In this document: one piece after another, positions 1 to 64,000 of the stretch
How positions within the stretch are numbered: position 1 is the first letter of the stretch
How the letters are laid out: the number at the start of each line of letters is the position of its first letter
NCBI GenBank assembly: GCA_009841605.1
Contig: VXLM01000023.1
Location: 1 to 64,000, forward strand
Source of the DNA: Dehalococcoidia bacterium
GTDB lineage: Bacteria > Chloroflexota > Dehalococcoidia > Lucifugimonadales > VXLM01
Direction: 5' to 3'
Length of the DNA: 64,000 nucleotides
Notes under the pieces: generated by a model
The model's database searches: none
What the model was told of the DNA's origin: nothing
What the model saw: the letters and a program-made list of their open reading frames with translations, nothing else
Position numbers and translations under genes: made by a program

Positions 1-535
1 GTTCAACCGTAGTCTCGAACGGTCGTGCTCTGACAATAGCCCGGGCGATCCGCCGTGACCTTCGCTCCTCTCCGAGTCGGTAAATGAGATTGGCCAGGCT
101 TTCCTCGTCCGTGTCGTTGACGATCTCCTTGGCCGATCTTCCGATGGAGGGGCCGAACCGCATGTCCAGCGACGCTTCCTTCGAGAAAGCGAACCCGCGA
201 GAGGCGCTGTCGAGTTGGAGTGACGAGACTCCAAGATCGAACAGGACCCCGTCGCAGGGGAGAAAATCGTGCTCGGCGGCGACTTCGGCGATGTTTACAT
301 AACTGGTCTCGACCAGCCTTACCGACTCACGAAACCGGGAAAGCCGGTCTTCCGCGACCGCAAGCGCCTCTCGATCCAAGTCCAGACCGAGCAGTCGGGC
401 AGGGGGATCGCAGTGGCCGAGAATGGCCTCTGCGTGACCGCCCTCTCCGTTTGTGCAGTCGACATAGTTTCCATCCGAACGCGGCTGGAGCGCTGATACG
501 ACCTCATCCACCATCACAGGCTTGTGATGAATCAC
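1..535 (-). CDS. rsmH: RsmH, 16S rRNA (cytosine-1402 N4) methyltransferase (partial)
   Basis: RsmH is a SAM-dependent methyltransferase that modifies C1402 of 16S rRNA in the ribosomal P site. The readable part is the N-terminal 178 residues; the C-terminus runs off the left edge. It shows the family opening 'HKPVM' followed by DEVVSAL, the SAM-binding motif DCTNGEGGH (residues 26-34), GLDLD (50-54) and DGVLFDLGVSS (95-105), all in the usual RsmH order. No ATG fits; GTG at 533-535 gives the family-typical N-terminus, with an internal ATG seven codons later as the alternative. The gene diverges from mog. RsmH usually opens a cell-division cluster, but what follows here lies outside the window. 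Confidence 0.93.
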   Translation of the reverse strand, partial: MIHHKPVMVDEVVSALQPRSDGNYVDCTNGEGGHAEAILGHCDPPARLLGLDLDREALAVAEDRLSRFRESVRLVETSYVNIAEVAAEHDFLPCDGVLFDLGVSSLQLDSASRGFAFSKEASLDMRFGPSIGRSAKEIVNDTDEESLANLIYRLGEERRSRRIARAIVRARPFETTVE

Positions 536-713
536 CTGGCACCCTCTAGAGAGCAATGCTGCGTGCTACACTGTTAATGTGCTGCGGCCCGGTGCAAGGC
601 ACCTAAAAGCCGGTTATGTCCGAGTCTCACAGATGCGACGAAGGACGTGCAAGAGATTTTGAATATAGTTTTATACTTTTTCTAAACATTGACTGAATAA
701 ATCGTATGTTCCA
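536..713. other. Divergent intergenic region rsmH/mog
   Basis: This 178-bp gap separates divergent rsmH and mog. The half next to mog (about 650-713) is clearly AT-rich and could hold its promoter. An extended -10-like TGCTACACT (564-572) reads toward mog but has no matching -35. No hairpin or small ORF was seen. Confidence 0.4.
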
Positions 714-1220
714 ATGACCACTTCCGAACACAGTTTCAGCTTCGCCGTCCTAACTAGCAGCGACGCAGGCGCGAAAGGTGAGCGCGAGGACACTAGCGGC
801 GACGCCGTCGTCGAGATGATGACTGCAGCCGGATTCAAGCTAATCCACCGCGACATTGTCCCCGACGAGGCCGACCGGATAGCTGAGCGCTTGACCGCAT
901 GGAGCGACGGCGGCGACGTGGACGTTATAGTTACGACGGGCGGCACCGGCCTCGGCCCTCGCGACGTCACCCCGCAGGCAACCGCCTCCGTTGTCGAGTT
1001 TCAAGTTCCGGGCATCGCCGAGGCCATGAGGACGGAGACCACGCGGATCACACCGATGGCCATGTTGAGCCGCTCCGTCGTCGGCGTCCGCAACGGCTGC
1101 CTCATCGTCAACCTGCCTGGCAGCCCCAAGGGAGTCCGCGAGACCCTCGATGTCGCGCTGAAAGCCCTGACGCATGGCCTTGAAATGCTCCAAGGCTGGC
1201 GCGGCCACCCCTCTCACTAG
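714..1220 (+). CDS. mog: MogA/MoaB-family molybdenum cofactor biosynthesis protein
   Basis: This 168-residue protein belongs to the MogA/MoaB family, which binds molybdopterin and, in MogA, adenylylates it before molybdenum insertion. The defining motif TTGGTGLGPRD is at residues 74-83, preceded by VLTSSDAGAKGEREDTSG near the N-terminus and followed by NLPGSPKG near residue 140. The length fits a stand-alone family member rather than a MoeA fusion. The ATG at 714 has no good ribosome binding site, but it gives the normal N-terminal length. No other cofactor genes lie nearby, so MogA and MoaB cannot be told apart from context. The gene symbol is approximate. Confidence 0.88.
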   Translation: MTTSEHSFSFAVLTSSDAGAKGEREDTSGDAVVEMMTAAGFKLIHRDIVPDEADRIAERLTAWSDGGDVDVIVTTGGTGLGPRDVTPQATASVVEFQVPGIAEAMRTETTRITPMAMLSRSVVGVRNGCLIVNLPGSPKGVRETLDVALKALTHGLEMLQGWRGHPSH

Positions 1221-1301
1221 AAAACCATAGAGACCTTGAGCATGTGGACGAAGACCTCGCTCTTCAATCTTTCCGCCCCCGGTGAAGGACTCCAACCATC
1301 T

Positions 1302-1624
1302 ATCCTTCCCCCACCGGGGCTGACAGGGGTATGTAAAACGGATTTGTAGCTATGATTTGGCCCCGTCTCCCTGTCATTCCGAGCGTAGCGAGGAATCTAA
1401 AGCCCGTCACCGCAAGACCGGACAGCCAGTGCCGCGCCTTTATCGTGACCAAGAGTGAAACGGAGGAAGAATCTCTATATCAGCTTTACGTTGGGGCAGA
1501 AATTTTAGATTCTTCACTTCGCTGCGATCCGCTCAGAATGACAATTTCGAGGTTGCTTTCTGGTCAACGGAGAATGGGGTGATAATCAAATACATATCCC
1601 TGTCAGCCCCACCGGGGGAAGGGT
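1302..1624. repeat. Nested inverted-repeat element (MITE-like)
   Basis: The mog-trmD gap holds an element of about 320 bp bounded by imperfect inverted repeats of about 35 bp (1302-1336 and 1588-1624), which share the core CCCCAC..GGGGCTGACAGG. Inside sits a second inverted pair: 1370-1400, beginning TGTCATTCCGAGCGTAGCG, and its partner at 1508-1547 ending CAGAATGACA. No transposase is encoded, so this looks like a non-autonomous element or a repeat nested in another repeat. The rest of the 425-bp gap shows no gene. Confidence 0.75.
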
Positions 1625-1645
1625 TAAGGAAGGCGGCGACTTAAC

Positions 1646-2392
1646 ATGCGCTTCCACGTCCTGACCATCTTTCCCGGCATGTTCGATAGCCCCTTCGCGG
1701 AGGGTGTGGTGCATCGCGGCATCGACGCGGGGCTCATCGAACTGCACGTGCACGATATCCGCGACTACACGCACGACCGGCATCGTTCGACTGACGACTA
1801 CACCTTCGGCGGCGGCCCGGGTATGTTGATGAAGCCCGAGCCCCTGTTTGAGGGAGTGGAATCCATCCGAGCGAAACATGACACGCCCGAAAACGCTCCC
1901 GTGATCTTGCTGACTCCCCAAGGCGAGCGTCTCAAACAGCCCCTTGTCGAGAAGTTCGCCGGCGAAGATGACCTCATTCTCATCTGCGGACGCTACGAGG
2001 GATTCGACGAAAGAGTTCGCGAGAACCTCGCCACTCACGAGATCAGCATCGGCGACTACGTTCTCAACGGTGGCGAGGCGGCCGCGATCGTCCTCGTCGA
2101 GGCGGTAGCGCGTCTGGTCCCCGGCGTTGTAGGCTCCGACGAATCGACCCGCAATGACTCGTTCACCACCGGCGTGCTCCAGCACCCACAGTACACCCGC
2201 CCAGCCGATTTTCGCGGCATGACGGTACCGAAAGTTCTTCTCTCAGGAGACCACGCCCGCATCGAGCAGTGGCGTAGACGCGCGTCCCTCCGTCGCACCT
2301 TACAGCGTAGACCCGACCTGCTTGAAGACGCCGAACTCTCCCGAGAGGATAGAGAGTTCCTCGACTCGTTAAAGGAAGAAGGTCACCAATAA
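1646..2392 (+). CDS. trmD: TrmD, tRNA (guanine-37 N1) methyltransferase
   Basis: TrmD methylates G37 beside the anticodon of a subset of tRNAs (Leu, Pro, Arg), preventing +1 frameshifting. The 248-residue length is normal. Visible SPOUT/TrmD hallmarks are the N-terminal LTIFPGMF, TFGGGPGMLMKPEP (residues 53-66), ICGRYEGFDERV (about 113-124) and the knot loop SIGDYVLNGGEAA (about 134-146). A GAAGGCGG stretch lies a little upstream of the ATG. The gene is followed by rplS, the common bacterial pairing, but the 167-bp gap and a possible promoter before rplS suggest rplS also has its own transcript. Confidence 0.97.
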   Translation: MRFHVLTIFPGMFDSPFAEGVVHRGIDAGLIELHVHDIRDYTHDRHRSTDDYTFGGGPGMLMKPEPLFEGVESIRAKHDTPENAPVILLTPQGERLKQPLVEKFAGEDDLILICGRYEGFDERVRENLATHEISIGDYVLNGGEAAAIVLVEAVARLVPGVVGSDESTRNDSFTTGVLQHPQYTRPADFRGMTVPKVLLSGDHARIEQWRRRASLRRTLQRRPDLLEDAELSREDREFLDSLKEEGHQ

Positions 2393-2450
2393 CTAGACCG
2401 GAATACCCATGTCCTAGATGAGATCTGTCAATACCACCGTCTCGATTCTG

Positions 2451-2480
2451 TTGCATCGCACACCCTCATGCGGCTACACT
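2451..2480 (+). promoter_or_regulatory. Putative sigma-70 promoter of rplS
   Basis: TTGCAT (2451-2456) and TACACT (2475-2480) are 18 bp apart, in a GGCTACACT context. The predicted start would leave a leader of about 75 nt before rplS. Confidence 0.5.
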
Positions 2481-2559
2481 TGATGAGTTACACAAGTGAG
2501 CGAACCATCAAACGCCCACCTTCCAAGCAGCACTCAATCCCCTTTAGGACGAACCTACA

Positions 2560-2913
2560 ATGGAAGCCCATCATCTCGCGCCCGTGGCGGCCAACCCCGA
2601 AGTAGACGACTTTCGTCCCGGAGACTCCGTCCGGGTTACGATCAAGGTTAGAGAAGGTGACCGTGAGCGGACGCAGGTCTTTGAGGGTGTCGTCCTCCGC
2701 AGGCGAGGTCGCGGTCCGGGCGAGAGCTTCACCGTCCGCCGTGTATCGCAGGAAGTGGGCGTCGAGCGCACCTTCCTCGTCCACTCACCCATTGTCCAGA
2801 GCGTCAAGATCGTCCGGCACGGCAAGGTGCGCCGGGCGCGCCTCTACTACCTTCGCGGCCGCTCAGGCCGCAGCGCGCGCATCAGGGAAGACCGCAGGCG
2901 CAGCGGGCGCTAG
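2560..2913 (+). CDS. rplS: Ribosomal protein bL19
   Basis: bL19 sits at the 30S-50S interface of the ribosome. The 117-residue product has the family core: [20 protein letters not shown], then [32 protein letters not shown] and a basic C-terminus [18 protein letters not shown]. The first dozen residues before DDFRPGD are a short extension. The C-terminal tail is strongly Arg-rich, as expected for an rRNA-binding surface. It lies downstream of trmD on the same strand. Confidence 0.97.
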
Positions 2914-3021
2914 GCTTTCGGCTCTGCCGACCCAATCGCCATCAGTTGAGGCCGATCCGCCCCGGTTATTTTCCTTTTTCCCAGGCGCTCCCTATACAAG
3001 AATTTCTTTTCGGCCCCATCG

Positions 3022-3036
3022 CCGAACGGCTATAAT
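3022..3036 (+). promoter_or_regulatory. Putative extended -10 promoter of the LeuB-like gene
   Basis: A consensus TATAAT (3031-3036) sits in a GGCTATAAT context about 39 bp before the ATG at 3075. No good -35 is seen, so it would depend on the extended -10. Confidence 0.45.
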
Positions 3037-3074
3037 ACTTGCCTGCCCCGACACCCAAACGCAAAGGAAATTCG

Positions 3075-4121
3075 ATGTACAAAATTGGAACGATACCTGG
3101 AGACGGCACAGGGCCTGAGGTTACTGACGAGGCCATGAAGGTGCTGGCGGCGGTCGCCCAGAAGAACGAGATCGACTACGACGTGGTCGAGTACGACATC
3201 GGCGGGGAGCGATACAAGAGGACGGGAGAGATCCTGCCCGACTCCGTCCGCGACGAGCTCGGAACGTTGGACGCGGCCTTCCTCGGTGCCATCGGCCACC
3301 CAGACGTCACGCCGGGCATCCTCGAAAAAGGCATCCTGCTGACGCTCCGCTTCCACTACGAGATGTACATCAATCTGCGCCCAGTCAAGCTCTTTCCGGG
3401 CGTCTGGACTCCCATCAAGGACAAGGGCCCTGAAGACATCGACTTTGTCGTTGTGCGCGAGAACACCGAGGGCATCTACAAGGGTCTTGGCGAGTTCCAG
3501 CACAAGGGAACGCCCGACGAGATCGCCATTCAGATATCCGAGAACTCTCGGAAGGGCGTCGAACGATGCATCCGCTACGCATTCGATCTTGCCCAGACTC
3601 GCGACCGTAAGGAGCTAACCCTCGTCGGCAAGACCAACGTCCTCACCTATGCCATGGACCTGTGGGAGCGCACCTTCCACGAGGTAGGCGAAGAGTACCC
3701 TGATATCAAGCTAGACTACGCCCACGTCGACGCGACCTGCATGTGGATGGTCAAGAACCCGGAGTGGTTCGACGTGATCGTCACCGACAACCTCTTCGGC
3801 GACATCATCACCGACCTCGCCGCCATGATCCAGGGCGGGCTCGGCATCGCCGCGGGCGGCAATATCCGTCCTGACGGCTTTTCGATGTTTGAGCCGATGG
3901 GCGGTTCTGCCCCGAAGTACGCGGGGCAGGGCGTCATCAATCCGCTGGCCGCGATCGGCGCGATGGGCATGATGCTCGACTTCCTCGGCGAGAAGACCGC
4001 CGCGAAGCAGGTCGAGAACGCGATCGTGTCGGTCACGTCCGAGAAGATCCACAGCCTCAGCGCCGGCCGGATGGGCTACTCCACTTCGGAAGTCGGGGAC
4101 CTCGTCACAAGCTACCTGTAA
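3075..4121 (+). CDS. Isocitrate/isopropylmalate dehydrogenase-family protein
   Basis: This 348-residue NAD(P)-dependent beta-decarboxylating dehydrogenase opens with KIGTIPGDGTGPEV, has the substrate-loop segment RFHYEMYINLRPVKL, VVVRENTEGIY, and metal-binding Asp residues in NLFGDIITDLAAM, then GGSAPKYAGQGVINPLAA. The start at 3075 follows an AAAGGAAA ribosome binding site; an in-frame start 12 codons upstream lacks one. The true leuB is its convergent neighbour, and this copy is from a different subgroup (ENTEGIY, LGAIGHPD). It could therefore act on another 2-hydroxy acid such as malate or tartrate, or on homoisocitrate or isopropylmalate. The substrate is not decided by sequence reading. 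Its 3' end overlaps leuB by 17 bp tail to tail. Confidence 0.85.
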   Translation: MYKIGTIPGDGTGPEVTDEAMKVLAAVAQKNEIDYDVVEYDIGGERYKRTGEILPDSVRDELGTLDAAFLGAIGHPDVTPGILEKGILLTLRFHYEMYINLRPVKLFPGVWTPIKDKGPEDIDFVVVRENTEGIYKGLGEFQHKGTPDEIAIQISENSRKGVERCIRYAFDLAQTRDRKELTLVGKTNVLTYAMDLWERTFHEVGEEYPDIKLDYAHVDATCMWMVKNPEWFDVIVTDNLFGDIITDLAAMIQGGLGIAAGGNIRPDGFSMFEPMGGSAPKYAGQGVINPLAAIGAMGMMLDFLGEKTAAKQVENAIVSVTSEKIHSLSAGRMGYSTSEVGDLVTSYL

Positions 4122-5205
4122 TCAGGTCGCCCATCTGCCTCGTGCCTACGACCTCGCCGCCGCCTCTGGCGAGGTCCGGCGTGCAGTAGCCCTCCGCTAG
4201 GACGCCCTCGACGGCTCGCTCGACCGCGTCCGCTTCCTCCGAGAGACCCAGCGAGTACCGCAGCATCATCGACGTGCTGTAGATTGCCCCGACGGGATTT
4301 GCGATCCCCTGGCCCGCGATGTCAGGCGCGCTCCCATGTACCGGCTCGTACAGCCCGAACAGCTGCTTACCGCTGCCGGCGGCTCCCGGCGCCTCGGCGA
4401 GGCTAGCGGAAGGCAGCATCCCCAGCGAACCGGTCAGCATGGCGGCCTCGTCCGACAGCAGGTCACCGAAGATGTTGTTCGCCACGATCACGTCAAACTG
4501 CGCGGGATTCCGAAGCAGCTGCATGGCGAGATTGTCCGCAAGGATGTGCTCCAACTCGACATCCGGATACTCTTCCCCGACCTCGGTGGCGACCTCACGC
4601 CAGAGCCGGGATGACTCCATCACGTTGAACTTGTCCGTGGACACCAGCTTGCCCCGCCAGCTCCGGGCCAACTCGAACCCAACCCTGACGACCCGCGCGA
4701 TCTCCTCCTCGCTGTATTTCAGCGTGTCCATGCCGCGCCGCTTCCCCGTCTTGGTCGACCAGCGCTTCTTCGGCTTCGAGAAATACAGTCCCCCGATCAG
4801 CTCGCGCAGGACTATCAGGTCGACCCCTTCGAGGTACTCAGGCTTCAAAGAGCTCGCAGCATAGAGCGCGGGATGCGACTTGGCCGGACGGATGTTGGCG
4901 AACAGCCCAAACTCGCGCCTAATTTTGAGAATTCCCTGCTCGGGACGCTCCTCGGCGTCGGACACGTCCCATTTCGGACCGCCCGCCGCGCCGAACAGCA
5001 CCGCGTCGACGTTGTAGCAGGCCTCAAGCGTCTCATCGGGCAGTGCCGTGCCGTACCGGTCGATAGCGTGGCCGCCGATCGGCCCCGATTGCACGTCGAA
5101 CCGGTGCCCGAACCGCTCCCCTACCTCGTCCAGCACCTTCACCGCCTCGCCAATGACCTCAGGCCCGATGCCGTCTCCCGGCAGGACCGCAATTCTGAAC
5201 TCCAA
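4105..5205 (-). CDS. leuB: LeuB, 3-isopropylmalate dehydrogenase
   Basis: LeuB oxidises and decarboxylates 3-isopropylmalate in leucine synthesis. The product is 366 residues and has RIAVLPGDGIGPEV, DAVLFGAAGGPKWD, the substrate helix GILKIRREFGLFANIRPAK, VLRELIGGLYF and NNIFGDLLSDEAAML, the classical bacterial LeuB set. I chose TTG at 5203-5205 because GGGAGGAA lies just upstream at normal spacing. A GTG eight codons further upstream would bury that ribosome binding site in the coding sequence. The gene converges with the LeuB-like gene, sharing 17 bp. No leuA, leuC or leuD is nearby. Confidence 0.93.
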   Translation of the reverse strand: MEFRIAVLPGDGIGPEVIGEAVKVLDEVGERFGHRFDVQSGPIGGHAIDRYGTALPDETLEACYNVDAVLFGAAGGPKWDVSDAEERPEQGILKIRREFGLFANIRPAKSHPALYAASSLKPEYLEGVDLIVLRELIGGLYFSKPKKRWSTKTGKRRGMDTLKYSEEEIARVVRVGFELARSWRGKLVSTDKFNVMESSRLWREVATEVGEEYPDVELEHILADNLAMQLLRNPAQFDVIVANNIFGDLLSDEAAMLTGSLGMLPSASLAEAPGAAGSGKQLFGLYEPVHGSAPDIAGQGIANPVGAIYSTSMMLRYSLGLSEEADAVERAVEGVLAEGYCTPDLARGGGEVVGTRQMGDLITGSL

Positions 5206-5310
5206 CGCCTTCCTCCCTATGTGTCGCACAGATGGAATAGGTCAGTTATTATATCGGAACGATTGCCCCACAGGCCCAAAGAATCAGGGAGTTGGAATGG
5301 TGAGAAGGCC

Positions 5311-6483
5311 ATGACGGTTACCACGGACGCTGTCATCATCGGTGGCGGAGTCATGGGGACGAGCATCCTCTACAACTTGGCGTCACGCGGAGTGCGCTCG
5401 TCCATCCTGCTGGAGAGGGACACGCTCGGCTCCGGCTCAACGGGACGATCCTCCGGCGCGGTGCGGATGCACTACTCCACGACCGTGAACGCCCAACTCG
5501 CCTGGGAGAGCCTCAAGATATTCCGCAACTGGGACGATGCCGTTGGGGGAGGAGACTGCGGGTTCGTCCACACTGGCTACATGGTATTTGTGCCCGAGGA
5601 GTCGCACGCGGGGCTCAAGCACAACATCGCCCTCCAGCAGGCCGTCGGCATCGAGACGGAGATCATCTCTAAGGATGAGGCCCGGGAGCTTGCACCGGCC
5701 TTCGACTACGCGGACGGTGAATCGTACGCTTGGGAACCGCAGTCAGGACACGCCGACCCTTCCGGCACGGCCATGGCCTACGCCGCCCGCTCGCGAGAGA
5801 TGGGCGCGGAGATCGTCCTTGAGTCACCCGTCACCGACGTCGAGATCGAAAACGGCAGAGTGGTGGCCGTGAATACCGCCACCGAGCGCTATGAAGCGCC
5901 CATCGTCGTGATCGCCACCGGCCCTTGGTCGGGACGCTTCATGGCCCGGCTAGGCTACGATCTGCCCCTGGAAGCCACTCGACACGAGGTGTTCCTCATC
6001 CGCCGACCCATGGACAGGCTGCCCTTCCATCCCGGCGGAGGCGATATGGCGAACCTGACATACTTCCGCCCGGAGGGCTCCGATCTCACACTCGTCGGCA
6101 ACGGCAACGCGGAGGATGTCGCCGACCCCGACGACTACAGCCCGACCATCCATGCAGACCATCTCGAGGACGTTTGGCTTCGCCTAGCCCGCCGAATCCC
6201 GGACATCATGGACGGCGAGCTTTTCACCGGGTACGCCGGCCTGTACACCTCCACGCCCGACCTGCACCCGATCATCGACCAAGTGGACGGCGTCGACGGC
6301 CTCTACCTCTGCACCGGCTTTTCAGGACACGGATTCAAGCTGGCGCCCGCCATAGGTATCTGCATGGCCGAGATGATACTGGACGGCGAGTCGAAGCTCG
6401 TCGACTTCACCCCCCTGCGGATGTCCCGGTTTGCAGAGGGCAATCTGAATACCACAACCTACAAGTTCAAGGTGATAGCATAG
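5311..6483 (+). CDS. FAD-dependent oxidoreductase, sarcosine oxidase beta/DAO type
   Basis: This 390-residue flavoprotein has the dinucleotide-binding motif GGGVMG at residues 11-16, followed by the acceptor acidic residue in LLERD and the loop GSGSTGRSSGAVR. The C-terminal FAD contact region reads YLCTGFSGHGFKLAPAIG. This is the DAO/sarcosine oxidase beta-subunit family, which oxidises N-methylated or amino-acid substrates. There is no signal peptide, so it is cytoplasmic. The lipoprotein gene 50 bp downstream has a betaine-binding-like domain and its own strong ribosome binding site, so the pair may deal with glycine betaine or its demethylation products. That link is inference. No partner alpha, gamma or delta subunit is encoded. 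Confidence 0.85.
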   Translation: MTVTTDAVIIGGGVMGTSILYNLASRGVRSSILLERDTLGSGSTGRSSGAVRMHYSTTVNAQLAWESLKIFRNWDDAVGGGDCGFVHTGYMVFVPEESHAGLKHNIALQQAVGIETEIISKDEARELAPAFDYADGESYAWEPQSGHADPSGTAMAYAARSREMGAEIVLESPVTDVEIENGRVVAVNTATERYEAPIVVIATGPWSGRFMARLGYDLPLEATRHEVFLIRRPMDRLPFHPGGGDMANLTYFRPEGSDLTLVGNGNAEDVADPDDYSPTIHADHLEDVWLRLARRIPDIMDGELFTGYAGLYTSTPDLHPIIDQVDGVDGLYLCTGFSGHGFKLAPAIGICMAEMILDGESKLVDFTPLRMSRFAEGNLNTTTYKFKVIA

Positions 6484-6533
6484 GGATCGGCCAATCCGGC
6501 AAAACACGCTGAAACCTCTGACGGAGGAGACCC

Positions 6534-7673
6534 ATGAATCCTGCTCCACGCTCGATTGTATCCGCTCTTGCTCTCGCCGGAATCCTCTTGGTCGTGATGG
6601 TGACAGGAGCATGTTCCGAGCAGGAATCGCCCCTCATCGCCGGTGACCGGGCCACCCCCACCTCCACGCCTACCATGGATGAGTTGGTGCAGGCCGCTGT
6701 CGACGCCACGGCCACTCCGACGCCTGTCCCGCTCCCAACCTCAGTACCCGTCGTCGTGCCAACCGCAACCCAAGAACCTACCGCCGTTCCTACACACGAG
6801 CCCACTTCTACCCCGGAACCAACCGCGACGGCGGTCCCGGCAGGACAGACGCCGGAGCCCACGGCAGTCACGACCGCTCAGACCCCTGAGCCTGCGTCGC
6901 CGACACCCACTCCCGCTCCACCACCGACGGCCACTCCCGTTCCCGAACCGACGGCTCCGCCGGCCATAGCCGTGGATCCGACTCACACGCCCGCACCGTT
7001 GCCGGACGACTACAGCCTCAGAACTCACGGCCCGCCACCCATCGAGCTTATCAAGTTCGCGCAATGGGACGAGAACCGCGTCAAGCTTGGCAACTGGGTG
7101 GCCGGCTACATCATCGCTCACGGTCTCGATCACCCCGTGCGGGTCATCGAGATGGAGCCGGAGGAATACAAGGACAAGCTGCCACACTCCGACGTCGACA
7201 TCGTCATGGAAGCAGATCCGGTCTGGGCGAAGCCCTACGTGGATGCCGGAATCCTCATTCTGCTTGGCCCGCTGTCCGATGCCAGTCCTGACACGGTCGT
7301 TGCCGTCAACGCAAGCATATGGACACGCGCCCCGAAGGTGGGCCAGTTCCTCGAACAGTACGAGTGGAACGGTGAGCAGCTCACGGAACATTCAAAGAAG
7401 ATCAGGGGAGGGCGCATCGCCGTCCGTGAGAACATCATCGGCCTTTCATACATTGAGGATAACAAGCCGGTCTGGAGTCAATGGGTCGATGACAATACCG
7501 CGACACTGGTCGAAACTGCCGTCACCGGCGGTAAAGTCGGCCACTGCCGCCAGTTCGAGGAAAGGCGCACGGCAAGCTTCACGAGAATCTGTATCGACGA
7601 CCCGTCGATAAGCATCACCGACAGCGCAAGGCGCGTCGATGCTTCCGCGCCGTCAACGGACACTTCAAGCTGA
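6534..7673 (+). CDS. Pro/Thr-rich lipoprotein with a divergent OpuAC/glycine betaine-binding-like domain
   Basis: The 379-residue product has a hydrophobic signal (residues 8-24) ending in a lipobox TGAC, with Cys27 as the lipidation site. A low-complexity linker of about 120 residues follows, dominated by TPTP, PEPT and PAP steps, and it would hold the domain away from the membrane. From about residue 165, KFAQWDENRVKLGNWVAGYI, EADPVWAKPYVDAG and the segment near SYIEDNKPVWSQW resemble substrate-binding proteins of the OpuAC/ProX class. The domain is only about 200 residues and lacks the full two-lobe length, so it may be shortened or altered in function. A GGAGGA ribosome binding site precedes the ATG. 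No permease or ATPase is adjacent. Confidence 0.6.
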   Translation: MNPAPRSIVSALALAGILLVVMVTGACSEQESPLIAGDRATPTSTPTMDELVQAAVDATATPTPVPLPTSVPVVVPTATQEPTAVPTHEPTSTPEPTATAVPAGQTPEPTAVTTAQTPEPASPTPTPAPPPTATPVPEPTAPPAIAVDPTHTPAPLPDDYSLRTHGPPPIELIKFAQWDENRVKLGNWVAGYIIAHGLDHPVRVIEMEPEEYKDKLPHSDVDIVMEADPVWAKPYVDAGILILLGPLSDASPDTVVAVNASIWTRAPKVGQFLEQYEWNGEQLTEHSKKIRGGRIAVRENIIGLSYIEDNKPVWSQWVDDNTATLVETAVTGGKVGHCRQFEERRTASFTRICIDDPSISITDSARRVDASAPSTDTSS

Positions 7674-7675
7674 TG

Positions 7676-7707
7676 TACAGTGCCGCGTAAATGAGCGCGG
7701 CACTGTA
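7676..7707. terminator. Bidirectional hairpin terminator between lipoprotein gene and leuS
   Basis: ACAGTGCCGCG and its exact complement CGCGGCACTGT form an 11-bp stem with a short loop between the convergent genes. There is no long T-run on either side. Confidence 0.6.
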
Positions 7708-7714
7708 ATGCCCG

Positions 7715-10189
7715 TTACTTGACTACCAGGTTCACCAGCCTGCCGGGCACGTAGATGGCCTTGACCACCTGCTTGCCTTCCGTGTGACGCTGGACGTTCT
7801 CCAAGGCCATCGCGGCCTCTTTCGCGTCCTCCTCGCTCACGTCCACCGGTATGTCTACCTTGGCCCGCACTCGACCGTTGACCTGGACCACCAGCTCGAT
7901 CATCTCGTCTGCCGCCAGTTCAGCATCGAACTCCGGCAGCGGCTCGTTGTGGATGCTCGTCGTGTGCCCGGCGCGCTCCCACAACTCCTCGGTAATGTGC
8001 GGAGCCATCGGCGCCAGCAGCACCAACAGCTTCTCTATAGCCTCGTGCCACGTCCTTGTATCGACGTTCTTGGCCTCCCACGCCGAGTTCAGCGTGTTCG
8101 AGAACTCCATCAGACCCGCCAGCGCGGTATTGAACTTGAACGCCTCGACATCCCTCTCGACCCGCCTGATCGTCTTGTGAGTGGCGCGAGTCAGGTCCGT
8201 GTTCGCCTCCTGATCGGTCGGCAGGTCGTCCAAAATCCGCGAGTCCCGCTGGACAATCTCCCACACGCGGTTCAGCCAGCGCGACACCCCGTTGATGCCG
8301 GTGTCCTGCCAGCTTCCGCCTCGGTCCCAAGGGCCGATGAACATCAGGTAGCACCGCACGGCGTCCGCGCCGTACTTGCTGACGTATTCGTCGGGGGCAA
8401 CGACATTGCCGCGCGACTTGCTCATCTTCTCGCCTTCGGACAGGATGTGTCCCTGGTTGTACAGCCGGATGAAGGGTTCATCGAAGTCGAGCAGCCCCAG
8501 GTCTCGCATGGCCTTGGTGAAGAACCGCGCGTACAGCAGGTGCATGACCGCGTGCTCGACGCCGCCGGTGTATTGGTCGACCGGCCCCCACATATCGAGG
8601 GCCTCGCGGTGGAACACCCCCTCGTCGAATCTGGGACTGGCGAAACGGAACTGGTACCACGATGAGTCGACGAACGTGTCCATCGTGTCCGTCTCGCGCT
8701 TCGCCGACCCATCACAGCCGGGACACGGCGTGTTCACGAACCCCTCGTGGAGCGCCAGTGGAGACTCGCCGGTCGGACGAAACTCTGAGTCCTCCGGCAG
8801 GAGCACGGGCAGATCTTCCTCCGGAACGGGTATCATGCCGCATTCGTCGCAGTAGACGACAGGTATGGGAGTTCCCCAGTAGCGCTGACGAGAGATCAGC
8901 CAGTCCCGCATCCGGTATTGCACAGCCCTCTTGCCCCAACCCTGAGACTCGATGAAGTCGGCGATATGCCGCTTCCCTTCGGCGCTCGGCAGACCATCGA
9001 ACTGCCCCGAGTTAACTTGCGTCCCTTCCTCTATGTACGCCTCCTCGAGAGGGCCGCCGTCCCAGCCGTCCGGGGCGACGACCACCTTGATCGGCAAGTC
9101 GTACTTTTGGGCAAACTCGAAATCACGCTGATCATGGGCAGGAACGCCCATGACGATGCCTGTGCCATAGGTGAGCAGCACGTAGTCCCCAATCAGGATC
9201 GGCACACGCTCCCCGTTCAGCCGGTTCACCGCGTAGGAGCCGGTGAACACACCCGTCTTTACCTTCTCGGTCGACATTCGTTCGATCTCGGTCTGACGGC
9301 GCGCCTGGTCCACGTAGGCCTCAACCTCAGTCCGATGTTCGGGCGTCGTCAGACTCTCCACCAGCGGGTGCTCCGGGGCCAACACGACAAACGTCACCCC
9401 GAAGATCGTGTCGATGCGCGTGGTGAAGGTGGTCAAAGCGGTCTGATCGAGGTCGTACTCCGAAATGTCAAACTCGACATCGACACCCTCACTACGGCCG
9501 ATCCAGTTGGTCTGCATCGTGTTGATCTTCTCAGGCCAGTCGATCTTGGACTGGTCCAGCAGCTCGTCTGCGTACTCCGTCACCCGGAACAGCCACTGGT
9601 TCAGCTCACGCCGAACGACCTCGGAGTCGCAGCGCTCGCAGCGTCCGTCCACAACCTGCTCGTTCGCCAGCACGGTGTTGTCGGTTGGGCACCAGTTGGC
9701 GGGCGCGAAGTCGCGGTAGGCCAGCCCGGCCTTCAGGAACTGGAGGAAGATCCACTGGTTCCAGTGGTAATACTCGGGTACGCATGTCACGAGCTCGCGG
9801 TCCCAGTCGTAGAGCGGTCCCATCGAGCGGAATTGCAGACGCATCTTTTCTATGTTATCCATCGTCCACTTTGCCGGATGAATTCCGCGCTGGATCGCGG
9901 CGTTCTCGGCGTTCAGTCCGAAGGCGTCAAACCCCATTGGGTGCAGGACGTTGAAGCCTTGCATCCGCCTGAACCTTGCGTGAGCGTCCGCGCCGGACAT
10001 GGCGTACCAGTGGCCGATATGAAGGTCGCCGGACGGGTAGGGGTACATCGTGAGCTCGTACCACTTGGGGCGTGGGTCGTCGTCGCGCACCTTGTATATC
10101 CCGCTCTGATCCCAGCGCTCCTGCCACTTGCTCTCGACATCCGCGGGCATATATTGCCCGGTCGTTTGCCGCTCCTCTACGGTCGTCAT
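7715..10189 (-). CDS. leuS: LeuS, leucyl-tRNA synthetase
   Basis: LeuS charges tRNA-Leu with leucine. The 824-residue length is standard for the bacterial enzyme. The class I signatures are plain: YPSGDLHIGH with HIGH at residues 57-60, and KMSKS at about residue 588 in GEKMSKSRGNVV. Between them lie the CP1 editing domain (with the TFTTRIDT loop near residue 255) and a zinc-binding-like cluster CERCDSEV; the insert with CDECGM and CPGCDG is a second cysteine pair. The tRNA-binding C-terminal domain ends VNLVVK. Expression is almost certainly controlled by the T-box leader upstream. Confidence 0.98.
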   Translation of the reverse strand: MTTVEERQTTGQYMPADVESKWQERWDQSGIYKVRDDDPRPKWYELTMYPYPSGDLHIGHWYAMSGADAHARFRRMQGFNVLHPMGFDAFGLNAENAAIQRGIHPAKWTMDNIEKMRLQFRSMGPLYDWDRELVTCVPEYYHWNQWIFLQFLKAGLAYRDFAPANWCPTDNTVLANEQVVDGRCERCDSEVVRRELNQWLFRVTEYADELLDQSKIDWPEKINTMQTNWIGRSEGVDVEFDISEYDLDQTALTTFTTRIDTIFGVTFVVLAPEHPLVESLTTPEHRTEVEAYVDQARRQTEIERMSTEKVKTGVFTGSYAVNRLNGERVPILIGDYVLLTYGTGIVMGVPAHDQRDFEFAQKYDLPIKVVVAPDGWDGGPLEEAYIEEGTQVNSGQFDGLPSAEGKRHIADFIESQGWGKRAVQYRMRDWLISRQRYWGTPIPVVYCDECGMIPVPEEDLPVLLPEDSEFRPTGESPLALHEGFVNTPCPGCDGSAKRETDTMDTFVDSSWYQFRFASPRFDEGVFHREALDMWGPVDQYTGGVEHAVMHLLYARFFTKAMRDLGLLDFDEPFIRLYNQGHILSEGEKMSKSRGNVVAPDEYVSKYGADAVRCYLMFIGPWDRGGSWQDTGINGVSRWLNRVWEIVQRDSRILDDLPTDQEANTDLTRATHKTIRRVERDVEAFKFNTALAGLMEFSNTLNSAWEAKNVDTRTWHEAIEKLLVLLAPMAPHITEELWERAGHTTSIHNEPLPEFDAELAADEMIELVVQVNGRVRAKVDIPVDVSEEDAKEAAMALENVQRHTEGKQVVKAIYVPGRLVNLVVK

Positions 10190-10280
10190 GGTCCTGCTCC
10201 CTTCCTCTAGCCCGTTCTCAATTTCACCTGCCCATGCCCTTTAGCGGGCTGCTTGAGTCGGCAACCCTGCACTTTTCGTC

Positions 10281-10320
10281 CAAATGAAAAATCCCGTCCC
10301 TTGCATCAAGGGACGGGATT
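10281..10320 (-). terminator. T-box attenuator terminator
   Basis: This is a GC-rich stem of about 13 bp with a 4-nt loop, followed on the minus strand by a U-rich tract. It is the regulated terminator of the leuS leader. Confidence 0.92.
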
Positions 10321-10640
10321 CTGAATGCGCAACGAATCTCGCGGTACCACCCTCGTTCCCCGGCACTCCATCCCCTTCAGTGGAACCGACTCTACATGGT
10401 CAGAAACCGTCCGAAGCGGTGGCACGGGACACTTGGAGACGATAACGGCGCCTACCGTCTCGGCCTGGGAGTTCAGTACTTTCCCCCACAAAGCAGGGAT
10501 ATGAAGCTACCTTCAGCCAAGAGGCTCAAGGGCGAGTTCGCGGGGGCGTAGTCGCTGAGGCTTCCACCACACGGCCTCATTCTCTATCGCTCGCTGCCCG
10601 TTACTACTCCCTGTCAAAGCCTTTCATAGGTATTCGATTG
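10281..10640 (-). ncRNA. T-box leader of leuS
   Basis: T-box RNAs sense uncharged tRNA and then block a terminator. On the minus strand this leader has the invariant T-box core AGGGTGGTACCGCGAG (10338-10353). A terminator follows: a stem of about 13 bp, AATCCCGTCCCTT/AAGGGACGGGATT (10290-10320), running into TTTTTCATTT. Upstream, a stem I region carries the GGAGTAGTA start and an AGAGA motif (10581-10585). The best specifier codon is CTC (complement of 10534-10536) in a GCGAACTCGCC context, a leucine codon that matches the downstream gene. The specifier is my reading of the fold and was not computed. Confidence 0.93.
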
Positions 10641-10646
10641 CATCCA

Positions 10647-10676
10647 AAAGTAGCACGCACATTTGAGAGCCGTCAA
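10647..10676 (-). promoter_or_regulatory. Promoter of the leuS T-box transcript
   Basis: On the minus strand, TTGACG (complement of 10671-10676) is 18 bp from TACTTT (complement of 10647-10652), within TGCTACTTT. The predicted start near 10640 matches the 5' end expected for stem I. Confidence 0.65.
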
Positions 10677-10813
10677 GGAATTGTCGACCCTGCGAATACT
10701 TCCCGCTCTCCAGCAGCGCTTGTCGTTACCGACTTTCAGAATCTCTATGTGCCGTCAGCATGAGAGAGAAAGTAACTGTTCAAACTTCGTGAGAATGCTC
10801 GACTCACACAGCC

Positions 10814-10845
10814 ACCGTCATACCCGCGAGAGCGGGTATCCAGAG
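10814..10845. repeat. REP-like palindrome, copy 1 of 3
   Basis: The sequence CCGTCATACCCGCGAGAGCG and its continuation fold as ATACCCGC/GCGGGTAT followed by CCAG. Related copies lie at 16925-16956 and 41614-41644. The rest of the gap between the leuS promoter and the next gene holds nothing I recognise except the promoter at 10899-10928. Confidence 0.7.
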
Positions 10846-10898
10846 GGGGGAGGATGTTCCTCCATCAACTCTGAACACTTACCAGGGGGAAAATCGAT

Positions 10899-10928
10899 TT
10901 GGTAGACCTGACGGCGTGTTGGTACAAT
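10899..10928 (+). promoter_or_regulatory. Putative promoter of the PilM-like fusion gene
   Basis: TTGGTA (10899-10904) and TACAAT (10923-10928) are separated by 18 bp, giving a leader of about 50 nt to the ATG at 10984. Confidence 0.55.
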
Positions 10929-10983
10929 CATTACGTGCGACCCACGAGGCCGCCTAATCTCCCAACCTGTTGTGAAGTGACGA

Positions 10984-12864
10984 ATGCCTCGAAAGACGTT
11001 AGACGAGCTGTTTCGTTCAGGCCCACCCCGCCGTGATTCGGGCGATTCACGTGATGAACTGAACGAAGTGGAAAAGCAGTTCGTCCTTTGGGGCCTGAAG
11101 GAAGAGTGGAAGCTTTCGCGCATCGCGGAGGCACTCGGGGTTGACGGGTCAGCCGTACGACAGTTCCGGATCGACCTTGTGAGCAACCCCGGCGTACTGC
11201 TTGATCTCGATGTAGTCGAGCCGATAGAGGATCAGGGGGTCACGATGTTCCGGTGCGTGGGGTGCACTGTCCACCTCAACTCTCCTGATCAAATCGACCG
11301 GCACGCGCTGGCGCACTTTCTCAAAGATTCCGATCTCGACTCGGCGATTGCGGCACGCCAGCGGTCGAATCGTCAACGCCTCCAGTCTTGGTCCGACCAA
11401 CCGGAAGCGGACGGTTTGGGCGAATCTCAAGCGAAGACGGATCAGTCCCCGGACTCGTCCCAAACGGAAAATGGCGAGAACGATGTGCCGTCAGTGGTGC
11501 CGCCTGACGCAGACCGTTCTGAGCTGCTCCAGGCGCTCCGCCGGATAGCCGCGCTTCCTGAGGAACCCGAGTCTCCCGATGAGCCTTCGGTCAATGCTGA
11601 CGCGGATGCGGAGAAATCACCCAAACAGGAATCACAGCCTCCGCACATCGAAGGAGTGGATACGTTCGACGTGCATAACGCATTCGAGCGCATGGCGGAA
11701 CGGCGCGGCTTGTCGGAAGACACGGCTGAATCAAGTGCCAAACCCCATTTCGAGGTCTACTCCCAGGGGGAGGCGGCAGAGTCTCATCACGACGCGTCCT
11801 CAAGCAACGTAGACTCCACCGAGAATACGGAACCCGATTTCATTGAAGGTCATTCAGAGCATGCCAGTGGAGTGGAAGCATCTGAGGACGGACGACGAAG
11901 CAAGAGAAAAAGAGGGTTTCTTTCGCGATGGGCGCGATCTGCCAATGCGGAACGGCAGCGCCGCGATGTCGTAGGCGGAATGGGAAGCGTCAAAGAGGCT
12001 ACGTCCGTCACAATCGAGTCCGGGGTGATGAAAATCCTGTCCACGAGAATGCTGGATGTCGTCGACTATCGCGCTGTGCCGTTGTCGCCTCAACTCTACG
12101 CAGGCGGGGTCGTTGTCGACGCGGGCACCATAAGCAGACACTTGGCGGCAGCTTTGGCCGACATGGAGGGTGCTCACAGGGCTGTCTACGCTGCCGTCCC
12201 AGGGTATCAATCGGCCATGCGGCGCTTTGACCTGCCGGACGTGCGGGAGATCGACCCGAAGGAGGTGATACCCCGCGAGGCCAGGCGGGCGCTCGGCATT
12301 CCTGTTGAGAATGCCACATTGCGTTGGCAGCGCCTTCCAGGCCGTTCGCGTATCGCCCGGTGGCTGGTTGCCGCAGCTTCCGAGAGCTCCTATTCGGCCA
12401 TCTCGTCGGTAATAAGAGGCACCGGCCACAAGATGCGCGCACTGGAACTTCGTCCCTTCCCCCTGACGAGGGCTATCGGTCACCCTACAGTGATCGGAGT
12501 GTCCGTGTCTTCGGACGGATGCGACGTGGTCGTCGTACGCCAGTGGGAGCCTCACACGTACCAGTCGGTCTATTGGGAGGCCGGCTCCGTCTCGGACAGC
12601 AGCGATCTTGTCAGGCGACTCACCGAAGTGGTCGAGAACACCATCGACCTGCACAATCTCCATAACCCGGAGGTGTCCCTGACTCCCGATGTACCGATGG
12701 CACTCACCGGCGGAGAAACGGAGCATCACGCCGACTTGGGGATGTTCGTAGCCTCCAACGTCGGCAGAGAACTCGTGGAAGGGAAGAACCCCCTCAATGC
12801 CCCGGGCGACTTCCCCTACCAGTCGATGATCGTAAACGTCGGTCTCGCCCTGTGGGACGTCTAG
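10984..12864 (+). CDS. HTH / C2H2 zinc finger / PilM-like fusion protein
   Basis: This 626-residue protein has an unfamiliar architecture. Residues about 30-65 look like a helix-turn-helix (SRIAEALGVDGSAVRQFRIDL). Next comes Cys91-X2-Cys94-X12-His107-X3-His111, the exact spacing of a classical C2H2 zinc finger. Residues about 125-320 are acidic, Ser/Glu-rich and probably disordered, ending in a basic patch RRSKRKRGFLSRW. The C-terminal 300 residues resemble the actin-fold PilM/ComGA-type pilus protein: VTIESGVMKILSTR, VYAAVPGYQSAMRRFDLPDV and IPREARRALGIPVENATLRWQ. The usual phosphate-binding DIG loop appears as VSVSSDG, so nucleotide binding is doubtful. No pilN, pilO, pilB or pilC is adjacent. 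It may be a cytoplasmic DNA-binding scaffold; the function is unknown. Confidence 0.6.
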   Translation: MPRKTLDELFRSGPPRRDSGDSRDELNEVEKQFVLWGLKEEWKLSRIAEALGVDGSAVRQFRIDLVSNPGVLLDLDVVEPIEDQGVTMFRCVGCTVHLNSPDQIDRHALAHFLKDSDLDSAIAARQRSNRQRLQSWSDQPEADGLGESQAKTDQSPDSSQTENGENDVPSVVPPDADRSELLQALRRIAALPEEPESPDEPSVNADADAEKSPKQESQPPHIEGVDTFDVHNAFERMAERRGLSEDTAESSAKPHFEVYSQGEAAESHHDASSSNVDSTENTEPDFIEGHSEHASGVEASEDGRRSKRKRGFLSRWARSANAERQRRDVVGGMGSVKEATSVTIESGVMKILSTRMLDVVDYRAVPLSPQLYAGGVVVDAGTISRHLAAALADMEGAHRAVYAAVPGYQSAMRRFDLPDVREIDPKEVIPREARRALGIPVENATLRWQRLPGRSRIARWLVAAASESSYSAISSVIRGTGHKMRALELRPFPLTRAIGHPTVIGVSVSSDGCDVVVVRQWEPHTYQSVYWEAGSVSDSSDLVRRLTEVVENTIDLHNLHNPEVSLTPDVPMALTGGETEHHADLGMFVASNVGRELVEGKNPLNAPGDFPYQSMIVNVGLALWDV

Positions 12865-13382
12865 TCCGAAACTGCATTGCGCCAGCGAATGATGTCGAAG
12901 TTTACGGTGGACTCGATCACCGCGTCTCTCAGTGAGACCAGCGAAGGCATGATCCTCAGATCGACTCCGGCGTCGACGAGTGCCCCCATGGGATCAGGAA
13001 TCGGCTCGACTTCCAAGGGCCTGCATTCGTGCTCAGAGACCCAGTACCCCGCGTACTCATCGCGCAGTGCGAAGCCCTCTGCGGGTAGGGTGTACCGATA
13101 GACGGTAGTGTTGCGCATCCGCCGTAGCCAGCGCGACTCGATTGCCGCAACAACCTCGGCCGTAGTGTGGCCGAAGAAGGTCTCAGCGTCCTCAGCCGAA
13201 GTGCTCATAGACTTCGAGATGACCACTCTCGGGCAGTCGCGAGGGAAATAGAACTGGTGACAGTGCGCCCTGTCGACCGCCCAAACGAGCGCCTCGTCGG
13301 ACGGCCCGATCCTAACGGGCCGGGGAACGAAGCGTTCTATCGAGGGGTCTTCGCTGAAGTGATAGAGGTAGTCTGATGTCAT
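12861..13382 (-). CDS. DUF6886-like hypothetical protein
   Basis: This 173-residue soluble protein begins MTSDYLYHFSEDPSIERF and contains VWAVDRAHCHQFYFPRDCPRVV, which I associate with the DUF6886 family (small proteins of unknown function). It has no signal peptide or membrane segment. I start it at 13382; an upstream in-frame start adds ten residues before the conserved YHFSE opening. The pattern of a conserved His after Tyr and the DCPR motif hints at an RNA 2'-phosphotransferase or ADP-ribosyl-type fold, but this is speculative. Its stop codon lies inside the palindrome CTAG, which also supplies the stop of the convergent PilM-like gene. Confidence 0.6.
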   Translation of the reverse strand: MTSDYLYHFSEDPSIERFVPRPVRIGPSDEALVWAVDRAHCHQFYFPRDCPRVVISKSMSTSAEDAETFFGHTTAEVVAAIESRWLRRMRNTTVYRYTLPAEGFALRDEYAGYWVSEHECRPLEVEPIPDPMGALVDAGVDLRIMPSLVSLRDAVIESTVNFDIIRWRNAVSD

Positions 13383-13441
13383 AGGATAGGCGTCAAGCGA
13401 ACGTAACGACAAGGCGAAAGGTCAGTGGGGCAGGGAGTCTC

Positions 13442-13479
13442 TTGACAGGCGTCAGTGAAAGTAATATAGTTACACGTAA
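13442..13479 (+). promoter_or_regulatory. Strong promoter with overlapping GTAA/TTAC half-sites
   Basis: A perfect TTGACA (13442-13447) is 17 bp from TATAGT (13465-13470). Overlapping the -10 and start site are three alternating half-sites: GTAA (13461-13464), TTAC (13470-13473) and GTAA (13476-13479). Such an array fits an operator for the ribbon-helix-helix protein encoded immediately downstream. The promoter is well supported; the operator role is inference. Confidence 0.75.
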
Positions 13480-13506
13480 GTATCTTGTGTGCCCAAGGAG
13501 AACTCC

Positions 13507-13911
13507 ATGAGCAAGAACAACACCAACGACGACAAGAGCCTGTCAGAGCGAATCGAAACCATTGTAGACGAGTCAAAAGAGGCCTTCAAACAGGCATACC
13601 AGACCTCGGGCGTAGAATCCATAGGCGAGAACGTCAAGGAGGCCGTGGATCGGGCGCTTTCGAGGCGTGAGAACGTCGTCATGGTACGTCTGAACACCGA
13701 GAGCATCACTCGCGTCGACGAGTTGGTTGAGGCGGGAGTAGTATCTAGCCGTTCCGAGGCCGTGGCATTCCTCGTTTCCGAGGGCATCGGCGCGCAGTCG
13801 GAGCTGTTCGAGCGGATAGGCCAGAAGGTTGAGCAGATTCGACGGGTCAAGCAGGAGCTCCGAGACCTCCTCAACGAGAAGCCCCCCGAGACCACGAAAA
13901 AGGACGACTAA
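13507..13911 (+). CDS. Ribbon-helix-helix protein, probable autoregulated repressor
   Basis: This 134-residue protein has a ribbon-helix-helix (CopG/Arc-type) core at residues 57-95: the strand NVVMVRLN, helix TRVDELVEAGV, then SRSEAVAFLVSEGI. An N-terminal charged helix precedes it and a coiled-coil-like helix KVEQIRRVKQELRDLLNE follows. The ATG at 13507 has AAGGAG six bases upstream; a GTG at 13489 is in frame but lacks a ribosome binding site. No toxin gene follows, so it is not an obvious antitoxin. With a consensus promoter and a palindromic start-site region, autorepression is likely. Confidence 0.7.
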   Translation: MSKNNTNDDKSLSERIETIVDESKEAFKQAYQTSGVESIGENVKEAVDRALSRRENVVMVRLNTESITRVDELVEAGVVSSRSEAVAFLVSEGIGAQSELFERIGQKVEQIRRVKQELRDLLNEKPPETTKKDD

Positions 13912-14019
13912 CACCCCCTCCGGCAGATCGGCATTAGTTCATCGTTCGTTGATCTCGCTGGTCGGTGGGATTCGGTACCGCGCTTGTGGTATTGAAAATT
14001 AACGGGACTGCGACTTGGT

Positions 14020-14045
14020 AAGGGCGGGTTTCAAACCCGCCCTTT
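14020..14045 (+). terminator. Hairpin terminator after the ribbon-helix-helix gene
   Basis: AAGGGCGGGTTT faces AAACCCGCCCTT around a minimal loop and ends in TTT. It lies about 110 bp after the stop of the ribbon-helix-helix gene. Confidence 0.6.
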
Positions 14046-14101
14046 CAGTGTAAAACTACACATCATTTCAAAGATTTCGGACTGCTATCTGGACGTGCTA
14101 A

Positions 14102-14464
14102 TCAGTCCATCAGCACCTTGCCCGTGGCGGACCGCTTACTATATGCCGACGGCGATTTGGCGTCATTCTTTCGAGCTACCTCATGGCAGGCGACAAGGCC
14201 GTCCGTTCCCAGTCGATGAATCGTTCCCAAGGCTATGTAAGCCACATCAACCGCCTCCTTCACGGCATCCTCGATTTCCCCCCGATTGAGCGCACGCGCG
14301 TGTTCACCTACCTCTTCGTCGAGCAGGGACAGCCTCTGTCTGAGGGCGTCGAGCGTCCCATCGACACTTGCCATATCTATCTGAGGAATATCGAACCTTT
14401 GGTGAAACGCGTCCACGCTTACCGCCAAGGTCTCAATAGCACTGACGAATTCTTCGGATTGCAT
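14102..14464 (-). CDS. MazG-like/PRA-PH-superfamily nucleotide pyrophosphohydrolase-like protein
   Basis: The 120-residue product fits the all-alpha nucleotide pyrophosphohydrolase fold (MazG, PRA-PH, dUTPase). It has FHQRFDIP, then RLSLLDEEVGEHARAL with the EExxE metal motif (about residue 50), then EAVDVAYIALGTIHRLG with the second acidic motif, and finally HEVARKNDAKS. These enzymes remove pyrophosphate from non-canonical or damaged nucleotides. The ATG at 14464 follows GGAAGGAG at good spacing, so I reject the longer in-frame form. It diverges from threonine synthase across a 113-bp gap. The substrate is unknown. Confidence 0.75.
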   Translation of the reverse strand: MQSEEFVSAIETLAVSVDAFHQRFDIPQIDMASVDGTLDALRQRLSLLDEEVGEHARALNRGEIEDAVKEAVDVAYIALGTIHRLGTDGLVACHEVARKNDAKSPSAYSKRSATGKVLMD

Positions 14465-14577
14465 TCTCGCTCCTTCCGAACCGCTCATAGTGTCCTGATC
14501 TGGTGGCATTCGAGAGTACCCAGGAACCGTATGGTATTCTACCGGACGATGCCCAACACGTCCCATTGGAAACTCTT

Positions 14578-15675
14578 ATGACCGAGCCGACCCTGCGCTG
14601 CGCCGAATGCACCATCTCCCTCTGCGCCGACATGACGACGCTGACATGCCTCGATTGCGAGAGTCCGTTGGAAGTAGACTACCCCGGCCACGACTACGTC
14701 AGCGGAAGACCGCCTATGCCGGTGCCTAGCCAATACTTGGAATCCGCCACCCTAGGCGAGGGGAATACGCCGATCGTCGATTTACCGGCGTTCGCGTCTA
14801 GGCTGGGCATACGGTCGCTCAATGCCAAGCTGGAATACATCAACCCGACCGGCTCCTTCAAGGACCGGGGCACGGCCGTAGTAATAGCCGCGGCCAAGCA
14901 GCATGGCGTGTCCGAAGTCGTGGAGGACTCATCGGGAAACGCCGGAGCGTCCGTCTCAGCGTACGCGGCGCGTGCCGGCATGAAGGCCCACATATTCGCT
15001 CCGTCGTCCGCCCCTCAGGGCAAGCTCAGGCAGATCGTTGCCTACGGAGCTCAGGTGCACTCCATCCCCGGACCGCGTGAGGCGACGACCGCCGCCGCCG
15101 TAGAGTACGCGACCGAGCACAGTCTGGTGTACGCCTCCCACGTACTCAGCCCCTACTTCGTCGAGGGAACAAAGCTGTTCGCCTACGAAATCTTCCACCA
15201 GTCTGGTGAGACTATGCCAAAGCACATCGTCATGCCGGTCGGAAACGGATCATTGCTGCTCGGCGCACTCAAGGGGTTCGCCGAACTCAAAAGGGGAGGG
15301 CACATCGCGGATATTCCCCGTCTTCACGCCGTGCAGGCCAAGAGCGTCATGCCGATAGTAGCGGCATTTCTGGGCCTCGACGACGAACCACCTGTCGAAA
15401 CCACAGTGGCCGGTGGCATCGCAGTCGGAACTCCCGCGCGCCTCGAAGAAATCGTGACGGCCATCAAGACGACCGACGGCACAGCAACTGCCGTCGAGGA
15501 AAACGACATCCTCTCGTGGCGCGACACCCTCGCCCACACCGAGGGAATCTACGGAGAACCCACCTCAGCCGCCGCTTTCGCCGGCCTCGCACAACTGGTC
15601 CAGCAAGGAATCATCCAACCCAACGAGCGCGTCCTCGTCCCCATAACCGGCTTCGGCCTGAAGGACGCCGGGTAG
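14578..15675 (+). CDS. thrC: Threonine synthase
   Basis: Threonine synthase converts O-phosphohomoserine to threonine with pyridoxal phosphate. The 365-residue product begins with a zinc-ribbon-like cluster (Cys8, Cys11, Cys24, Cys27), seen in many longer family members. The PLP lysine is Lys95 in NPTGSFKDRG, followed by the phosphate- and substrate-binding loop DSSGNAGASVSAYAARAG and the glycine-rich VMPVGNGSLLLG. The start at 14578 puts the cysteine pair at the normal distance from the N-terminus. No hom or thrB is adjacent. The gene ends 2 bp from the convergent aminotransferase. Confidence 0.88.
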   Translation: MTEPTLRCAECTISLCADMTTLTCLDCESPLEVDYPGHDYVSGRPPMPVPSQYLESATLGEGNTPIVDLPAFASRLGIRSLNAKLEYINPTGSFKDRGTAVVIAAAKQHGVSEVVEDSSGNAGASVSAYAARAGMKAHIFAPSSAPQGKLRQIVAYGAQVHSIPGPREATTAAAVEYATEHSLVYASHVLSPYFVEGTKLFAYEIFHQSGETMPKHIVMPVGNGSLLLGALKGFAELKRGGHIADIPRLHAVQAKSVMPIVAAFLGLDDEPPVETTVAGGIAVGTPARLEEIVTAIKTTDGTATAVEENDILSWRDTLAHTEGIYGEPTSAAAFAGLAQLVQQGIIQPNERVLVPITGFGLKDAG

Positions 15676-15677
15676 AC

Positions 15678-16859
15678 CTACCCCGCCCCCTCGAACGCCG
15701 CCCGGAATCCCGGCAGAGACCCTTCCAGCGTGGCGTCGCTGACGCAGTACGATATGCGGAAATGCCCCGGGCCTCCAAATCCACTTCCGGGCACGACCAG
15801 AACGCGGTTCTCCCTCAGCATGTCGGTGAACTTCACGTCATCGTCGATGGGAGCCTTCGGGAACATGTAGAACGCCCCCTGCGGCTTGACCACCTGGTAC
15901 CCGATATCCGTAAGCGCCCCGTACATGAAATCGCGCTGGGCCTCGTACGTCCCCACGTCCACCGTCACGGACTGCACGTTCTTCACGATGTGCTGCATCA
16001 GCGCAGGCGCGTTGACGAAGCCAAGCGTGCGGTTGCAGAAGGTGAGCCCGTCTACCAGCTCCTCCTTGTCGGAGTACTCCGGGTGCACGGCAATGAACCC
16101 GATGCGCTCGCCGGGAAGGGCGAGGTCCTTGGAGTGCGACGTGGCCACGACGCTGCGAGGGTGGTGCTTGAAGATGTGGGGATACTCGAGGCCGTCGAAG
16201 AGTATCTTGCGGTACGGCTCGTCGCTGACGAGAAACACCTCCGTTCCCAGTTCGGCTTCCCGTTTACGGATGACGCGGCCCATCTCCGCGATCACGTCCC
16301 GCCCATACACCACGCCGGTCGGATTGTTCGGCGAGCTTGTCAGGACGATCCGTGTCCTCGGCCCGATGGCGTCCGCCAGAGCATCGAGGTCGGGAAGGAA
16401 GTTCTCATCCGCCGGCACCACCTTGCACGTGGCCCCGTGGTTGTCGGCGTAGAAGAAATACTCGACGAAGTACGGCGCGAAGATGACCACCTCGTCTCCC
16501 GGATCGAGGAGCGTGCGCATGACCACGTTGAGCGCCCCTCCGGCTCCTACAGTCATGAGGACGTCATCGGCAGTGAAGGGCAGGGCGGTCTCGCAGGTCA
16601 GCTCGTCGGCGATGGCGGCGCGGGTCTCCACATGCCCGGCGTTGGGCATGTAGCGGTGCAGGCCCGGTGGAGGATCGTTCGCAATGCGGCGAAGCTCGTC
16701 GTAGAATTCCGGCGGTGGCTGCATGATCGGGTTGCCGAGCGACAGGTCGAAGACGTTCTCCTCTCCGTACTGCTGCTTGAGGGCGATACCCTCCTCGAAC
16801 ATCCGCCGGATCCACGAGCCTTGCTCCATGAACTGCTTGATCTTGTTCGACACCGCCAT
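15678..16859 (-). CDS. Class I/II PLP-dependent aminotransferase
   Basis: This 393-residue fold-type I aminotransferase has LSLGNP near the N-terminus, SSPNNPTGVVY for cofactor binding, LVSDEPYRKILF, and the Schiff-base lysine in SHSKDLALPGERIG, then the C-terminal Arg in GPGHFRISYC. It belongs to the AspC/AlaT branch. The exact amino acid is not decided: aspartate, alanine or an aromatic residue are all possible. The opening MAVSNKIKQFMEQGSWIRRMFEEG, with a long N-terminal helix, is typical of a clade annotated simply as 'pyridoxal phosphate-dependent aminotransferase'. It is transcribed toward thrC. Confidence 0.85.
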   Translation of the reverse strand: MAVSNKIKQFMEQGSWIRRMFEEGIALKQQYGEENVFDLSLGNPIMQPPPEFYDELRRIANDPPPGLHRYMPNAGHVETRAAIADELTCETALPFTADDVLMTVGAGGALNVVMRTLLDPGDEVVIFAPYFVEYFFYADNHGATCKVVPADENFLPDLDALADAIGPRTRIVLTSSPNNPTGVVYGRDVIAEMGRVIRKREAELGTEVFLVSDEPYRKILFDGLEYPHIFKHHPRSVVATSHSKDLALPGERIGFIAVHPEYSDKEELVDGLTFCNRTLGFVNAPALMQHIVKNVQSVTVDVGTYEAQRDFMYGALTDIGYQVVKPQGAFYMFPKAPIDDDVKFTDMLRENRVLVVPGSGFGGPGHFRISYCVSDATLEGSLPGFRAAFEGAG

Positions 16860-16924
16860 GGCCGCCGCCTCCCTCTGTTTGGCTGGTGAGCGAATGTATC
16901 AACGGGGAGAGGAGATGGCAAGGC

Positions 16925-16956
16925 TACCGTCATTCCCGCGTACGCGGGAATCCACA
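16925..16956. repeat. REP-like palindrome, copy 2 of 3
   Basis: ATTCCCGC and GCGGGAAT flank GTAC, followed by CCACAG. It lies between the aminotransferase and cysteine desulfurase genes and is related to the copies at 10814 and 41614. Confidence 0.7.
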
Positions 16957-16993
16957 GGCGGAGGGAACCCGACTGATACGGCGTTGTCCTGCG

Positions 16994-17002
16994 TGCTACA
17001 AT
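16994..17002 (+). promoter_or_regulatory. Putative extended -10 element before the cysteine desulfurase gene
   Basis: TGCTACAAT would start transcription near 17009. That is downstream of an in-frame ATG at 17001 and supports the later ATG at 17022 as the true start. Confidence 0.45.
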
Positions 17003-17021
17003 GTTTGGCACCGGTGAGCAC

Positions 17022-18218
17022 ATGGAAACCACCTCAAAAACCATCTATATGGATCACGCTGCAACGACCCCGGTTCGACCCGAGGTGTTGGAGGCGATGC
17101 TGCCCTATTTCGGCGTCAGCTTCGGCAATCCCTCCGGCATCTACACGCTTGCTCAGGAGAGCCGGAAGGCCGTAGACGACGCCCGCGAAACGGTCGGACA
17201 GGTGCTCGGCGCTCGCATGAGCGAGGTTGTCTTCACGAGCGGCGGCACGGAGGCGGACAACGCTGCCATCAGGGGCGCGGCTCTCGCTCTCAAGAGCACC
17301 GGCAGCCACGTCATCACCACGAGCATCGAGCATCACGCCGTGCTCCACACGTGTCATTCCCTTGAGCAGTCCGGGTTTGACGTCACATACTTGGAGGTCG
17401 ACTCCGACGGTCTGGTCGATCCCGAGGACGTTGGCCGCGCGATCACCGATGAGACCGTGCTCGTGAGCGTGATGTACGCCAACAACGAGATCGGCACCGT
17501 GGAGCCGATTGCCGATATAGCCTCGGTCGTCAAATCCGAAGCTCGTCGGCGCGGACGTTCAATCGTCATGCACACCGACGCAGTGCAGGGCGCCGGATAC
17601 CTCGACATCAACGCCCGGACGCTGGGAGTAGACTTGCTCAGCCTCTCGTCCCACAAGTTCCGGGGCCCCAAGGGCGTAGGCGTCCTCTACGTCCGTCGCG
17701 GGACGCCATTGGAGGCCCAGCAGACGGGTGGGGGACAGGAGCGACAGCGGCGTTCTGGCACCGAGAACGTGCCCGGCATCGTAGGAGCCAGCGTCGCCCT
17801 GAGCATGGCCGAGTCGGAGCGCGATGAGGCCGTGGCCCACACCGGCCGCCTGCGCGACCGCATCGTCCAGTCGATCTTCGAGCGTGTGGACGGAGTGCGG
17901 CTCAACGGGCACCGCACGCAACGCCTGCCCAACAACGCCAACCTGTCGTTCGACCACATCGAGGGTGAGCCGGTACTGCTGGGACTCGACCTGTCCGGCA
18001 TCAGCGCATCGAGCGGCAGCGCGTGCTCTTCTGCCTCGCTCGAACCGTCTCACGTGCTCACCGCTATCGGCCTGACTGCAGAGCAGGCGCAGGGAAGTCT
18101 CCGCCTCACGCTCGGCCTGGACAACACCGACGAGGAGGTCGACTACCTGCTCGACGTGCTCCCGGGACTCGTCCACAAGCTGCGTGGTATGCCGTCACTC
18201 TCGGCGGTCGGAGGCTAA
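17022..18218 (+). CDS. Cysteine desulfurase (IscS/NifS family)
   Basis: The enzyme takes sulfur from L-cysteine as a persulfide for Fe-S clusters and tRNA thiolation. The 398-residue product opens [14 protein letters not shown] and has [21 protein letters not shown] and HTDAVQGAG. The PLP lysine is Lys212 in [10 protein letters not shown] and the catalytic cysteine is Cys335 in [17 protein letters not shown], on the long mobile loop of the IscS/NifS type. No iscU, iscR or tRNA thiolase is adjacent. Because tRNA-Sec lies 500 bp downstream it could also serve selenium metabolism, but the motif gives no sign of a selenocysteine lyase. Thioredoxin follows on the same strand after 112 bp. Confidence 0.93.
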
Positions 18219-18330
18219 ACCGCTTCAGCAATCGACGCATCTAATTCATAGAGGCGTGGCGAAGGAGAAAACCAGCCTGCGAAGCAGGGCATTCGTCCCG
18301 CCGAACAATCACATTTGAACCGGAGGAATC

Positions 18331-18657
18331 ATGGCACATCCATTGGAAGTAACCGACGCGACATTCGAAGACGAGGTCCTCAACTCCGACATCCCCGTCC
18401 TGGTGGACTTCTGGGCAGAGTGGTGCGGCCCCTGCAAGATGATCGCGCCCATCGTCAACGACATCTCCGATGAGTACGAAGGCAGAATGAAGGTCACCAA
18501 GCTCGACGTGGACGCGAACCCGCAGGCGGCACTGAAGTACGGTGTGCGCGGAATTCCCACCCTGCTAATCTTCAAGGGCGGCAGCCCCGTAGACCAGATC
18601 GTCGGCGCGGTCCCCAGGGGCAAGCTCAAGGGCGCTGTCGATGCTGCTCTAAGCTAA
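18331..18657 (+). CDS. trxA: Thioredoxin
   Basis: This is a 108-residue classical thioredoxin with the active site WCGPCK (Cys32 and Cys35), the cis-Pro loop [11 protein letters not shown] and the conserved Asp in VDFWAEW. It reduces disulfides in the cytoplasm and is a likely electron donor to the CysH reductase encoded further along. The ATG follows GGAGGAATC, a strong ribosome binding site. It lies just downstream of the cysteine desulfurase gene and is followed by a hairpin. Confidence 0.97.
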
Positions 18658-18670
18658 CTTACACAAAAAA

Positions 18671-18706
18671 GACGGGCAGGGGGCGAATTCAACTCCCGCC
18701 TGCCCG
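18671..18706. terminator. Hairpin after thioredoxin gene
   Basis: CGGGCAGG and its complement CCTGCCCG close a GC-rich hairpin. An A-tract precedes it but no U-tract follows on the plus strand, so it may stop transcription from the minus strand better than from the thioredoxin gene. Confidence 0.45.
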
Positions 18707-18732
18707 CATCCTCACACCTTGCTCAACCTCGC

Positions 18733-18830
18733 GGGAGTGGATGGGCTCCGGTGGGCCCTGCGGTCTTCAAAATCGTTGGTCCCGGTGCTTCCACCGGGAC
18801 GGTGGGTTCGACTCCCTCGCACTCCCGCCA
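18733..18830 (+). tRNA. selC: tRNA-Sec (anticodon UCA)
   Basis: The 98-nt gene has the marks of selenocysteine tRNA. The D-stem is 6 bp (GGGCTC/GGGCCC) with a 4-nt loop. The anticodon loop is CTTCAAA with TCA at 18767-18769, and a 9-bp variable arm GTCCCGGTG/CACCGGGAC follows. The T-loop is TTCGACT and the gene ends with G and an encoded CCA. The acceptor stem GGGAGTG/CACTCCC pairs for 7 bp; the expected eighth pair is G-G and the T-stem has one T-T mismatch. It reads UGA as selenocysteine. selA, selB and selD are not in the window. Confidence 0.95.
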
Positions 18831-19102
18831 CTATCTTCGTATGTAGCCTCACCAGCATCCGTCCTCCCAGCGTAAGTCTGGGGCACTGAAGGCTCCTGCT
18901 AACTGCTGCTACGCCACCAACTCAATAGTTCCTCTCTGCGTTCTCTGCGGTGAATCCAAAGCCCTCCACCACCAGCGCCACGTGGAGTATCGACTAGACC
19001 TTTTCATAGAATTCCGCTAGAATCCCCGTTCGATTGGGTATCGTTCGTGCGAAATTCGTGGTAATGTGACTTATTAAGCACCCATACATGGGAGGGTTAA
19101 CG
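18831..19102. other. Intergenic region after tRNA-Sec
   Basis: This 272-bp gap contains one dispersed repeat (18931-18957, ending CTCTGCGGTGAATC) that recurs at 33241-33265. Otherwise no gene or hairpin was seen. Confidence 0.5.
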
Positions 19103-20260
19103 ATGGGAAGCAACGGAAACGGCCACGCGAAATCAACCCACGAAGACCCGGTTCTCGTAGTCGTCCAGCTCAGCGGCGGCAACGACTTTATGAATACGGT
19201 GGTGCCGTACTCGGATCCCCACTACTACGACCACCGTGCCACCCTCGGAGTCCACGAAGACGATCTCATCCCCATAGATGAGGATCTCGCGTTCCACGCA
19301 CCCGCCGCTCCGCTGAAGGAGTTCTGGGACGATGGCAAGCTCGCGATAGTGCAGGGCGTCGGGTACCCCAATTCCAGCCGCTCGCACTTCCGCAGCATGT
19401 ACATCTGGCACACCTGCGAGCCCGAAAAGATATCGACCGAGGGCTGGCTGGGCATGACGACAGGCCAGATCGACCCCGACACGGAGAACGTCCTCACCGC
19501 CGTCAACTTCGGCAGGGGACTCCCGCAGGCGCTCGTCTCCAAGGGCGTGCCGGTCACTTCCGTCGGCAACCTCGACAACTACGGCCTGATGACCGGCCTC
19601 GACGACGAGGACGACCGCAACGAGACCCTTGAACGCTTCAAGGAGATGTATGCTCCCGCCATCGGCACGGGAGCCGTGATGGACTACCTGTCCGAGACCG
19701 GCCTCGGCGTCCTGGACGGCGCGCACGTGCTGAAGAAGGTGCCGGGCATGTACAAGTCGGAGGTCGAGTACGGCGGCAACGAGATCGCCCGCGGCCTGAA
19801 GGACGTCGCCCGTGTGCATCTCGCCGACGTTGGCACCCGCATCTTCTACACCAACCACAATAACTACGACACCCACTCGAACCAGGCGCCCACGCACACC
19901 ACGCTGCTCGGCGACCTCTCACGCGCGATCATGGACTTCTTCCAGGACCTCGAGGACCACGGCAAGGCCGACAACGTGTCCATGCTCGTCTTCACCGAGT
20001 TCGGGCGGAGGGTAGCCGACAACGGCAGTGGCACTGACCACGGCGCGGGCGGAGGCGCGTTCCTGATCGGGAACAACGTCAAAGGCGGCCTCTACGCCGA
20101 GTACCCGTCGCTCGACCCGTCCGAGCTAATCGAGGGCGAGGACATGCAGCATACCTACGACTACCGTGGGATGTACGCCACGATCCTCGAGCAGTGGATG
20201 GACGTGGACTCCAAGCCCATCGTAGGCGGCGCCTACGAGCAGATACCGGTATTCGCCTAA
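19103..20260 (+). CDS. DUF1501 protein
   Basis: This 385-residue protein belongs to the DUF1501 group, an alkaline phosphatase/sulfatase-like fold often found as secreted proteins. Visible are VVVQLSGGNDFMNTVVPY near the start, GVGYPNSSRSHFRSMYIWHT, HNNYDTHSNQ, VFTEFGRRVADN and GTDHGAGGGAFLIG, the family order. Such proteins usually carry a Tat signal, but none is visible here, so this one may stay in the cytoplasm. ATG 19103 follows GGAGGG six bases upstream; an ATG at 19088 would put that site inside the coding region. The substrate is unknown. A DUF1800 partner, usual for this family, is absent. Confidence 0.8.
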   Translation: MGSNGNGHAKSTHEDPVLVVVQLSGGNDFMNTVVPYSDPHYYDHRATLGVHEDDLIPIDEDLAFHAPAAPLKEFWDDGKLAIVQGVGYPNSSRSHFRSMYIWHTCEPEKISTEGWLGMTTGQIDPDTENVLTAVNFGRGLPQALVSKGVPVTSVGNLDNYGLMTGLDDEDDRNETLERFKEMYAPAIGTGAVMDYLSETGLGVLDGAHVLKKVPGMYKSEVEYGGNEIARGLKDVARVHLADVGTRIFYTNHNNYDTHSNQAPTHTTLLGDLSRAIMDFFQDLEDHGKADNVSMLVFTEFGRRVADNGSGTDHGAGGGAFLIGNNVKGGLYAEYPSLDPSELIEGEDMQHTYDYRGMYATILEQWMDVDSKPIVGGAYEQIPVFA

Positions 20261-20277
20261 TAGGGTGTCCGAAAAGC

Positions 20278-20347
20278 CCGTTCACCCTGTGAGCCTGTCG
20301 AAGGGTTGAGGCGCTGTTCATGGTTCGACAAGCTCACCACGAATGGG
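20278..20347. repeat. Dispersed CCCTGAGC/GTCGAAGGG repeat, long form
   Basis: The 70-bp copy reads GTTCACCCTGTGAGCCTGTC, then AAGGG, and closes with TTCGACAAGCTCACCACGAA, so its halves pair. Shorter members are at 26377-26403, 31931-31960 and 40315-40344, and an interrupted copy is at 33107-33349. Confidence 0.75.
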
Positions 20348-20391
20348 ATTCAGAGAGCCATCAGACCGCCATCTAAGCCTAAACCAGTCGC

Positions 20392-20973
20392 CTAGGACGG
20401 TTGGGAGTCCCGTTCGGTTGCCACTTGCCTTTGACTCTTCTGCACGTTGAAGAGCCTATCCGCCTCGTACGGGTTGACGTCAGGGTCCCAGATGTTGTGC
20501 TCCTCGAAGTAGACGAGCGGCGGGTACCAGAGGTTCCACGTTAGCGGCCACTCCTGCGCGATCGTGACGTACTTCGGGTGCTTCTCCGGGTCGGGCACCA
20601 ACATCAGGATGATGGTTAGCGCCAACGAGAGCGCCATTCCCGGAAGCAGCAATATTGGGCGCGTCCAAGCCTGTCTTAACCAGAGCCAGCTGCTCCCGAC
20701 GAGCAGCCCCCAGAAGGGTATCCATAGTGCGGACAGCAGCATGAAGAAGAGGAGACCGAACACATAGAAGAACCCAATCACCGTGCCCATGTAAAAGGCC
20801 ACCTTGAAAATCGATCTGCCGAGGTAGTCAACCGGCCTCAGAACGAAAATCAACAGCGAGGAGAGGTAGTAGACGATGAAGCGGGCGATTTGAGTGAAGA
20901 TATCGCCGGGGGCGTTCCTACGGGCGAAGGCCACCCGCGTCCGCATGTCAGGCACTTTCCACAGCCACGTCAT
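20392..20973 (-). CDS. Membrane protein of unknown function
   Basis: The 193-residue product has about four hydrophobic segments: FIVYYLSSLLIFVL, VAFYMGTVIGFFYVFGLLFF, SALWIPFWGLLVGSSWLW and LLLPGMALSLALTIILMLV. A soluble tail containing WDPDVNPYEADRLF follows. I recognise no family. The start at 20973 (MTWLWKVP) follows AGGGAG at wide spacing; a longer form from 21042 is possible. It lies downstream of the MFS gene on the same strand with a gap of about 130 bp. The polar tail could be a binding face, but nothing identifies a partner. Confidence 0.55.
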   Translation of the reverse strand: MTWLWKVPDMRTRVAFARRNAPGDIFTQIARFIVYYLSSLLIFVLRPVDYLGRSIFKVAFYMGTVIGFFYVFGLLFFMLLSALWIPFWGLLVGSSWLWLRQAWTRPILLLPGMALSLALTIILMLVPDPEKHPKYVTIAQEWPLTWNLWYPPLVYFEEHNIWDPDVNPYEADRLFNVQKSQRQVATERDSQPS

Positions 20974-21106
20974 GTCCGCTTGAACTCCCTGGACAGGTAT
21001 CCTTCCCCAAGGTTGGGGCGTTCGAATGTCCACCAAAACCATCGTATCACAGGCGCCCTTCGGACGAGCGAATGAGCGCAATTGGCTGTGGCGATGCGCT
21101 GGGTGA

Positions 21107-22318
21107 TTACTTGATGGAGGCGTCGCCTGCCGCGACTGCCAGCGAATCGTCTCGTCGGAGTCCCGCCCTCCAAACGAGATAGATTCCGAAACCGACGCCT
21201 ATCAGCATAACTCCCATAGAGGCTAGGGTGACCTCCAAGCCGAAGCGGTGGATGAGAAGTCCTCCAAGAATGGGCCCAGCCACCTTCGCCGAGTTCTTCA
21301 TTGCCCCAACGAAGCCCATGCAGGCTCCAAGGTCGTGCTCGCTGACGGCTGTTGCAACGGACGCCAACGCCGAGGGAAATACGAGGGCCTGCGCTGAGCC
21401 GATGAGCACCGCCGATAGCACGAGAGCGCTGGTGTCATGACCGAACGAAAGGGTGAGCAGACCGGCTGACATCGCAGCCATGCCGAGCGCCACGGTTGGC
21501 ATGTGACCAAGTCTGTCGCCGAGGCGTCCTCCCAGCGGCGCGAGAACGAGATGCGTCCCTTCCTGCAGCGCGAAGTAAGCGCCAACTACCGCAACGTTCA
21601 CGCCCTGTGAGAGGGCGTAGACCGGCAGAAAGGTCTTGACCGCGTATTCTGCAATGAGCACCTGCGCGCTCATTCCTCCTGCCAGCCAGACGCCGGATGA
21701 GCGGCTGGCTACGGATATAGCCCGCCTCGCCTGCGTAACGAATGACGGCCTATGCAATTGAGGCGCGGACTTGGTCTCCGGCAGCAGGGCTATGGGAACG
21801 AACGCGAGGCTGCTCAGAAGGCCAACCACCGTGAATACGTGTACGGGGTCCATTCTCAAGAGGAGGACTCCCGCCGCCGCGGGGCCTACGACGTACCCCG
21901 CGTTCCTTGCCATGGAGAACCAGCCGAGTCTCTCAGCCCGGTTGGAACTCGACAGCTCAACCACGTAGGCAAGGGTCACCGGCCCATAGATCGCGGTCGC
22001 AAGCCCATGGATGATTCGCACGAGTACGAGCTGGTCGGGCGAGTCGACGAACCCGTAGACGAAGGGCATTCCCGCGAACACCGCTGTACCGGTGAGCAGC
22101 CAGATGCGTCGCCCCGTCCGGTCGGAGAGGATCCCCACGAACGGCTTGAGCACCATGCCGGTAAGGGTCGAAACGGCAACGATGAAGCCGAGCAGCACGT
22201 CCCCCGCGCCCAGACTGGCAGCAAATAGAGGCAGCAGCGGCGTCTTGCCCATCTGGTACGCCGAGCGCACCAGGAAGTCTGCGGACGTTACTCCCAGAAA
22301 TCCCCGTGAGCGGATCAC
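21107..22318 (-). CDS. MFS transporter
   Basis: This 403-residue protein has the 12-segment pattern of the major facilitator superfamily. Loop 2-3 carries the family motif in modified form, GILSDRTGRR (about residues 61-70), and a partial repeat, GGRLGDRLGHM, lies near residue 260. It is of the drug/H+ antiporter-like branch and the substrate is unknown. It starts with GTG 3 bp after the Asp-box protein gene, so the two are surely cotranscribed. The second protein is a large propeller with no transport role, so the pairing gives no clue to the cargo. Confidence 0.85.
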   Translation of the reverse strand: MIRSRGFLGVTSADFLVRSAYQMGKTPLLPLFAASLGAGDVLLGFIVAVSTLTGMVLKPFVGILSDRTGRRIWLLTGTAVFAGMPFVYGFVDSPDQLVLVRIIHGLATAIYGPVTLAYVVELSSSNRAERLGWFSMARNAGYVVGPAAAGVLLLRMDPVHVFTVVGLLSSLAFVPIALLPETKSAPQLHRPSFVTQARRAISVASRSSGVWLAGGMSAQVLIAEYAVKTFLPVYALSQGVNVAVVGAYFALQEGTHLVLAPLGGRLGDRLGHMPTVALGMAAMSAGLLTLSFGHDTSALVLSAVLIGSAQALVFPSALASVATAVSEHDLGACMGFVGAMKNSAKVAGPILGGLLIHRFGLEVTLASMGVMLIGVGFGIYLVWRAGLRRDDSLAVAAGDASIK

Positions 22319-22321
22319 GCC

Positions 22322-25300
22322 CTACGCCTTCGCGATGATCGCCGGGACTTCGAGCTCATGCAGTGTGTCCACGAATCGCTGCAGGTCCTCGTTCTCAAAC
22401 TCTTCGAGACGCTCCAACGCGCCATCCGCCTTTTCGGATAGTACGCCGAAAACGTCGTGCTGCTGCATGGTCGGGGCCGCGTCCGCCGAGGAGACCGCCG
22501 CCATGAGCTCCTTGAGCTTGAATCCCACACCCGCGGGCAGTCTGATGCGGTCGAGTCCCTCCTCTTCTGGCGCCTTCGTTTGGATCAAGGCCAGTTCGAT
22601 GGAGCCGAGCGAATCGTTCAGGCCCTCGACTGCGTCCGCGAGGACATCGCTCTTTCCTGCCGCGTCCGCTCGATCCGCCCACTCTGCGACCTGTCCCCGT
22701 ATACTCCTGATGCGGTTGATGGCGTCGTGCACCTCGCCCGTCTTGTCCCGCACTCGAAGCATGAGGTCGAGCTGACCTTGGAATTCCTCGCCGGACGTGG
22801 ACACGCGCGGGTCCTGCCCTACAGTAACTTCCTGGCTATTGGTCTGTCCTCCCACCGTGAGGGTAACCGTGTACGTCCCGGGAACCACCAATGGCCCTTC
22901 CGCCGCCTCGGACTTCGGAGCAGTCGCAACTCTTGACGACTGGTCGTAGCGCAAGTCCCAGATATACCGGTTCATGCCCTTGTCGACCGGAAGGAACGGG
23001 CCGGCGGGCTTCTCCGAGTCGGACAGGTCGTCGTAATCGCAAGGCTTGGGCCGAACGGTGCGCATCACCTTCCCGTCGCCATCCGAGATGGTCAAGACTG
23101 CCTCGCTCGCATCCGCATCCCCAAGGTTGTAGTGGAAGATCGCGCCCGTCGGCGGATTGTTTCCGGCGTCGATGAAGGTGGCGTGCGACTGCTCGTTCTC
23201 ATCCTTTTGTTCAGTCCACGTCGCCGCGGAGCCCAGCCGCAGCATGTACTTCTTCCCGTCTCCCGATGAGCGCCCCGATGTCATTTGATACGCGCTTCGC
23301 ACCACGCTCGCGGGCTTGAAGAGCTGGATGCCGTTGGTATCTGAGGCGTCTGCGACCTGCCTGAGTTGCTTCAAGTCGTCCAGAATCCAGAATGAGCGAC
23401 CGTGCGTCGCTACGGCGAGTTCGTTGCTGTCGTTCCTGATCTTCATGTCATGCACGGCAACCACGGGCAGGTTGCCCTGCAGCGACTGCCATGACTCCCC
23501 GTCGTCGAACGACACGTGAATGCCGAGCTCGGTCCCCGCATAGAGCAAGCCTTCCCGCTCAGTGTCCGCCCGGATCACCCACGTGTACTCGTGCTCCGGG
23601 ATTCCGTCGGTGATGCACTGCCACGTCTTGCCGTAGTCCTTCGTCTTGTACAGCAGGGGAGTGTTGTCTGCGAGACGGTAGCGGTGCGCGGCAACGTATG
23701 CGGCTGCCGGATCGTGCGGCGAAAGCTCTATGATTGCGATGGTTGACCACTCGGGCAGATCGGGCGGGGTGATGTTGTCCCAGTTCTCCCCTCCATCGCG
23801 GGAGATGTGGACGAGGCCGTCGTCCGAACCCGCCCAGAACACCCCTGCCTCATGGGGTGACTCGACGAACGCGAATATCGTCCCGAAGTTCTCCACGAAG
23901 GTTGTGTCCTTCGTAATCGGCCCGCCGGAGGCCTCCATCTTCGTGCGGTCGTTGCGGGTCAGGTCTGGGCTGATCGCCTCCCAGCTATGCCCTTCGTTCG
24001 TGGAACGGAACACCGTCTCGGCGGCAACGTACAGCGTCCCGGAGTCGTGGGGCGAAAATACTATGGGGTACGTCCACTGGAAGCGGTACTTGTGGTCTTT
24101 CACGCCCTGTCCGTAGACGAACTCCGGCCACACGGAGACGATCTTGCTCTGGCCGGTCTTGTGGTCATAGCGGTGCAGGGCGTCACCGCCGCCCGACGAG
24201 CTGCCGATCGCGCCGGAGAACACAACGTTGGAGTCGTCAGGATGGACCGCGATCTGTCCGCTCTCCGAGCTACCGACGAAGTGGCTGTCGGCATACAGAA
24301 TCGCCCCCTTTTCGAGGTCGCGGCTCGGAGTGCTGATCGCGCTGTTGTCCTGCTGCGTGGCGTAGACCCTGTACGGATACTCATTGTCCGCGTCCATCCG
24401 GTAGAACTGCGCCGTCGGCTGATTGTAGATGGTCGACCACGAGTCCCCGTCGTTGAACGACACGCACGCGCCTCCGTCGTTGCCTTGAATAAGGCGCTTC
24501 GTGTTCGTGGGGTCGATCCACAGATCATGGTTGTCGCCGTGGGGCATCGATACTTCGGTGAACGTACGCCCGCCGTCGGTCGACTTCCAGCACTTGAGGT
24601 TCAGGACCCACACGGTCTCGGAGTCCTGGGGATCGCCGAACACGTGGCAGTAGTACCACGGTCGCTGGATGAGCTTCGGATCGCCCGATACAAGCTCCCA
24701 CGTCTCCCCCAGATCGTCGGAGCGGTAGAGGCCTCGGCCCTCGGCTTCGATGATGGCCCAGACGCGGTCATCCTTGGCGGGGGAGATGGCCACACCCATG
24801 CGCCCCTTGATGCCCCCGGGCAGCCCCTTGTTCCCGGTGATGTCCTCCCACGTGTCGCCGCCGTCGGTCGTGCGATATATCGCGCTGCCGGGCCCGCCGG
24901 ACGAAAAATTCCAGGGCTTGCGTCGGGCTTCCCACAATGCCGCGAACATGATGCGCGGATTGTTCGGGTCCATCGTCAGATCGGCCGCGCCGCTTCTTTC
25001 GTCCCCGAAGAGCACGCGCTCCCACGATTCCCCACAGTCGGTCGAACGGAAGATTCCACGTTCCTGGCTGTCGCCGAAGATATCTCCCAGCGCCGCGACG
25101 TATACCACGTTCGGATTAGTGGGATGTATCCGAATACGAGCGATATGCTTGGTGGCTTCCAGACCTACGTGTGTCCAGCTCCGTCCCCCGTCCGTGGAGC
25201 GGTAGACCCCGTCCCCGGCGGAGACATTCCCTCTCGGGCACGCCTCGCCCATGCCGGCGAATACCACGGCGGGGTCCGACGCCGAGACGGCAATGGCCCC

Positions 25301-25519
25301 TACGGCGGCGGAAGTAAAGTAGCCGTCGGAGACGTTCTGCCAGTACGTTCCTCCGTCGTCCGACTTCCACACTCCACCGGCGCAGGCCCCGAAATAGAAC
25401 GTCGCCTGCTCTGTCGGATGGCCTGCAACCGCGACGACTCTGCCGCCACGATGCGGCCCGATGCTTCGCCATCGAAGCGTGCTGAGAAGGGAGGGATCGA
25501 CGTTGGGGGTGACTGTCAT
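22322..25519 (-). CDS. Large Asp-box (BNR) beta-propeller protein
   Basis: The 1065-residue protein is built of repeated Asp-box units of the form S-x-D-x-G-x-x-W. At least ten are visible, including STDGGRSW, STDCGESW, TTDGGDTW, SDDLGETW, STNEGHSW, SRDGGENW and TKDYGKTW, so it should fold as one or two multi-bladed propellers like sialidases, VPS10/sortilin or plant HCF136. The last 300 residues are different, with helices such as DLMLRVRDKTGEVHDAINRI. I started it at 25519 behind GAGGAAAG, 15 codons after the first in-frame start. It has no signal peptide, which is odd for a family usually secreted. The MFS gene follows at 3 bp. Confidence 0.8.
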   Translation of the reverse strand: MTVTPNVDPSLLSTLRWRSIGPHRGGRVVAVAGHPTEQATFYFGACAGGVWKSDDGGTYWQNVSDGYFTSAAVGAIAVSASDPAVVFAGMGEACPRGNVSAGDGVYRSTDGGRSWTHVGLEATKHIARIRIHPTNPNVVYVAALGDIFGDSQERGIFRSTDCGESWERVLFGDERSGAADLTMDPNNPRIMFAALWEARRKPWNFSSGGPGSAIYRTTDGGDTWEDITGNKGLPGGIKGRMGVAISPAKDDRVWAIIEAEGRGLYRSDDLGETWELVSGDPKLIQRPWYYCHVFGDPQDSETVWVLNLKCWKSTDGGRTFTEVSMPHGDNHDLWIDPTNTKRLIQGNDGGACVSFNDGDSWSTIYNQPTAQFYRMDADNEYPYRVYATQQDNSAISTPSRDLEKGAILYADSHFVGSSESGQIAVHPDDSNVVFSGAIGSSSGGGDALHRYDHKTGQSKIVSVWPEFVYGQGVKDHKYRFQWTYPIVFSPHDSGTLYVAAETVFRSTNEGHSWEAISPDLTRNDRTKMEASGGPITKDTTFVENFGTIFAFVESPHEAGVFWAGSDDGLVHISRDGGENWDNITPPDLPEWSTIAIIELSPHDPAAAYVAAHRYRLADNTPLLYKTKDYGKTWQCITDGIPEHEYTWVIRADTEREGLLYAGTELGIHVSFDDGESWQSLQGNLPVVAVHDMKIRNDSNELAVATHGRSFWILDDLKQLRQVADASDTNGIQLFKPASVVRSAYQMTSGRSSGDGKKYMLRLGSAATWTEQKDENEQSHATFIDAGNNPPTGAIFHYNLGDADASEAVLTISDGDGKVMRTVRPKPCDYDDLSDSEKPAGPFLPVDKGMNRYIWDLRYDQSSRVATAPKSEAAEGPLVVPGTYTVTLTVGGQTNSQEVTVGQDPRVSTSGEEFQGQLDLMLRVRDKTGEVHDAINRIRSIRGQVAEWADRADAAGKSDVLADAVEGLNDSLGSIELALIQTKAPEEEGLDRIRLPAGVGFKLKELMAAVSSADAAPTMQQHDVFGVLSEKADGALERLEEFENEDLQRFVDTLHELEVPAIIAKA

Positions 25520-25733
25520 GTTTTCTTTCCTCGTTTCGGGGGGTACCATACTGGCTGTGCGCAAACGCGACGGGTATTTTCGCAGATGAAGATGCTCACT
25601 TCAACGGCGCGCCGAACGGGCCAGTTTACACTGTCTTTCAAGTTTCCACCACACCAATCAGCTACAACCTGCCGGAAAATGGTAGGGACAGGATGTCCAA
25701 CCAACGGCCACTTGACACTCAGACGAACAAGCC

Positions 25734-26318
25734 ATGACTGACATTGCGATAATAGTCGCCTGGACCATTGCGTCATACCTGCTGGGTACGGTGCCCTTCG
25801 GTGACATCGTAGCCCGCATCGCCGGTGTGGACATCCGCTCCGTCGGCACCAGGAACCCCGGTGCCGCGAACGTCTACCGCGAGATCGGCCCAAAGTATGG
25901 CATTGCCGTGTTTGCCTTGGATGTCGCGAAAGGCGTGGTAGCTACCGCGCCGATGCTGCTGATGGGAGACCATGTATGGGCCCCTCTGCCCCCGGCATTC
26001 GCCGTCGTCCTCGGACACATATTCCCCGTGATAGGGAGTCGTTCCGGCGGCACCGGCATGGCGACCGCAATCGGCACGACGGCCGGCCTGGCTCCCTTCG
26101 GACTTCTCGCCGGAGTCCCGGCGGCATTGGTCTTGCTCGCCATCACACGCAATGCCGGATTTACCGGCGGACTGCTGTTCCTGGCAACGGCGCTGCTGGC
26201 ATGGGTGGTTCGTGACGAAGTCATCGGCCCGCTGGGAGTGCTCGGCATCGGTGTCTTGGTGCTCGCCAAGGCGAGACTACAGTACGGCAGTCTCATGCGA
26301 CGGGAAGCTGAGGACTGA
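25734..26318 (+). CDS. plsY: PlsY, glycerol-3-phosphate acyltransferase
   Basis: PlsY uses acyl-phosphate to acylate glycerol-3-phosphate, the first step of phospholipid synthesis. The 194-residue membrane protein has the motifs GTRNPGAANVYR (motif 1), DVAKG (motif 2) and GHIFPVIGSRSGGTGMAT (motif 3, reading GGTG where the usual form is GGKG). Several hydrophobic helices surround these loops. The start is the ATG at 25734; there is no strong ribosome binding site. plsX is not nearby. The substitution in motif 3 is the only unusual residue. Confidence 0.85.
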   Translation: MTDIAIIVAWTIASYLLGTVPFGDIVARIAGVDIRSVGTRNPGAANVYREIGPKYGIAVFALDVAKGVVATAPMLLMGDHVWAPLPPAFAVVLGHIFPVIGSRSGGTGMATAIGTTAGLAPFGLLAGVPAALVLLAITRNAGFTGGLLFLATALLAWVVRDEVIGPLGVLGIGVLVLAKARLQYGSLMRREAED

Positions 26319-26376
26319 GGAACTAGGTCAATTTCAACTCCACTAGTCTTCTCCACGTATGGACTCAACTAAGGCA

Positions 26377-26403
26377 CGTTCGCCCTGAGCTCGTCGAAGG
26401 GCA
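26377..26403. repeat. Dispersed CGCCCTGAGC/GTCGAAGGGC repeat
   Basis: The short form ACGTTCGCCCTGAGCTCGTC is followed by GAAGGGC. It lies in the 141-bp gap after plsY, which otherwise holds only the start of the ABC operon. Confidence 0.7.
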
Positions 26404-26459
26404 ATTCTCTGCCAACGCACATAGTTTTAAGATAGTTTCTAAAGTGAAGCGAGGAAGCG

Positions 26460-27278
26460 ATGGTAGGTAGGGAAGGTAATCTGAGCGCACACGAGACCGC
26501 TCGTTTGCCTCATGTTTCCATTCGTGAACTCTCCCACGAATACGGCAAGCGCCTCCCTCGCGTGTCCGCCCTCTCGGACATCGACCTCGATATCCACGAG
26601 GGCGAGTTCGTCTCCATAATCGGCCCGAGCGGCTGCGGCAAGACAACCCTGCTCCGCATAATCGGCGGTCTCCTGACCCCGACCCACGGCACCGTTCGCA
26701 TCGACGGTGCTACACCCGACGGCGCACGTAGTCAGCGACTATTCGGAGCCGTGTTCCAAGACGCCGCACTCCTCCCCTGGCGCACTGCCGCCGAGAACGT
26801 GCGCCTTGCAATCGAGCTCAACGGCGACGACAGGAAAAGCGAAGTCGACGACTTGCTGCACACCGTCGGACTCGACGGCTTCCAAGACTCCTATCCCTAC
26901 CAGCTATCCGGCGGCATGAAGCAGCGAGTCGCCCTCGCAAGAGCGCTTGCAACGAAGCCCCGCATCCTCCTGATGGACGAGCCGTTCGGCTCCCTCGACG
27001 AGATCACCCGCACCGACATGGGGTACGAGCTCCTCCGAATCTGGGAATCCCGACCGACCACCGTCCTCTTCGTCACCCACAGCATCGCCGAGGCCGTCAT
27101 GCTCTCCGACCGCGTGGTCGTCCTGTCACCCCGTCCAGGAGAGATAGTCGACGTAATCAATATCGAACTGTCGCGTCCGAGACTGCAGTCCGTAGAGGAG
27201 TCGGAGGAATTCGCCGAACACACGGGCCTCGTGAGGGGCCTGCTCAAGGGGGCGAGGCATGAGTCTCTTGCGGTCTAA
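26460..27278 (+). CDS. ABC transporter ATP-binding protein
   Basis: This 272-residue ATPase energises the importer formed with the next two genes. It has Walker A GPSGCGKTT (residues 55-63), signature LSGGMKQR, Walker B RILLMDEP and the switch His in VLFVTHSIAEAVML. It groups with the nitrate/taurine/sulfonate/riboflavin-type family (SsuB/TauB-like), which feeds THI5/NMT1-type binding proteins. The ATG has GAGGAAG upstream. It overlaps the permease gene by 20 bp, so the two are translationally coupled. Confidence 0.92.
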   Translation: MVGREGNLSAHETARLPHVSIRELSHEYGKRLPRVSALSDIDLDIHEGEFVSIIGPSGCGKTTLLRIIGGLLTPTHGTVRIDGATPDGARSQRLFGAVFQDAALLPWRTAAENVRLAIELNGDDRKSEVDDLLHTVGLDGFQDSYPYQLSGGMKQRVALARALATKPRILLMDEPFGSLDEITRTDMGYELLRIWESRPTTVLFVTHSIAEAVMLSDRVVVLSPRPGEIVDVINIELSRPRLQSVEESEEFAEHTGLVRGLLKGARHESLAV

Positions 27279-28116
27279 GCCTGCCGGAGACGACGCCATG
27301 CCTGCGGACGGCCCGTCCTCACACGGCCAACACCTGGCTAACATGAGTCGCTATACGCGCCGTGCGTTCTTCCCCCTAATTACGCTTGCGGCAGTTGGAC
27401 TCCTGTGGGAGGTCGCAGTGCGCGTAAGCGGCGTCGCAGAGTACCTCGTGCCAACGCCGAGCGCCGTGTGGTCGCGCCTCTCCGGAGACCTCAGCTACTT
27501 CCTCTTCCACGGGCTGATCACGCTATACGAATCACTCGGCGGCTTCGCTCTGGGAACCCTGGTCGCCGTCATCGCAGCGGGAGTCATGGCCCACTCGCGG
27601 CTGTTCGAGCGAACGGTCTACCCCATCGCCCTGCTCATCAAGGTGACGCCCATAGTCGCCATAGCGCCGCTGTTCGTCATCTGGTTCGGCTTTGGATCGT
27701 TCCCCAAGATGATGATCGCCGCCCTCATCACCTTCTTCCCGGTCATGGTCAATACCTTCATCGGACTCCGGTCGGTAAACCCCACCACGTTGGACTTCTT
27801 CCGGCTGCTCGACGCGAGCGAAGCTCAGGTCCTCATCAAGCTCCGTATTCCCGGCGCGCTCCCGTACGTCTTCGCCGCGTTTCGCATTGCCGTGCCACTC
27901 TCCGTCATCGGCGCGGTGGTAGGGGAGTGGTTCACCGGAGACCGCGGACTGGGCAGCGTCATCATCGTCGCGCACCACAACATCGACATGCCGACCCTCT
28001 TCTCCGCCATCGCCGTCCTCGCCTGCATCGGCCTCGGACTGACCGGTATCACTGCGCTCATAGAACGCCGTGTCCTCTTCTGGCACGACTCCCAGCAATC
28101 AGGCCCTGCCGTTTAG
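27259..28116 (+). CDS. ABC transporter permease
   Basis: The 285-residue protein is a BPD-type inner-membrane permease with about six segments and the EAA loop EAQVLIKLRIPGALPYVFAAFRIAVP, which docks on the ATPase. It begins inside the end of the ATPase gene behind AAGGGGGCGAGGC. The last segment ends near ALIERRVLFW. With its ATPase and the lipoprotein downstream it should form a complete importer. The substrate cannot be read from the permease. Confidence 0.92.
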   Translation: MSLLRSKPAGDDAMPADGPSSHGQHLANMSRYTRRAFFPLITLAAVGLLWEVAVRVSGVAEYLVPTPSAVWSRLSGDLSYFLFHGLITLYESLGGFALGTLVAVIAAGVMAHSRLFERTVYPIALLIKVTPIVAIAPLFVIWFGFGSFPKMMIAALITFFPVMVNTFIGLRSVNPTTLDFFRLLDASEAQVLIKLRIPGALPYVFAAFRIAVPLSVIGAVVGEWFTGDRGLGSVIIVAHHNIDMPTLFSAIAVLACIGLGLTGITALIERRVLFWHDSQQSGPAV

Positions 28117-28160
28117 TGTCCTGTTTCGGAGCTTCACCCAAACAAATCAGCCCACGAGAG

Positions 28161-28203
28161 TATCCCCTCTCCCGTTCGCGGGAGAGGGCTAGGGTGAGGG
28201 TGT
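28161..28203. repeat. CCCTCTCCC/GGGAGAGGG hairpin repeat
   Basis: The sequence CCCCTCTCCCGTTCGCGGGA continues as GAGGGCTAGGGTGAGGGTG, forming a strong hairpin. This is a widespread intergenic repeat type in bacterial genomes. It sits between the permease gene and the binding-protein gene. Confidence 0.7.
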
Positions 28204-28302
28204 AACTTCCCCCGACACACTCCCATCTGCTTTGTGCAACGAACCTCAAAAGCAGGTCACTGCCTTTTCGATCGGTTCATGCCGCGCGCAATCGTCCCAA
28301 TC

Positions 28303-28311
28303 GTGTAGAAT
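28303..28311 (+). promoter_or_regulatory. Extended -10 giving a nearly leaderless binding-protein mRNA
   Basis: TGTAGAAT includes the -10 hexamer TAGAAT at 28306-28311. Transcription should begin near 28318, almost at the ATG at 28319. No -35 is apparent. Confidence 0.45.
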
Positions 28312-28318
28312 TCGCCCC

Positions 28319-29329
28319 ATGACGCGCGTCCTCCTCTTGCTTCTGCTCGCCACCCTTGTCGTCGCCATCTCATGCGGCGGCGACGATGTGGATGCCCCCC
28401 CCGACAAGGTCGTCTTCATGGCCGGCTTCAAACCGCAGGCCAACCTGCCCTTCGTCGCCGCCTACGTCGCGCAGGAGCAGGGCTACTTCGACGAACAGGA
28501 CCTCGATGTCGAGATACGACACGCCAGCAGTGGAGAGCACCTCAAGCTCCTCGTCGCGGGCGATGTCCACGTCACCACCGCCGCTGCCACTTCAGTGCTC
28601 AAGCGTCGCTCCGACCCGGAACTTCCCATCGTCGCGGTCGCCCTCTTCGGACAAAAGGGACAGCAGGCCTACATTGCCCTGAAAGACTCCGGCATCAACG
28701 ACCTCAAGGACTGGGAAGGGCGCAATTTCGGATACAAAATCTCCGTCCCACCCGACTATCTCGCCATGCTCGAGGCCGACGGAGTAGACAGGGAAAAAAT
28801 CAACGAGGTGCAGGTCGGCTTCGATCCGCGCGTCCTCACTGAGCGCAAGGTCGACATGCTCGCCGTGTTCAAGTCGAACGAGCCCAACGTCGTCCGAAAG
28901 CTTGGTCACGAGGTCGTTCTCTGGGACCCCGCCGACTTCGACGTTCCTAACATGGGCCTTACATACATCACGACCGACGCCTACGCCTCGGATTCTAGCG
29001 ACGTTCTCGACCGCTTCCTCCGTGCCACGCTCAAGGGCACCGAGTACGCCCTTGAGAACCGAGATGAGACGTTGGACATCATCCTGAAATACGCGCCCAA
29101 GGAAGACCGCGCTCACCAGGCGTTCATGCTGGACACCGAGCTGGCGGATGCCACCAGCCCATTCACCGATGAGCGAGGACTCGGTCAAATGACGGACGAG
29201 CAGTGGAAAGCGCTCTACGACCACCTGCTCGAATTCGACGCGCTGGGGCAGCCCTTCGACTACAAAACGGCCTTTACGACCACCTTCCTCGAACGGGCCT
29301 ACGACGGCAACAAGCTGCGCTGGCCATAA
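28319..29329 (+). CDS. ABC substrate-binding lipoprotein, RibY/THI5-NMT1-like
   Basis: This 336-residue protein has a short signal (VLLLLLLATLVVAISC) with a lipobox ending at Cys19, so it would be anchored outside the membrane. The opening VVFMAGFKPQANLPFVAAYV, followed by EQGYFDEQDLDVEIRHASSG, strongly recalls the RibY-type riboflavin binding proteins of Chloroflexi, a branch of the NMT1/THI5 fold. I see no FMN or TPP riboswitch, so riboflavin is a guess from family resemblance. Related folds bind thiamine pyrimidines, taurine or nitrate. It follows its permease after about 200 bp containing a repeat, and stops 4 bp before the convergent yyaL. Confidence 0.8.
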   Translation: MTRVLLLLLLATLVVAISCGGDDVDAPPDKVVFMAGFKPQANLPFVAAYVAQEQGYFDEQDLDVEIRHASSGEHLKLLVAGDVHVTTAAATSVLKRRSDPELPIVAVALFGQKGQQAYIALKDSGINDLKDWEGRNFGYKISVPPDYLAMLEADGVDREKINEVQVGFDPRVLTERKVDMLAVFKSNEPNVVRKLGHEVVLWDPADFDVPNMGLTYITTDAYASDSSDVLDRFLRATLKGTEYALENRDETLDIILKYAPKEDRAHQAFMLDTELADATSPFTDERGLGQMTDEQWKALYDHLLEFDALGQPFDYKTAFTTTFLERAYDGNKLRWP

Positions 29330-29333
29330 CTAA

Positions 29334-31382
29334 CTAGCCGACCAGCTGCCTTGCGAGGTCGCCTGCGTCGTTGACCGGAAGTTGGCAAACGTAGTTCTCG
29401 CACACGTAAGCAGTCGGCCGGCCGTTGATCAAATGCCTGTCTTGCAACAGAGGAAGGTCTGAGCCACCGCCTATACCCTCCGGCGATCCAACAAAGACCC
29501 TGTTGGGCAGATAGTTGCGATAAACCCCACGCACAAGTTCCGCGGTGGCGCCGTCCTCTCGCTCGCCGACGATCACGATTTCCTTCGTTTTGGATAGATA
29601 GAAGTCCAGTGCTCCTAGCCAGTGGCCCGCCGCCGTCGGGAAGCGCTGCATGACTGCGTGTGCCGAGCGCAGCGATGTTGCCGCCCTTGCGTTGTAAGCT
29701 GAATCGCCCGTGAGCACGGCCAGCCTGAGCAGCACGCTCACCGCCATGGAGCTTCCCGCCGGTGCCGCGTTGTCCGTCAGGTCACGGGGCCGGATGACGA
29801 GTTCCTCATGGTCCGAACCGGTGTCGTAGAACTGCTGGGTCGTCTCATCCCAAAACAGGTCGACCATCGCCCCACCCAGCTCGATGGCCGCTCGCAGCCA
29901 TCGAGCTTCAGACGTTGCCTCGTGCAGCAGCAGTAGACCGTCGATTAGGAATGCGTAGTCTTCAAGATACCCGTAGAGCTTCGCTTGCCCGTCCTTGTAT
30001 GTGCGAAGCAATCGCCCGGACTCGTCCACAAGGCTGTCCAGCAGAAACGCCCCATTCGCCTCGGCCACACCCCGGTAGTCGTCACGGTCGAGAACGACCG
30101 CAGCCTCGGCAAAGGCCGCGAGCATGAGTCCGTTCCACGAGGTTAGCGCCTTGTCATCCCGCTCCGGCGCAATCCTCGTTGACCTCCATTCCAGCAGCTT
30201 CGCTCTAGCTTTATGTAATCGCTGTTCGAGCGCATCCGCGTCCATCCCAACATTTCGGGCAAAATCGGGCAGGGGAGTTTGGACATTCAGGATACTGTGG
30301 CCCTCGAAGTTGCCGTGAATCGTCACGCCGTAGTAGTCGTTGACGAGTTTGCCATCGTCCGCGCCAAGTACCTCGACTATCTCCTCCGGCCTCCAGACGA
30401 AGAACTTCCCCTCCACTCCCTCGCTGTCGGCGTCCTGCGCCGAGTAGAACCCACCCTCCGGCGAAGCCATCTCCCGAACGCCGTAGTCCAGCGTCTCCTC
30501 GACTATCCTCCGGTACATCGGACGGCCAGTGACTTGGAACGCATGAAGATAAAGCCGTGCCAGGAGCGCGTTGTCGTAGAGCATCTTCTCGAAGTGAGGG
30601 ACGAGCCAGTACGTATCCGTGGAGTACCGGTGGAACCCGCCTCCAAGCTGATCGTAAATCCCCCCTCGCGCCATCTGATCGAGTGTGAGTTCCACCATTT
30701 CGAGTGCCGAAGGGTCTTCGGTTCGAAGGTACTGACGAAGCAGGAACTCAAGCGTCATCGGCTGCGGGAACTTGGGCTGAAGTCCGAATCCCCCATACTT
30801 GTCGTCGAACTGCTTTCGGAGTTCTCGCGCCGCGCCGACCATGATGTCGTCCGTCAGCGGCTCGATGCCCGGCGCGCTCCGCGTCATCTGCCGCATGTGG
30901 GTGACCAGTTGGTTCGTCGTGTTGACGACATCGCCCCGTCGGTTGCGGTACACGTCCGCCATCGTCGTCAGAACTCGCGGAAATGAGGGCAGACCGCCCC
31001 GTTCTTCGGGAGGGAAGTAGGTACCGCCGTAGAACGGCTTGCCGTCCGGCGTGAGGAAGACGGTCATCGGCCATCCGCCCTGACCTGTCAAAGCCTGTAC
31101 CGCGCCCATATAGATCGAGTCGATGTCCGGGCGCTCTTCTCGGTCGACCTTGATCGACACGAAGTGCTCGTTCATCAGGGATGCGATACCCGGGTTCTCG
31201 AACGACTCGCGCTCCATCACGTGGCACCAGTGACAAGCCGAATATCCAACGCTGAGGAGGATCGGTTTGTCCTCGCGGACGGCGTGTTCGAGAGCCTCAA
31301 CGCCCCAGGGATACCAGTCGACCGGATTGTTGGCGTGCTGATGCAGGTAGGGACTCGACTCGTGGATCAATCGGTTAGGCAC
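29334..31382 (-). CDS. YyaL/DUF255 thioredoxin-domain protein
   Basis: This 682-residue protein belongs to the YyaL/spermatogenesis-associated 20 family. An N-terminal thioredoxin-like domain (DUF255) is joined to a long (alpha/alpha)6 barrel like that of N-acylglucosamine epimerases. The N-terminal marks are [21 protein letters not shown] and [12 protein letters not shown], where the CHWC pair is the redox site, then [11 protein letters not shown] and [13 protein letters not shown]. It starts with GTG. The molecular role of the family is not settled. No partner gene is evident, and it converges with the ABC operon. Confidence 0.92.
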
Positions 31383-31464
31383 TGTGTCGCTTTCCCTTTG
31401 CTCACGAGGTCGAGTAACCGGCCGGCGAGGCGGTCAGTTCCCCTTCAGCCTGCTTCAGAGAAGA

Positions 31465-31638
31465 TCACTTCCTCGCCGTGACCTTGTTTAGCACGAAGAA
31501 GATCAGGCCGACGATGAACAGTCCAACTGCGGTGAAGAAAATGTTGGAGCCGGAGAAGACGGAGCTCACCAGCATTATGGCCGCCAACACCCAAAACACG
31601 TATGCCGCGCCCATAAAGAACACTCGCGCTGTGTCCAT
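31465..31638 (-). CDS. 57-residue two-helix membrane protein
   Basis: Reading the minus strand from ATG 31638 gives 57 codons and TGA at 31465. The product starts MDTARVFFMGAAYVFWVLAA, has two hydrophobic helices (about residues 7-25 and 31-50, including FFTAVGLFIVGLIFFV) and ends NKVTARK. GGGGGAAATC lies just before the ATG. The hydrophobic pattern and ribosome binding site argue it is real. It is too short for many gene callers. Function is unknown. Confidence 0.65.
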   Translation of the reverse strand: MDTARVFFMGAAYVFWVLAAIMLVSSVFSGSNIFFTAVGLFIVGLIFFVLNKVTARK

Positions 31639-32014
31639 GATTTCCCCCTGTATGTGCAGCCCAAGATTTGCCCATACTCTACACGTTGGGAGCGCGAATG
31701 CAAAGCGAGTGGCTTCCTTTGGGGGCCCACCGCGCCTTTACTGTGAGAATGACCCCGGCAAACTTCCCGTAAGGGCGATTCGCGAATCGCCCTTCTTTTT
31801 CTCCTATGAAAACAGACTGCGGCAGACCTCTTGTAGGGGCAACCCTTGTGGTTGCCCGTCTCCAGCTTTTTATCCCATTATGTGGCTTTCGCAAGGCCGT
31901 GGAGATTCCTATGAAAACAGGTAGAGGAAGTACGTTCGCCCTGAGCTTGTCGAAGGGCGGTGCGGCAACCACCCATTTCGTCATTGGTATAATAGCCCCG
32001 GTTCGACTGAATCC
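31639..32014. other. Repeat-rich intergenic region
   Basis: This 376-bp gap holds several palindromic repeats. AAGGGCGATTCG and its complement form a perfect 24-bp palindrome (31771-31794), followed by TTCTTTTT. A second unit, GTAGGGGCAACCCTTGTGGT (31833-31858), recurs at 41707 and 41938. The CGCCCTGAGC repeat is at 31931-31960. The phrase CCTATGAAAACAG occurs twice. A TATAAT at 31988-31993 could serve the next gene. Confidence 0.7.
31771..31800 (+). repeat. Palindrome GGGCGATTCG/CGAATCGCCC with T-tract
   Basis: This perfect palindrome followed by TTCTTTTT could act as a plus-strand terminator. The same motif in a variant form is at 41823-41848, so it is also a dispersed repeat. Confidence 0.65.
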
Positions 32015-33103
32015 ATGACCGCACCCTCCATCCCCCACACCCCCGAAGACATCACAGCCGATTGGCTGACCGATGCCCTTCGCTCTTCCGGCGTCATCAC
32101 AACCTCGTCGGCAACGTCCATCGACGCCGGTGACACGTCAGCCGGGCATGGTTTCACAGGACGAATCGCCAGGCTTGCCGTGACCTACGACTCACACGAG
32201 AAGGAAGCGCCCTGCTCGATCATCGCCAAGTTTCCCTCCTACGACCCTACCATTCGCGCCGCCGTTACCGACAGCGCCATGTCCTACGAGCGTGAGATCA
32301 GGTGCTACGAAAATCTGATTGGCAGCGTGGCTCTCTCTACGCCTCGGCGGTACTACAGCGCCCACGACCCCGAATCGAGCGAGTGCATCCTCCTCCTCCA
32401 GGACTTGGCGCCCGCGCGCTTCGGCGACAACGTGGGCAGTCCGTCACGTGAGGACATCGAATCTGCCATTCGAGCGATTGCAGGGTTCCACGCAGAATTC
32501 TGGGAGAGTCCTCGTCTGATCGAAATGGACTGGCTCCCTGAATATGCGCAGGACGCCGACGCGCGCCAGCGGGCCTTCCGGCAGGCCATAGGCCCGTTCC
32601 TCTCGACGTGGGGCAAGTACCTGCGGCCATCGACCATCGACCTCATCAACCGCCTGGGCGATAGCCTGGCGCGCATCAGACTGCAGCTCAGCCGTCCCCC
32701 TCGTACGGTCCTCCACGGCGACTACCGCCTAGATAATCTGGCGTTTGACGAAAGCGGTCGCGGTCCCGCCGTCATCGACTGGCAGGCCCCATCCATAGGT
32801 CGGAGCGTTGCAGACATGGCCTACTTCATCGTCTACTGCATCGATCCGAGCGAGCGCAGGGCCCTGGAGTCCGAACTGTTGAAGCTCTACCACTCCGTAC
32901 TCATGGAACACGGAGTCGGTGCATACGACTTCGTGTCGTGCATGGAAGACTACCGGCTCTCCATCGCGGCCAACATGCTGCGCACCGTCAGGGTAGGGGG
33001 AACCTTCGACTACTCCGGAGATCGCGCCCAGGCCCTCCTCAGAACGATTCTTCACCGGGTCGAGACAGCGCTCTCCGACCACAGAGTCGCGGAGCTTGTC
33101 TAA
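32015..33103 (+). CDS. Aminoglycoside phosphotransferase/ecdysteroid kinase-like protein
   Basis: This 362-residue protein has a protein-kinase-like fold of the APH/choline kinase/EcKinase superfamily. The catalytic loop HGDYRLDN (His234, Asp236) is clear, and the metal-binding motif follows as VIDWQ. The N-lobe carries a Lys in CSIIAKFPSYD and the hinge has CILLLQDL. These enzymes phosphorylate small molecules. The family is large in Chloroflexota and Actinobacteria, and few members have known substrates. Nothing next to it suggests antibiotic resistance. The start at 32015 is the ATG after a TATAAT box. Confidence 0.85.
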   Translation: MTAPSIPHTPEDITADWLTDALRSSGVITTSSATSIDAGDTSAGHGFTGRIARLAVTYDSHEKEAPCSIIAKFPSYDPTIRAAVTDSAMSYEREIRCYENLIGSVALSTPRRYYSAHDPESSECILLLQDLAPARFGDNVGSPSREDIESAIRAIAGFHAEFWESPRLIEMDWLPEYAQDADARQRAFRQAIGPFLSTWGKYLRPSTIDLINRLGDSLARIRLQLSRPPRTVLHGDYRLDNLAFDESGRGPAVIDWQAPSIGRSVADMAYFIVYCIDPSERRALESELLKLYHSVLMEHGVGAYDFVSCMEDYRLSIAANMLRTVRVGGTFDYSGDRAQALLRTILHRVETALSDHRVAELV

Positions 33104-33106
33104 AGA

Positions 33107-33349
33107 CCCTTTCGTTCACCCTGAGCAACGCTGCGCCCCGCGCCGGGGCTGTACCGGGGTTGTCAGTAACTGCCCACTAAGGCAAGGTAATCACGAGAAG
33201 GTCGTCTGGTGGAAAAATCTATTCCTCTCTTACCTCTGCGCTCTCTGTGTTCTCTGCGGTGAATCTTCTTCTTGTTTTGAGCAGTTACTTGAAAGCCTGT
33301 CGAAGGGTCGAGGCGTCGTTCATAGTTCGACAAGCTCTCCACGAACGGT
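33107..33349. repeat. Interrupted dispersed repeat
   Basis: The left part CTTTCGTTCACCCTGAGC (33107-33125) is separated from the right part AGCCTGTCGAAGGG...CTCTCCACGAACGG (33293-33349) by 167 bp. An uninterrupted copy lies at 20278-20347. The insert holds the CTCTCTGTGTTCTCTGCGGT repeat (33241-33265) and a short inverted pair AGTAACTGC/GCAGTTACT. Confidence 0.65.
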
Positions 33350-33392
33350 TTCCGACGCTTATTGGACACACTGAGATAGTTTCTTACGCCCT

Positions 33393-34751
33393 TCACCCAA
33401 ACTTAAACGCATAGATGTCCGCGTCCTTCAGCACGAACCGCAGACGTACCGCCTTCCCTGCAAGCGCACTCACGTCGCCTCCTTCGTCCCACGACGCCTT
33501 GCCGTCGATCTCATCCCCAAACTTCTCCGGGAAGTCGCCTAGCCCGAAGCCGGGTAGGGCGTGCCCTTCCGCGTCCTGGATCTCGACCTTGATCGAGCCG
33601 ACAGCCGATGTCGAGTAATTCAGTTCAAGCTCACTTCCATTGAACGTGAAGGGCCGCGTGGTGAACTCGCCTCCCTTGAAACTCGCGTTTACGGACACGA
33701 ATCCGTCTGTTCGAAGCGTGTAGCGACGAATGCGCTGAGTCGGAAGGTGCGCGTTCTCCATCCCATACATCGTCATCTCTTTGTCGGACGTGTGCAGGAT
33801 GCCGACCTCGAAGTAGATGCCTCGGTCGTGCCAGTTGTTGAAGTCCGACCCTGGCCGAATGAACGCCTCCATGAAGCTCCGGTTGAACTTGAAGCCGTCA
33901 CGGCTCGACATGAACACGATATCGCTCACGCCCGTGTCGTACGTCCAATCGGGGTCCGGCGTCCGCTCGTGAACGAACCGCGAAGGAAACATCAGGTATG
34001 TCCCCGGTGCCCGGTGTTACTGGATGCACGAGTTCGTGTAGAAGTGCTCCCAGGGCGTGTCACCGCAATCGATGTTCTCCAGCGCACTCCAGTCCAGAAA
34101 GTTCTTCGACGTGCCGCGACGTATCCACCGCACCCCCTTGAAGAAGTCACTCGTGCCTTGACCGGCCACCCCCCGGAAGTACCCCACGTACTCCTTGCGC
34201 CATGTGTCCCAAAACGGAATATTGAGCGTATCGAACGGGTAATCCGTGTGGATCGGCTCCTCTCGCATCATCTCCCACCGAAGTCCGTCGGGCGATGAGA
34301 GCGCGTGCATAACCCGCCGAACGCGAATGAACGCTTTGTACTGCTCCTCCGGCTTCGCGTCCGGATTCCCGTCCTTGAACGGCGCCAGGTTGATCCCCGG
34401 CCCCGTCCATACGATGTTGTTGTCCTTCGACCCGTTGAACTCGATCAGGCCAAGATTCGGCTTCGTCCAGTTGATGCCGTCATCACTCTCGGCGTAGCAA
34501 GTGATCGAGTTGTAGTCAGTGTCCTGTAGCTGAGGGTCGGCACGGTACCAACCTCGATACTTCCCCTGATCGGGAAACACGATGAGGTACGAAAGCCCAC
34601 CCACCTCCCAGGGATGTTCCGGTTCGAGGGCGATGTCCTGCAGTGTAGGGGAGTGCAGGACCCGCTCGACCCCGGTCATGTCGGCGATCCAAAAGTCATC
34701 GACGAAGAGTTGCCTGTCCTCGCCAATATCCACGGGAGTCTCAGTATTCAT
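33393..34751 (-). pseudogene. Glycosidase-like (GH32/43/arabinanase-fold) gene broken by an in-frame stop
   Basis: The minus strand has one reading frame interrupted by TAA at 34017-34019 (codon 245), with clearly related protein sequence on both sides. The first part (DIGEDRQLFVDDFWIADM, then YRGWYRAD, SDDGINWTKPNLGLIEFNG) and the second part (RAPGTYLMFPSRF, DIVFMSSRDGFKFNRSFMEAF, HLPTQRIRRYTLRTDGFVS) belong to a five-bladed glycoside-hydrolase-like protein of about 452 residues. The stop lies at the most conserved junction, YTNSCIQ*HRAPG, where a Tyr or Pro would be expected; TAC or TAT to TAA is a single change. Recent inactivation, a read error, or two separate proteins are possible. Because the codon is TAA it cannot be selenocysteine. 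Confidence 0.75.
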
Positions 34752-35149
34752 CTCGTCGTCCCCCGCTTACCTTCCGTCAAGCAGGCGCGCCCGGCACGGG
34801 CCGAACCAGTTTCGCACACCGATCGCCGGCAAATTGAAGCCAAGTATAGCAAAGAGCAACGCGAGCGCAGGCTGTAGCCATAGTCGCGGTGTCTGAATTA
34901 CCGCTGGCGTGGGCCGGACAGATGGTCCTGCGATACCAGCCGACCTCGAAACGATGAAGGGAGCGCCGGGGACATTCATGGTCTTCGTCCACGTACAAAA
35001 CACCTATGTGTTGTATGAGTCAAGCATTGAGGACAATGAGAAAACTTCTCTCCATAGGGTGAGGTGCGATACTCAATCTGGTTCGTATGCACGGACTAGA
35101 CCGGAACCCGAACATTCAAAACCAGGGCGCTAACTGAGCCGCACGTACC
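34752..35149. other. Intergenic region before the sulfate operon promoter
   Basis: About 400 bp between the broken glycosidase-like gene and the cysH promoter. A minus-strand frame (34767-35003) has one hydrophobic stretch, but I see no ribosome binding site and no recognisable domain. I see no other feature. Confidence 0.4.
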
Positions 35150-35178
35150 TTGACATTCCTTGTGAGCACTCGTAACAT
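35150..35178 (+). promoter_or_regulatory. Promoter of the cysH-cysD-cysN operon
   Basis: Perfect TTGACA (35150-35155), then 17 bp, then TAACAT (35173-35178). The predicted start near 35185 leaves about 176 nt of leader before the cysH ATG. Confidence 0.8.
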
Positions 35179-35184
35179 CTATAT

Positions 35185-35332
35185 CCGTGAGTATCGCTAA
35201 GCACATGGTTTGCCAGTGTTGTTGTCGGAGGCCGGAGGGTCTTCTGCCTCAACGTGCGCGCCGGTGACTGCTTAGCGCCGACAGTTTAGAAAGAGACCTC
35301 TGGCCCCTCCGTTCGCGGAGGGGTTTTCTTTT
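35185..35332 (+). ncRNA. Structured leader of the sulfate operon ending in a terminator
   Basis: The leader contains a closing stem CGCTAAGCA (about 35194) with TGCTTAGCG (about 35269), enclosing about 70 nt. The enclosed part includes a hairpin closed by GTTG/CAAC and GAGGC/GCCTC. It is followed by a terminator: CCCCTCCG/CGGAGGGG with a TTCG loop (35304-35323) and a U-rich tract. CGGAGG in the enclosed region can also pair with CCTCCG of the terminator, so an antiterminator form is possible. I recognise none of the usual riboswitch cores (SAM, cobalamin, T-box). It is a candidate sulfur-responsive attenuator. Confidence 0.6.
35304..35332 (+). terminator. Leader terminator before cysH
   Basis: An 8-bp GC-rich stem with a TTCG tetraloop is followed by TTTTCTTTT, 28 bp before the cysH start codon. 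Its position upstream of an operon implies regulated read-through. Confidence 0.85.
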
Positions 35333-35360
35333 GCCCAAAAAAATCCGAGAAGGAACGCCA

Positions 35361-36110
35361 ATGCCGGTACTGGAATCAAAAAGATTGGGAGTGCAAGAGC
35401 TTGCCGATCTAAACGAACGCTTCGAGTTCGCCCACCCAAGCGATGTGCTTGCATGGGTCGATGAGCGTTTCGGTGCGGGTGCCGCCCAGATGTCCAGCTT
35501 CGGACTCGAAGATGTCGCGCTGTTCGACATGTTCTGGAGGATCAACCCGCAGGCGCGCCTTATAACGCTCGACACGTGGCGACTACCGACGGAAACATAC
35601 ACGGTCATGGACCAGACACGGCTCCGCTACAACGCGGGCATAGAGGTGTACCAACCCGACCCCGCGGCTGTGGCCGGAATGGTCGCTGAGCACGGATTCA
35701 ATCTATTCTACCGAGGCCGGGAGCATAGATTGACCTGTTGCCACGTGCGCAAGGTAGAGCCCATGGGGCGCGCCTTGGCCGGCATCGACGCATGGATCAC
35801 CGGCCTGCGCCGGGACCAAGGCATGGAGCGCAACAACATTGGCATCGTTGAGTGGGAGGAACCCCGCGCCAGCTACAAGATCAACCCACTCGCTAACTGG
35901 ACCTTCGAGGAGGTGCGAAACTACGTGGAAGAGCACGCTGTACCTTACAACGAGCTGCATGACAAGAACTACCCATCCATCGGGTGCGCCCCGTGTACGC
36001 GGGCCGTCGAACCGGGAGAAGACCCTCGTTCAGGACGCTGGTGGTGGGAGTCTGACCCCAGCGCCAAGGAATGTGGGCTCCATCTGGTTGCGCTCGAGGC
36101 AGCCTCATGA
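35361..36110 (+). CDS. cysH: CysH, adenylyl-sulfate (APS) reductase
   Basis: CysH reduces activated sulfate to sulfite using thioredoxin. The 249-residue product has the cysteine pairs Cys126-Cys127 (TCCHVRKVEP) and Cys209-X2-Cys212 (IGCAPC), which bind a [4Fe-4S] cluster and mark the APS-reducing subclass. The C-terminal KECGLH supplies the catalytic Cys238. This fits the absence of a cysC kinase in the operon, since APS is used directly. The ATG at 35361 follows AGAAGGA; an in-frame start ten codons upstream lies at the end of the terminator. It overlaps cysD by 4 bp (ATGA). Confidence 0.93.
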   Translation: MPVLESKRLGVQELADLNERFEFAHPSDVLAWVDERFGAGAAQMSSFGLEDVALFDMFWRINPQARLITLDTWRLPTETYTVMDQTRLRYNAGIEVYQPDPAAVAGMVAEHGFNLFYRGREHRLTCCHVRKVEPMGRALAGIDAWITGLRRDQGMERNNIGIVEWEEPRASYKINPLANWTFEEVRNYVEEHAVPYNELHDKNYPSIGCAPCTRAVEPGEDPRSGRWWWESDPSAKECGLHLVALEAAS

Positions 36111-37063
36111 TCGCAGCTAGCGAACTAACAATGAAAGCCCAAGCTCTTCTCAATGGCTCGCACTCCGAGTCCAAGCATCTCCGCGCACTTGAGTCGGACG
36201 CAATCCACATCATTCGGGAAGTGGTCGCGGAGTTCGATCGGCCTGGCCTGCTCTTCTCCGGCGGCAAGGACTCCGCCGTGCTTCTGCATCTCGCCGTAAA
36301 GGCGCTCCGGCCTTCGCATCTGCCGTTCCCCGTGCTCCACATCGACACCGGGCACAACTTTCCCGAGGTCATCGCTTTCCGCGATCGTGTCGTCAATCGA
36401 CTTGGCGTGGATCTAGTGGTGGGCTCTGTTGACGACGCAATTGCCTCCGGTCGTATTCCTACTCCATCGCGCCCTGATTCCCCTCGCAACCGCATGCAGA
36501 CGCCTGTGCTGCTCGAAACCGTTCGCAATGGGAAGTTCACCGCGGTTATGGGCGGTGCGCGGCGCGATGAGGAGCGATCACGCGCCAAGGAGCGTGTGTA
36601 CTCCGTGCGTGATGAATTCGGCCAGTGGGACCCACGCAACCAGCGCCCTGAAGTCTGGGATCTCTACAACGGTAGCCTTGGCTTGGGCCAGCACATGCGG
36701 GTCTTCCCGCTCTCCAACTGGACGGAGCTGGACATCTGGCGATACATTGCCGAAGAGAACATCGATCTGCCCGAAATCTACTACAGTCACCGGCGCGAGG
36801 TATTTGAGAATGACGGGATGTTCATGCCGCTATCGCCGGTGATGCAGCCCTCAAATGGCGAGCCGGTGGTCGTCCGCAACGTGCGTTTCCGCACCGTCGG
36901 TGACATGACCTCCACAGCAGCCGTGCCATCGGAAGCTGCTACCCCGGAAGCGGTCATCAACGAAACACTGGCAACTCGCATTTCTGAGCGCGGCGCGACA
37001 AGGGCTGATGACCGGACCGCCGAGGCGGCGATGGAAGACCGCAAGCGTGAGGGATACTTCTAG
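36107..37063 (+). CDS. cysD: CysD, sulfate adenylyltransferase subunit 2
   Basis: CysD is the catalytic subunit that forms APS from sulfate and ATP, with CysN providing GTP energy. The 318-residue product has the ATP pyrophosphatase P-loop SGGKDS (residues 51-56), VLHIDTGHNFPEV and GGARRDEERSRAKER, followed by GQHMRVFPLSNWTELDIWRYI, all typical. The start is the ATG that overlaps the cysH stop (36107-36110); a reading frame extending upstream into cysH is rejected. The C-terminal third contains a variable segment and ends KREGYF. Confidence 0.95.
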   Translation: MIAASELTMKAQALLNGSHSESKHLRALESDAIHIIREVVAEFDRPGLLFSGGKDSAVLLHLAVKALRPSHLPFPVLHIDTGHNFPEVIAFRDRVVNRLGVDLVVGSVDDAIASGRIPTPSRPDSPRNRMQTPVLLETVRNGKFTAVMGGARRDEERSRAKERVYSVRDEFGQWDPRNQRPEVWDLYNGSLGLGQHMRVFPLSNWTELDIWRYIAEENIDLPEIYYSHRREVFENDGMFMPLSPVMQPSNGEPVVVRNVRFRTVGDMTSTAAVPSEAATPEAVINETLATRISERGATRADDRTAEAAMEDRKREGYF

Positions 37064-37064
37064 C

Positions 37065-38375
37065 ATGGACCTCCTCCGCATCGCCACCGCCGGGTCCGTG
37101 GACGACGGCAAGAGCACGCTCATTGGTCGCCTGCTATACGACTCGAAAGCTTTGGACGATGACGTGCTCGCCGCCGTCGAGGAGGCAAGCTGGCGGCACC
37201 ACAACGACTATGTGAACCTCGCTCTTATCACCGATGGCCTGCGTGCCGAACGAGAGCAGGGCATTACCATCGACGTTGCCTACCGCTACTTCTCCACGCC
37301 AACGCGCAAGTTCATCCTTGCTGATACGCCGGGACATGTGCAGTACACGCGTAACATGGTCACCGGGGCGTCCACCGCCGAGGCGGTGCTCGTCATGATT
37401 GATGCCCGAAACGGTGTGGTGGAGCAATCACGCCGCCATGCCGTAACCGCCTCGTTATTGGGCATCGATCACATCGTCGTTTGCGTCAACAAGATGGATC
37501 TCGTTGGTTATGAGCAGCAGGCATACGAGGCAATCCGTTCCGAGTTCACCCCGTTTGTTGAGCGGCTCGATGTGGAGGATGCCGTATTCATCCCGGTATC
37601 GGCGCTCAACGGCGACAACGTGGTCGAGCCGTCGACGAACATGCCTTGGTACCAGGGTTGCACGCTGCGAGACCACCTTGAAAACCTGCCGGTGCATGAA
37701 GGACTCGATGCCTTGCCGTTGAGAATGCCCGTTCAATACGTCGTCCGCCCCCACCGCAAGGAGTACCACGACTACCGTGGCTATGCGGGAAGCGTAGCTT
37801 CGGGTGTCCTGCGCGTGGGCGAGAGAGTGCGCTTCGTGCCCTCCGGCATGGAGAGCGTCATCACGTCCATCGAAGCGCCTTGGGGCGCCGTGGAGGAGGC
37901 CTACCCCCCAGACGCCGTCACCGTCCAGATTGCCGACGACCTCGACATTGCTCGCGGGGAGATGATCTGCGGGACGGACGCCGGTCCGGTGATGACCCAG
38001 GAGTTCGACGCCGTCGTTTGCTGGATGGACGACCGCACCGCGCTTCGCCCCGGAAATGTGTACCGCATTAAGCACACCACACAATCGGCGAAGGCAATGG
38101 TCACCGACCTCCTGTCGCTGTTCAGCATTACCTCGCTCACCGGCGAATCGGACGCGGATTCGTTGCAGTTGAACGAGCTCGGCCGCATCCATGTCAAGGT
38201 CAGCACACCGCTGGCGGTCGACGACTACACCAGCAACCGCGTCACTGGCAGCTTCATCCTCATCGACGAAGGGACCAACGCCACCGTCGCTGCGGGAATG
38301 ATTGGCGAGCCTCGATTTCCGTTCTCCGTTCCGGCGGCTCAGCGCAAGGCTGACACCAACGGACACATCCGCTAG
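37065..38375 (+). CDS. cysN: CysN, sulfate adenylyltransferase subunit 1 (GTPase)
   Basis: CysN is the GTPase subunit of ATP sulfurylase. The 436-residue product starts MDLLRIATAGSVDDGKSTLI, with the P-loop GSVDDGKS at residues 10-17, ITIDVAYRYF as switch I, DTPGH as switch II and NKMD for guanine. It ends after the second and third EF-Tu-like domains, so it is not fused to the APS kinase CysC. The ATG is 1 bp after the cysD stop codon. A fusion to upstream sequence is not supported. The TIM-barrel-like gene converges 8 bp away. Confidence 0.95.
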   Translation: MDLLRIATAGSVDDGKSTLIGRLLYDSKALDDDVLAAVEEASWRHHNDYVNLALITDGLRAEREQGITIDVAYRYFSTPTRKFILADTPGHVQYTRNMVTGASTAEAVLVMIDARNGVVEQSRRHAVTASLLGIDHIVVCVNKMDLVGYEQQAYEAIRSEFTPFVERLDVEDAVFIPVSALNGDNVVEPSTNMPWYQGCTLRDHLENLPVHEGLDALPLRMPVQYVVRPHRKEYHDYRGYAGSVASGVLRVGERVRFVPSGMESVITSIEAPWGAVEEAYPPDAVTVQIADDLDIARGEMICGTDAGPVMTQEFDAVVCWMDDRTALRPGNVYRIKHTTQSAKAMVTDLLSLFSITSLTGESDADSLQLNELGRIHVKVSTPLAVDDYTSNRVTGSFILIDEGTNATVAAGMIGEPRFPFSVPAAQRKADTNGHIR

Positions 38376-38382
38376 CGATGCT

Positions 38383-40167
38383 TTAGAGAAGTCCCAACTC
38401 CCCCACCTTCCCGCGAATCAACTCGACCCGCCCCTTGCGAGGCTCCAGCCGCGACCCGTCAGCCGTCGGACGAATGAAGCACGCCGACTCATACAGATCG
38501 AACCCCGCGAACCGCTCATCCCCCAGAGCCGCCTTCAAGTCCGACATGTACTCCTCGTCACCTACGGCCCGTTCGATGTATCTGTTCATATACGCCGGGA
38601 TGCCGAGTTCCGAGGCAAGTTCGAGCGCCTCTACAGCTACCGGGTCCCTCAGTGCATTCGAGAGTCTGCTCCGCACCGGCGGCGTTCCCGGCTGGTCCTC
38701 CAGCGCCTCCCACCAGCTCGTGCGGAACGTGATCCCGTCCAGCAGACCGTCCCGCATCCAGTCCTGCCACGCGAAGTGTGTGTTCGGCGGGAATCCCATG
38801 ATCTGGCCGTGAACGATATCCGGCCTGAACGCCTCCGTGTGGATATGCGCCTGCATCTTCTGCCCCATGCTGCGCGCGCGATTGCTCGTCCGTCGCATGA
38901 ATGACGTGAAATGCTTGCCCCTCAGCCGCGAGAACCGGTCGAGGTCATCGACGCTGCTCCACGGATCGCTGTCGTACTTCATGCGATTCGCCTCGACCAC
39001 CGGTTCATCGAAGCCGTACTCCCATGGCTCATCCACCAGGCTCCCATGCGACGACACTCGTATGTCGATGCCGTCCACGCCCGTTTCCAGAATCCTGTCC
39101 ACCCACCCGTCCCATAGTCGATGTACCTCCGGGTACACCTCCGACACCGTTCCGGGCAGGTACTCGTTCTTCCCCTGCGCGAATGCGACGAGGCCCCCAA
39201 CGGCCAGGCGGTGCCAGAATACTCCTTCTCCCTCCGATGAGACATTCACGTCGAGCGGAATCTCGAAGTGCCCCATCCCGCTGTCGAAGTCGGGGCCATC
39301 GCCATTGAGGTCGCGTGGGCCGTTCCACACCGCGCCGCGCGACGCCACGACGACGGGCAGGGGAGTAGAGAAGTCGTCCCCGTATGCCTCCACCATCCCG
39401 CACGCCGTGTTGATGAAGTCCCCCGACTCGTCCGTGAAATCGGTCGTGACGGCAACGAACCTCTTGCTAATGTTCAGCCCGTCGATCGTCAGCGTCCTTA
39501 CCGGCGTTCCCTTCGCTACGACAAGCTCGCCATGGTAGTTCCGCACCTCGCGCGGAGCTGGCTCCACTCGCTCCGTCACCGACAAGGTAGCGTCGAGTCG
39601 CGTATACCGCCCGTTGTCGTCGCTCGTCCAAAGCTGCAGGTTCTCGGGACGGACGCGGGTAGGGGAGGCGTCCCTTTTCAGCAACCGTATCCGCGTAACC
39701 ACAGCGCCGTGCCCCGCCCTCGTGTCAGGCCGCCTTCTCAGTCGCGTGTGAGGGTATCGCTCGAGGAACGGGATCACCTGCGGCACGGACCCACCGATCT
39801 GTTCGAGCCCGCTAAGCTTCCTCCCACTGCACGGCCCGTTGATGCCCGACATCCCCGTGTTGTACGGCTTGAGCACACCGTAGATCTCCAACCCATGTCG
39901 GTGTGCCACCGGCACAGCCGCCTTCAACGGCTCCCCAATGGCCTCAAGTGTCTGCGTCCCGTACGGAATCTGCGCATTCTCATACAGACTGCCCGCCCAC
40001 AGTGACTCCGGATCCACGTCCCCGTAGTAGAGCCAGTACACCCGCTGAACGCCCATGCTCCTCAGCGTGCCTACCAGCTCGTCGAGAAGCCGCGCATCGT
40101 AGGGCCCGGGCATAACGTCGTCCGGAAAGTCCACGGTCGCCGACAATACAAAAGGATGCTTGCCCAT
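38383..40167 (-). CDS. Hypothetical 594-residue protein, TIM-barrel glycoside-hydrolase-like
   Basis: I do not recognise the family, but the pattern suggests a (beta/alpha)8 barrel of the glycoside-hydrolase type. The N-terminus has LDELVGTLRSMGVQRVYWLYYGD, then GLEIYGVLKPYNTGMSG. Later come VDRILETGVDGIDIRVSSHGS, KMQAHIHTEAFRPDIVHGQ and LLDGITFRTSWWE. A beta-rich insert of about 200 residues (DNGRYTRLDATLSV and following) sits between the first and last halves. There is no signal peptide. It converges with cysN, and a damaged glycosidase-like gene lies on the other side of the cys operon, so both could derive from a carbohydrate-use segment. Confidence 0.5.
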   Translation of the reverse strand: MGKHPFVLSATVDFPDDVMPGPYDARLLDELVGTLRSMGVQRVYWLYYGDVDPESLWAGSLYENAQIPYGTQTLEAIGEPLKAAVPVAHRHGLEIYGVLKPYNTGMSGINGPCSGRKLSGLEQIGGSVPQVIPFLERYPHTRLRRRPDTRAGHGAVVTRIRLLKRDASPTRVRPENLQLWTSDDNGRYTRLDATLSVTERVEPAPREVRNYHGELVVAKGTPVRTLTIDGLNISKRFVAVTTDFTDESGDFINTACGMVEAYGDDFSTPLPVVVASRGAVWNGPRDLNGDGPDFDSGMGHFEIPLDVNVSSEGEGVFWHRLAVGGLVAFAQGKNEYLPGTVSEVYPEVHRLWDGWVDRILETGVDGIDIRVSSHGSLVDEPWEYGFDEPVVEANRMKYDSDPWSSVDDLDRFSRLRGKHFTSFMRRTSNRARSMGQKMQAHIHTEAFRPDIVHGQIMGFPPNTHFAWQDWMRDGLLDGITFRTSWWEALEDQPGTPPVRSRLSNALRDPVAVEALELASELGIPAYMNRYIERAVGDEEYMSDLKAALGDERFAGFDLYESACFIRPTADGSRLEPRKGRVELIRGKVGELGLL

Positions 40168-40483
40168 TGCGAATCCTCGGAAAGTTTCGCGGATTGTAGC
40201 AGAAAGTAGGCAATCCTCAGCTTCACAACAACGTCGACGGAACGCTCAGGAACGGCCGCTTCACGAAATCCAGTTCCCGAAAGCCAATCTCCGCATAAGC
40301 TGGCTTGAGAGAATCCCGTTCGCCCTGAGCCTGTCGAAGGGCGAGTAGTGCCGCAAGCCAAGTGAGTACCCCCGCTGGCACAGCTGTTCAGAATCCCCAT
40401 TTGACACGAAAGAACGCATGTACTATCCTTGGTTCCAAGCGACCTTCCGTCGCCACATTCAAGCCATAGGAGAAAGTTACAAA
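40168..40483. other. Intergenic region before the HTH pair
   Basis: This 316-bp region includes the CGCCCTGAGC repeat (40315-40344) and, at its right end, the first copy of the duplicated leader (about 40437-40483). No gene was seen. Confidence 0.6.
40315..40344. repeat. Dispersed CGCCCTGAGC/GTCGAAGGGC repeat
   Basis: TCCCGTTCGCCCTGAGCCTG followed by TCGAAGGGCG matches the copies at 26377 and 31931. It lies just upstream of the tandem HTH genes. Confidence 0.7.
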
Positions 40484-40996
40484 ATGTCCCACGATGTCCC
40501 GCAAGACCCGCTCACTCTCTCTGAGAGTCAGCTGCGTGCAGTCCCATATTTGTCCGCCGCCCGGATATTCACCGAAGCTGCAAAGGACTTGGGGATGTCA
40601 CGCGAGACCATTTCCCACTGGTTGAACGACCATGCCTTTAGAGACGTATGTGAGCAGCAGTGGGACCGGACCGCCGCAATCTCCACTGCCGAGATCAAAG
40701 TGCTTATACTCAAGACTATAGTCTCCCTCGCTGAACGCCTCCTGTCCGACGGGCCGCAAATGCCCACCGACACCTTCCGGCTCGTCACTGTCCCCGACCT
40801 CCCCAGGGCCCACGAGGAACGTGAGCGCGAGGCTCACATACGCTTCCAAAAGCTCATCGCCGACTTCAAGAACCGCGACAACTGTGCGAGTAGCGCGGAA
40901 CACCGCAACATATCGCGTCCACGAAACCCCTCAAGTGAAACTCCCCCATATCGGGTCCTTCGGTCTCTGCTCCCCGATTCCAGACTTGACGTATGA
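40484..40996 (+). CDS. HTH protein, tandem copy 1
   Basis: The 170-residue product starts MSHDVPQDPLTLSESQLRAV and has a resolvase/terminase-small-subunit-like helix-turn-helix, FTEAAKDLGMSRETISHWLND (residues about 28-48), then a charged helix TAEIKVLILKTIVSLAERLL. The N-terminal 90 residues match the following gene closely, but the C-terminal part (from PQMPTDTF) is quite different. The start is the ATG at 40484 with AGGAG upstream. It may bind DNA as a regulator or recall a phage-type factor; no partner is nearby. I see nothing to name the target. Confidence 0.65.
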   Translation: MSHDVPQDPLTLSESQLRAVPYLSAARIFTEAAKDLGMSRETISHWLNDHAFRDVCEQQWDRTAAISTAEIKVLILKTIVSLAERLLSDGPQMPTDTFRLVTVPDLPRAHEEREREAHIRFQKLIADFKNRDNCASSAEHRNISRPRNPSSETPPYRVLRSLLPDSRLDV

Positions 40997-41067
40997 GAAC
41001 ATTCATACTATTTTGATGTTAAGCGACCCTCCGTCGTTCCACTCAAGACATAGGAGAAAGTTACAAA

Positions 41068-41526
41068 ATGTCCCACGATGTCCCGCAGGAACCAACCGCG
41101 CTCTCCCAAAGGCAGTTGCTCGCTATCCCATACTTGACCGCCTCTCCCACATTTACCGAGGCAGCCGAGAAACTGGGAGTGTCCAGGAAGACCATCTACC
41201 GTTGGTTGAACGATCCTGACTTCAGGCAAGCTTATGAGCGACAGCGGGAGGAGACCGCCGCACTCGCCACTTCCGAGATCAGAGCTCTAATGCTCAAAGC
41301 TGCCGTCGTCCTCGCCGAACGCCTCGAATCCGACGACCCCGAGGAGCGCGCCCGCGCCTCACGCGACGTCATGACCTACGGCCTCAAAGTGGCCGACTCC
41401 GAAGCGAATCGCAGGGTCGTCGAACGCCTCAACCGCATCATCTCCAACGTCGAAGAGGAGGACCGCTACCACGCCCGAAATCCCCACGTCCCCCACACCC
41501 GCAACCCAAACTCACGCCGTCATTGA
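41068..41526 (+). CDS. HTH protein, tandem copy 2
   Basis: The 152-residue product is a paralogue of the preceding gene: MSHDVPQEPTALSQRQLLAI, then FTEAAEKLGVSRKTIYRWLND, then the alpha-helical TSEIRALMLKAAVVLAERLE. Its C-terminus has DVMTYGLKVADSEANRRVVERLNRIIS, unlike copy 1. The upstream 50 bp (AAGCGACC..TCCGTCG..ATAGGAGAAAGTTACAAA) are nearly identical to those before copy 1, including the ribosome binding site. This marks a tandem duplication with leader. The proteins could act as a heteromer, or one could be decaying. Function is unknown. Confidence 0.65.
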   Translation: MSHDVPQEPTALSQRQLLAIPYLTASPTFTEAAEKLGVSRKTIYRWLNDPDFRQAYERQREETAALATSEIRALMLKAAVVLAERLESDDPEERARASRDVMTYGLKVADSEANRRVVERLNRIISNVEEEDRYHARNPHVPHTRNPNSRRH

Positions 41527-41578
41527 TGCACGGCAATCAATAACGGACCTCGTACCTCCATCCGTCCGGCCTGCCGTA

Positions 41579-41701
41579 CAGGGCAATCGCATTTTGCTTA
41601 GGCTACCCATGTCAACCGTCACTCCGGCGTAGGCCGGAGTCCAGATGGGGTTGGGAGGCTCTCCCAAGGCAGTCGACTCTCGTCAAAATGCGATTGCCCT
41701 G
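41579..41701. mobile_element. 123-bp MITE with 18-bp TIRs and a 9-bp target duplication
   Basis: CAGGGCAATCGCATTTTG (41579-41596) and its exact complement CAAAATGCGATTGCCCTG (41684-41701) are perfect 18-bp terminal inverted repeats. The 9 bp CCTGCCGTA occurs on both sides (41570-41578 and 41702-41710) as a target-site duplication. The centre carries a REP-like hairpin, ACTCCGGC/GCCGGAGT (41621-41640). No transposase is encoded. Confidence 0.88.
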
Positions 41702-41706
41702 CCTGC

Positions 41707-41732
41707 CGTAGGGGCAACCCTTGTGGTTGCCC
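41707..41732. repeat. GTAGGGGC palindrome, copy a
   Basis: GTAGGGGCAACCCTTGTGGT and TGCCC pair as a short hairpin. The motif is repeated at 41938 and 31833, and with GATTC in its stem at 41823. Confidence 0.7.
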
Positions 41733-41784
41733 AGGGTGCTGCAGACCGTGGGACTACATAGGGAATTCTCCTCACAATCGCTCA
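41732..41784. repeat. 53-bp direct repeat, copy 1
   Basis: The block beginning GGGTGCTGCAGACCGTGGGA and ending CAATCGCTCA is nearly identical to 41973-42025. The two copies are parts of a larger duplicated unit. Confidence 0.8.
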
Positions 41785-41822
41785 TGCCGGTTGTCGCCTA
41801 CACCACCAATCACGAAAACGAC

Positions 41823-41848
41823 CGTAGGGGCGATTCACGAATCGCCCC
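41823..41848. repeat. GTAGGGGCGATTC palindrome
   Basis: GTAGGGGCGATTCACGAATC and GCCCC form a hairpin. It is a variant of the 31771-31800 repeat. Confidence 0.7.
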
Positions 41849-41937
41849 CTCGGAGCGAAATTCGTGCCTCGAAATCTCCCAGCCATTCATGGCAAGCCCG
41901 TAGAACCATGAACAGCACCCCCATCCGTCCGGCCTGT

Positions 41938-41963
41938 CGTAGGGGCAACCCTTGTGGTTGCCC
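41938..41963. repeat. GTAGGGGC palindrome, copy b
   Basis: Same core as copy a, followed by a CTCCTCGCC insertion before the second 53-bp repeat. Confidence 0.7.
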
Positions 41964-41972
41964 TCCTCGCCC

Positions 41973-42025
41973 CAGGGTGGTGCAGACCGTGGGACTACAT
42001 AGGGAATTCTCCTCACAATCGCTCA
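41973..42025. repeat. 53-bp direct repeat, copy 2
   Basis: This matches 41732-41784 with about one change near the start (GGGTGGTGCAG for GGGTGCTGCAG). It is the MITE-free version of the duplicated unit. Confidence 0.8.
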
Positions 42026-42075
42026 GGAGGACAGGGGACCTGCCAACTCGGCGAAGAGTGAAGAAGAGGGGAAGG

Positions 42076-42152
42076 TGGCGTCCCTGGCAGGATTCGAACC
42101 CGCGACCCGCTGCTTAGAAGGCAGCCGCTCTGTCCAACTGAGCTACAGGGAC
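42076..42152 (-). tRNA. tRNA-Arg (anticodon UCU)
   Basis: Reading the minus strand gives a 77-nt tRNA with encoded CCA. The acceptor GTCCCTG pairs with CAGGGAC, the D-arm has the AGTTGG loop, the anticodon stem GCTGC/GCAGC carries the loop CTTCTAA with anticodon TCT, and the T-loop is TTCGAAT. It decodes AGA/AGG arginine codons. The repeat island ends just beyond its 3' end, which fits tRNA 3' ends as frequent insertion points. Confidence 0.96.
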
Positions 42153-42197
42153 ATCTGCTGCTTGCAAGTGTAGCAATGCGAACGTATGGCAATCAAG

Positions 42198-42689
42198 TCA
42201 AAACGAGTCTCGTCCGGTACCCACCCAGTGGATCGACACCCTTCCGATCTGCAGAGCCTTGATCCGACGTACCGATACGCCGTCGGAGTCGGGTAGGGTA
42301 GTGAGGTGCTCCTGGACGAGTTCGCCCACACGTCTCCTGAAGGTCAGCGCGACCATGATGCCGAACATCATCGACGACATACCTTTCATCACGCTCTTGG
42401 ACCGGCCTCGAAGGACCGATGACACGACCAAGGCCATGAGAGCTGCGACCAGGATGTTCGTCCCGCAGTAAGGAGAGACGGCCAATCTGTGCTCTCCCGA
42501 CTGAAGCCGCCGAAGCGCCTCCGCTGCAGCCTCCCTGACCTCCTCGGTCGATGCTCGGCTATAGAGAAGGAATCCCCCCGGGGTGGCGTTCCCCGCTAGG
42601 GGAGGGCGGACGCCTCGTTCGAGTAGCACGGCAACGGTCGCGTGCTCCCTCCCATGCTGGGATCGGATTTCTCGCAGCAAGCCTAACAA
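42198..42689 (-). CDS. DUF6391-like membrane protein
   Basis: The 163-residue product has REHATVAVLLERGVRPPLAG, then GGFLLYS, EEAAAEALRRL-type helices and AVSPYCGTNILVAALMAL. These I associate with the DUF6391 family of small membrane proteins. Two hydrophobic stretches (about residues 75-95 and 100-120) follow a soluble N-terminal half. A TTG at 42689 is the likely start, with GGTGAGG just upstream and a stop codon before it. The His and Cys pattern in the N-terminal half may bind a metal, but this is only suggested. No conserved neighbour. Confidence 0.6.
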   Translation of the reverse strand: MLGLLREIRSQHGREHATVAVLLERGVRPPLAGNATPGGFLLYSRASTEEVREAAAEALRRLQSGEHRLAVSPYCGTNILVAALMALVVSSVLRGRSKSVMKGMSSMMFGIMVALTFRRRVGELVQEHLTTLPDSDGVSVRRIKALQIGRVSIHWVGTGRDSF

Positions 42690-42999
42690 TGGGTTACCTC
42701 ACCTATGCCTACCCTCCGAGCCTAACAGCCCCGCCACTCCCCAGTCAACGACTGCAGAACTAAATAAGAATCGGTAATTTCGCGTGTAAAACACAGAAAA
42801 TCAAAGACTTCGGGCATTCCGTAGTCAGATTCTCAAACTCCGGCACGGCAAAGGTCTAGGCGAGCAGTTGGGCAAGGGGTTGGTTTCTTTCTGAGCGTGA
42901 AACCCTCTGAAATTCTTGGAAAAGTGATAGAAAACGAATTGACACCGCAATTGCCAGAGGCTTAGCATGAGACTACAGTACCTTGTGGGAGGAGTGATG
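42690..42999. other. Intergenic region before small HTH gene
   Basis: About 300 bp with no gene. It is moderately AT-rich and contains the promoter described at 42939-42968. Confidence 0.5.
42939..42968 (+). promoter_or_regulatory. Promoter of the small HTH gene
   Basis: Perfect TTGACA (42939-42944) and TAGCAT (42963-42968) with an 18-bp spacer. Transcription should start near 42975. Confidence 0.65.
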
Positions 43000-43242
43000 A
43001 TGAGGAGAAAAACCAAGAAGATGATCGCGGTCGAGGAGAAGTTCCAGCAGCCTCTGGAGAAGATGTTGCCCCAGATGGTGACCGAGTACGGCCTAACTGC
43101 CACAGCCGACGAGTTGGGTGTGAGCAAGGCTACTCTTGGCTACTGGCTGCTCAAGCTCGGCATTAACGTGCATCGGGTCGCGCTGGCGCCAGGCGAGACC
43201 ATCGAGGTTAAGAGGGTGGGGTATCCTTCCAGCAATAACTAG
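43000..43242 (+). CDS. 80-residue helix-turn-helix protein
   Basis: The small basic protein MRRKTKKMIAVEEKFQQ... contains a helix-turn-helix, TATADELGVSKATLGYWLLKLG, then a short strand VHRVALAPGETIEVKR. The ATG at 43000 follows GGGAGGAG by 5 bp; an ATG 3 bp upstream leaves too short a gap. It may regulate a nearby gene or itself. A matching consensus promoter and a terminator flank it, so it is a single-gene unit. The family is unknown to me. Confidence 0.65.
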   Translation: MRRKTKKMIAVEEKFQQPLEKMLPQMVTEYGLTATADELGVSKATLGYWLLKLGINVHRVALAPGETIEVKRVGYPSSNN

Positions 43243-43270
43243 GCTTGAAGAAACTCTAAGAACCTTCCGC

Positions 43271-43302
43271 ACGGGCTGGAGCGTTGAACTGCTCCGGCCC
43301 GT
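43271..43302 (+). terminator. Hairpin terminator after the small HTH gene
   Basis: ACGGGC.GGAGC and GCTCCGGCCCGT form a hairpin of about 11 bp, followed by a weak T-run. It lies between convergent genes (HTH and smpB). Confidence 0.6.
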
Positions 43303-43314
43303 ATCGTTTAACCG

Positions 43315-43773
43315 CTAAACCCCACGACGAACGGCCATTCGGGCTTCCTTCTCCCGCTCGCGGTCAATGATCGCCCGGCGCTTATCATGCTGCTTCCGAC
43401 CCTTGGCCACACCCAACTCCACCTTAGCCTTCTGTCGCTTCAGATAGAGCTTTAGAGGCACCAGTGTCAGACCGCGCTCATCCACTTGCCGTGTCAGCCG
43501 CCTGATCTGGTCCTTGTGAAGCAGCAGCTTGCGCGGACGCTTGGGATCATGGTTGTTCTGGCCCCCGGACGCCGAGTACTGCGAGATGTGGGCGTTCATC
43601 AGCCATATCTCGCCGTTGTCGGGACGAGCGTATGCGTCGCTGAAGTTCGCGCGGCCCTCCCGGATCGCCTTGATCTCGGTTCCGACCAGCACCAGCCCCG
43701 CCTCGATGCTATCGAGAATGTCGTACTCGTACCGTGCCTTGCGATTGACGGCGATTGACTTGTTGCCGTCCAT
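43315..43773 (-). CDS. smpB: SmpB, tmRNA-binding protein
   Basis: SmpB delivers tmRNA to stalled ribosomes for trans-translation. The 152-residue product has the expected NRKARYEYDILDSIEAGLVL, GTEIKAIREGRANFSDAYA, INAHISQYSASG-like and KRPRKLLLHKDQI blocks, and the basic C-terminal tail of the family (KQHDKRRAIIDREREKEARMA). Its partner ssrA was not found in this window. The ctp protease gene lies 11 bp upstream on the same strand, so smpB is probably translated from the same message. Confidence 0.96.
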   Translation of the reverse strand: MDGNKSIAVNRKARYEYDILDSIEAGLVLVGTEIKAIREGRANFSDAYARPDNGEIWLMNAHISQYSASGGQNNHDPKRPRKLLLHKDQIRRLTRQVDERGLTLVPLKLYLKRQKAKVELGVAKGRKQHDKRRAIIDREREKEARMAVRRGV

Positions 43774-43784
43774 GGTGCCGGTCC

Positions 43785-45206
43785 TTATGAGCTGCTGCTT
43801 AGTTCGATCGACCCGCCGCCAGTCATCGACTCCAGCTCTTCAATGGCCCGGCGAAGCTGTTCGACGTCGGCCTTCTGGGCGTCACGACTAGTCACTTCGA
43901 TATCGGGTGCGACGCCCTCGCCTTGGATGAGTCTGCCGTCGGGCGTGTACCAGTGAGCTACGGTGATGTACAGGCCCGCCCCGTTGCTGAGACGTCGGAG
44001 CCAGTTCACGCTGCCCTTGCCGAACGTGGTGTCGCCGATCAATGTTGCGCGGTCGTGGTCTTGGAAGGCGCCCGCGAGGATCTCGGACGCGCTGGCGCTG
44101 CCGCCGTTGATGAGAACCACCATCGGTATGTCGGTGAGAAACTCCCGGCCTTCCGTGTTGATGGGATAGTCCGTGCGCCGCTTGTTTGCGTCGACTACGT
44201 ACATGGCTAAGCCGTCTTCGATGAAGAGACTTGCTACGTCGACTGCTGACGACAACAGCCCTCCCCCGTTGCTTCGGAGGTCCAGGATCAGCCCCTGAGC
44301 TCCGGCCTCCATCTCCCGCTCGATCACCGCGCGCAGCTTGTCAGCCGTCTGCGGATAGAAGTCCGTCACGCGGACGTGCATGAACTTTTCGCCGGGCTCG
44401 CTTCGGTGCTTCACGCTCGTCAACGGAATGACGCCGCGCTTGATTTCGAGCAACACGGGGTCGATCTGTCCCAGCTTCTTTACTAGGAGCCGTGCGATGC
44501 TGTCTTTCGGACCGCGAATCTTTGAGGCGGCCTCCAGCGTAGAAAGGCCTTCCAAGCTCTCGCCGTCAACCTCCAGGATGATGTCGCCGGGTTTGATTCC
44601 GGCGAGGTCGGCGGGGCCGCCTTCGATGGGGGATGTTATTACGAGATGCCCTCTCGCGTTCATCTGGACGTGCGCGCCGATGCCCTGAAACTCGCCCTCG
44701 AATACGTCGCCGAACTGCCCGTTAAGCACCTCCTTGCGCACGTATGAGGTCTGCGGATCGCCGAGGGTGCTGGTGATGCCTCTGATCGCGAACTCCGTTG
44801 CCAGCTCTGGATCGAGCTTTTCCCGGTCTACGTAGTCGCGGTTCAGGTGCTCCCACGCCTCCCAGATTACGTCCAGTTCGTTGGGCACGTGCTTCGGAGC
44901 TTCAATGTCGTCGTCGTGGACAACGACCTTCGGGAACAGAGGAGCGTCGGTCGAACTTTCCTGGGCTTCCAGAGCTTCCGATACCGTGTCCCGTACGAGC
45001 TCCTGGATCTCCTCGGCAGACGCATCCTCGTGCATCTTGGTGACGATCTCTTCGACTATCTTCTCGAGGTCCGGCGTCGGCTGGGCGGGTAGGGTGTCGG
45101 CCGAAGATTCGGTATCGTCTCCTCCAAACGTACCGCAGCCGAGCCCGATCATCAGGAAGACTGCGAATATGACAATAGCGAACGTCTTTGCTGCCTGATG
45201 GTTCAT
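43785..45206 (-). CDS. ctpA: C-terminal processing protease (S41), lipoprotein
   Basis: This 473-residue tail-specific protease has a signal ending in a lipobox at Cys24 (GLGC), so it is anchored outside the cytoplasmic membrane. A helical linker follows, then a PDZ domain (GHLVITSPIEGGPADLAGIKPGDIILEVDG). The S41 catalytic region has LDLRSNGGGLLSSAVD, the nucleophile Ser in NGGSASASEILAGAFQDH and the general base Lys in GDTTFGKGSV. These enzymes cleave C-terminal tails of exported proteins. It is upstream of smpB on the same strand. Confidence 0.93.
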   Translation of the reverse strand: MNHQAAKTFAIVIFAVFLMIGLGCGTFGGDDTESSADTLPAQPTPDLEKIVEEIVTKMHEDASAEEIQELVRDTVSEALEAQESSTDAPLFPKVVVHDDDIEAPKHVPNELDVIWEAWEHLNRDYVDREKLDPELATEFAIRGITSTLGDPQTSYVRKEVLNGQFGDVFEGEFQGIGAHVQMNARGHLVITSPIEGGPADLAGIKPGDIILEVDGESLEGLSTLEAASKIRGPKDSIARLLVKKLGQIDPVLLEIKRGVIPLTSVKHRSEPGEKFMHVRVTDFYPQTADKLRAVIEREMEAGAQGLILDLRSNGGGLLSSAVDVASLFIEDGLAMYVVDANKRRTDYPINTEGREFLTDIPMVVLINGGSASASEILAGAFQDHDRATLIGDTTFGKGSVNWLRRLSNGAGLYITVAHWYTPDGRLIQGEGVAPDIEVTSRDAQKADVEQLRRAIEELESMTGGGSIELSSSS

Positions 45207-45567
45207 TTCAGGATGAGTCCTTTCCAGGGACCTCGAAGGCCCGTGCTGTCATGGTATCACGTACAACCTTGGGTCTTCTCAGCCCATGCCGACGCACCAA
45301 GACGCTACTGGGCTGGAGAGACCGTTATGGAATTCAACGATGTGCCAACCAATGGGTTACCTTGCGCACCTGGCTCTCGAAGTCATGGTTCACAAAGATG
45401 CTCCCCGGAATATCGTCCGCCGTATTGACCGAATCGGTGCTCCATGATACCGTTTTCTGAAAACGTGATATTGCCTTTTCTTTCAACGTTCAATAGAAAT
45501 AAACTGCTTTTCAAGTAAATTGAAAACATCCTGAAATATCTTTTCTATATTTTCTCAACGGTGAGCT
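45207..45567. other. AT-rich intergenic region
   Basis: The right half (about 45455-45560) is strikingly AT-rich compared with the rest of the window. It contains possible but imperfect promoter elements (TTGAAA at 45520-45525 and TATATT at 45546-45551, spaced 20 bp). No small gene was convincing. Confidence 0.5.
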
Positions 45568-46668
45568 ATGGTTGATGCAACTTCGCAGACTGTAAAGAGG
45601 CGCACGCGCATCTCACGGCCTTACCCGCAGCATAAACTCAGGGAGGTCTTGGGGATCACACGCTCGATACACGAAAAGAACGCCGGCCTGCCTTTCGACA
45701 GGGTGCGACTTGCCAAGTCCATGGGCACCACCCCGGCCAGCAGCGCATTCATGATGAAGCTCAATTCATCGGCAAAGTACGGCCTGACCGCGGGTGGCTA
45801 TAGCGACGCGCGCATTTCTCTGACTGAGTTGGGTGAAAAGGCCGCTAAGGCCGATCCCGCAGCGCTCATTGAAGCAGCAATGCACCCCGAGACGTTCAGG
45901 GCGTTCTATGATCTTCTCGATGGCAAACGTATTCCAGGTTCGGAGGAGGCGTCGGCGATCATTATTGACGACATAGGCATTCCGGAGAGTCTTGCCTCCG
46001 AATTCCTGGAGATTGTGGTCCGCAACGGAGAATTGATCGGCATAGTAACGGAGGCGGGCAATTCACACTATGTAAGCCTGGCGGACTTGAACCTACAGAC
46101 CTCACCGGCTTCCCAAACGCCCCCGACCGAGGAACCGAAGGCGCCGCCCCAAACGGAACGCCCGGCCCGTGAAAACAAAGCGCCGGCAGAGCCGTCCCGG
46201 CCGGCAGTTCATCGGAATGAAAAGGGACGCCTCCTCGTAGCCCATTCCGGCGCGGGAGCTATCGCCGACCGAATTGTTCGGACCCTGGACGGATTCAGCA
46301 TCCCGCACAGCGTCGTTGAGATCGATCCGATTGACTCATCCCCTCTCAGTGCCGAATGGGCGAACGGCATGGACGGATGCTCCGGGGCGATTATCGTGAT
46401 GGCCGGGCCGAGTCAGGTGGTGTCGACCCCAGGGGTCGCCTCATCGCGGACATCGAAGATGCTGTTGCAGCTCGGAGCCGCAGTGGACCGCTTTAGGGAT
46501 CAGGTCGTGATGGTGGTTGGTCAGGAGAGCGACCACTTCTTGCAGACCATCCGAATTCAAAGGGTCTACGCCGACGGCGACGATGCGGGCAAGTTCGAGG
46601 TCGATCTGTTACGCGGCCTCATGAACTCGGAAATGATGCTCGTTTCGGTTCCGAGCCGGAATTTATAG
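45568..46668 (+). CDS. Winged-helix-like/TIR-like nucleotide-binding protein
   Basis: The 366-residue product has two parts joined by a Pro-rich linker (residues about 178-215). The N-terminal part (about 20-160: LREVLGITRSIHEKN, RLAKSMGTTPASSAFMMKLNS, ISLTELGEKAA) is helical, and its segments resemble a winged helix plus a helical extension. The C-terminal part (about 221-350) reads like the predicted nucleotide-binding CAP12/TIR-like fold: GRLLVAHSGAGAIADRIVRTL, then DGCSGAIIVMAG, then KMLLQLGAAVDRFRDQVVMVVGQE. Where active TIR-like proteins have a glutamate before LG (FELGYF), this one has Gln301, so enzymatic NAD cleavage is doubtful. The AT-rich leader suggests a foreign origin. It may be a defence or sensory protein; unproven. 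Confidence 0.55.
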   Translation: MVDATSQTVKRRTRISRPYPQHKLREVLGITRSIHEKNAGLPFDRVRLAKSMGTTPASSAFMMKLNSSAKYGLTAGGYSDARISLTELGEKAAKADPAALIEAAMHPETFRAFYDLLDGKRIPGSEEASAIIIDDIGIPESLASEFLEIVVRNGELIGIVTEAGNSHYVSLADLNLQTSPASQTPPTEEPKAPPQTERPARENKAPAEPSRPAVHRNEKGRLLVAHSGAGAIADRIVRTLDGFSIPHSVVEIDPIDSSPLSAEWANGMDGCSGAIIVMAGPSQVVSTPGVASSRTSKMLLQLGAAVDRFRDQVVMVVGQESDHFLQTIRIQRVYADGDDAGKFEVDLLRGLMNSEMMLVSVPSRNL

Positions 46669-46931
46669 GTCGCCTATGTTATGTCAAATTACGTCACAAC
46701 CGCAGCGGAACTGTATTTCAACTTTACATAACATTTATAGTGCGAACTATTAGCGTCCTGTCAACATGCCCGCTTCTCTCCCCCACTGCGACTTAATAGG
46801 CCTCTCTCGATTGTCTGTACGACGCGTCCGGCTGATTACCGACGGCCAAACTCTTGAATAGGCCTGCGGATTTGGAGGAATTTACTGCCCTACAGGGGGA
46901 TGGATGCGGCCTCTGCCGAAAAGTGGCCTCT
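46669..46931. other. Convergent intergenic region
   Basis: The 263 bp between the TIR-like gene and hflX holds no gene. The left part is AT-rich; ATAGGCCT occurs twice. No clear terminator. Confidence 0.4.
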
Positions 46932-48095
46932 TTATGCGGTCACTACGACGGACTCGACGGGCTCCTCGACACCGAGGAGCCGTTCGACTTCGCCTAAGAG
47001 GTCTTTGAGACCCAAATGTTCCGTAGCGGAAATGAAGACGACGCCAGGGGGCGGTTCGTCGGCCTTGAGAATCTCAGGAAGCAGGTCTCCGTTTCGTGAA
47101 TCACCGGCTCCCGGCAGCAGGTCGGTCTTATTAAGGGCGAGAACGGTCGGCTTTTCAGTAATTTTGAGGTCATCAAGTATGCTCTCGACCTCATCGATGT
47201 GGTTTGCTAGGTTGGGGCTCGATACGTCAGCAACGTGCACGATAATTCGAGCTTCCCGTATCTCCTCCAGGGTCGCTCGGAAGGCCGCCACAATCGCCGG
47301 AGGCAGCTTCTGGATGAATCCGACCGTGTCGGTGAATAGCACTTCCTTGCCTGAATCGAGCCGTACTTTCCTGGTTACGGGATCGAGGGTGCTGAACAGC
47401 TTGTCCTCGGCTGTCACGCCTGCGGCTGTGAGGCTATTTAGGAGCGTGCTTTTGCCCGCATTGGTATATCCCACCAGGCTGACTACGGGGATGCCCTCGT
47501 TCCGTCTCCTCGCGCGATAGAGGTCTCGCTGGCGGCTCACCTGACCCAGCGCCTTCTTGATGCGCTGGATACGGTTCCGTACCAAGCGTCGGTCGGTCTC
47601 TATCTGCGATTCGCCGGGCCCTCTGGTTCCAATGCCGCCGCCGAGTCGCTCCAAGTGTGACCACTGGCCTGCCAAACGGGGCATCAGATACTCGTGCTGT
47701 GCCAGTTCAACTTGAAGACGGCCCTCACGAGTCTGGGCTCGCGCCGCGAACACATCGAGGATGAGTGCCGTGCGGTCGATGACCTTGACCTTCTCTTCGA
47801 GCGCGCGCTCCAGGTTACGCTGCTGCGTTGGAGTCAGCTCGTCGTCGCATATAACCGTATCGATGCGCTTGGCTAGGACAGTCTCTTTAAGCTGCTCCAG
47901 CTTGCCCCTGCCGAGGTAGTAATGAGTGGGCTTCTTGAGTTGCTGAGTGAGTGATCCCACCACCTTCGCCCCGGCGGTCCGGGCCAGCTCACCCAACTCC
48001 GACAGCGATGCGCGCATAGGAAGCGCTTGGTGTCTCCGGAACACCTGCGCGCTCACTAGCAAGGCTCGCTCGGCTTTTCGAGCTGTCGATATCAT
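46932..48095 (-). CDS. hflX: HflX, ribosome-associated GTPase
   Basis: HflX is a ribosome-splitting GTPase that rescues stalled or heat-damaged ribosomes. The 387-residue product has the N-terminal HflX domain (LSELGELARTAGAKVVGSLTQ, RGKLEQL) and the region HEYLMPRLAGQWSHLERLGGGIGTRGPGE. The G domain follows: P-loop GYTNAGKSTLLN, FSTLDPVTRK, DTVGFIQKLP and NKTD. The length is near the usual. It is alone in its transcript, upstream of nothing on the same strand, and diverges from none. Confidence 0.95.
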   Translation of the reverse strand: MISTARKAERALLVSAQVFRRHQALPMRASLSELGELARTAGAKVVGSLTQQLKKPTHYYLGRGKLEQLKETVLAKRIDTVICDDELTPTQQRNLERALEEKVKVIDRTALILDVFAARAQTREGRLQVELAQHEYLMPRLAGQWSHLERLGGGIGTRGPGESQIETDRRLVRNRIQRIKKALGQVSRQRDLYRARRRNEGIPVVSLVGYTNAGKSTLLNSLTAAGVTAEDKLFSTLDPVTRKVRLDSGKEVLFTDTVGFIQKLPPAIVAAFRATLEEIREARIIVHVADVSSPNLANHIDEVESILDDLKITEKPTVLALNKTDLLPGAGDSRNGDLLPEILKADEPPPGVVFISATEHLGLKDLLGEVERLLGVEEPVESVVVTA

Positions 48096-48208
48096 TCGCG
48101 GGGCGATGGGACACCCCCTCTTATATAAGGAGAATGCATTATACTCAGTAATTTTACCCTAAAATGGAATGATTATCCAACGCCGTTGGAGTATAGTCCC
48201 CGTCTCAC

Positions 48209-49369
48209 CTACGGGCGCCAGTCGGACACGCGGTCGAGAGCCTTATCTATCAATTCGTCCTGAAGAGTGATTGAGAGGCGTACATACCCTTCGCCCGCGG
48301 CCCCATAGTTGCCGCCCGGAATCATCAGGACGTCGGTATCCTCCAAGAGCTTTTCGGCAAATTCGGCTGAGGTATAGCCTCCTGGAACGCCTGCCCAAAT
48401 GTACAGGCCTGCCTTTGGCGATTCCACTTTCATCCCCATGTCCTTGAGAACGGGTACGATGCGGTCGCGACGGGCTTGGTAGACGGCATTTCGTTCGTCC
48501 ACGGACTCCAATGGACGCTTCATGGCCTCGATCGCCATGTGCTGGACGGCCTGAGGGACCCCCGAATCCAGGTTCGATTTGATAGTCAGCAGCGCATCGA
48601 TCATATCCGCGTTCCCGACGGCCATCCCGATACGCCAGCCGGTCATATTGTAGGACTTGGAAAGCGAGTGGAACTCGATTCCCACGTCCATCGCCCCCTC
48701 AGCCTGTAGAAAACTGGGCGGCCGATAGCCGTCGTAGGCCACTTCGGTGTAGCAGGCATCATGCATGACGGCTATATCGTGGTTCTCTGCAAATTGGATT
48801 GCCTTGCGGTAGTATTCGAGGTCCGCGACTGCGCCCGTTGGGTTGTTCGGGTAGTTCAGCCACAGTAGCTTGGCCTTGCTCGCCACATCGCCGGGTATCG
48901 AGTCGAGATCAGGCAGCCAATCGTTCTCCTCGTTGAGTGGAAGCATGTAGCTCTCGCCGCCCGCGAACAAGGTGCCCATGGCGTAAACGGGATAACCGGG
49001 ATCCGGTACAAGAGCTATGTCTCCGGCGTCAAGGAAGCAAAAGGCAACGTGACCGATCCCTTCCTTTGCCCCGATGAGCGAAACCACTTCCTTTTCGGAG
49101 TCAAGCTTGACGCCAAACCGTCGCTGATACCAGTCGGCCACGCCTTCTCGAAACTCCGGCAGGCCCTCAGACTCAGGGTATCGGTGGTTTGGAGCGTCGT
49201 GGGAGGCCTCGCCAAGCGCGTCGATGACGTAGTCCGGCGTCGGAATGTCCGGGTCGCCTATTCCGAAGCTGATGACCTCTATGCCCTGGGCCTTCTTTTC
49301 TGCGATCTTCCTACTGATCTGCACGAAAAGGTAGGGTGGGACTCTGTTCATGCGCTCCGAAAACCTCAT
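48209..49369 (-). CDS. dapL: LL-diaminopimelate aminotransferase (DapL)
   Basis: DapL converts tetrahydrodipicolinate straight to LL-diaminopimelate with glutamate as donor, bypassing the succinyl or acetyl branches of lysine synthesis. The 386-residue product has FGIGDPDIPTPDYVIDAL, AKEGIGHVAF, NYPNNPTGAV and the PLP lysine near residue 238 in FHSLSKSYNMTGWRIG. It ends with GGNYGAAGEGYVRLS. Its operon neighbour dapF does the next reaction, which supports the call. Relatives of this fold act on other amino acids, but context makes DapL best. The ATG at 49369 begins MRFSERMNRVPPYLF. Confidence 0.9.
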   Translation of the reverse strand: MRFSERMNRVPPYLFVQISRKIAEKKAQGIEVISFGIGDPDIPTPDYVIDALGEASHDAPNHRYPESEGLPEFREGVADWYQRRFGVKLDSEKEVVSLIGAKEGIGHVAFCFLDAGDIALVPDPGYPVYAMGTLFAGGESYMLPLNEENDWLPDLDSIPGDVASKAKLLWLNYPNNPTGAVADLEYYRKAIQFAENHDIAVMHDACYTEVAYDGYRPPSFLQAEGAMDVGIEFHSLSKSYNMTGWRIGMAVGNADMIDALLTIKSNLDSGVPQAVQHMAIEAMKRPLESVDERNAVYQARRDRIVPVLKDMGMKVESPKAGLYIWAGVPGGYTSAEFAEKLLEDTDVLMIPGGNYGAAGEGYVRLSITLQDELIDKALDRVSDWRP

Positions 49370-49527
49370 TTCGCCTCCATTCCGACAATGCTGTGTTATT
49401 AGAATTGTTACAAAACTGGGGTAACTAGTATTTTTGCGTGTAAATTAGATATTTAGACTTTGTAATGTTTACTGAATTGGCCGGTTTCTAGTGTTTACGT
49501 TAGGACTGGCATTGGAACTATTTGAGA

Positions 49528-50382
49528 TTAAACTTGTCCTGTGAACACCTCGGCCACCGGTCCTTCGAGGATTACGGTGCCCTCTCCAGGCCATCTGACA
49601 ACGAGATCCCCGCCGGGAAACGACATCCGCACGTCGTTGCCCTTCGTCCGTCGCTTCAACCGCGATATCACGCCCACCGCGCACGCGCCGGTGGCGCAAG
49701 CCATGGTCTCGCCGGAGCCGCGTTCCCAAACGCGCACCTTTACGTGGCCCTCGTCGATGACATTCACGATCTCGAAGTTCACTCGGTTGGGAAAGAGCGG
49801 ATGATGTTCTACCAGCGGACCGAGCAGGAACAGAGGAATATCGTCCACCGGTTCGTCGATGAAGGCTACGGCATGAGGATTTCCCATAGAAACGGCGTTG
49901 ATCTCGAACGTGACACCGTCCACCGTCAAGGGATAGTCCATTACCATGGCCCGGTCATCGAGCGCGACCGGAATATCCTCCACCGCCAACCGTGGCTCTC
50001 CCATGCTCACCCTCGCCCATACCACCTTGTCGCCCTCCCAAGTAGGCGTAACCTCAAGGTCACCGGCGAGAGTTTCGACCAGTACGGGGGAAGTCTCTCG
50101 AGGAACGATGTCTCTAGTAAGCGCAAAGCCGACGAGGCAGCGTATGCCGTTTCCACACATCTCCGCTTCGGAGCCATCCGCGTTGAACATTCTCATCCGA
50201 AGGTCGGCGTGTTCCGAATCGAGCGCGAGTATGAGTCCATCGCCCCCTATACCCGTATGACGGTCGCTCACCCTTGCCGATATGGCCGGCCAGTCCTCTT
50301 CTTTTCCGCGCGCATCGACATAGATATAATCGTTGCCTGCGCCGTGCATCTTCGTGAACTCCAAGCTCGGCCTCCGCATCAT
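49528..50382 (-). CDS. dapF: Diaminopimelate epimerase (DapF)
   Basis: DapF epimerises LL- to meso-diaminopimelate. The 284-residue product has MHGAGNDYIYVDARG at the start and two catalytic cysteines in EMCGNGIRC and GSGETMACATGACA, the expected pair. A second Met one codon in is also a possible start. It is downstream of miaA by 45 bp and upstream of dapL, with an AT-rich gap of 158 bp between the two that may contain a second promoter for dapL. Confidence 0.96.
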   Translation of the reverse strand: MMRRPSLEFTKMHGAGNDYIYVDARGKEEDWPAISARVSDRHTGIGGDGLILALDSEHADLRMRMFNADGSEAEMCGNGIRCLVGFALTRDIVPRETSPVLVETLAGDLEVTPTWEGDKVVWARVSMGEPRLAVEDIPVALDDRAMVMDYPLTVDGVTFEINAVSMGNPHAVAFIDEPVDDIPLFLLGPLVEHHPLFPNRVNFEIVNVIDEGHVKVRVWERGSGETMACATGACAVGVISRLKRRTKGNDVRMSFPGGDLVVRWPGEGTVILEGPVAEVFTGQV

Positions 50383-50427
50383 CCAGAGTCGGTACAGTAT
50401 ATCACTCCGTGTCTACGAAGACCCCAT

Positions 50428-51375
50428 TTACCGCGAGTCCATGCGCTTCCCTACGGAATCACAAGCGTGCTCGACCGCCTGATCGAGACCCTCACGTTCG
50501 CCCGAGAACCACCGTATGCGCTCGTCATTTGTGCGGAACCACGCTCCCTGCTGCCGGGCGAAACGGCGTGTTTTGGTCTTGATGGTCTCAACGGCGTCTT
50601 TAAGTGTTGCTTCCCCTCGGAGGTATTCACAGATTTCCCTATAGCCCAGGCTCGACATTGCAGATAGACCGGGTCCGTAGCCCATATTCAGCAAATGTTC
50701 AACCTCCCCTACCCACCCGGCTTCGAACATGGCATCCACGCGGGCGTTGATGCGTTCATACAGCCGAGCGCGATCAACCTCGATACCGATGACGGTTGCC
50801 TGAAAAGGCGGCGGCGTCCTGGTCGGCCCCTCCGGTTCACTGTTAGGGCCCTGTAGTGCCAGTTCAAGCGCTCTGATGACCCTCCGTGGATTCGCCAGAT
50901 CGACTCTCTTCGCTGCAGCCGGAGCGGTCTGTTCGAGGTCTTTCACGAGGGTGGGCAGACCTTCTCGGGCCATTCGAGCTTGCAGTTCATCCCGGAGCAA
51001 AGGGTTCGGCGAAACCTCCGGCACGTTCCACCCCTCCAACAAGGCCCAAACGTACTGGCCGGTTCCGCCCACCACGATCGGAACACGCCCTCGCCTTAGA
51101 ACGTTGGCAATCGCATCGCGTGCTTGCCTTACGTAAAGCGCAACGCTGTAATCCTCCGATGGGTCGATGATGTCGATCAGGTGGTGGCGAATTAGCTGAC
51201 GGTCTTCCGCTGGCGGCTTGGCCGTCCCAATATCCATGTGGCGGTAGACCTGACGGCTATCGGCCCCGATGATCTCTCCGCCAACAACCTGGGCAATCTC
51301 CATACCCAGTCGCGATTTGCCTGACGCTGTAGGCCCGACAATCGCCAATACGTTGGCCTGTCGCGCGGAGAGCAT
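50428..51375 (-). CDS. miaA: MiaA, tRNA dimethylallyltransferase
   Basis: MiaA adds a dimethylallyl group to A37 of tRNAs reading UNN codons. The 315-residue product has the P-loop GPTASGKS, then DSRQVYRHMDIGTAKP, YVRQARDAI, VGGTGQYVWAL and the later RAL and GYREICEYL regions. The ATG at 51375 gives the normal length; a reading frame starting 67 codons earlier lies over tpiA and is rejected. It is 7 bp after the tpiA stop. Together with trmD and tsaC, it is one of three tRNA position-37 modifiers in the window. Confidence 0.95.
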   Translation of the reverse strand: MLSARQANVLAIVGPTASGKSRLGMEIAQVVGGEIIGADSRQVYRHMDIGTAKPPAEDRQLIRHHLIDIIDPSEDYSVALYVRQARDAIANVLRRGRVPIVVGGTGQYVWALLEGWNVPEVSPNPLLRDELQARMAREGLPTLVKDLEQTAPAAAKRVDLANPRRVIRALELALQGPNSEPEGPTRTPPPFQATVIGIEVDRARLYERINARVDAMFEAGWVGEVEHLLNMGYGPGLSAMSSLGYREICEYLRGEATLKDAVETIKTKTRRFARQQGAWFRTNDERIRWFSGEREGLDQAVEHACDSVGKRMDSR

Positions 51376-51382
51376 GGGTATG

Positions 51383-52138
51383 TTATCCCGATGCGGCGCG
51401 GGCGTTCTTAACCAACTCGACAAAGCCGTCCGCGTCGAGGCTCGCGCTTCCAACCAGAGCTCCATTGATGTCCGGCTGTGCCACAAATCCGGCCACATTG
51501 TTCGCATCCACGCTACCGCCGTAGAGGAGGGGGAGGTCAAGCGCAGAGCGGCCGAAGTCTTCCTGCATGAGGCCACGAATGAACTCCATGATGTACTGGG
51601 CGTCCGCCGGACTTGAAGCTACGCCCGTGCCAATGGCCCACACAGGTTCATACGCCACGATAACGCCGTTGAGAGACGGGACTTCACGCAGCGCGGCACG
51701 TACCTGCCGCTGTACGACGACCGTTGCATCGCCCGCCTCACGCTCGGCCAGCGTCTCCCCGACACACACGATGGGCGTGAGCCCCTCTGCAATTGCTGCG
51801 CTGACTTTGTTGGCCACAATCTCGTCGGTCTCGCCGAACAGATGGCGACGTTCCGAGTGGCCAAGAACTACGTACTCACAGATTTCTCTAACCATCGCGG
51901 GAGAGACCTCTCCCGTATAGGCTCCCTTTGACTCGTGGTACATGTTCTGGGCCCCCACGAAGACCTCGGAGCCCTTGAGCCGCTCTGCCACAACCGGAAG
52001 AGAGAGCGACGAAGGACAGACAATCTTCCTCACGCCTTGAACGTCTTGGAGGCCGGCGAGAAGGCGTTTGGCAAAGCCTCCCGCCTCCGAGGGGAGTATG
52101 TTCATCTTCCAGTTGGCTGCGATTACAAGGTCCGGCAC
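51383..52138 (-). CDS. tpiA: Triosephosphate isomerase
   Basis: TpiA interconverts dihydroxyacetone phosphate and glyceraldehyde 3-phosphate. The 251-residue product has ANWKMN with the active-site Lys, LGHSERR with the electrophile His, and AYEPVWAIGTG with the catalytic Glu, then LYGGSVDANNV. It lies between apgM and miaA in a row of glycolytic genes. No gap or overlap is unusual. Confidence 0.97.
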   Translation of the reverse strand: MPDLVIAANWKMNILPSEAGGFAKRLLAGLQDVQGVRKIVCPSSLSLPVVAERLKGSEVFVGAQNMYHESKGAYTGEVSPAMVREICEYVVLGHSERRHLFGETDEIVANKVSAAIAEGLTPIVCVGETLAEREAGDATVVVQRQVRAALREVPSLNGVIVAYEPVWAIGTGVASSPADAQYIMEFIRGLMQEDFGRSALDLPLLYGGSVDANNVAGFVAQPDINGALVGSASLDADGFVELVKNARAASG

Positions 52139-52203
52139 TTGTGTTCCTTCAGGTCTGAATTCTCATTAAGACCGAATTGTACACGACCTGAGGACAATCG
52201 CTC

Positions 52204-53409
52204 CTACGGGCCGAACTTCTGCAGCTTCCCGGCGTTCGCCAGCGCAATCAGCATGATATTGACAGCCTGTATTCGACCGATCGACCCTGATGCGCAAGCT
52301 CTTTCGTTGAACCCCCCTGCCCCGTCACCCACATAAATCGACGATTTCACCATCAACGGCACTGGGTGCCAACTGTGGCTGCCCATGACTGAAGGCGTAG
52401 AGTGATCCCCCGCTACTACGAGCGTGTCGATATCCAATTCCAATAGTCGTGGTATCCGGGCGTCAAGGCGTTCGAGTGTCTCGACCTTTCCCTCGAAGTC
52501 ACCGTCCTCTCCTGCGGCGTCGGCAGGCTTGTAGTGCAGAAAAAAGAAATCGTGCTCATGAAAGCTCTTTTCAAGCGTGTCAAGCTCGTGGTCAAACGTC
52601 CCGCCCGTTGGGATGACTTTCATCCCGACCAGATGGGCTAAGCCGCGGTACATCGGGTACGCGGCGATGCAGGCCGGGTTCAAACTATACGTTCTTCCCA
52701 TGTCGGGAATGTCCGGCAGCGCTGAAAAACCCCGCAGGAGCATCATGTTTGCCGAAGACCGTTCGCGAAGGACTTCTCGGGCCAGTTTAGCAAAGGAGCG
52801 GACGATTTCAGCAGTCTTTTCAGCCTCTGGCACGACGGCTTCAGCCTCTAACGGCGGCACCCCCACCAACTGCGGATCGGTCTCTCTCACCCGTTCGTCC
52901 AGTCCATCGCTGCTGAGCACGAGGACGAACCGGTGGTCACTAACCGGATACACAGAAATATCGACGTTTGGCACTTCAATCCCGTCGAGCATTTCCACTA
53001 ATGGCGTGCTCTCGGACGTAGGAATCCTTCCAGCCCGCCGGTCGACGAGAAGGCCGGAGTCGTCGACCGTGCAGAAGTTCCCTCTCGTTGCTACCTCCCC
53101 CTTCCTTAGCTCAACTCCTATGCCTATAGCTTCAAGTGCGCCTCGTCCGATCATGTACTTCACGGGATCGTACCCGAATAGCGCGAGGTGGCCAGGGCCG
53201 CTGCCGGGGGTGATCCCCGGCGCTACAGGCGTCGTGAGGCCGCAGGCGCTCTCGGCGGCCAGTCGGTCGAGGTTGGGTGTCTCCGCCGTCTCAAGCTCCG
53301 ACTTTCCCGTATCAGGATGCGGCAGGCCGCCAAGACCATCAACCACCAGCATGACGATCTTGCTACTAGTGGAACTGCATATCTCTGTGATGTAGGGGAA
53401 GTCGATCAT
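52204..53409 (-). CDS. apgM: ApgM, archaeal-type cofactor-independent phosphoglycerate mutase
   Basis: ApgM interconverts 3- and 2-phosphoglycerate without 2,3-bisphosphoglycerate. The 401-residue product is of the archaeal type and not the longer GpmI. It has [26 protein letters not shown], the catalytic Ser in [24 protein letters not shown] and [16 protein letters not shown]. It is a metalloenzyme of the alkaline phosphatase superfamily. It lies between pgk and tpiA in a glycolytic order. The start at 53409 has a GGGAGAG ribosome binding site. Confidence 0.93.
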
Positions 53410-53425
53410 CTAATCTCTCCCATCC

Positions 53426-54622
53426 TCAGTCCGCGTCCAGAAGGCCGGCGACGCCCGGCAACTCACGACCCTCAAGAAATTCAAGCGACGCCCCACCGCC
53501 CGTGGAGACATGCGTCATCCTGTCGGCGAGCCCAAGGCTGATGACGGCCTCGGCAGTAGACCCTCCCCCTATGACCGTAATCGCCTCTTCCTGAGCCGCT
53601 AATGCCTCTGCAAGCCGTTTTGTGCCCGCTGAGAAGGCAAGCCACTCGAATACCCCCATCGTCCCGTTCCAGAGCACCGTCCCTGCATCGGAGAGAGCGT
53701 TCGCATACCGCTCAGCGGTTTCGGGACCGATATCCATGATTCGCCAGCCGGATTCTATACATGACACGTCTACAATTCGACTCATCGCATCAGCCGAAAA
53801 GTCTGACGACACCACAACGTCCGTCGGTGACAACACCGCCGTCCCAAGTTTCTCGCTCCTGCTCAAGATATCCCCTGCCCGCTCGATCAACTCTTCTTCC
53901 ACGAGTGAATCGCCGACCTTGAGTCCCTGAGACTTCAGGAAGGTGGCGGCCATCCCACCGCCCACCAACAGCGTTTTCGCTCGTCCGGTGAACCTTTCGA
54001 TCACCGGGAGTTTGTCTGATACCTTTGCCCCTCCTACGATTGCGACGAGTGGTTGCCTAGGCGAATCGAGCACGGTTCCCAGCATCTCCAACTCGCGCTC
54101 CATGAGGAGACCGGCAACTGACGGCAGGAATTTCGTTACTCCTTCAGTTGAGGCGTGCGCCCGGTGTGCGGCCCCAAAGGCGTCGTTCACATATACGTCC
54201 GCTAAGCTCGCCAAGCCCTTAGCATAGGATGGATCGTTGCTTTCCTCTCGTGGATCGAACCGGAGATTTTCTAGCACGACGACCTCTCTGGGTTGCATAG
54301 CCTCAACCGTTGTCCAAACATCAGCGCCCGACGGTTCACTTGTCAGCGTTACAGGATGCCCAAGGAGTTCGGCTAATCGCTCCGAAACGGGCTGCATTCG
54401 CAGTTCCGGCGACACCCGTCCGTTTGGCCTGCCAAGGTGGGAGCAGAGGACAACTTTGGCGTTCCGGCTCACGAGATTTTCGATGGTGGGTAAGGTTGCC
54501 CGAATGCGGGAATCGTCGGAGATGGCAGTCGTCCCGAGTACGAATGTAACGTTGAAATCCGCTCTTACTAGGACAGTCTTACCTTCGACATCGACATCCC
54601 GAACCGTCTTCTTCCGTGGCAC
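53426..54622 (-). CDS. pgk: Phosphoglycerate kinase
   Basis: Pgk makes ATP and 3-phosphoglycerate from 1,3-bisphosphoglycerate. The 398-residue product has VLVRADFNV, the substrate-site [50 protein letters not shown], and the nucleotide end [11 protein letters not shown] with [16 protein letters not shown]. The start is GTG at 54622 just upstream of CCACGGAAG. It is 16 bp before apgM, so they share a message. GapA and enolase are not in the window. Confidence 0.97.
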
Positions 54623-54629
54623 GGTTCCA

Positions 54630-55643
54630 CTACCCGGACAGGATGGATGCCGCGAGCTGATGCAGCATGTCCTTAGACGACTGAGGCAAGTCGGTCTTGC
54701 CTACCGCCGCCAGAGCATCCCGTCGAAGATCGTCCACCATGTCTTCCGAAAACTGTCTGCCGCCACCCTCGTCGAGAATGCCGCGGATGGCTTCAACGTC
54801 AGCTGCGTCAAGGACCCTCTTGAAGTAGATTTCTCCCAACCGGCGCTTAGTCGTAACGTCGGCGTTCTCGACCGTGTATACGAGTGGAAGCAGCTTTTTC
54901 TTATTTAGTACCTCGTCGCTGGGCTCCGTCCGATGCCATAACTCGTTCAAATCGTCTTGGATCTGTCGAGCAAGACCGACCTTCGATCCGAATGCCGCCA
55001 TCACGGACATAGTAGCGTCGTCCGCCCCCGCCACGAGCGCGCCGAGCTTCATCCCGCCGACATACAATGCAGTACTCTTGTCCGACGCCATCGCCAGATA
55101 TGCGTCCACGCTGATGTTGATTCGTTCACGCGCTTCAAGGTCCTGGTACCGTCCTTCACAGAGCGCGAGATTCGTTTCATCGAATATTTGAATGGCGCGG
55201 AAGGTAGTCTCCGGCGTCGCCCCGCGCTCGGCTAGACGAAACAGAGCGACCCTGGCCATGGCATACATCCCGTCTCCGGCGTTAATGGCCTGGGCAGGGC
55301 CCCACTTCCACCAGACCGCGTCACGTCCTGCACGCTGTGGACTGCCCGACTGCACGTCGTCGTGGATTTGGACAAACGCAAGCGACATCTCAATCGCCGC
55401 GGCGGCGGGCATGCAGACTGAAATATCTCCTCCCGCGGCTTCGCACGCCGTCAGACATGCAACACCATGAATCCTGCCACTAGTAGTAGAAAGGGCATGG
55501 TATGGACTTTCACTGTCATCCGGTCCCCAGCCCATGTGATACGTCATCATGTCGTACAGGGCCAAGTCACGCGACCGGAACATATCGCGCAGTTCCGCCT
55601 CGATCGCGGCCTCGAACTCTGCTATCTGTGATACGGCTACCAT
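54630..55643 (-). CDS. Polyprenyl synthetase-family protein
   Basis: The 337-residue, all-helical protein belongs to the trans-prenyltransferase family, which joins isopentenyl units. The second aspartate motif is present as QIQDDLNELW (residues about 227-236). The first is altered: IHDDVQSG (Asp95, Asp96) lacks the third Asp of DDxxD and the downstream Arg pair is replaced by QRAGRD. GRYQDLEARE and the KSTALYVGG segment follow the family order. Chain length is not readable from sequence. Altered motifs may mean a different prenyl acceptor. It sits between tsaC and pgk, with only 7 bp to pgk. Confidence 0.8.
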   Translation of the reverse strand: MVAVSQIAEFEAAIEAELRDMFRSRDLALYDMMTYHMGWGPDDSESPYHALSTTSGRIHGVACLTACEAAGGDISVCMPAAAAIEMSLAFVQIHDDVQSGSPQRAGRDAVWWKWGPAQAINAGDGMYAMARVALFRLAERGATPETTFRAIQIFDETNLALCEGRYQDLEARERINISVDAYLAMASDKSTALYVGGMKLGALVAGADDATMSVMAAFGSKVGLARQIQDDLNELWHRTEPSDEVLNKKKLLPLVYTVENADVTTKRRLGEIYFKRVLDAADVEAIRGILDEGGGRQFSEDMVDDLRRDALAAVGKTDLPQSSKDMLHQLAASILSG

Positions 55644-55664
55644 GTCTACACTAATGTTTTGGAC

Positions 55665-56312
55665 CTAACTGCTATCTTGCCGGATCGCCTTCTCTATGTC
55701 GTCCAGGGTTATGCTTCCCTCTCGGAGTATCGTTGGGGTATCGCCTGAAAGATCTACGACGGTTGATGCCGTCGTTCCATTCGTATCGCCTCCGTCGATT
55801 ACCAGATCAACCGCGCCTCCCAGCTGTTCCTTGACCGCTACTGCGGTCGTCAGCGACGGACTGCCGCTCAAGTTGGCGCTCGTGCCGGTGATTGCCTTGT
55901 CGAGGGACTTCGAGATGTATCGAGGCAGCCAGTGGTCAGGCACTCGAAGTCCGACTGTATCACGCCCCGCCGTAAGCTTGTCAGAGACGAGGGAACTCTT
56001 CCTCAAGACTATCGTCAAGGGCCCGGGCCAAAACGTCTTGGCAAGTGCCCAGAATGACTCCGGGACGTCTGGGACGTACCGCTCAATCGAACGCGCATCA
56101 TCGAGAAGCAGTGGGACGGCAAGCCCGGATGGTCTGCTCTTGATGCGGAAGACTCTGTCTATGGCCTTCTCATCGTCGTAGGCCGCCGCAAGGCCGTAAA
56201 CGGTATCCGTGGGAATGGCTGCAACGCCGCCGTTGCGGAGAATGCGTACCGCTTCGTCCGCTTGGCTGCCAAGTGTCTCCTGTACCGGAACGCTAGAGGA
56301 AGTTGCAGGCAT
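55665..56312 (-). CDS. TsaC/Sua5/YwlC, threonylcarbamoyl-AMP synthase
   Basis: This enzyme makes threonylcarbamoyl-AMP for t6A37 of tRNAs reading ANN codons. The 215-residue product has the Sua5/YciO fold with AIPTDTVYGLAAAYDDEKAIDRVFRIKSRP at the start, then WPGPLTIVLRKS and GTSANLSGSP. There is no extra C-terminal Sua5 domain, so it is the short form. It is the first gene of the minus-strand operon and diverges from guaA across 51 bp. Confidence 0.93.
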   Translation of the reverse strand: MPATSSSVPVQETLGSQADEAVRILRNGGVAAIPTDTVYGLAAAYDDEKAIDRVFRIKSRPSGLAVPLLLDDARSIERYVPDVPESFWALAKTFWPGPLTIVLRKSSLVSDKLTAGRDTVGLRVPDHWLPRYISKSLDKAITGTSANLSGSPSLTTAVAVKEQLGGAVDLVIDGGDTNGTTASTVVDLSGDTPTILREGSITLDDIEKAIRQDSS

Positions 56313-56363
56313 GTCGAGCTTGACTCAGTATAGCACAGATGCTACCTTTTGAAGGCCTTGACT

Positions 56364-58034
56364 ATGAGCACCAACGTCACCCCTACCCAGAGCCGGAACA
56401 CCCCCGGCGACGACGGTTCAGACCTTCCTGTACACGCGGAGACCGTCGAGGAAACAGTGGGGCAAGGTCGGCGCTCTGAGCCGCACCACCACACTCAGCG
56501 CGAGTCGGTCCTAGTCATCGACTTCGGTTCCCAGTACAGCCGTCTGATAGCGCGACGAGTGCGCGAAGCCAACGTCTACTGCGAGCTCATTCACCACACT
56601 GCAGGTTGGGATGACGTTTCGCACCTGAACCCCAAGGGAGTCATTCTCTCCGGCGGGCCTGCTAGCGTCTATGATCCCGGCGCGCCCCTAGCCCCGTCAT
56701 GGGTGTTCGACAAAGGTCTCCCCGTGCTCGGCATTTGCTATGGGATGCAGGCCGTCGTCCACCAGCTTGGGGGCAAGGTCGAGCCGAGCAGCAAACGGGA
56801 GTACGGACACGCGATGCTGGAGCAGCAGGGGGCCGAGCACCCCGTATTCGAGGGTCTCTCACCTTCATTCCCCGTTTGGATGAGTCACGGCGACCGCATC
56901 GTCGAACAGCCCCCCGGTTTCGCCGCGGTCGCGCAGACCGAAAATTCACCGATCGCTGCAACGTCGAATAAAGAGAATGTTATCGGCCTCCAATTCCACC
57001 CGGAAGTCGTTCACACTCCCGACGGCACGAGAATCCTGGAAAACTTCGTCCACACCATCTCCGGATGCGGACGGAACTGGAATCCCAGCAATTTCATCGA
57101 GGACACGGTCGAGGACATCCGCTCGCAAGTGGGAGGTGGCAAGGTAATCTGCGCGCTCTCCGGTGGCGTGGACTCGGCCGTGGCGGCAAGCTTGGTGCAT
57201 AAGGCCATCGGCGATCAGCTTACCTGCATCTTCGTCAATAACGGCTTCATGCGCCGCGAGGAGCCGGAGCGCATCCTCGACACATTCAGACGGAACATGA
57301 ACGTAAACATCGTCTATGTCGATGCCTCCGACGAGTTCGTAGACTCGCTGAGCGAGGTCATCGACCCTGAGGACAAGCGCCGGACCATTGGCGAGCTTTT
57401 CATCAGGATATTCGACCGGGAGGCCGCGCGCCTTGGTCAGGTAGATTTTCTGACACAAGGCACCCTCTACCCCGACGTGATCGAAAGCCAGACCCCCGGC
57501 GACGACGTTTCCGCCAAGATCAAGACGCACCACAACGTAGGTGGTCTGCCGGAGGATATGAAGCTTGAGCTTGTCGAGCCGCTTCGGTACCTCTTCAAAG
57601 ACGAGGTTCGCATGGTCGGACTGGAGCTTGGCCTGGCAGAGGAAATGGTATACCGGCAGCCTTTCCCTGGGCCCGGTCTCGCCATCCGGGTCATGGGCGC
57701 CGTCACCCAAGAGAAACTGGACATCCTCCGTGCCGCCGACTGGATCGTCATGGACGAGATCAAAGCCAACGACCTCTACCGCGACCTGTGGCAGAGCTTT
57801 GCCGTCCTGACCGACACGATGAGCGTCGGCGTCGTTGGTGACTTCCGCGCATATGGCTACGTTGTCGCCGTTCGCGCCGTCACGAGTGACGAGGCCATGA
57901 CGGCGGACTGGGCCCGTCTGCCCCACGATGTGCTCGGCCGCATCTCCAACCGTATCGTCAACGAGGTCCCGTCCGTGAGCCGTGTCGTGTACGACATCAC
58001 CAGCAAGCCGCCCGGCACCATCGAGTGGGAATGA
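56364..58034 (+). CDS. guaA: GuaA, GMP synthase (glutamine-hydrolysing)
   Basis: GuaA aminates XMP to GMP. The 556-residue product has an N-terminal extension of about 50 residues, then the class I amidotransferase ([20 protein letters not shown]; nucleophile Cys in [19 protein letters not shown]). The ATP pyrophosphatase domain has SGGVDSAV and VDASDEF, and the dimerisation region ends [16 protein letters not shown]. The ATG at 56364 has GAAGG upstream; a TTG five codons earlier is possible. It is the first gene of the purine operon, only 7 bp before purD. Confidence 0.96.
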
Positions 58035-58041
58035 CAGCCGG

Positions 58042-59313
58042 ATGAGGGTCCTCGTCATCGGCAAGGGCGGACGCGAGCACGCCATCGTCTGGAAGCTGTC
58101 ACAGAGCGCCCGAATTTCCCAACTGCTGTGCGCCCCCGGAAACGCAGGAACTGCCAGAATTGCGGGTAACGTCTCAATCTCCGAAACCGATATTGAAGGA
58201 CTTCTCTCCTTTGCCTTGCAGCACGGCATCGACTTCACGGTAGTCGGCCCTGAAGCCCCCCTCGCCGATGGCATCGTTGACAGATTCCAGGAGGCAGGTC
58301 TTTCTATCTTCGGCCCCTCTAAGGCCGCCGCGCGAATCGAGTCCAGCAAGAGCTTTGCGAAGGACCTGATGATTCGTGCCGGCGTCCCCACCGCTCGCGC
58401 TGAGGTCTTTCACGACTACGACGCAGCCCGAAAATACGTTGAGACCCTCTCCCCGCCCGTCGTCATCAAGGCGGACGGCCTTGCCGCCGGCAAGGGAGTC
58501 GTCGTCGCTGAGACGACGGAAGAGGCTGTTTCGGCCCTCCGAGACCAGATGATTGACCTCGCATTCGGTTCGGCAGGCGAGACGGTGCTGATCGAACAGT
58601 ACTTGCAGGGGCCGGAGTTGAGCGTCTTCGCCTTCGTGGACGGCGAGCGAATATCGCCTCTAGTCGCCGCTGTGGACTACAAGCGCGTTGGCGAGGGCGA
58701 TACGGGGCCGAACACTGGAGGGATGGGGGCATACAGTCCTCCCCTGAATGTCCTCTGGAACGACGAGGTTGAACGCAGCGCCCGCAACGACATCATGGAG
58801 CCCGTCGTAGCCGCCATGGCCGCCGAGGGATGTCCATACGTCGGAATCCTCTACGCGGGGTTGATGCTCACCCGCGACGGCCTGATGGTCATCGAGTTCA
58901 ACTGCCGCCTCGGCGACCCCGAGACACAGGTCGTCCTTCCTCGCATAGAATCCGATCTGCTCGAACTTATGCTGGCTTCCGTTGCGGGCAACGTTAACGA
59001 TGCACCCCTGCGAGTAACTGCCAACTCTTGCGTTGGTGTAGTTGTCGCTTCCGGCGGATATCCCGGCGCCTACGAGACCGGCTTCCCTGTGGCCGGGCTG
59101 GATGAAGAACTTGATGATGTAACTGTATTCCACGCCGGCACCAAGCTAGACGAGAACGAAGAGACCATCACCGACGGCGGGCGGGTGCTCACAGTTAGCG
59201 GGTCGGGCCCAACCCGCAAGGACGCGCGACGGCGGGCATATTCGGCCGCGGAGAGGACCAAGTTCAATGGCTCCTTCTTCCGCAACGACATCGCGGACTT
59301 CGCCAAACAGTGA
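58042..59313 (+). CDS. purD: PurD, phosphoribosylamine-glycine ligase
   Basis: PurD attaches glycine to phosphoribosylamine, the second step of purine synthesis. The 423-residue ATP-grasp protein begins MRVLVIGKGGREHAIVWKL and has VVIKADGLAAGKGVVVAET, DYKRVGEGDTGPNTGGMGAY and EFNCRLGDPETQVVLPR. The start at 58042 is preferred over an upstream reading into guaA because it gives the ordinary N-terminus. It overlaps the next gene by 4 bp. Confidence 0.97.
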   Translation: MRVLVIGKGGREHAIVWKLSQSARISQLLCAPGNAGTARIAGNVSISETDIEGLLSFALQHGIDFTVVGPEAPLADGIVDRFQEAGLSIFGPSKAAARIESSKSFAKDLMIRAGVPTARAEVFHDYDAARKYVETLSPPVVIKADGLAAGKGVVVAETTEEAVSALRDQMIDLAFGSAGETVLIEQYLQGPELSVFAFVDGERISPLVAAVDYKRVGEGDTGPNTGGMGAYSPPLNVLWNDEVERSARNDIMEPVVAAMAAEGCPYVGILYAGLMLTRDGLMVIEFNCRLGDPETQVVLPRIESDLLELMLASVAGNVNDAPLRVTANSCVGVVVASGGYPGAYETGFPVAGLDEELDDVTVFHAGTKLDENEETITDGGRVLTVSGSGPTRKDARRRAYSAAERTKFNGSFFRNDIADFAKQ

Positions 59314-60521
59314 TCGCCCAGACGTCGAAAAGAGTCAGTGACGTTCCCGAACTCCTCGCCGCGTTCGAGTCGAACGCCCTCCTGCGTCCACGATTCGACG
59401 TGCCGAACATCGTCGATTTTTCAAAGGCGGTGTTCAACTGGGCTGCCATACCCAACCTCGACATCGGCCAGAATGTCAAGCGAATAGGTGAGACATTCAC
59501 GGACGCACAACAACTCGTGATCGTGATCGTTGACGGACTGGGAATGAACTTCATCGACAAACTGGAGCCTACCTCCTTCCTGCGTCGAAACCTTTGTATG
59601 AATCTGCAGACGGTCTTCCCTTCCACCACATCGTCGGCGGTAACGTCTCTGGCCACTGCCGCCTGGCCGAACCGTCACAGCATCATCGGATGGGACATGT
59701 ACCTCGATGAGGTCGACACCGTAGCTACAATCCTCCGGTTCGAGCGGCGTCACGATGGAGAACCGCTCGATCGACTTGGCATCGTAGAGAGGCAGGCCTA
59801 CCCCGTGCCCTCGCTTTTCAGCGGCTTTGCCGGTAACTTGTTCTCCGTTGTCCCCGACGGCATAGCGAACACCCCATATTCCGACTACTGGGGCGGCCAT
59901 AACGCAACCTACGCCACCTACAACGACCTTACCAACGGGGTTGATAAGGCGATATCCCTAAGCCGTGTCGCGAAAGCTCCGAGCATTATCTATTTGTATG
60001 CGATAGATGTTGACTACGCGGCCCATGAGTACGGAACGAACGCAAAACAGACGATCCATGCCCTTGAACGTGTCGATAAAGCAATCGAGCGCTTGGCGAT
60101 GTGCCTCCCGCCCAGCACGCGGCTCATACTGACTGCCGACCATGGACACCTCGACGGTCGAACGCACGAGATTCTACCCTCGGACCCGCTCGTCAATCAC
60201 CTCCTTCACGAGCCCTGGGGCGATGCGCGGGAGATGCACTTTGCTGTGAAACCGGGAAGTGAAGAAAAATTCGAAACGGAATTTCGCGGACAGTACGGAG
60301 AGTTCGCTTTTCTGTTGACAGCGGATGAGGTCGAAGCTCTGGAGCTCTTTGGCCCGGGACGCATCGAGGATGCCGCACGGAGGCGGTTGGGTACCCACCT
60401 CGCAATCTCACGTGGCGCGGACACATTCATCTATCTGGCGAAGTCCGATCCAATGCAATTCATCGGGTACCACTCCGGCCTCACGCCGGACGAAATGCTG
60501 GTACCATTGATCGTTGTGTAA
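59310..60521 (+). CDS. Alkaline-phosphatase-superfamily nucleotide pyrophosphatase/phosphodiesterase-like protein
   Basis: The 403-residue protein has the metal-binding marks of the phosphodiesterase/nucleotide pyrophosphatase branch: IVDGLG with Asp75, nucleophile Thr106 or Thr107 in FPSTTSSAV, DVDYAAHEYG and LTADHGH with two metal ligands, and GYHSGLTPDEMLVPLIV at the C-terminus. There is no signal peptide, so it works in the cytoplasm. The gene starts with GTG overlapping the purD stop (GTGA), so coupling with purine synthesis is likely. It may dispose of a purine side-product or act on a nucleotide; the substrate is unknown. It is not a normal purine operon member. Confidence 0.8.
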   Translation: MIAQTSKRVSDVPELLAAFESNALLRPRFDVPNIVDFSKAVFNWAAIPNLDIGQNVKRIGETFTDAQQLVIVIVDGLGMNFIDKLEPTSFLRRNLCMNLQTVFPSTTSSAVTSLATAAWPNRHSIIGWDMYLDEVDTVATILRFERRHDGEPLDRLGIVERQAYPVPSLFSGFAGNLFSVVPDGIANTPYSDYWGGHNATYATYNDLTNGVDKAISLSRVAKAPSIIYLYAIDVDYAAHEYGTNAKQTIHALERVDKAIERLAMCLPPSTRLILTADHGHLDGRTHEILPSDPLVNHLLHEPWGDAREMHFAVKPGSEEKFETEFRGQYGEFAFLLTADEVEALELFGPGRIEDAARRRLGTHLAISRGADTFIYLAKSDPMQFIGYHSGLTPDEMLVPLIVV

Positions 60522-60552
60522 GTCATCAAGATTCAACACGAGGTAAGCGCAA

Positions 60553-61011
60553 ATGCCGTTAGTCGGAATAATCGTAGGAAGCAAGTCGGATCGCCCCCTT
60601 ATAGACGAGACGTCAGAGGTCCTCGACCAGCTCGGAGTCGAGCATGAGGTCGTGGTCGCTTCGGCCCATCGCACGCCCGAAGCCGTGATGGAGTGGACGA
60701 CCTCCGCCCGCGACCGGGGCATCGAGGTCATTATCGCCGCCGCCGGTGGCTCAGCCGGTCTGCCCGGCGTTGCGGCGTCTTGGACCACCCTGCCCGTCAT
60801 CGGCATCCCCGTGCCGTCGAGCGACCTGGAAGGGATCGACTCCCTCTATTCCATTGCACAAATGCCGCCGGGTATTCCCGTCGCCTGCGTCGCCATTGGC
60901 TCGTGGGGAGCGCGTAACGCCGCCTTCCTCGCCGCCCAGATACTCGGCATCAAGCACGACTCCATCCGCGCGGCCTACGACGAGTACCGCCAGGGCCTCA
61001 AGTCGCGGTAG
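60553..61011 (+). CDS. purE: PurE, N5-carboxyaminoimidazole ribonucleotide mutase
   Basis: PurE moves a carboxyl group on the imidazole ring to form CAIR. The 152-residue length is that of the bacterial class I enzyme. Visible are VGIIVGSKSD, VVVASAHRTPEAV, IAAAGGSAGLPGVAASWTTLPVIGIPVPS and the ending QMPPGIPVACVAIGSWGARNAAFLAAQIL. purK, its usual partner, is not seen here. It follows the phosphodiesterase gene by 31 bp. Confidence 0.96.
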   Translation: MPLVGIIVGSKSDRPLIDETSEVLDQLGVEHEVVVASAHRTPEAVMEWTTSARDRGIEVIIAAAGGSAGLPGVAASWTTLPVIGIPVPSSDLEGIDSLYSIAQMPPGIPVACVAIGSWGARNAAFLAAQILGIKHDSIRAAYDEYRQGLKSR

Positions 61012-61024
61012 GACGGATAGCCCG

Positions 61025-62317
61025 TTGATCGAACGTTACACCCGCCCTCGGATGGGCGCAGTCTGGTCCGAGCGCAACAAGTACGACCGCTGGCTCCAGG
61101 TCGAGTTGGCCGTCTGCGAGGCGTGGACCGAGCACGGCACGATTCCCCTCCTCGATATGGAGAAACTGCGTTCCGCCACGTACAACTATGAGCGTCTCGA
61201 AGAGATTCTCGTAGTCCATCGTCACGAGATGACGGCGTTCCTCCAGTCCATCACCGAGTTCATTGGGCCCGAGGGCCGCTGGCTCCACCTCGGTCTCACC
61301 ACGAGCGATGTTTGGGACACTGCCACCAGCCTTCAAATCCTCGACGCCATCGACCTGCTGGACGAGGAGATCGACGCGCTCATGGACGCCATCAAAGTGC
61401 GTGCTATCGAGCACAAGGACACCCTGATGATCGGCAGGACGCACGGCATTCACGCCGAGCCCGTAACCTTCGGCCTCAAGCTCGCCGTCTGGTACGACGA
61501 GATGCGTCGCAACAAGGCTCGCCTCGCCAACGCGAGATGCACCATCGCCTATGGCAAGCTCTCCGGCCCTGTCGGAACGCATGGTACCGTGCCTCCGTCA
61601 ATCGAGTCAGCGGTATGCGAGCGTCTGGGCCTAAAGGCAGCCCCGGCATCCACGCAAATACTCCAGCGAGACCGCCACGCCGAGTACGTCACGACCCTCG
61701 CCCTCGTCGCGGCGTCGCTGGAGAAGTTCGCCACCGAAATACGCGGCCTCCAGCGCACCGAGATCCGCGAGGTCTCTGAATACTTCCCGAAAGGACAGCC
61801 CGGCTCCTCGTCGATGCCCCACAAGCGCAACCCAGAGCTGTCCGAGCGGGTGTGCGGCCTCGCGCGCCTGATACGAGGCCATGCCACTACGGCCCTGGAA
61901 AACGTAGCGCTCTGGCACGAGCGAGACATCAGCCACTCATCCGCTGAGCGTCTCATTCTGCCGGACGCCTCGATAGCCCTAGACTACATCCTCAGCCTCA
62001 TGACAGGCCTGATCCGCGACCTGAACGTCGACTCCGACCGCATGATGTACAATATCGAATCGACTCATGGCGTCCTCTTCTCGCAGCGGGTGCTCCTCGC
62101 CCTCATCGAGCAGGGCATGGAGAGGGAAACGGCCTATGGCATCGTCCATAACCGCGCTATGGAGAGCTGGGAGACGGCACAGGACTTTCGGGACATGATG
62201 CGGTCAGACTCGGAAGTTTCCGGGCTGCTGGCTCCCGACGACCTGGAAGCCCTGTTCGACTACAGATACTATGTCCGACACGTCGACGAAATCTTTGAAC
62301 GTGTCGGCTTGAAATAG
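61025..62317 (+). CDS. purB: PurB, adenylosuccinate lyase
   Basis: PurB splits fumarate from SAICAR and adenylosuccinate. The 430-residue product has LIERYTRPRMGAVWSERNKYDRW at the N-terminus, THGIHAEPVTFGLKLA with the catalytic His, and the flexible signature SSSMPHKRNPELSER. TTG at 61025 gives the family-typical ERYTRPRM start; an ATG at 61052 would lose this. It is 13 bp after purE. Confidence 0.95.
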   Translation: MIERYTRPRMGAVWSERNKYDRWLQVELAVCEAWTEHGTIPLLDMEKLRSATYNYERLEEILVVHRHEMTAFLQSITEFIGPEGRWLHLGLTTSDVWDTATSLQILDAIDLLDEEIDALMDAIKVRAIEHKDTLMIGRTHGIHAEPVTFGLKLAVWYDEMRRNKARLANARCTIAYGKLSGPVGTHGTVPPSIESAVCERLGLKAAPASTQILQRDRHAEYVTTLALVAASLEKFATEIRGLQRTEIREVSEYFPKGQPGSSSMPHKRNPELSERVCGLARLIRGHATTALENVALWHERDISHSSAERLILPDASIALDYILSLMTGLIRDLNVDSDRMMYNIESTHGVLFSQRVLLALIEQGMERETAYGIVHNRAMESWETAQDFRDMMRSDSEVSGLLAPDDLEALFDYRYYVRHVDEIFERVGLK

Positions 62318-62330
62318 GAGGAACAAACGG

Positions 62331-63203
62331 ATGCAAGCCCTGATGGAATCTCCCCTACCCGACCTCGTATACCGAGGCAAGGTCCGCGACACCCACGACC
62401 TGGGTGACGACTTCCTTATGGTAGCCACCGACAGGATTTCGGCCTTCGACGTGGTTATGCCGAACGGCATACCCGACAAGGGCGCCGTGCTGTCCCAGAT
62501 ATCTGCCTTCTGGTTCGCCAAGACGCAGCACCTGGTCCCAAACCACCTCATCGACATGGGCACCGCCCGGCAGGACCTCGGACTCTCGACCGACATGCAG
62601 CGTCGCTCTATGATCGTCAAGAAGGCCGAGCGCATCGACGTCGAGTGTATCGTGAGGGGCTACATCACCGGCTCCGCATGGAGCGAGTACCGCAAGACCG
62701 GCACCGTTCAGGACAAGCCGATGCAAAAAGGACTCGTCGAGGGCGATAAGTTCCCCGAGCCCCTCTTCACGCCAACCACGAAGGCTGAGGTAGGCCACGA
62801 CGAGAACATGAGCTACGAAGAGGTCGTCGACATGGTCGGCGCGGACACCGCTGCCAAGCTCCGCGACACCGCGATCGAAGTGTTCAACTTCGCGCACGAT
62901 GTCGCGATCGAGTGCGGAATCATCCTCGCCGACACCAAGATGGAGTTCGGCATCATTGACGGTGAGTTGTCACTCATCGACGAGCTTTTGACTCCCGATT
63001 CCAGCCGCTTCTGGGATGTCGAGGGGTACGCTCCCGGCAAGTCCCAGCCCAACTTCGACAAGCAGTTCGTCCGCGATTACCTTGACTCCGTCGGCTGGGA
63101 CCACGAGCCCCCGGCTCCCGCCCTGCCCGACGACATCGTCGCGAAGACCCGCGTACGCTACCTCGAAGCCTTCAAGCGGCTCACGGGCAGCGACTTGTCC
63201 TAG
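62331..63203 (+). CDS. purC: PurC, SAICAR synthetase
   Basis: PurC joins aspartate to CAIR. The 290-residue product has YRGKVRDTHDLGDDFLMVATDRISAFD at the start, ECIVRGYITGSAWSEYRKTG and the metal or substrate region IIDGELSLIDELLTPDSSRFW. This is the longer plant/fungal-like form found in several bacterial phyla. An AGGAGGAAC ribosome binding site precedes the ATG by about 7 bp. It ends the purine run. Confidence 0.96.
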   Translation: MQALMESPLPDLVYRGKVRDTHDLGDDFLMVATDRISAFDVVMPNGIPDKGAVLSQISAFWFAKTQHLVPNHLIDMGTARQDLGLSTDMQRRSMIVKKAERIDVECIVRGYITGSAWSEYRKTGTVQDKPMQKGLVEGDKFPEPLFTPTTKAEVGHDENMSYEEVVDMVGADTAAKLRDTAIEVFNFAHDVAIECGIILADTKMEFGIIDGELSLIDELLTPDSSRFWDVEGYAPGKSQPNFDKQFVRDYLDSVGWDHEPPAPALPDDIVAKTRVRYLEAFKRLTGSDLS

Positions 63204-63273
63204 AGACTTGTAGAGCGCTGGACCGGTACGAGAGTGAAAAATCCTGTTCAGCGCTGCAACGTAGGATACGACA

Positions 63274-64000
63274 GTGGCCAATAGCAGGCAGCAAAGAAGA
63301 CAGGGAGGCCGGCAACAGCCTTCCGCAAGCTCCAAGCGACTGCTCTACCTGCTCATCGGAGGCGGTGTACTCGTCGCCGCAGCGGTCGCCATTATTGTCT
63401 TTGCGGCCATGGGCACGAACCCTTCACCTGATTCCGACGTTCCGGCTGTCACACAGGTGGAGCCTGAGTCTTCCCCTTCCGACACTGAGTCCGTCCAAGC
63501 TACCACTCAGGAAGAGTCCGTGGCGAGGCTGCCACTCATCACGCTGGAAGAGTTCGCCGACTTCCAGTGTTCCCACTGCATGCAGTTTGCCATGGGAATC
63601 GGGAAGCAGATCAAGGAAGACTTCGTAGAAACGGGCAAGATACGCTTCGTCTTCCGCCACTTCCCCTTCATCGGCCCGGAGTCCTTCAGGGCCGCCGAGG
63701 CGACCGAGTGCGCCGCCGACCAGAACAAGTTCTGGGAATACCACGACACCGTATTCGAAAACTGGAAGGGTGTGAACGAAGGGCACTTCTCCGACGACAA
63801 CCTCAAGCTCTTCGCCGGCAACCTTCAACTCGATCGGGGCGCTTTCGACGCTTGTTTCGATAGCCGCAAGTACCTCGGCAAGGTCGAGTCGGACATACGA
63901 CGCGGGGAGCAACTCGGTGTCCAGGGCACGCCTTCGCTCTTCCTCAACGGGGAAATGCTCACCCCGTCGTCCAACGAAGAGCTCGTTCAACTCATAGAAT
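63274..64000 (+). CDS. DsbA-family thiol oxidoreductase, membrane-anchored (partial)
   Basis: The readable 242 residues begin at GTG 63274 behind TAGGAT and run off the right end. A basic tail and one transmembrane helix (about residues 22-46) are followed by a Ser/Thr/Glu-rich spacer (47-85). The thioredoxin-fold domain has its active site FADFQCSHC (Cys99, Cys102) and the segment RFVFRHFPFIGPESFRAAEA, with the cis-Pro region GVQGTPSLFLNG. These proteins make disulfides in exported proteins. The C-terminus is missing. Not part of the purine pathway, it simply follows purC. Confidence 0.9.
   Translation, partial: MANSRQQRRQGGRQQPSASSKRLLYLLIGGGVLVAAAVAIIVFAAMGTNPSPDSDVPAVTQVEPESSPSDTESVQATTQEESVARLPLITLEEFADFQCSHCMQFAMGIGKQIKEDFVETGKIRFVFRHFPFIGPESFRAAEATECAADQNKFWEYHDTVFENWKGVNEGHFSDDNLKLFAGNLQLDRGAFDACFDSRKYLGKVESDIRRGEQLGVQGTPSLFLNGEMLTPSSNEELVQLIE

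Follow-up and report, generated by a model that had tools for sequence, protein, structure and literature searches.

The type IV pilus PilM (an inner platform part of the pilus machine) of a Dehalococcoidia bacterium, in a branch of apparently sponge-associated Chloroflexota, has most likely been relocated out of the pilus operon and joined at its N-terminus to a small protein with a predicted helix-turn-helix (HTH) and a predicted classical C2H2 zinc finger, an arrangement that suggests, from sequence and fold models alone, a direct link between the pilus base and DNA. The gene lies in the window, here the whole 64,000-nucleotide stretch analyzed (contig VXLM01000023.1, positions 1 to 64,000), and encodes HTH, finger, acidic linker and PilM-like domain in a single 626-aa open reading frame (Table 1). 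It is the only PilM-like match in its genome (G000; relatives are numbered G001 onward) at E 0.001 or better, while the pilus operon on another contig lacks pilM exactly where close relatives without the fusion carry it. No PilM with a DNA-binding domain is known to us, and literature searches, limited to open-licence PMC papers, found none. The genomes are metagenome assemblies, and the sponge origin is a reading of names in two records of Chloroflexota MAGs (isolates IRC4_bin_30 and APA_bin_48).

Predicted domains and conservation of the gene

A first-pass annotation of the sequence had described an HTH-like segment, a C2H2 motif of a spacing rare in bacteria, a long acidic linker and a PilM-like C-terminus with an altered phosphate-binding loop, without adjacent pilus genes, and this description is confirmed. 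The pattern C91-X2-C94-X12-H107-X3-H111 arises in shuffles of the protein with a frequency of 1e-5, and the four ligands are invariant in 11 homologues of 25-75% identity to the query. More distant HTH-finger proteins of the order also keep two Cys and two His, mostly with a 12-residue spacer and otherwise 11 or 13 (20 in one from another family of the class). An AlphaFold (AF2) model of residues 1-129 (pLDDT 87.9) predicts a tri-helical HTH with helices at 28-39, 44-51 and 55-67, followed by a bba finger at about 86-110. Foldseek found no significant whole-domain match for this model, only the finger, which superposes on a Kaiso finger (rmsd 1.1 A over 36 columns, prob 0.96), and a sequence profile matches C2H2 chains in the PDB. 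Pfam searches with the query alone gave nothing useful, although the homologue in G043 hits Pfam HTH_23 at 3.4e-6, above cut-off.

The AF2 model of residues 327-626 (pLDDT 90.6, pTM 0.89) is closer to PilM than to other actin-like proteins: the ten best PDB matches are PilM chains (Thermus, Pseudomonas and a Myxococcus model; E 2.8e-20, for 2ych, to 2.9e-18), with FtsA clearly later (5.6e-14). A sequence profile of the family finds 2ych at E 7.9e-22, whereas the single sequence scores below curated cut-offs (TIGR01175 pilM, 7.7e-6). The two conditions that had been set beforehand as refuting the domain assignment, a C-terminal fold prediction without an actin-like match and homologues with unconserved Cys/His residues, did not occur. 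The lysine that contacts ATP in Thermus PilM (K26; PMC6325625) is kept, and although the phosphate-2 loop is not canonical, its xxDGCDV form is shared by operonic PilMs of the same clade, so that the deviation does not mark a special non-catalytic role, and this sequence detail is not a defining feature within this clade. Substitution rates between G000 and G001 (Table 1) place both the finger and the PilM part under strong constraint. Within the linker, which contains 40 D/E and 13 K/R, the short motif AFERxAxxRG is kept in G001 and G034 and repeated in G004 and G043.

Table 1. Features of the HTH-finger-PilM gene and its surroundings (window coordinates; dN/dS is G000 v G001)
Feature	Position	Strand	Residues	dN/dS	Remarks
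Whole gene	10984-12864	+	1-626		99% identical in G003 (and JAPPDQ010000084.1), 72% in G001
Predicted HTH	11065-11187	+	28-68	0.27-0.36	
Predicted classical C2H2 finger	11245-11319	+	88-112	0.04-0.08	
Acidic, low-conservation linker	11359-11883	+	126-300	0.4-0.7	39% identity between G000 and G001
Linker motif AFERMAERRG	11680-11709	+	233-242		1-3 copies in several homologues
Basic stretch before PilM domain	11890-11973	+	303-330		possible membrane or nucleic-acid contact (inferred)
PilM actin-like domain (predicted fold)	11974-12861	+	331-626	0.05-0.07	
Lysine aligned with Thermus K26	12031-12033	+	K350		
Variant phosphate loop VSVSSDG	12499-12519	+	506-512		
Promoter-like TTGGTA-N18-TACAAT	10899-10928	+			conserved with G001; weak, by eye
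T-box leader upstream of leuS	10306-10626	-			83.3 bits, E 2e-18 in a short search; below the family's gathering score of 93
DUF6886 protein	12861-13412	-			stop overlaps the end of the gene; conserved neighbour seen in G001 and G003 only
Selenocysteine tRNA	18733-18826	+			Rfam, 67.7 bits; close to a cysteine-desulfurase-like and a thioredoxin-like gene

Seventeen of 60 relatives match. The two parts form one ORF in G000, G001, G002, G003 and G034 but two overlapping genes in G011 and G047; in G043 a single in-frame TAG separates them, and in G004 (locus L027, 8031-11100) the HTH-finger part is apparently decaying, with an in-frame TAA, a frameshift and H107Y, while the PilM frame stays open, a natural test of whether the head is dispensable. 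The HTH-finger occurs as a stand-alone small protein in G049, G183 and G210, the last of which also has an ordinary operonic PilM. Some divergent HTH-C2H2 genes (loci L075, L076, L080 and L082) lie near serine recombinases, suggesting a mobile-element origin of the head family. In a phylum-wide sample of 400 genomes, only one near-full-length weak match was found outside the order (G557), the rest not covering the finger, and a search of viral contigs with the HTH-finger profile found none. Downstream neighbours offer only partial synteny: in G002 and G034 the gene is followed by a His-rich small protein, a YtkA-like protein, a CopC-CopD-cytochrome c fusion and a membrane protein (loci L026, 3297-9121, and L029, 11101-16728), G011 and G047 keep only the YtkA-like gene, and in G000 the YtkA-like and CopCD genes are on another contig (C28).

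The pilus operon and the ancestry of the PilM domain

A PilM profile search of 250 genomes of the order gave a single match in G000, G001, G002, G003, G004, G034, G011 and G047, namely the one beside the HTH-finger; G043 has a second match, a PilM-PilN fusion in another pilus system. All nine genomes have PilB- and PilC-family matches, and G000 has two prepilin-type N-terminal matches. The G000 operon, on contig C81 (locus L091), reads pilB-pilC-pilN-pilO-pilD, and pilM is likewise absent from the operon in G001, G002, G003, G011 and G047. In G209, G210, G211 and G227 the order is pilB-C-N-O-M-D, the partial G213 locus shows pilO-M-D, and G015, G023, G029, G165 and G182 also have pilM next to pilO. 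Genes in these loci were called by a simple longest-ORF procedure, and PilN, PilO and PilD were named by profiles built here from a few seeds and by inspection. PilN of the operons without pilM retains the cytoplasmic PilM-docking motif (INxxP type; Px[IV]N[LFMI]), e.g. PKINFAPERR in G000 and VPRINLISERR in G002. In Thermus the first residues of PilN bind a channel in PilM, and PilM is drawn to the membrane by PilN (PMC6325625).

On an IQ-TREE phylogeny of 27 PilM domains, the eight that are joined or adjacent to the HTH-finger form one clade (97/97), grouped with operonic PilMs of G209, G210, G211, G227 and G165, and the query is 37% identical to the G210 operonic PilM. Fused PilM-PilN proteins form a separate group; such a second class of PilM loci in the order, carrying PilM joined to a PilN-like part in one protein, is represented by loci L033, L037, L095, L101, L103 and L035. 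The move out of the operon therefore most simply happened once, beside a small HTH-C2H2 gene to which pilM was mostly fused, and being one event, the absence of operonic pilM in six of six genomes does not amount to six independent observations.

Possible function of the putative DNA-binding head

The explanation favored here, with moderate confidence, is that the gene encodes the working pilus PilM of this bacterium. In this view the PilM domain most likely binds the cytoplasmic N-terminus of PilN and takes its normal place in the PilB-C-N-O inner-membrane platform, while the HTH-finger on its long acidic tether most likely binds specific DNA. The most probable use would be regulation: when platform sites are free the protein would be held at the membrane on PilN, and when they are full or absent the surplus would act on DNA, so that pilus assembly state would control expression of the pilus or of co-regulated genes. 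The computed evidence shows the PilM fold and ancestry, the single origin of the association, the loss of pilM from the operon, the retained PilN motif and the conserved zinc ligands; binding of zinc, DNA and PilN, support of piliation and regulation are inferred, the DNA-binding role resting on fold and conserved ligands only. Occurrence of the HTH-finger as a separate protein, or as a separate gene overlapping pilM, fits two interacting modules. However, a comparison of the regions upstream of this gene and of pilB between G000 and G001 found no shared operator, and the interrupted frames of G004 and G043 indicate that the head can apparently be lost or uncoupled, unless these are assembly errors. 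That a core platform protein is itself a transcription factor, sensing occupancy of the PilN platform by partitioning between membrane and DNA and so directly reporting assembly state to the genome, is not excluded but remains tentative. How cells sense pilus assembly and surface contact and turn it into gene expression is an open question, to which a natural fusion of a platform component to a DNA-binding head would offer a one-protein and easily tested link.

The first-pass annotation had proposed a DNA-binding scaffold built on a non-catalytic PilM fold, and this interpretation is only partly supported: the domains do occur in one protein and homologues keep both parts, but a scaffold divorced from pili is not supported. 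Lack of adjacent pilus genes and the variant loop speak for such an exaptation, yet it appears unlikely given the operon gap between pilO and pilD, the retained docking motif in PilN, the absence of any other PilM-like match in the genome, the same variant loop in operonic PilMs and the low dN/dS of the PilM domain. A joining of two unrelated genes by faulty assembly or gene calling, which the interrupted frames of G004 and G043 might suggest, is already contradicted by the same fusion in several assemblies of two families (G000, G001, G002 and G003; G034) and by the same gene order, unfused, in G011 and G047.

It also appears unlikely that the head of a working PilM contacts DNA to serve DNA uptake, or to tether the pilus base to the nucleoid, rather than to regulate genes. 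Thermus PilM is needed for transformation (cited in PMC5399837) and is part of the DNA translocator (PMC6325625), and a ComEC-like protein is present in G000, G001, G003, G004, G043 and G034, but ComEC was not detected in G002, G011 and G047, which keep the HTH-finger with PilM, so that its distribution does not follow the fusion; moreover, G183 has a stand-alone HTH-finger protein although no pilM, pilC or true pilB was detected there. Only slightly less doubtful is a head that serves as a protein-docking or stability module without binding DNA. Single fingers often bind protein, and the HTH evolves faster than the finger, but the HTH fold is kept next to the finger across families, with the HTH_23 match in G043.

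Comparison with known systems

With type IV pilus PilM (Thermus thermophilus 2ych; Pseudomonas aeruginosa 5eou; TIGR01175, PF11104) the protein shares the predicted fold, the ATP-contact lysine, the genome-level partner set PilB-C-N-O and the PilN docking motif; it differs in its N-terminal HTH, C2H2 finger and acidic tether, its location away from the pil operon, a shorter PilM part (about 300 aa), the variant phosphate-2 loop and scores of the query itself below Pfam and NCBIfam cut-offs. FtsA and GspL, other actin-like platform proteins of the same superfamily, give weaker fold matches than PilM (E 5.6e-14 and 7.9e-10 v 2.8e-20). The finger has the C-X2-C-X12-H-X3-H spacing and predicted bba fold of classical eukaryotic C2H2 fingers, but is single, bacterial and next to an HTH, and provides a bacterial single-finger protein with a spacing usually regarded as eukaryotic, in a small family spread through one order of Chloroflexota. 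The Ros/MucR family likewise consists of bacterial Cys2His2 proteins with a DNA-binding context, but Ros has a 9-residue spacer, three histidines and a larger bbbaa domain (PMC9779718), as against the 12-residue spacer, two histidines and simple bba found here. ArnR/ArnR1, membrane-bound regulators of archaeal type-IV-pilus-like structures (PMC6396743), offer a functional analogy only, as DNA-binding regulators held at the membrane that control surface filaments, but they are separate regulators with no PilM part.
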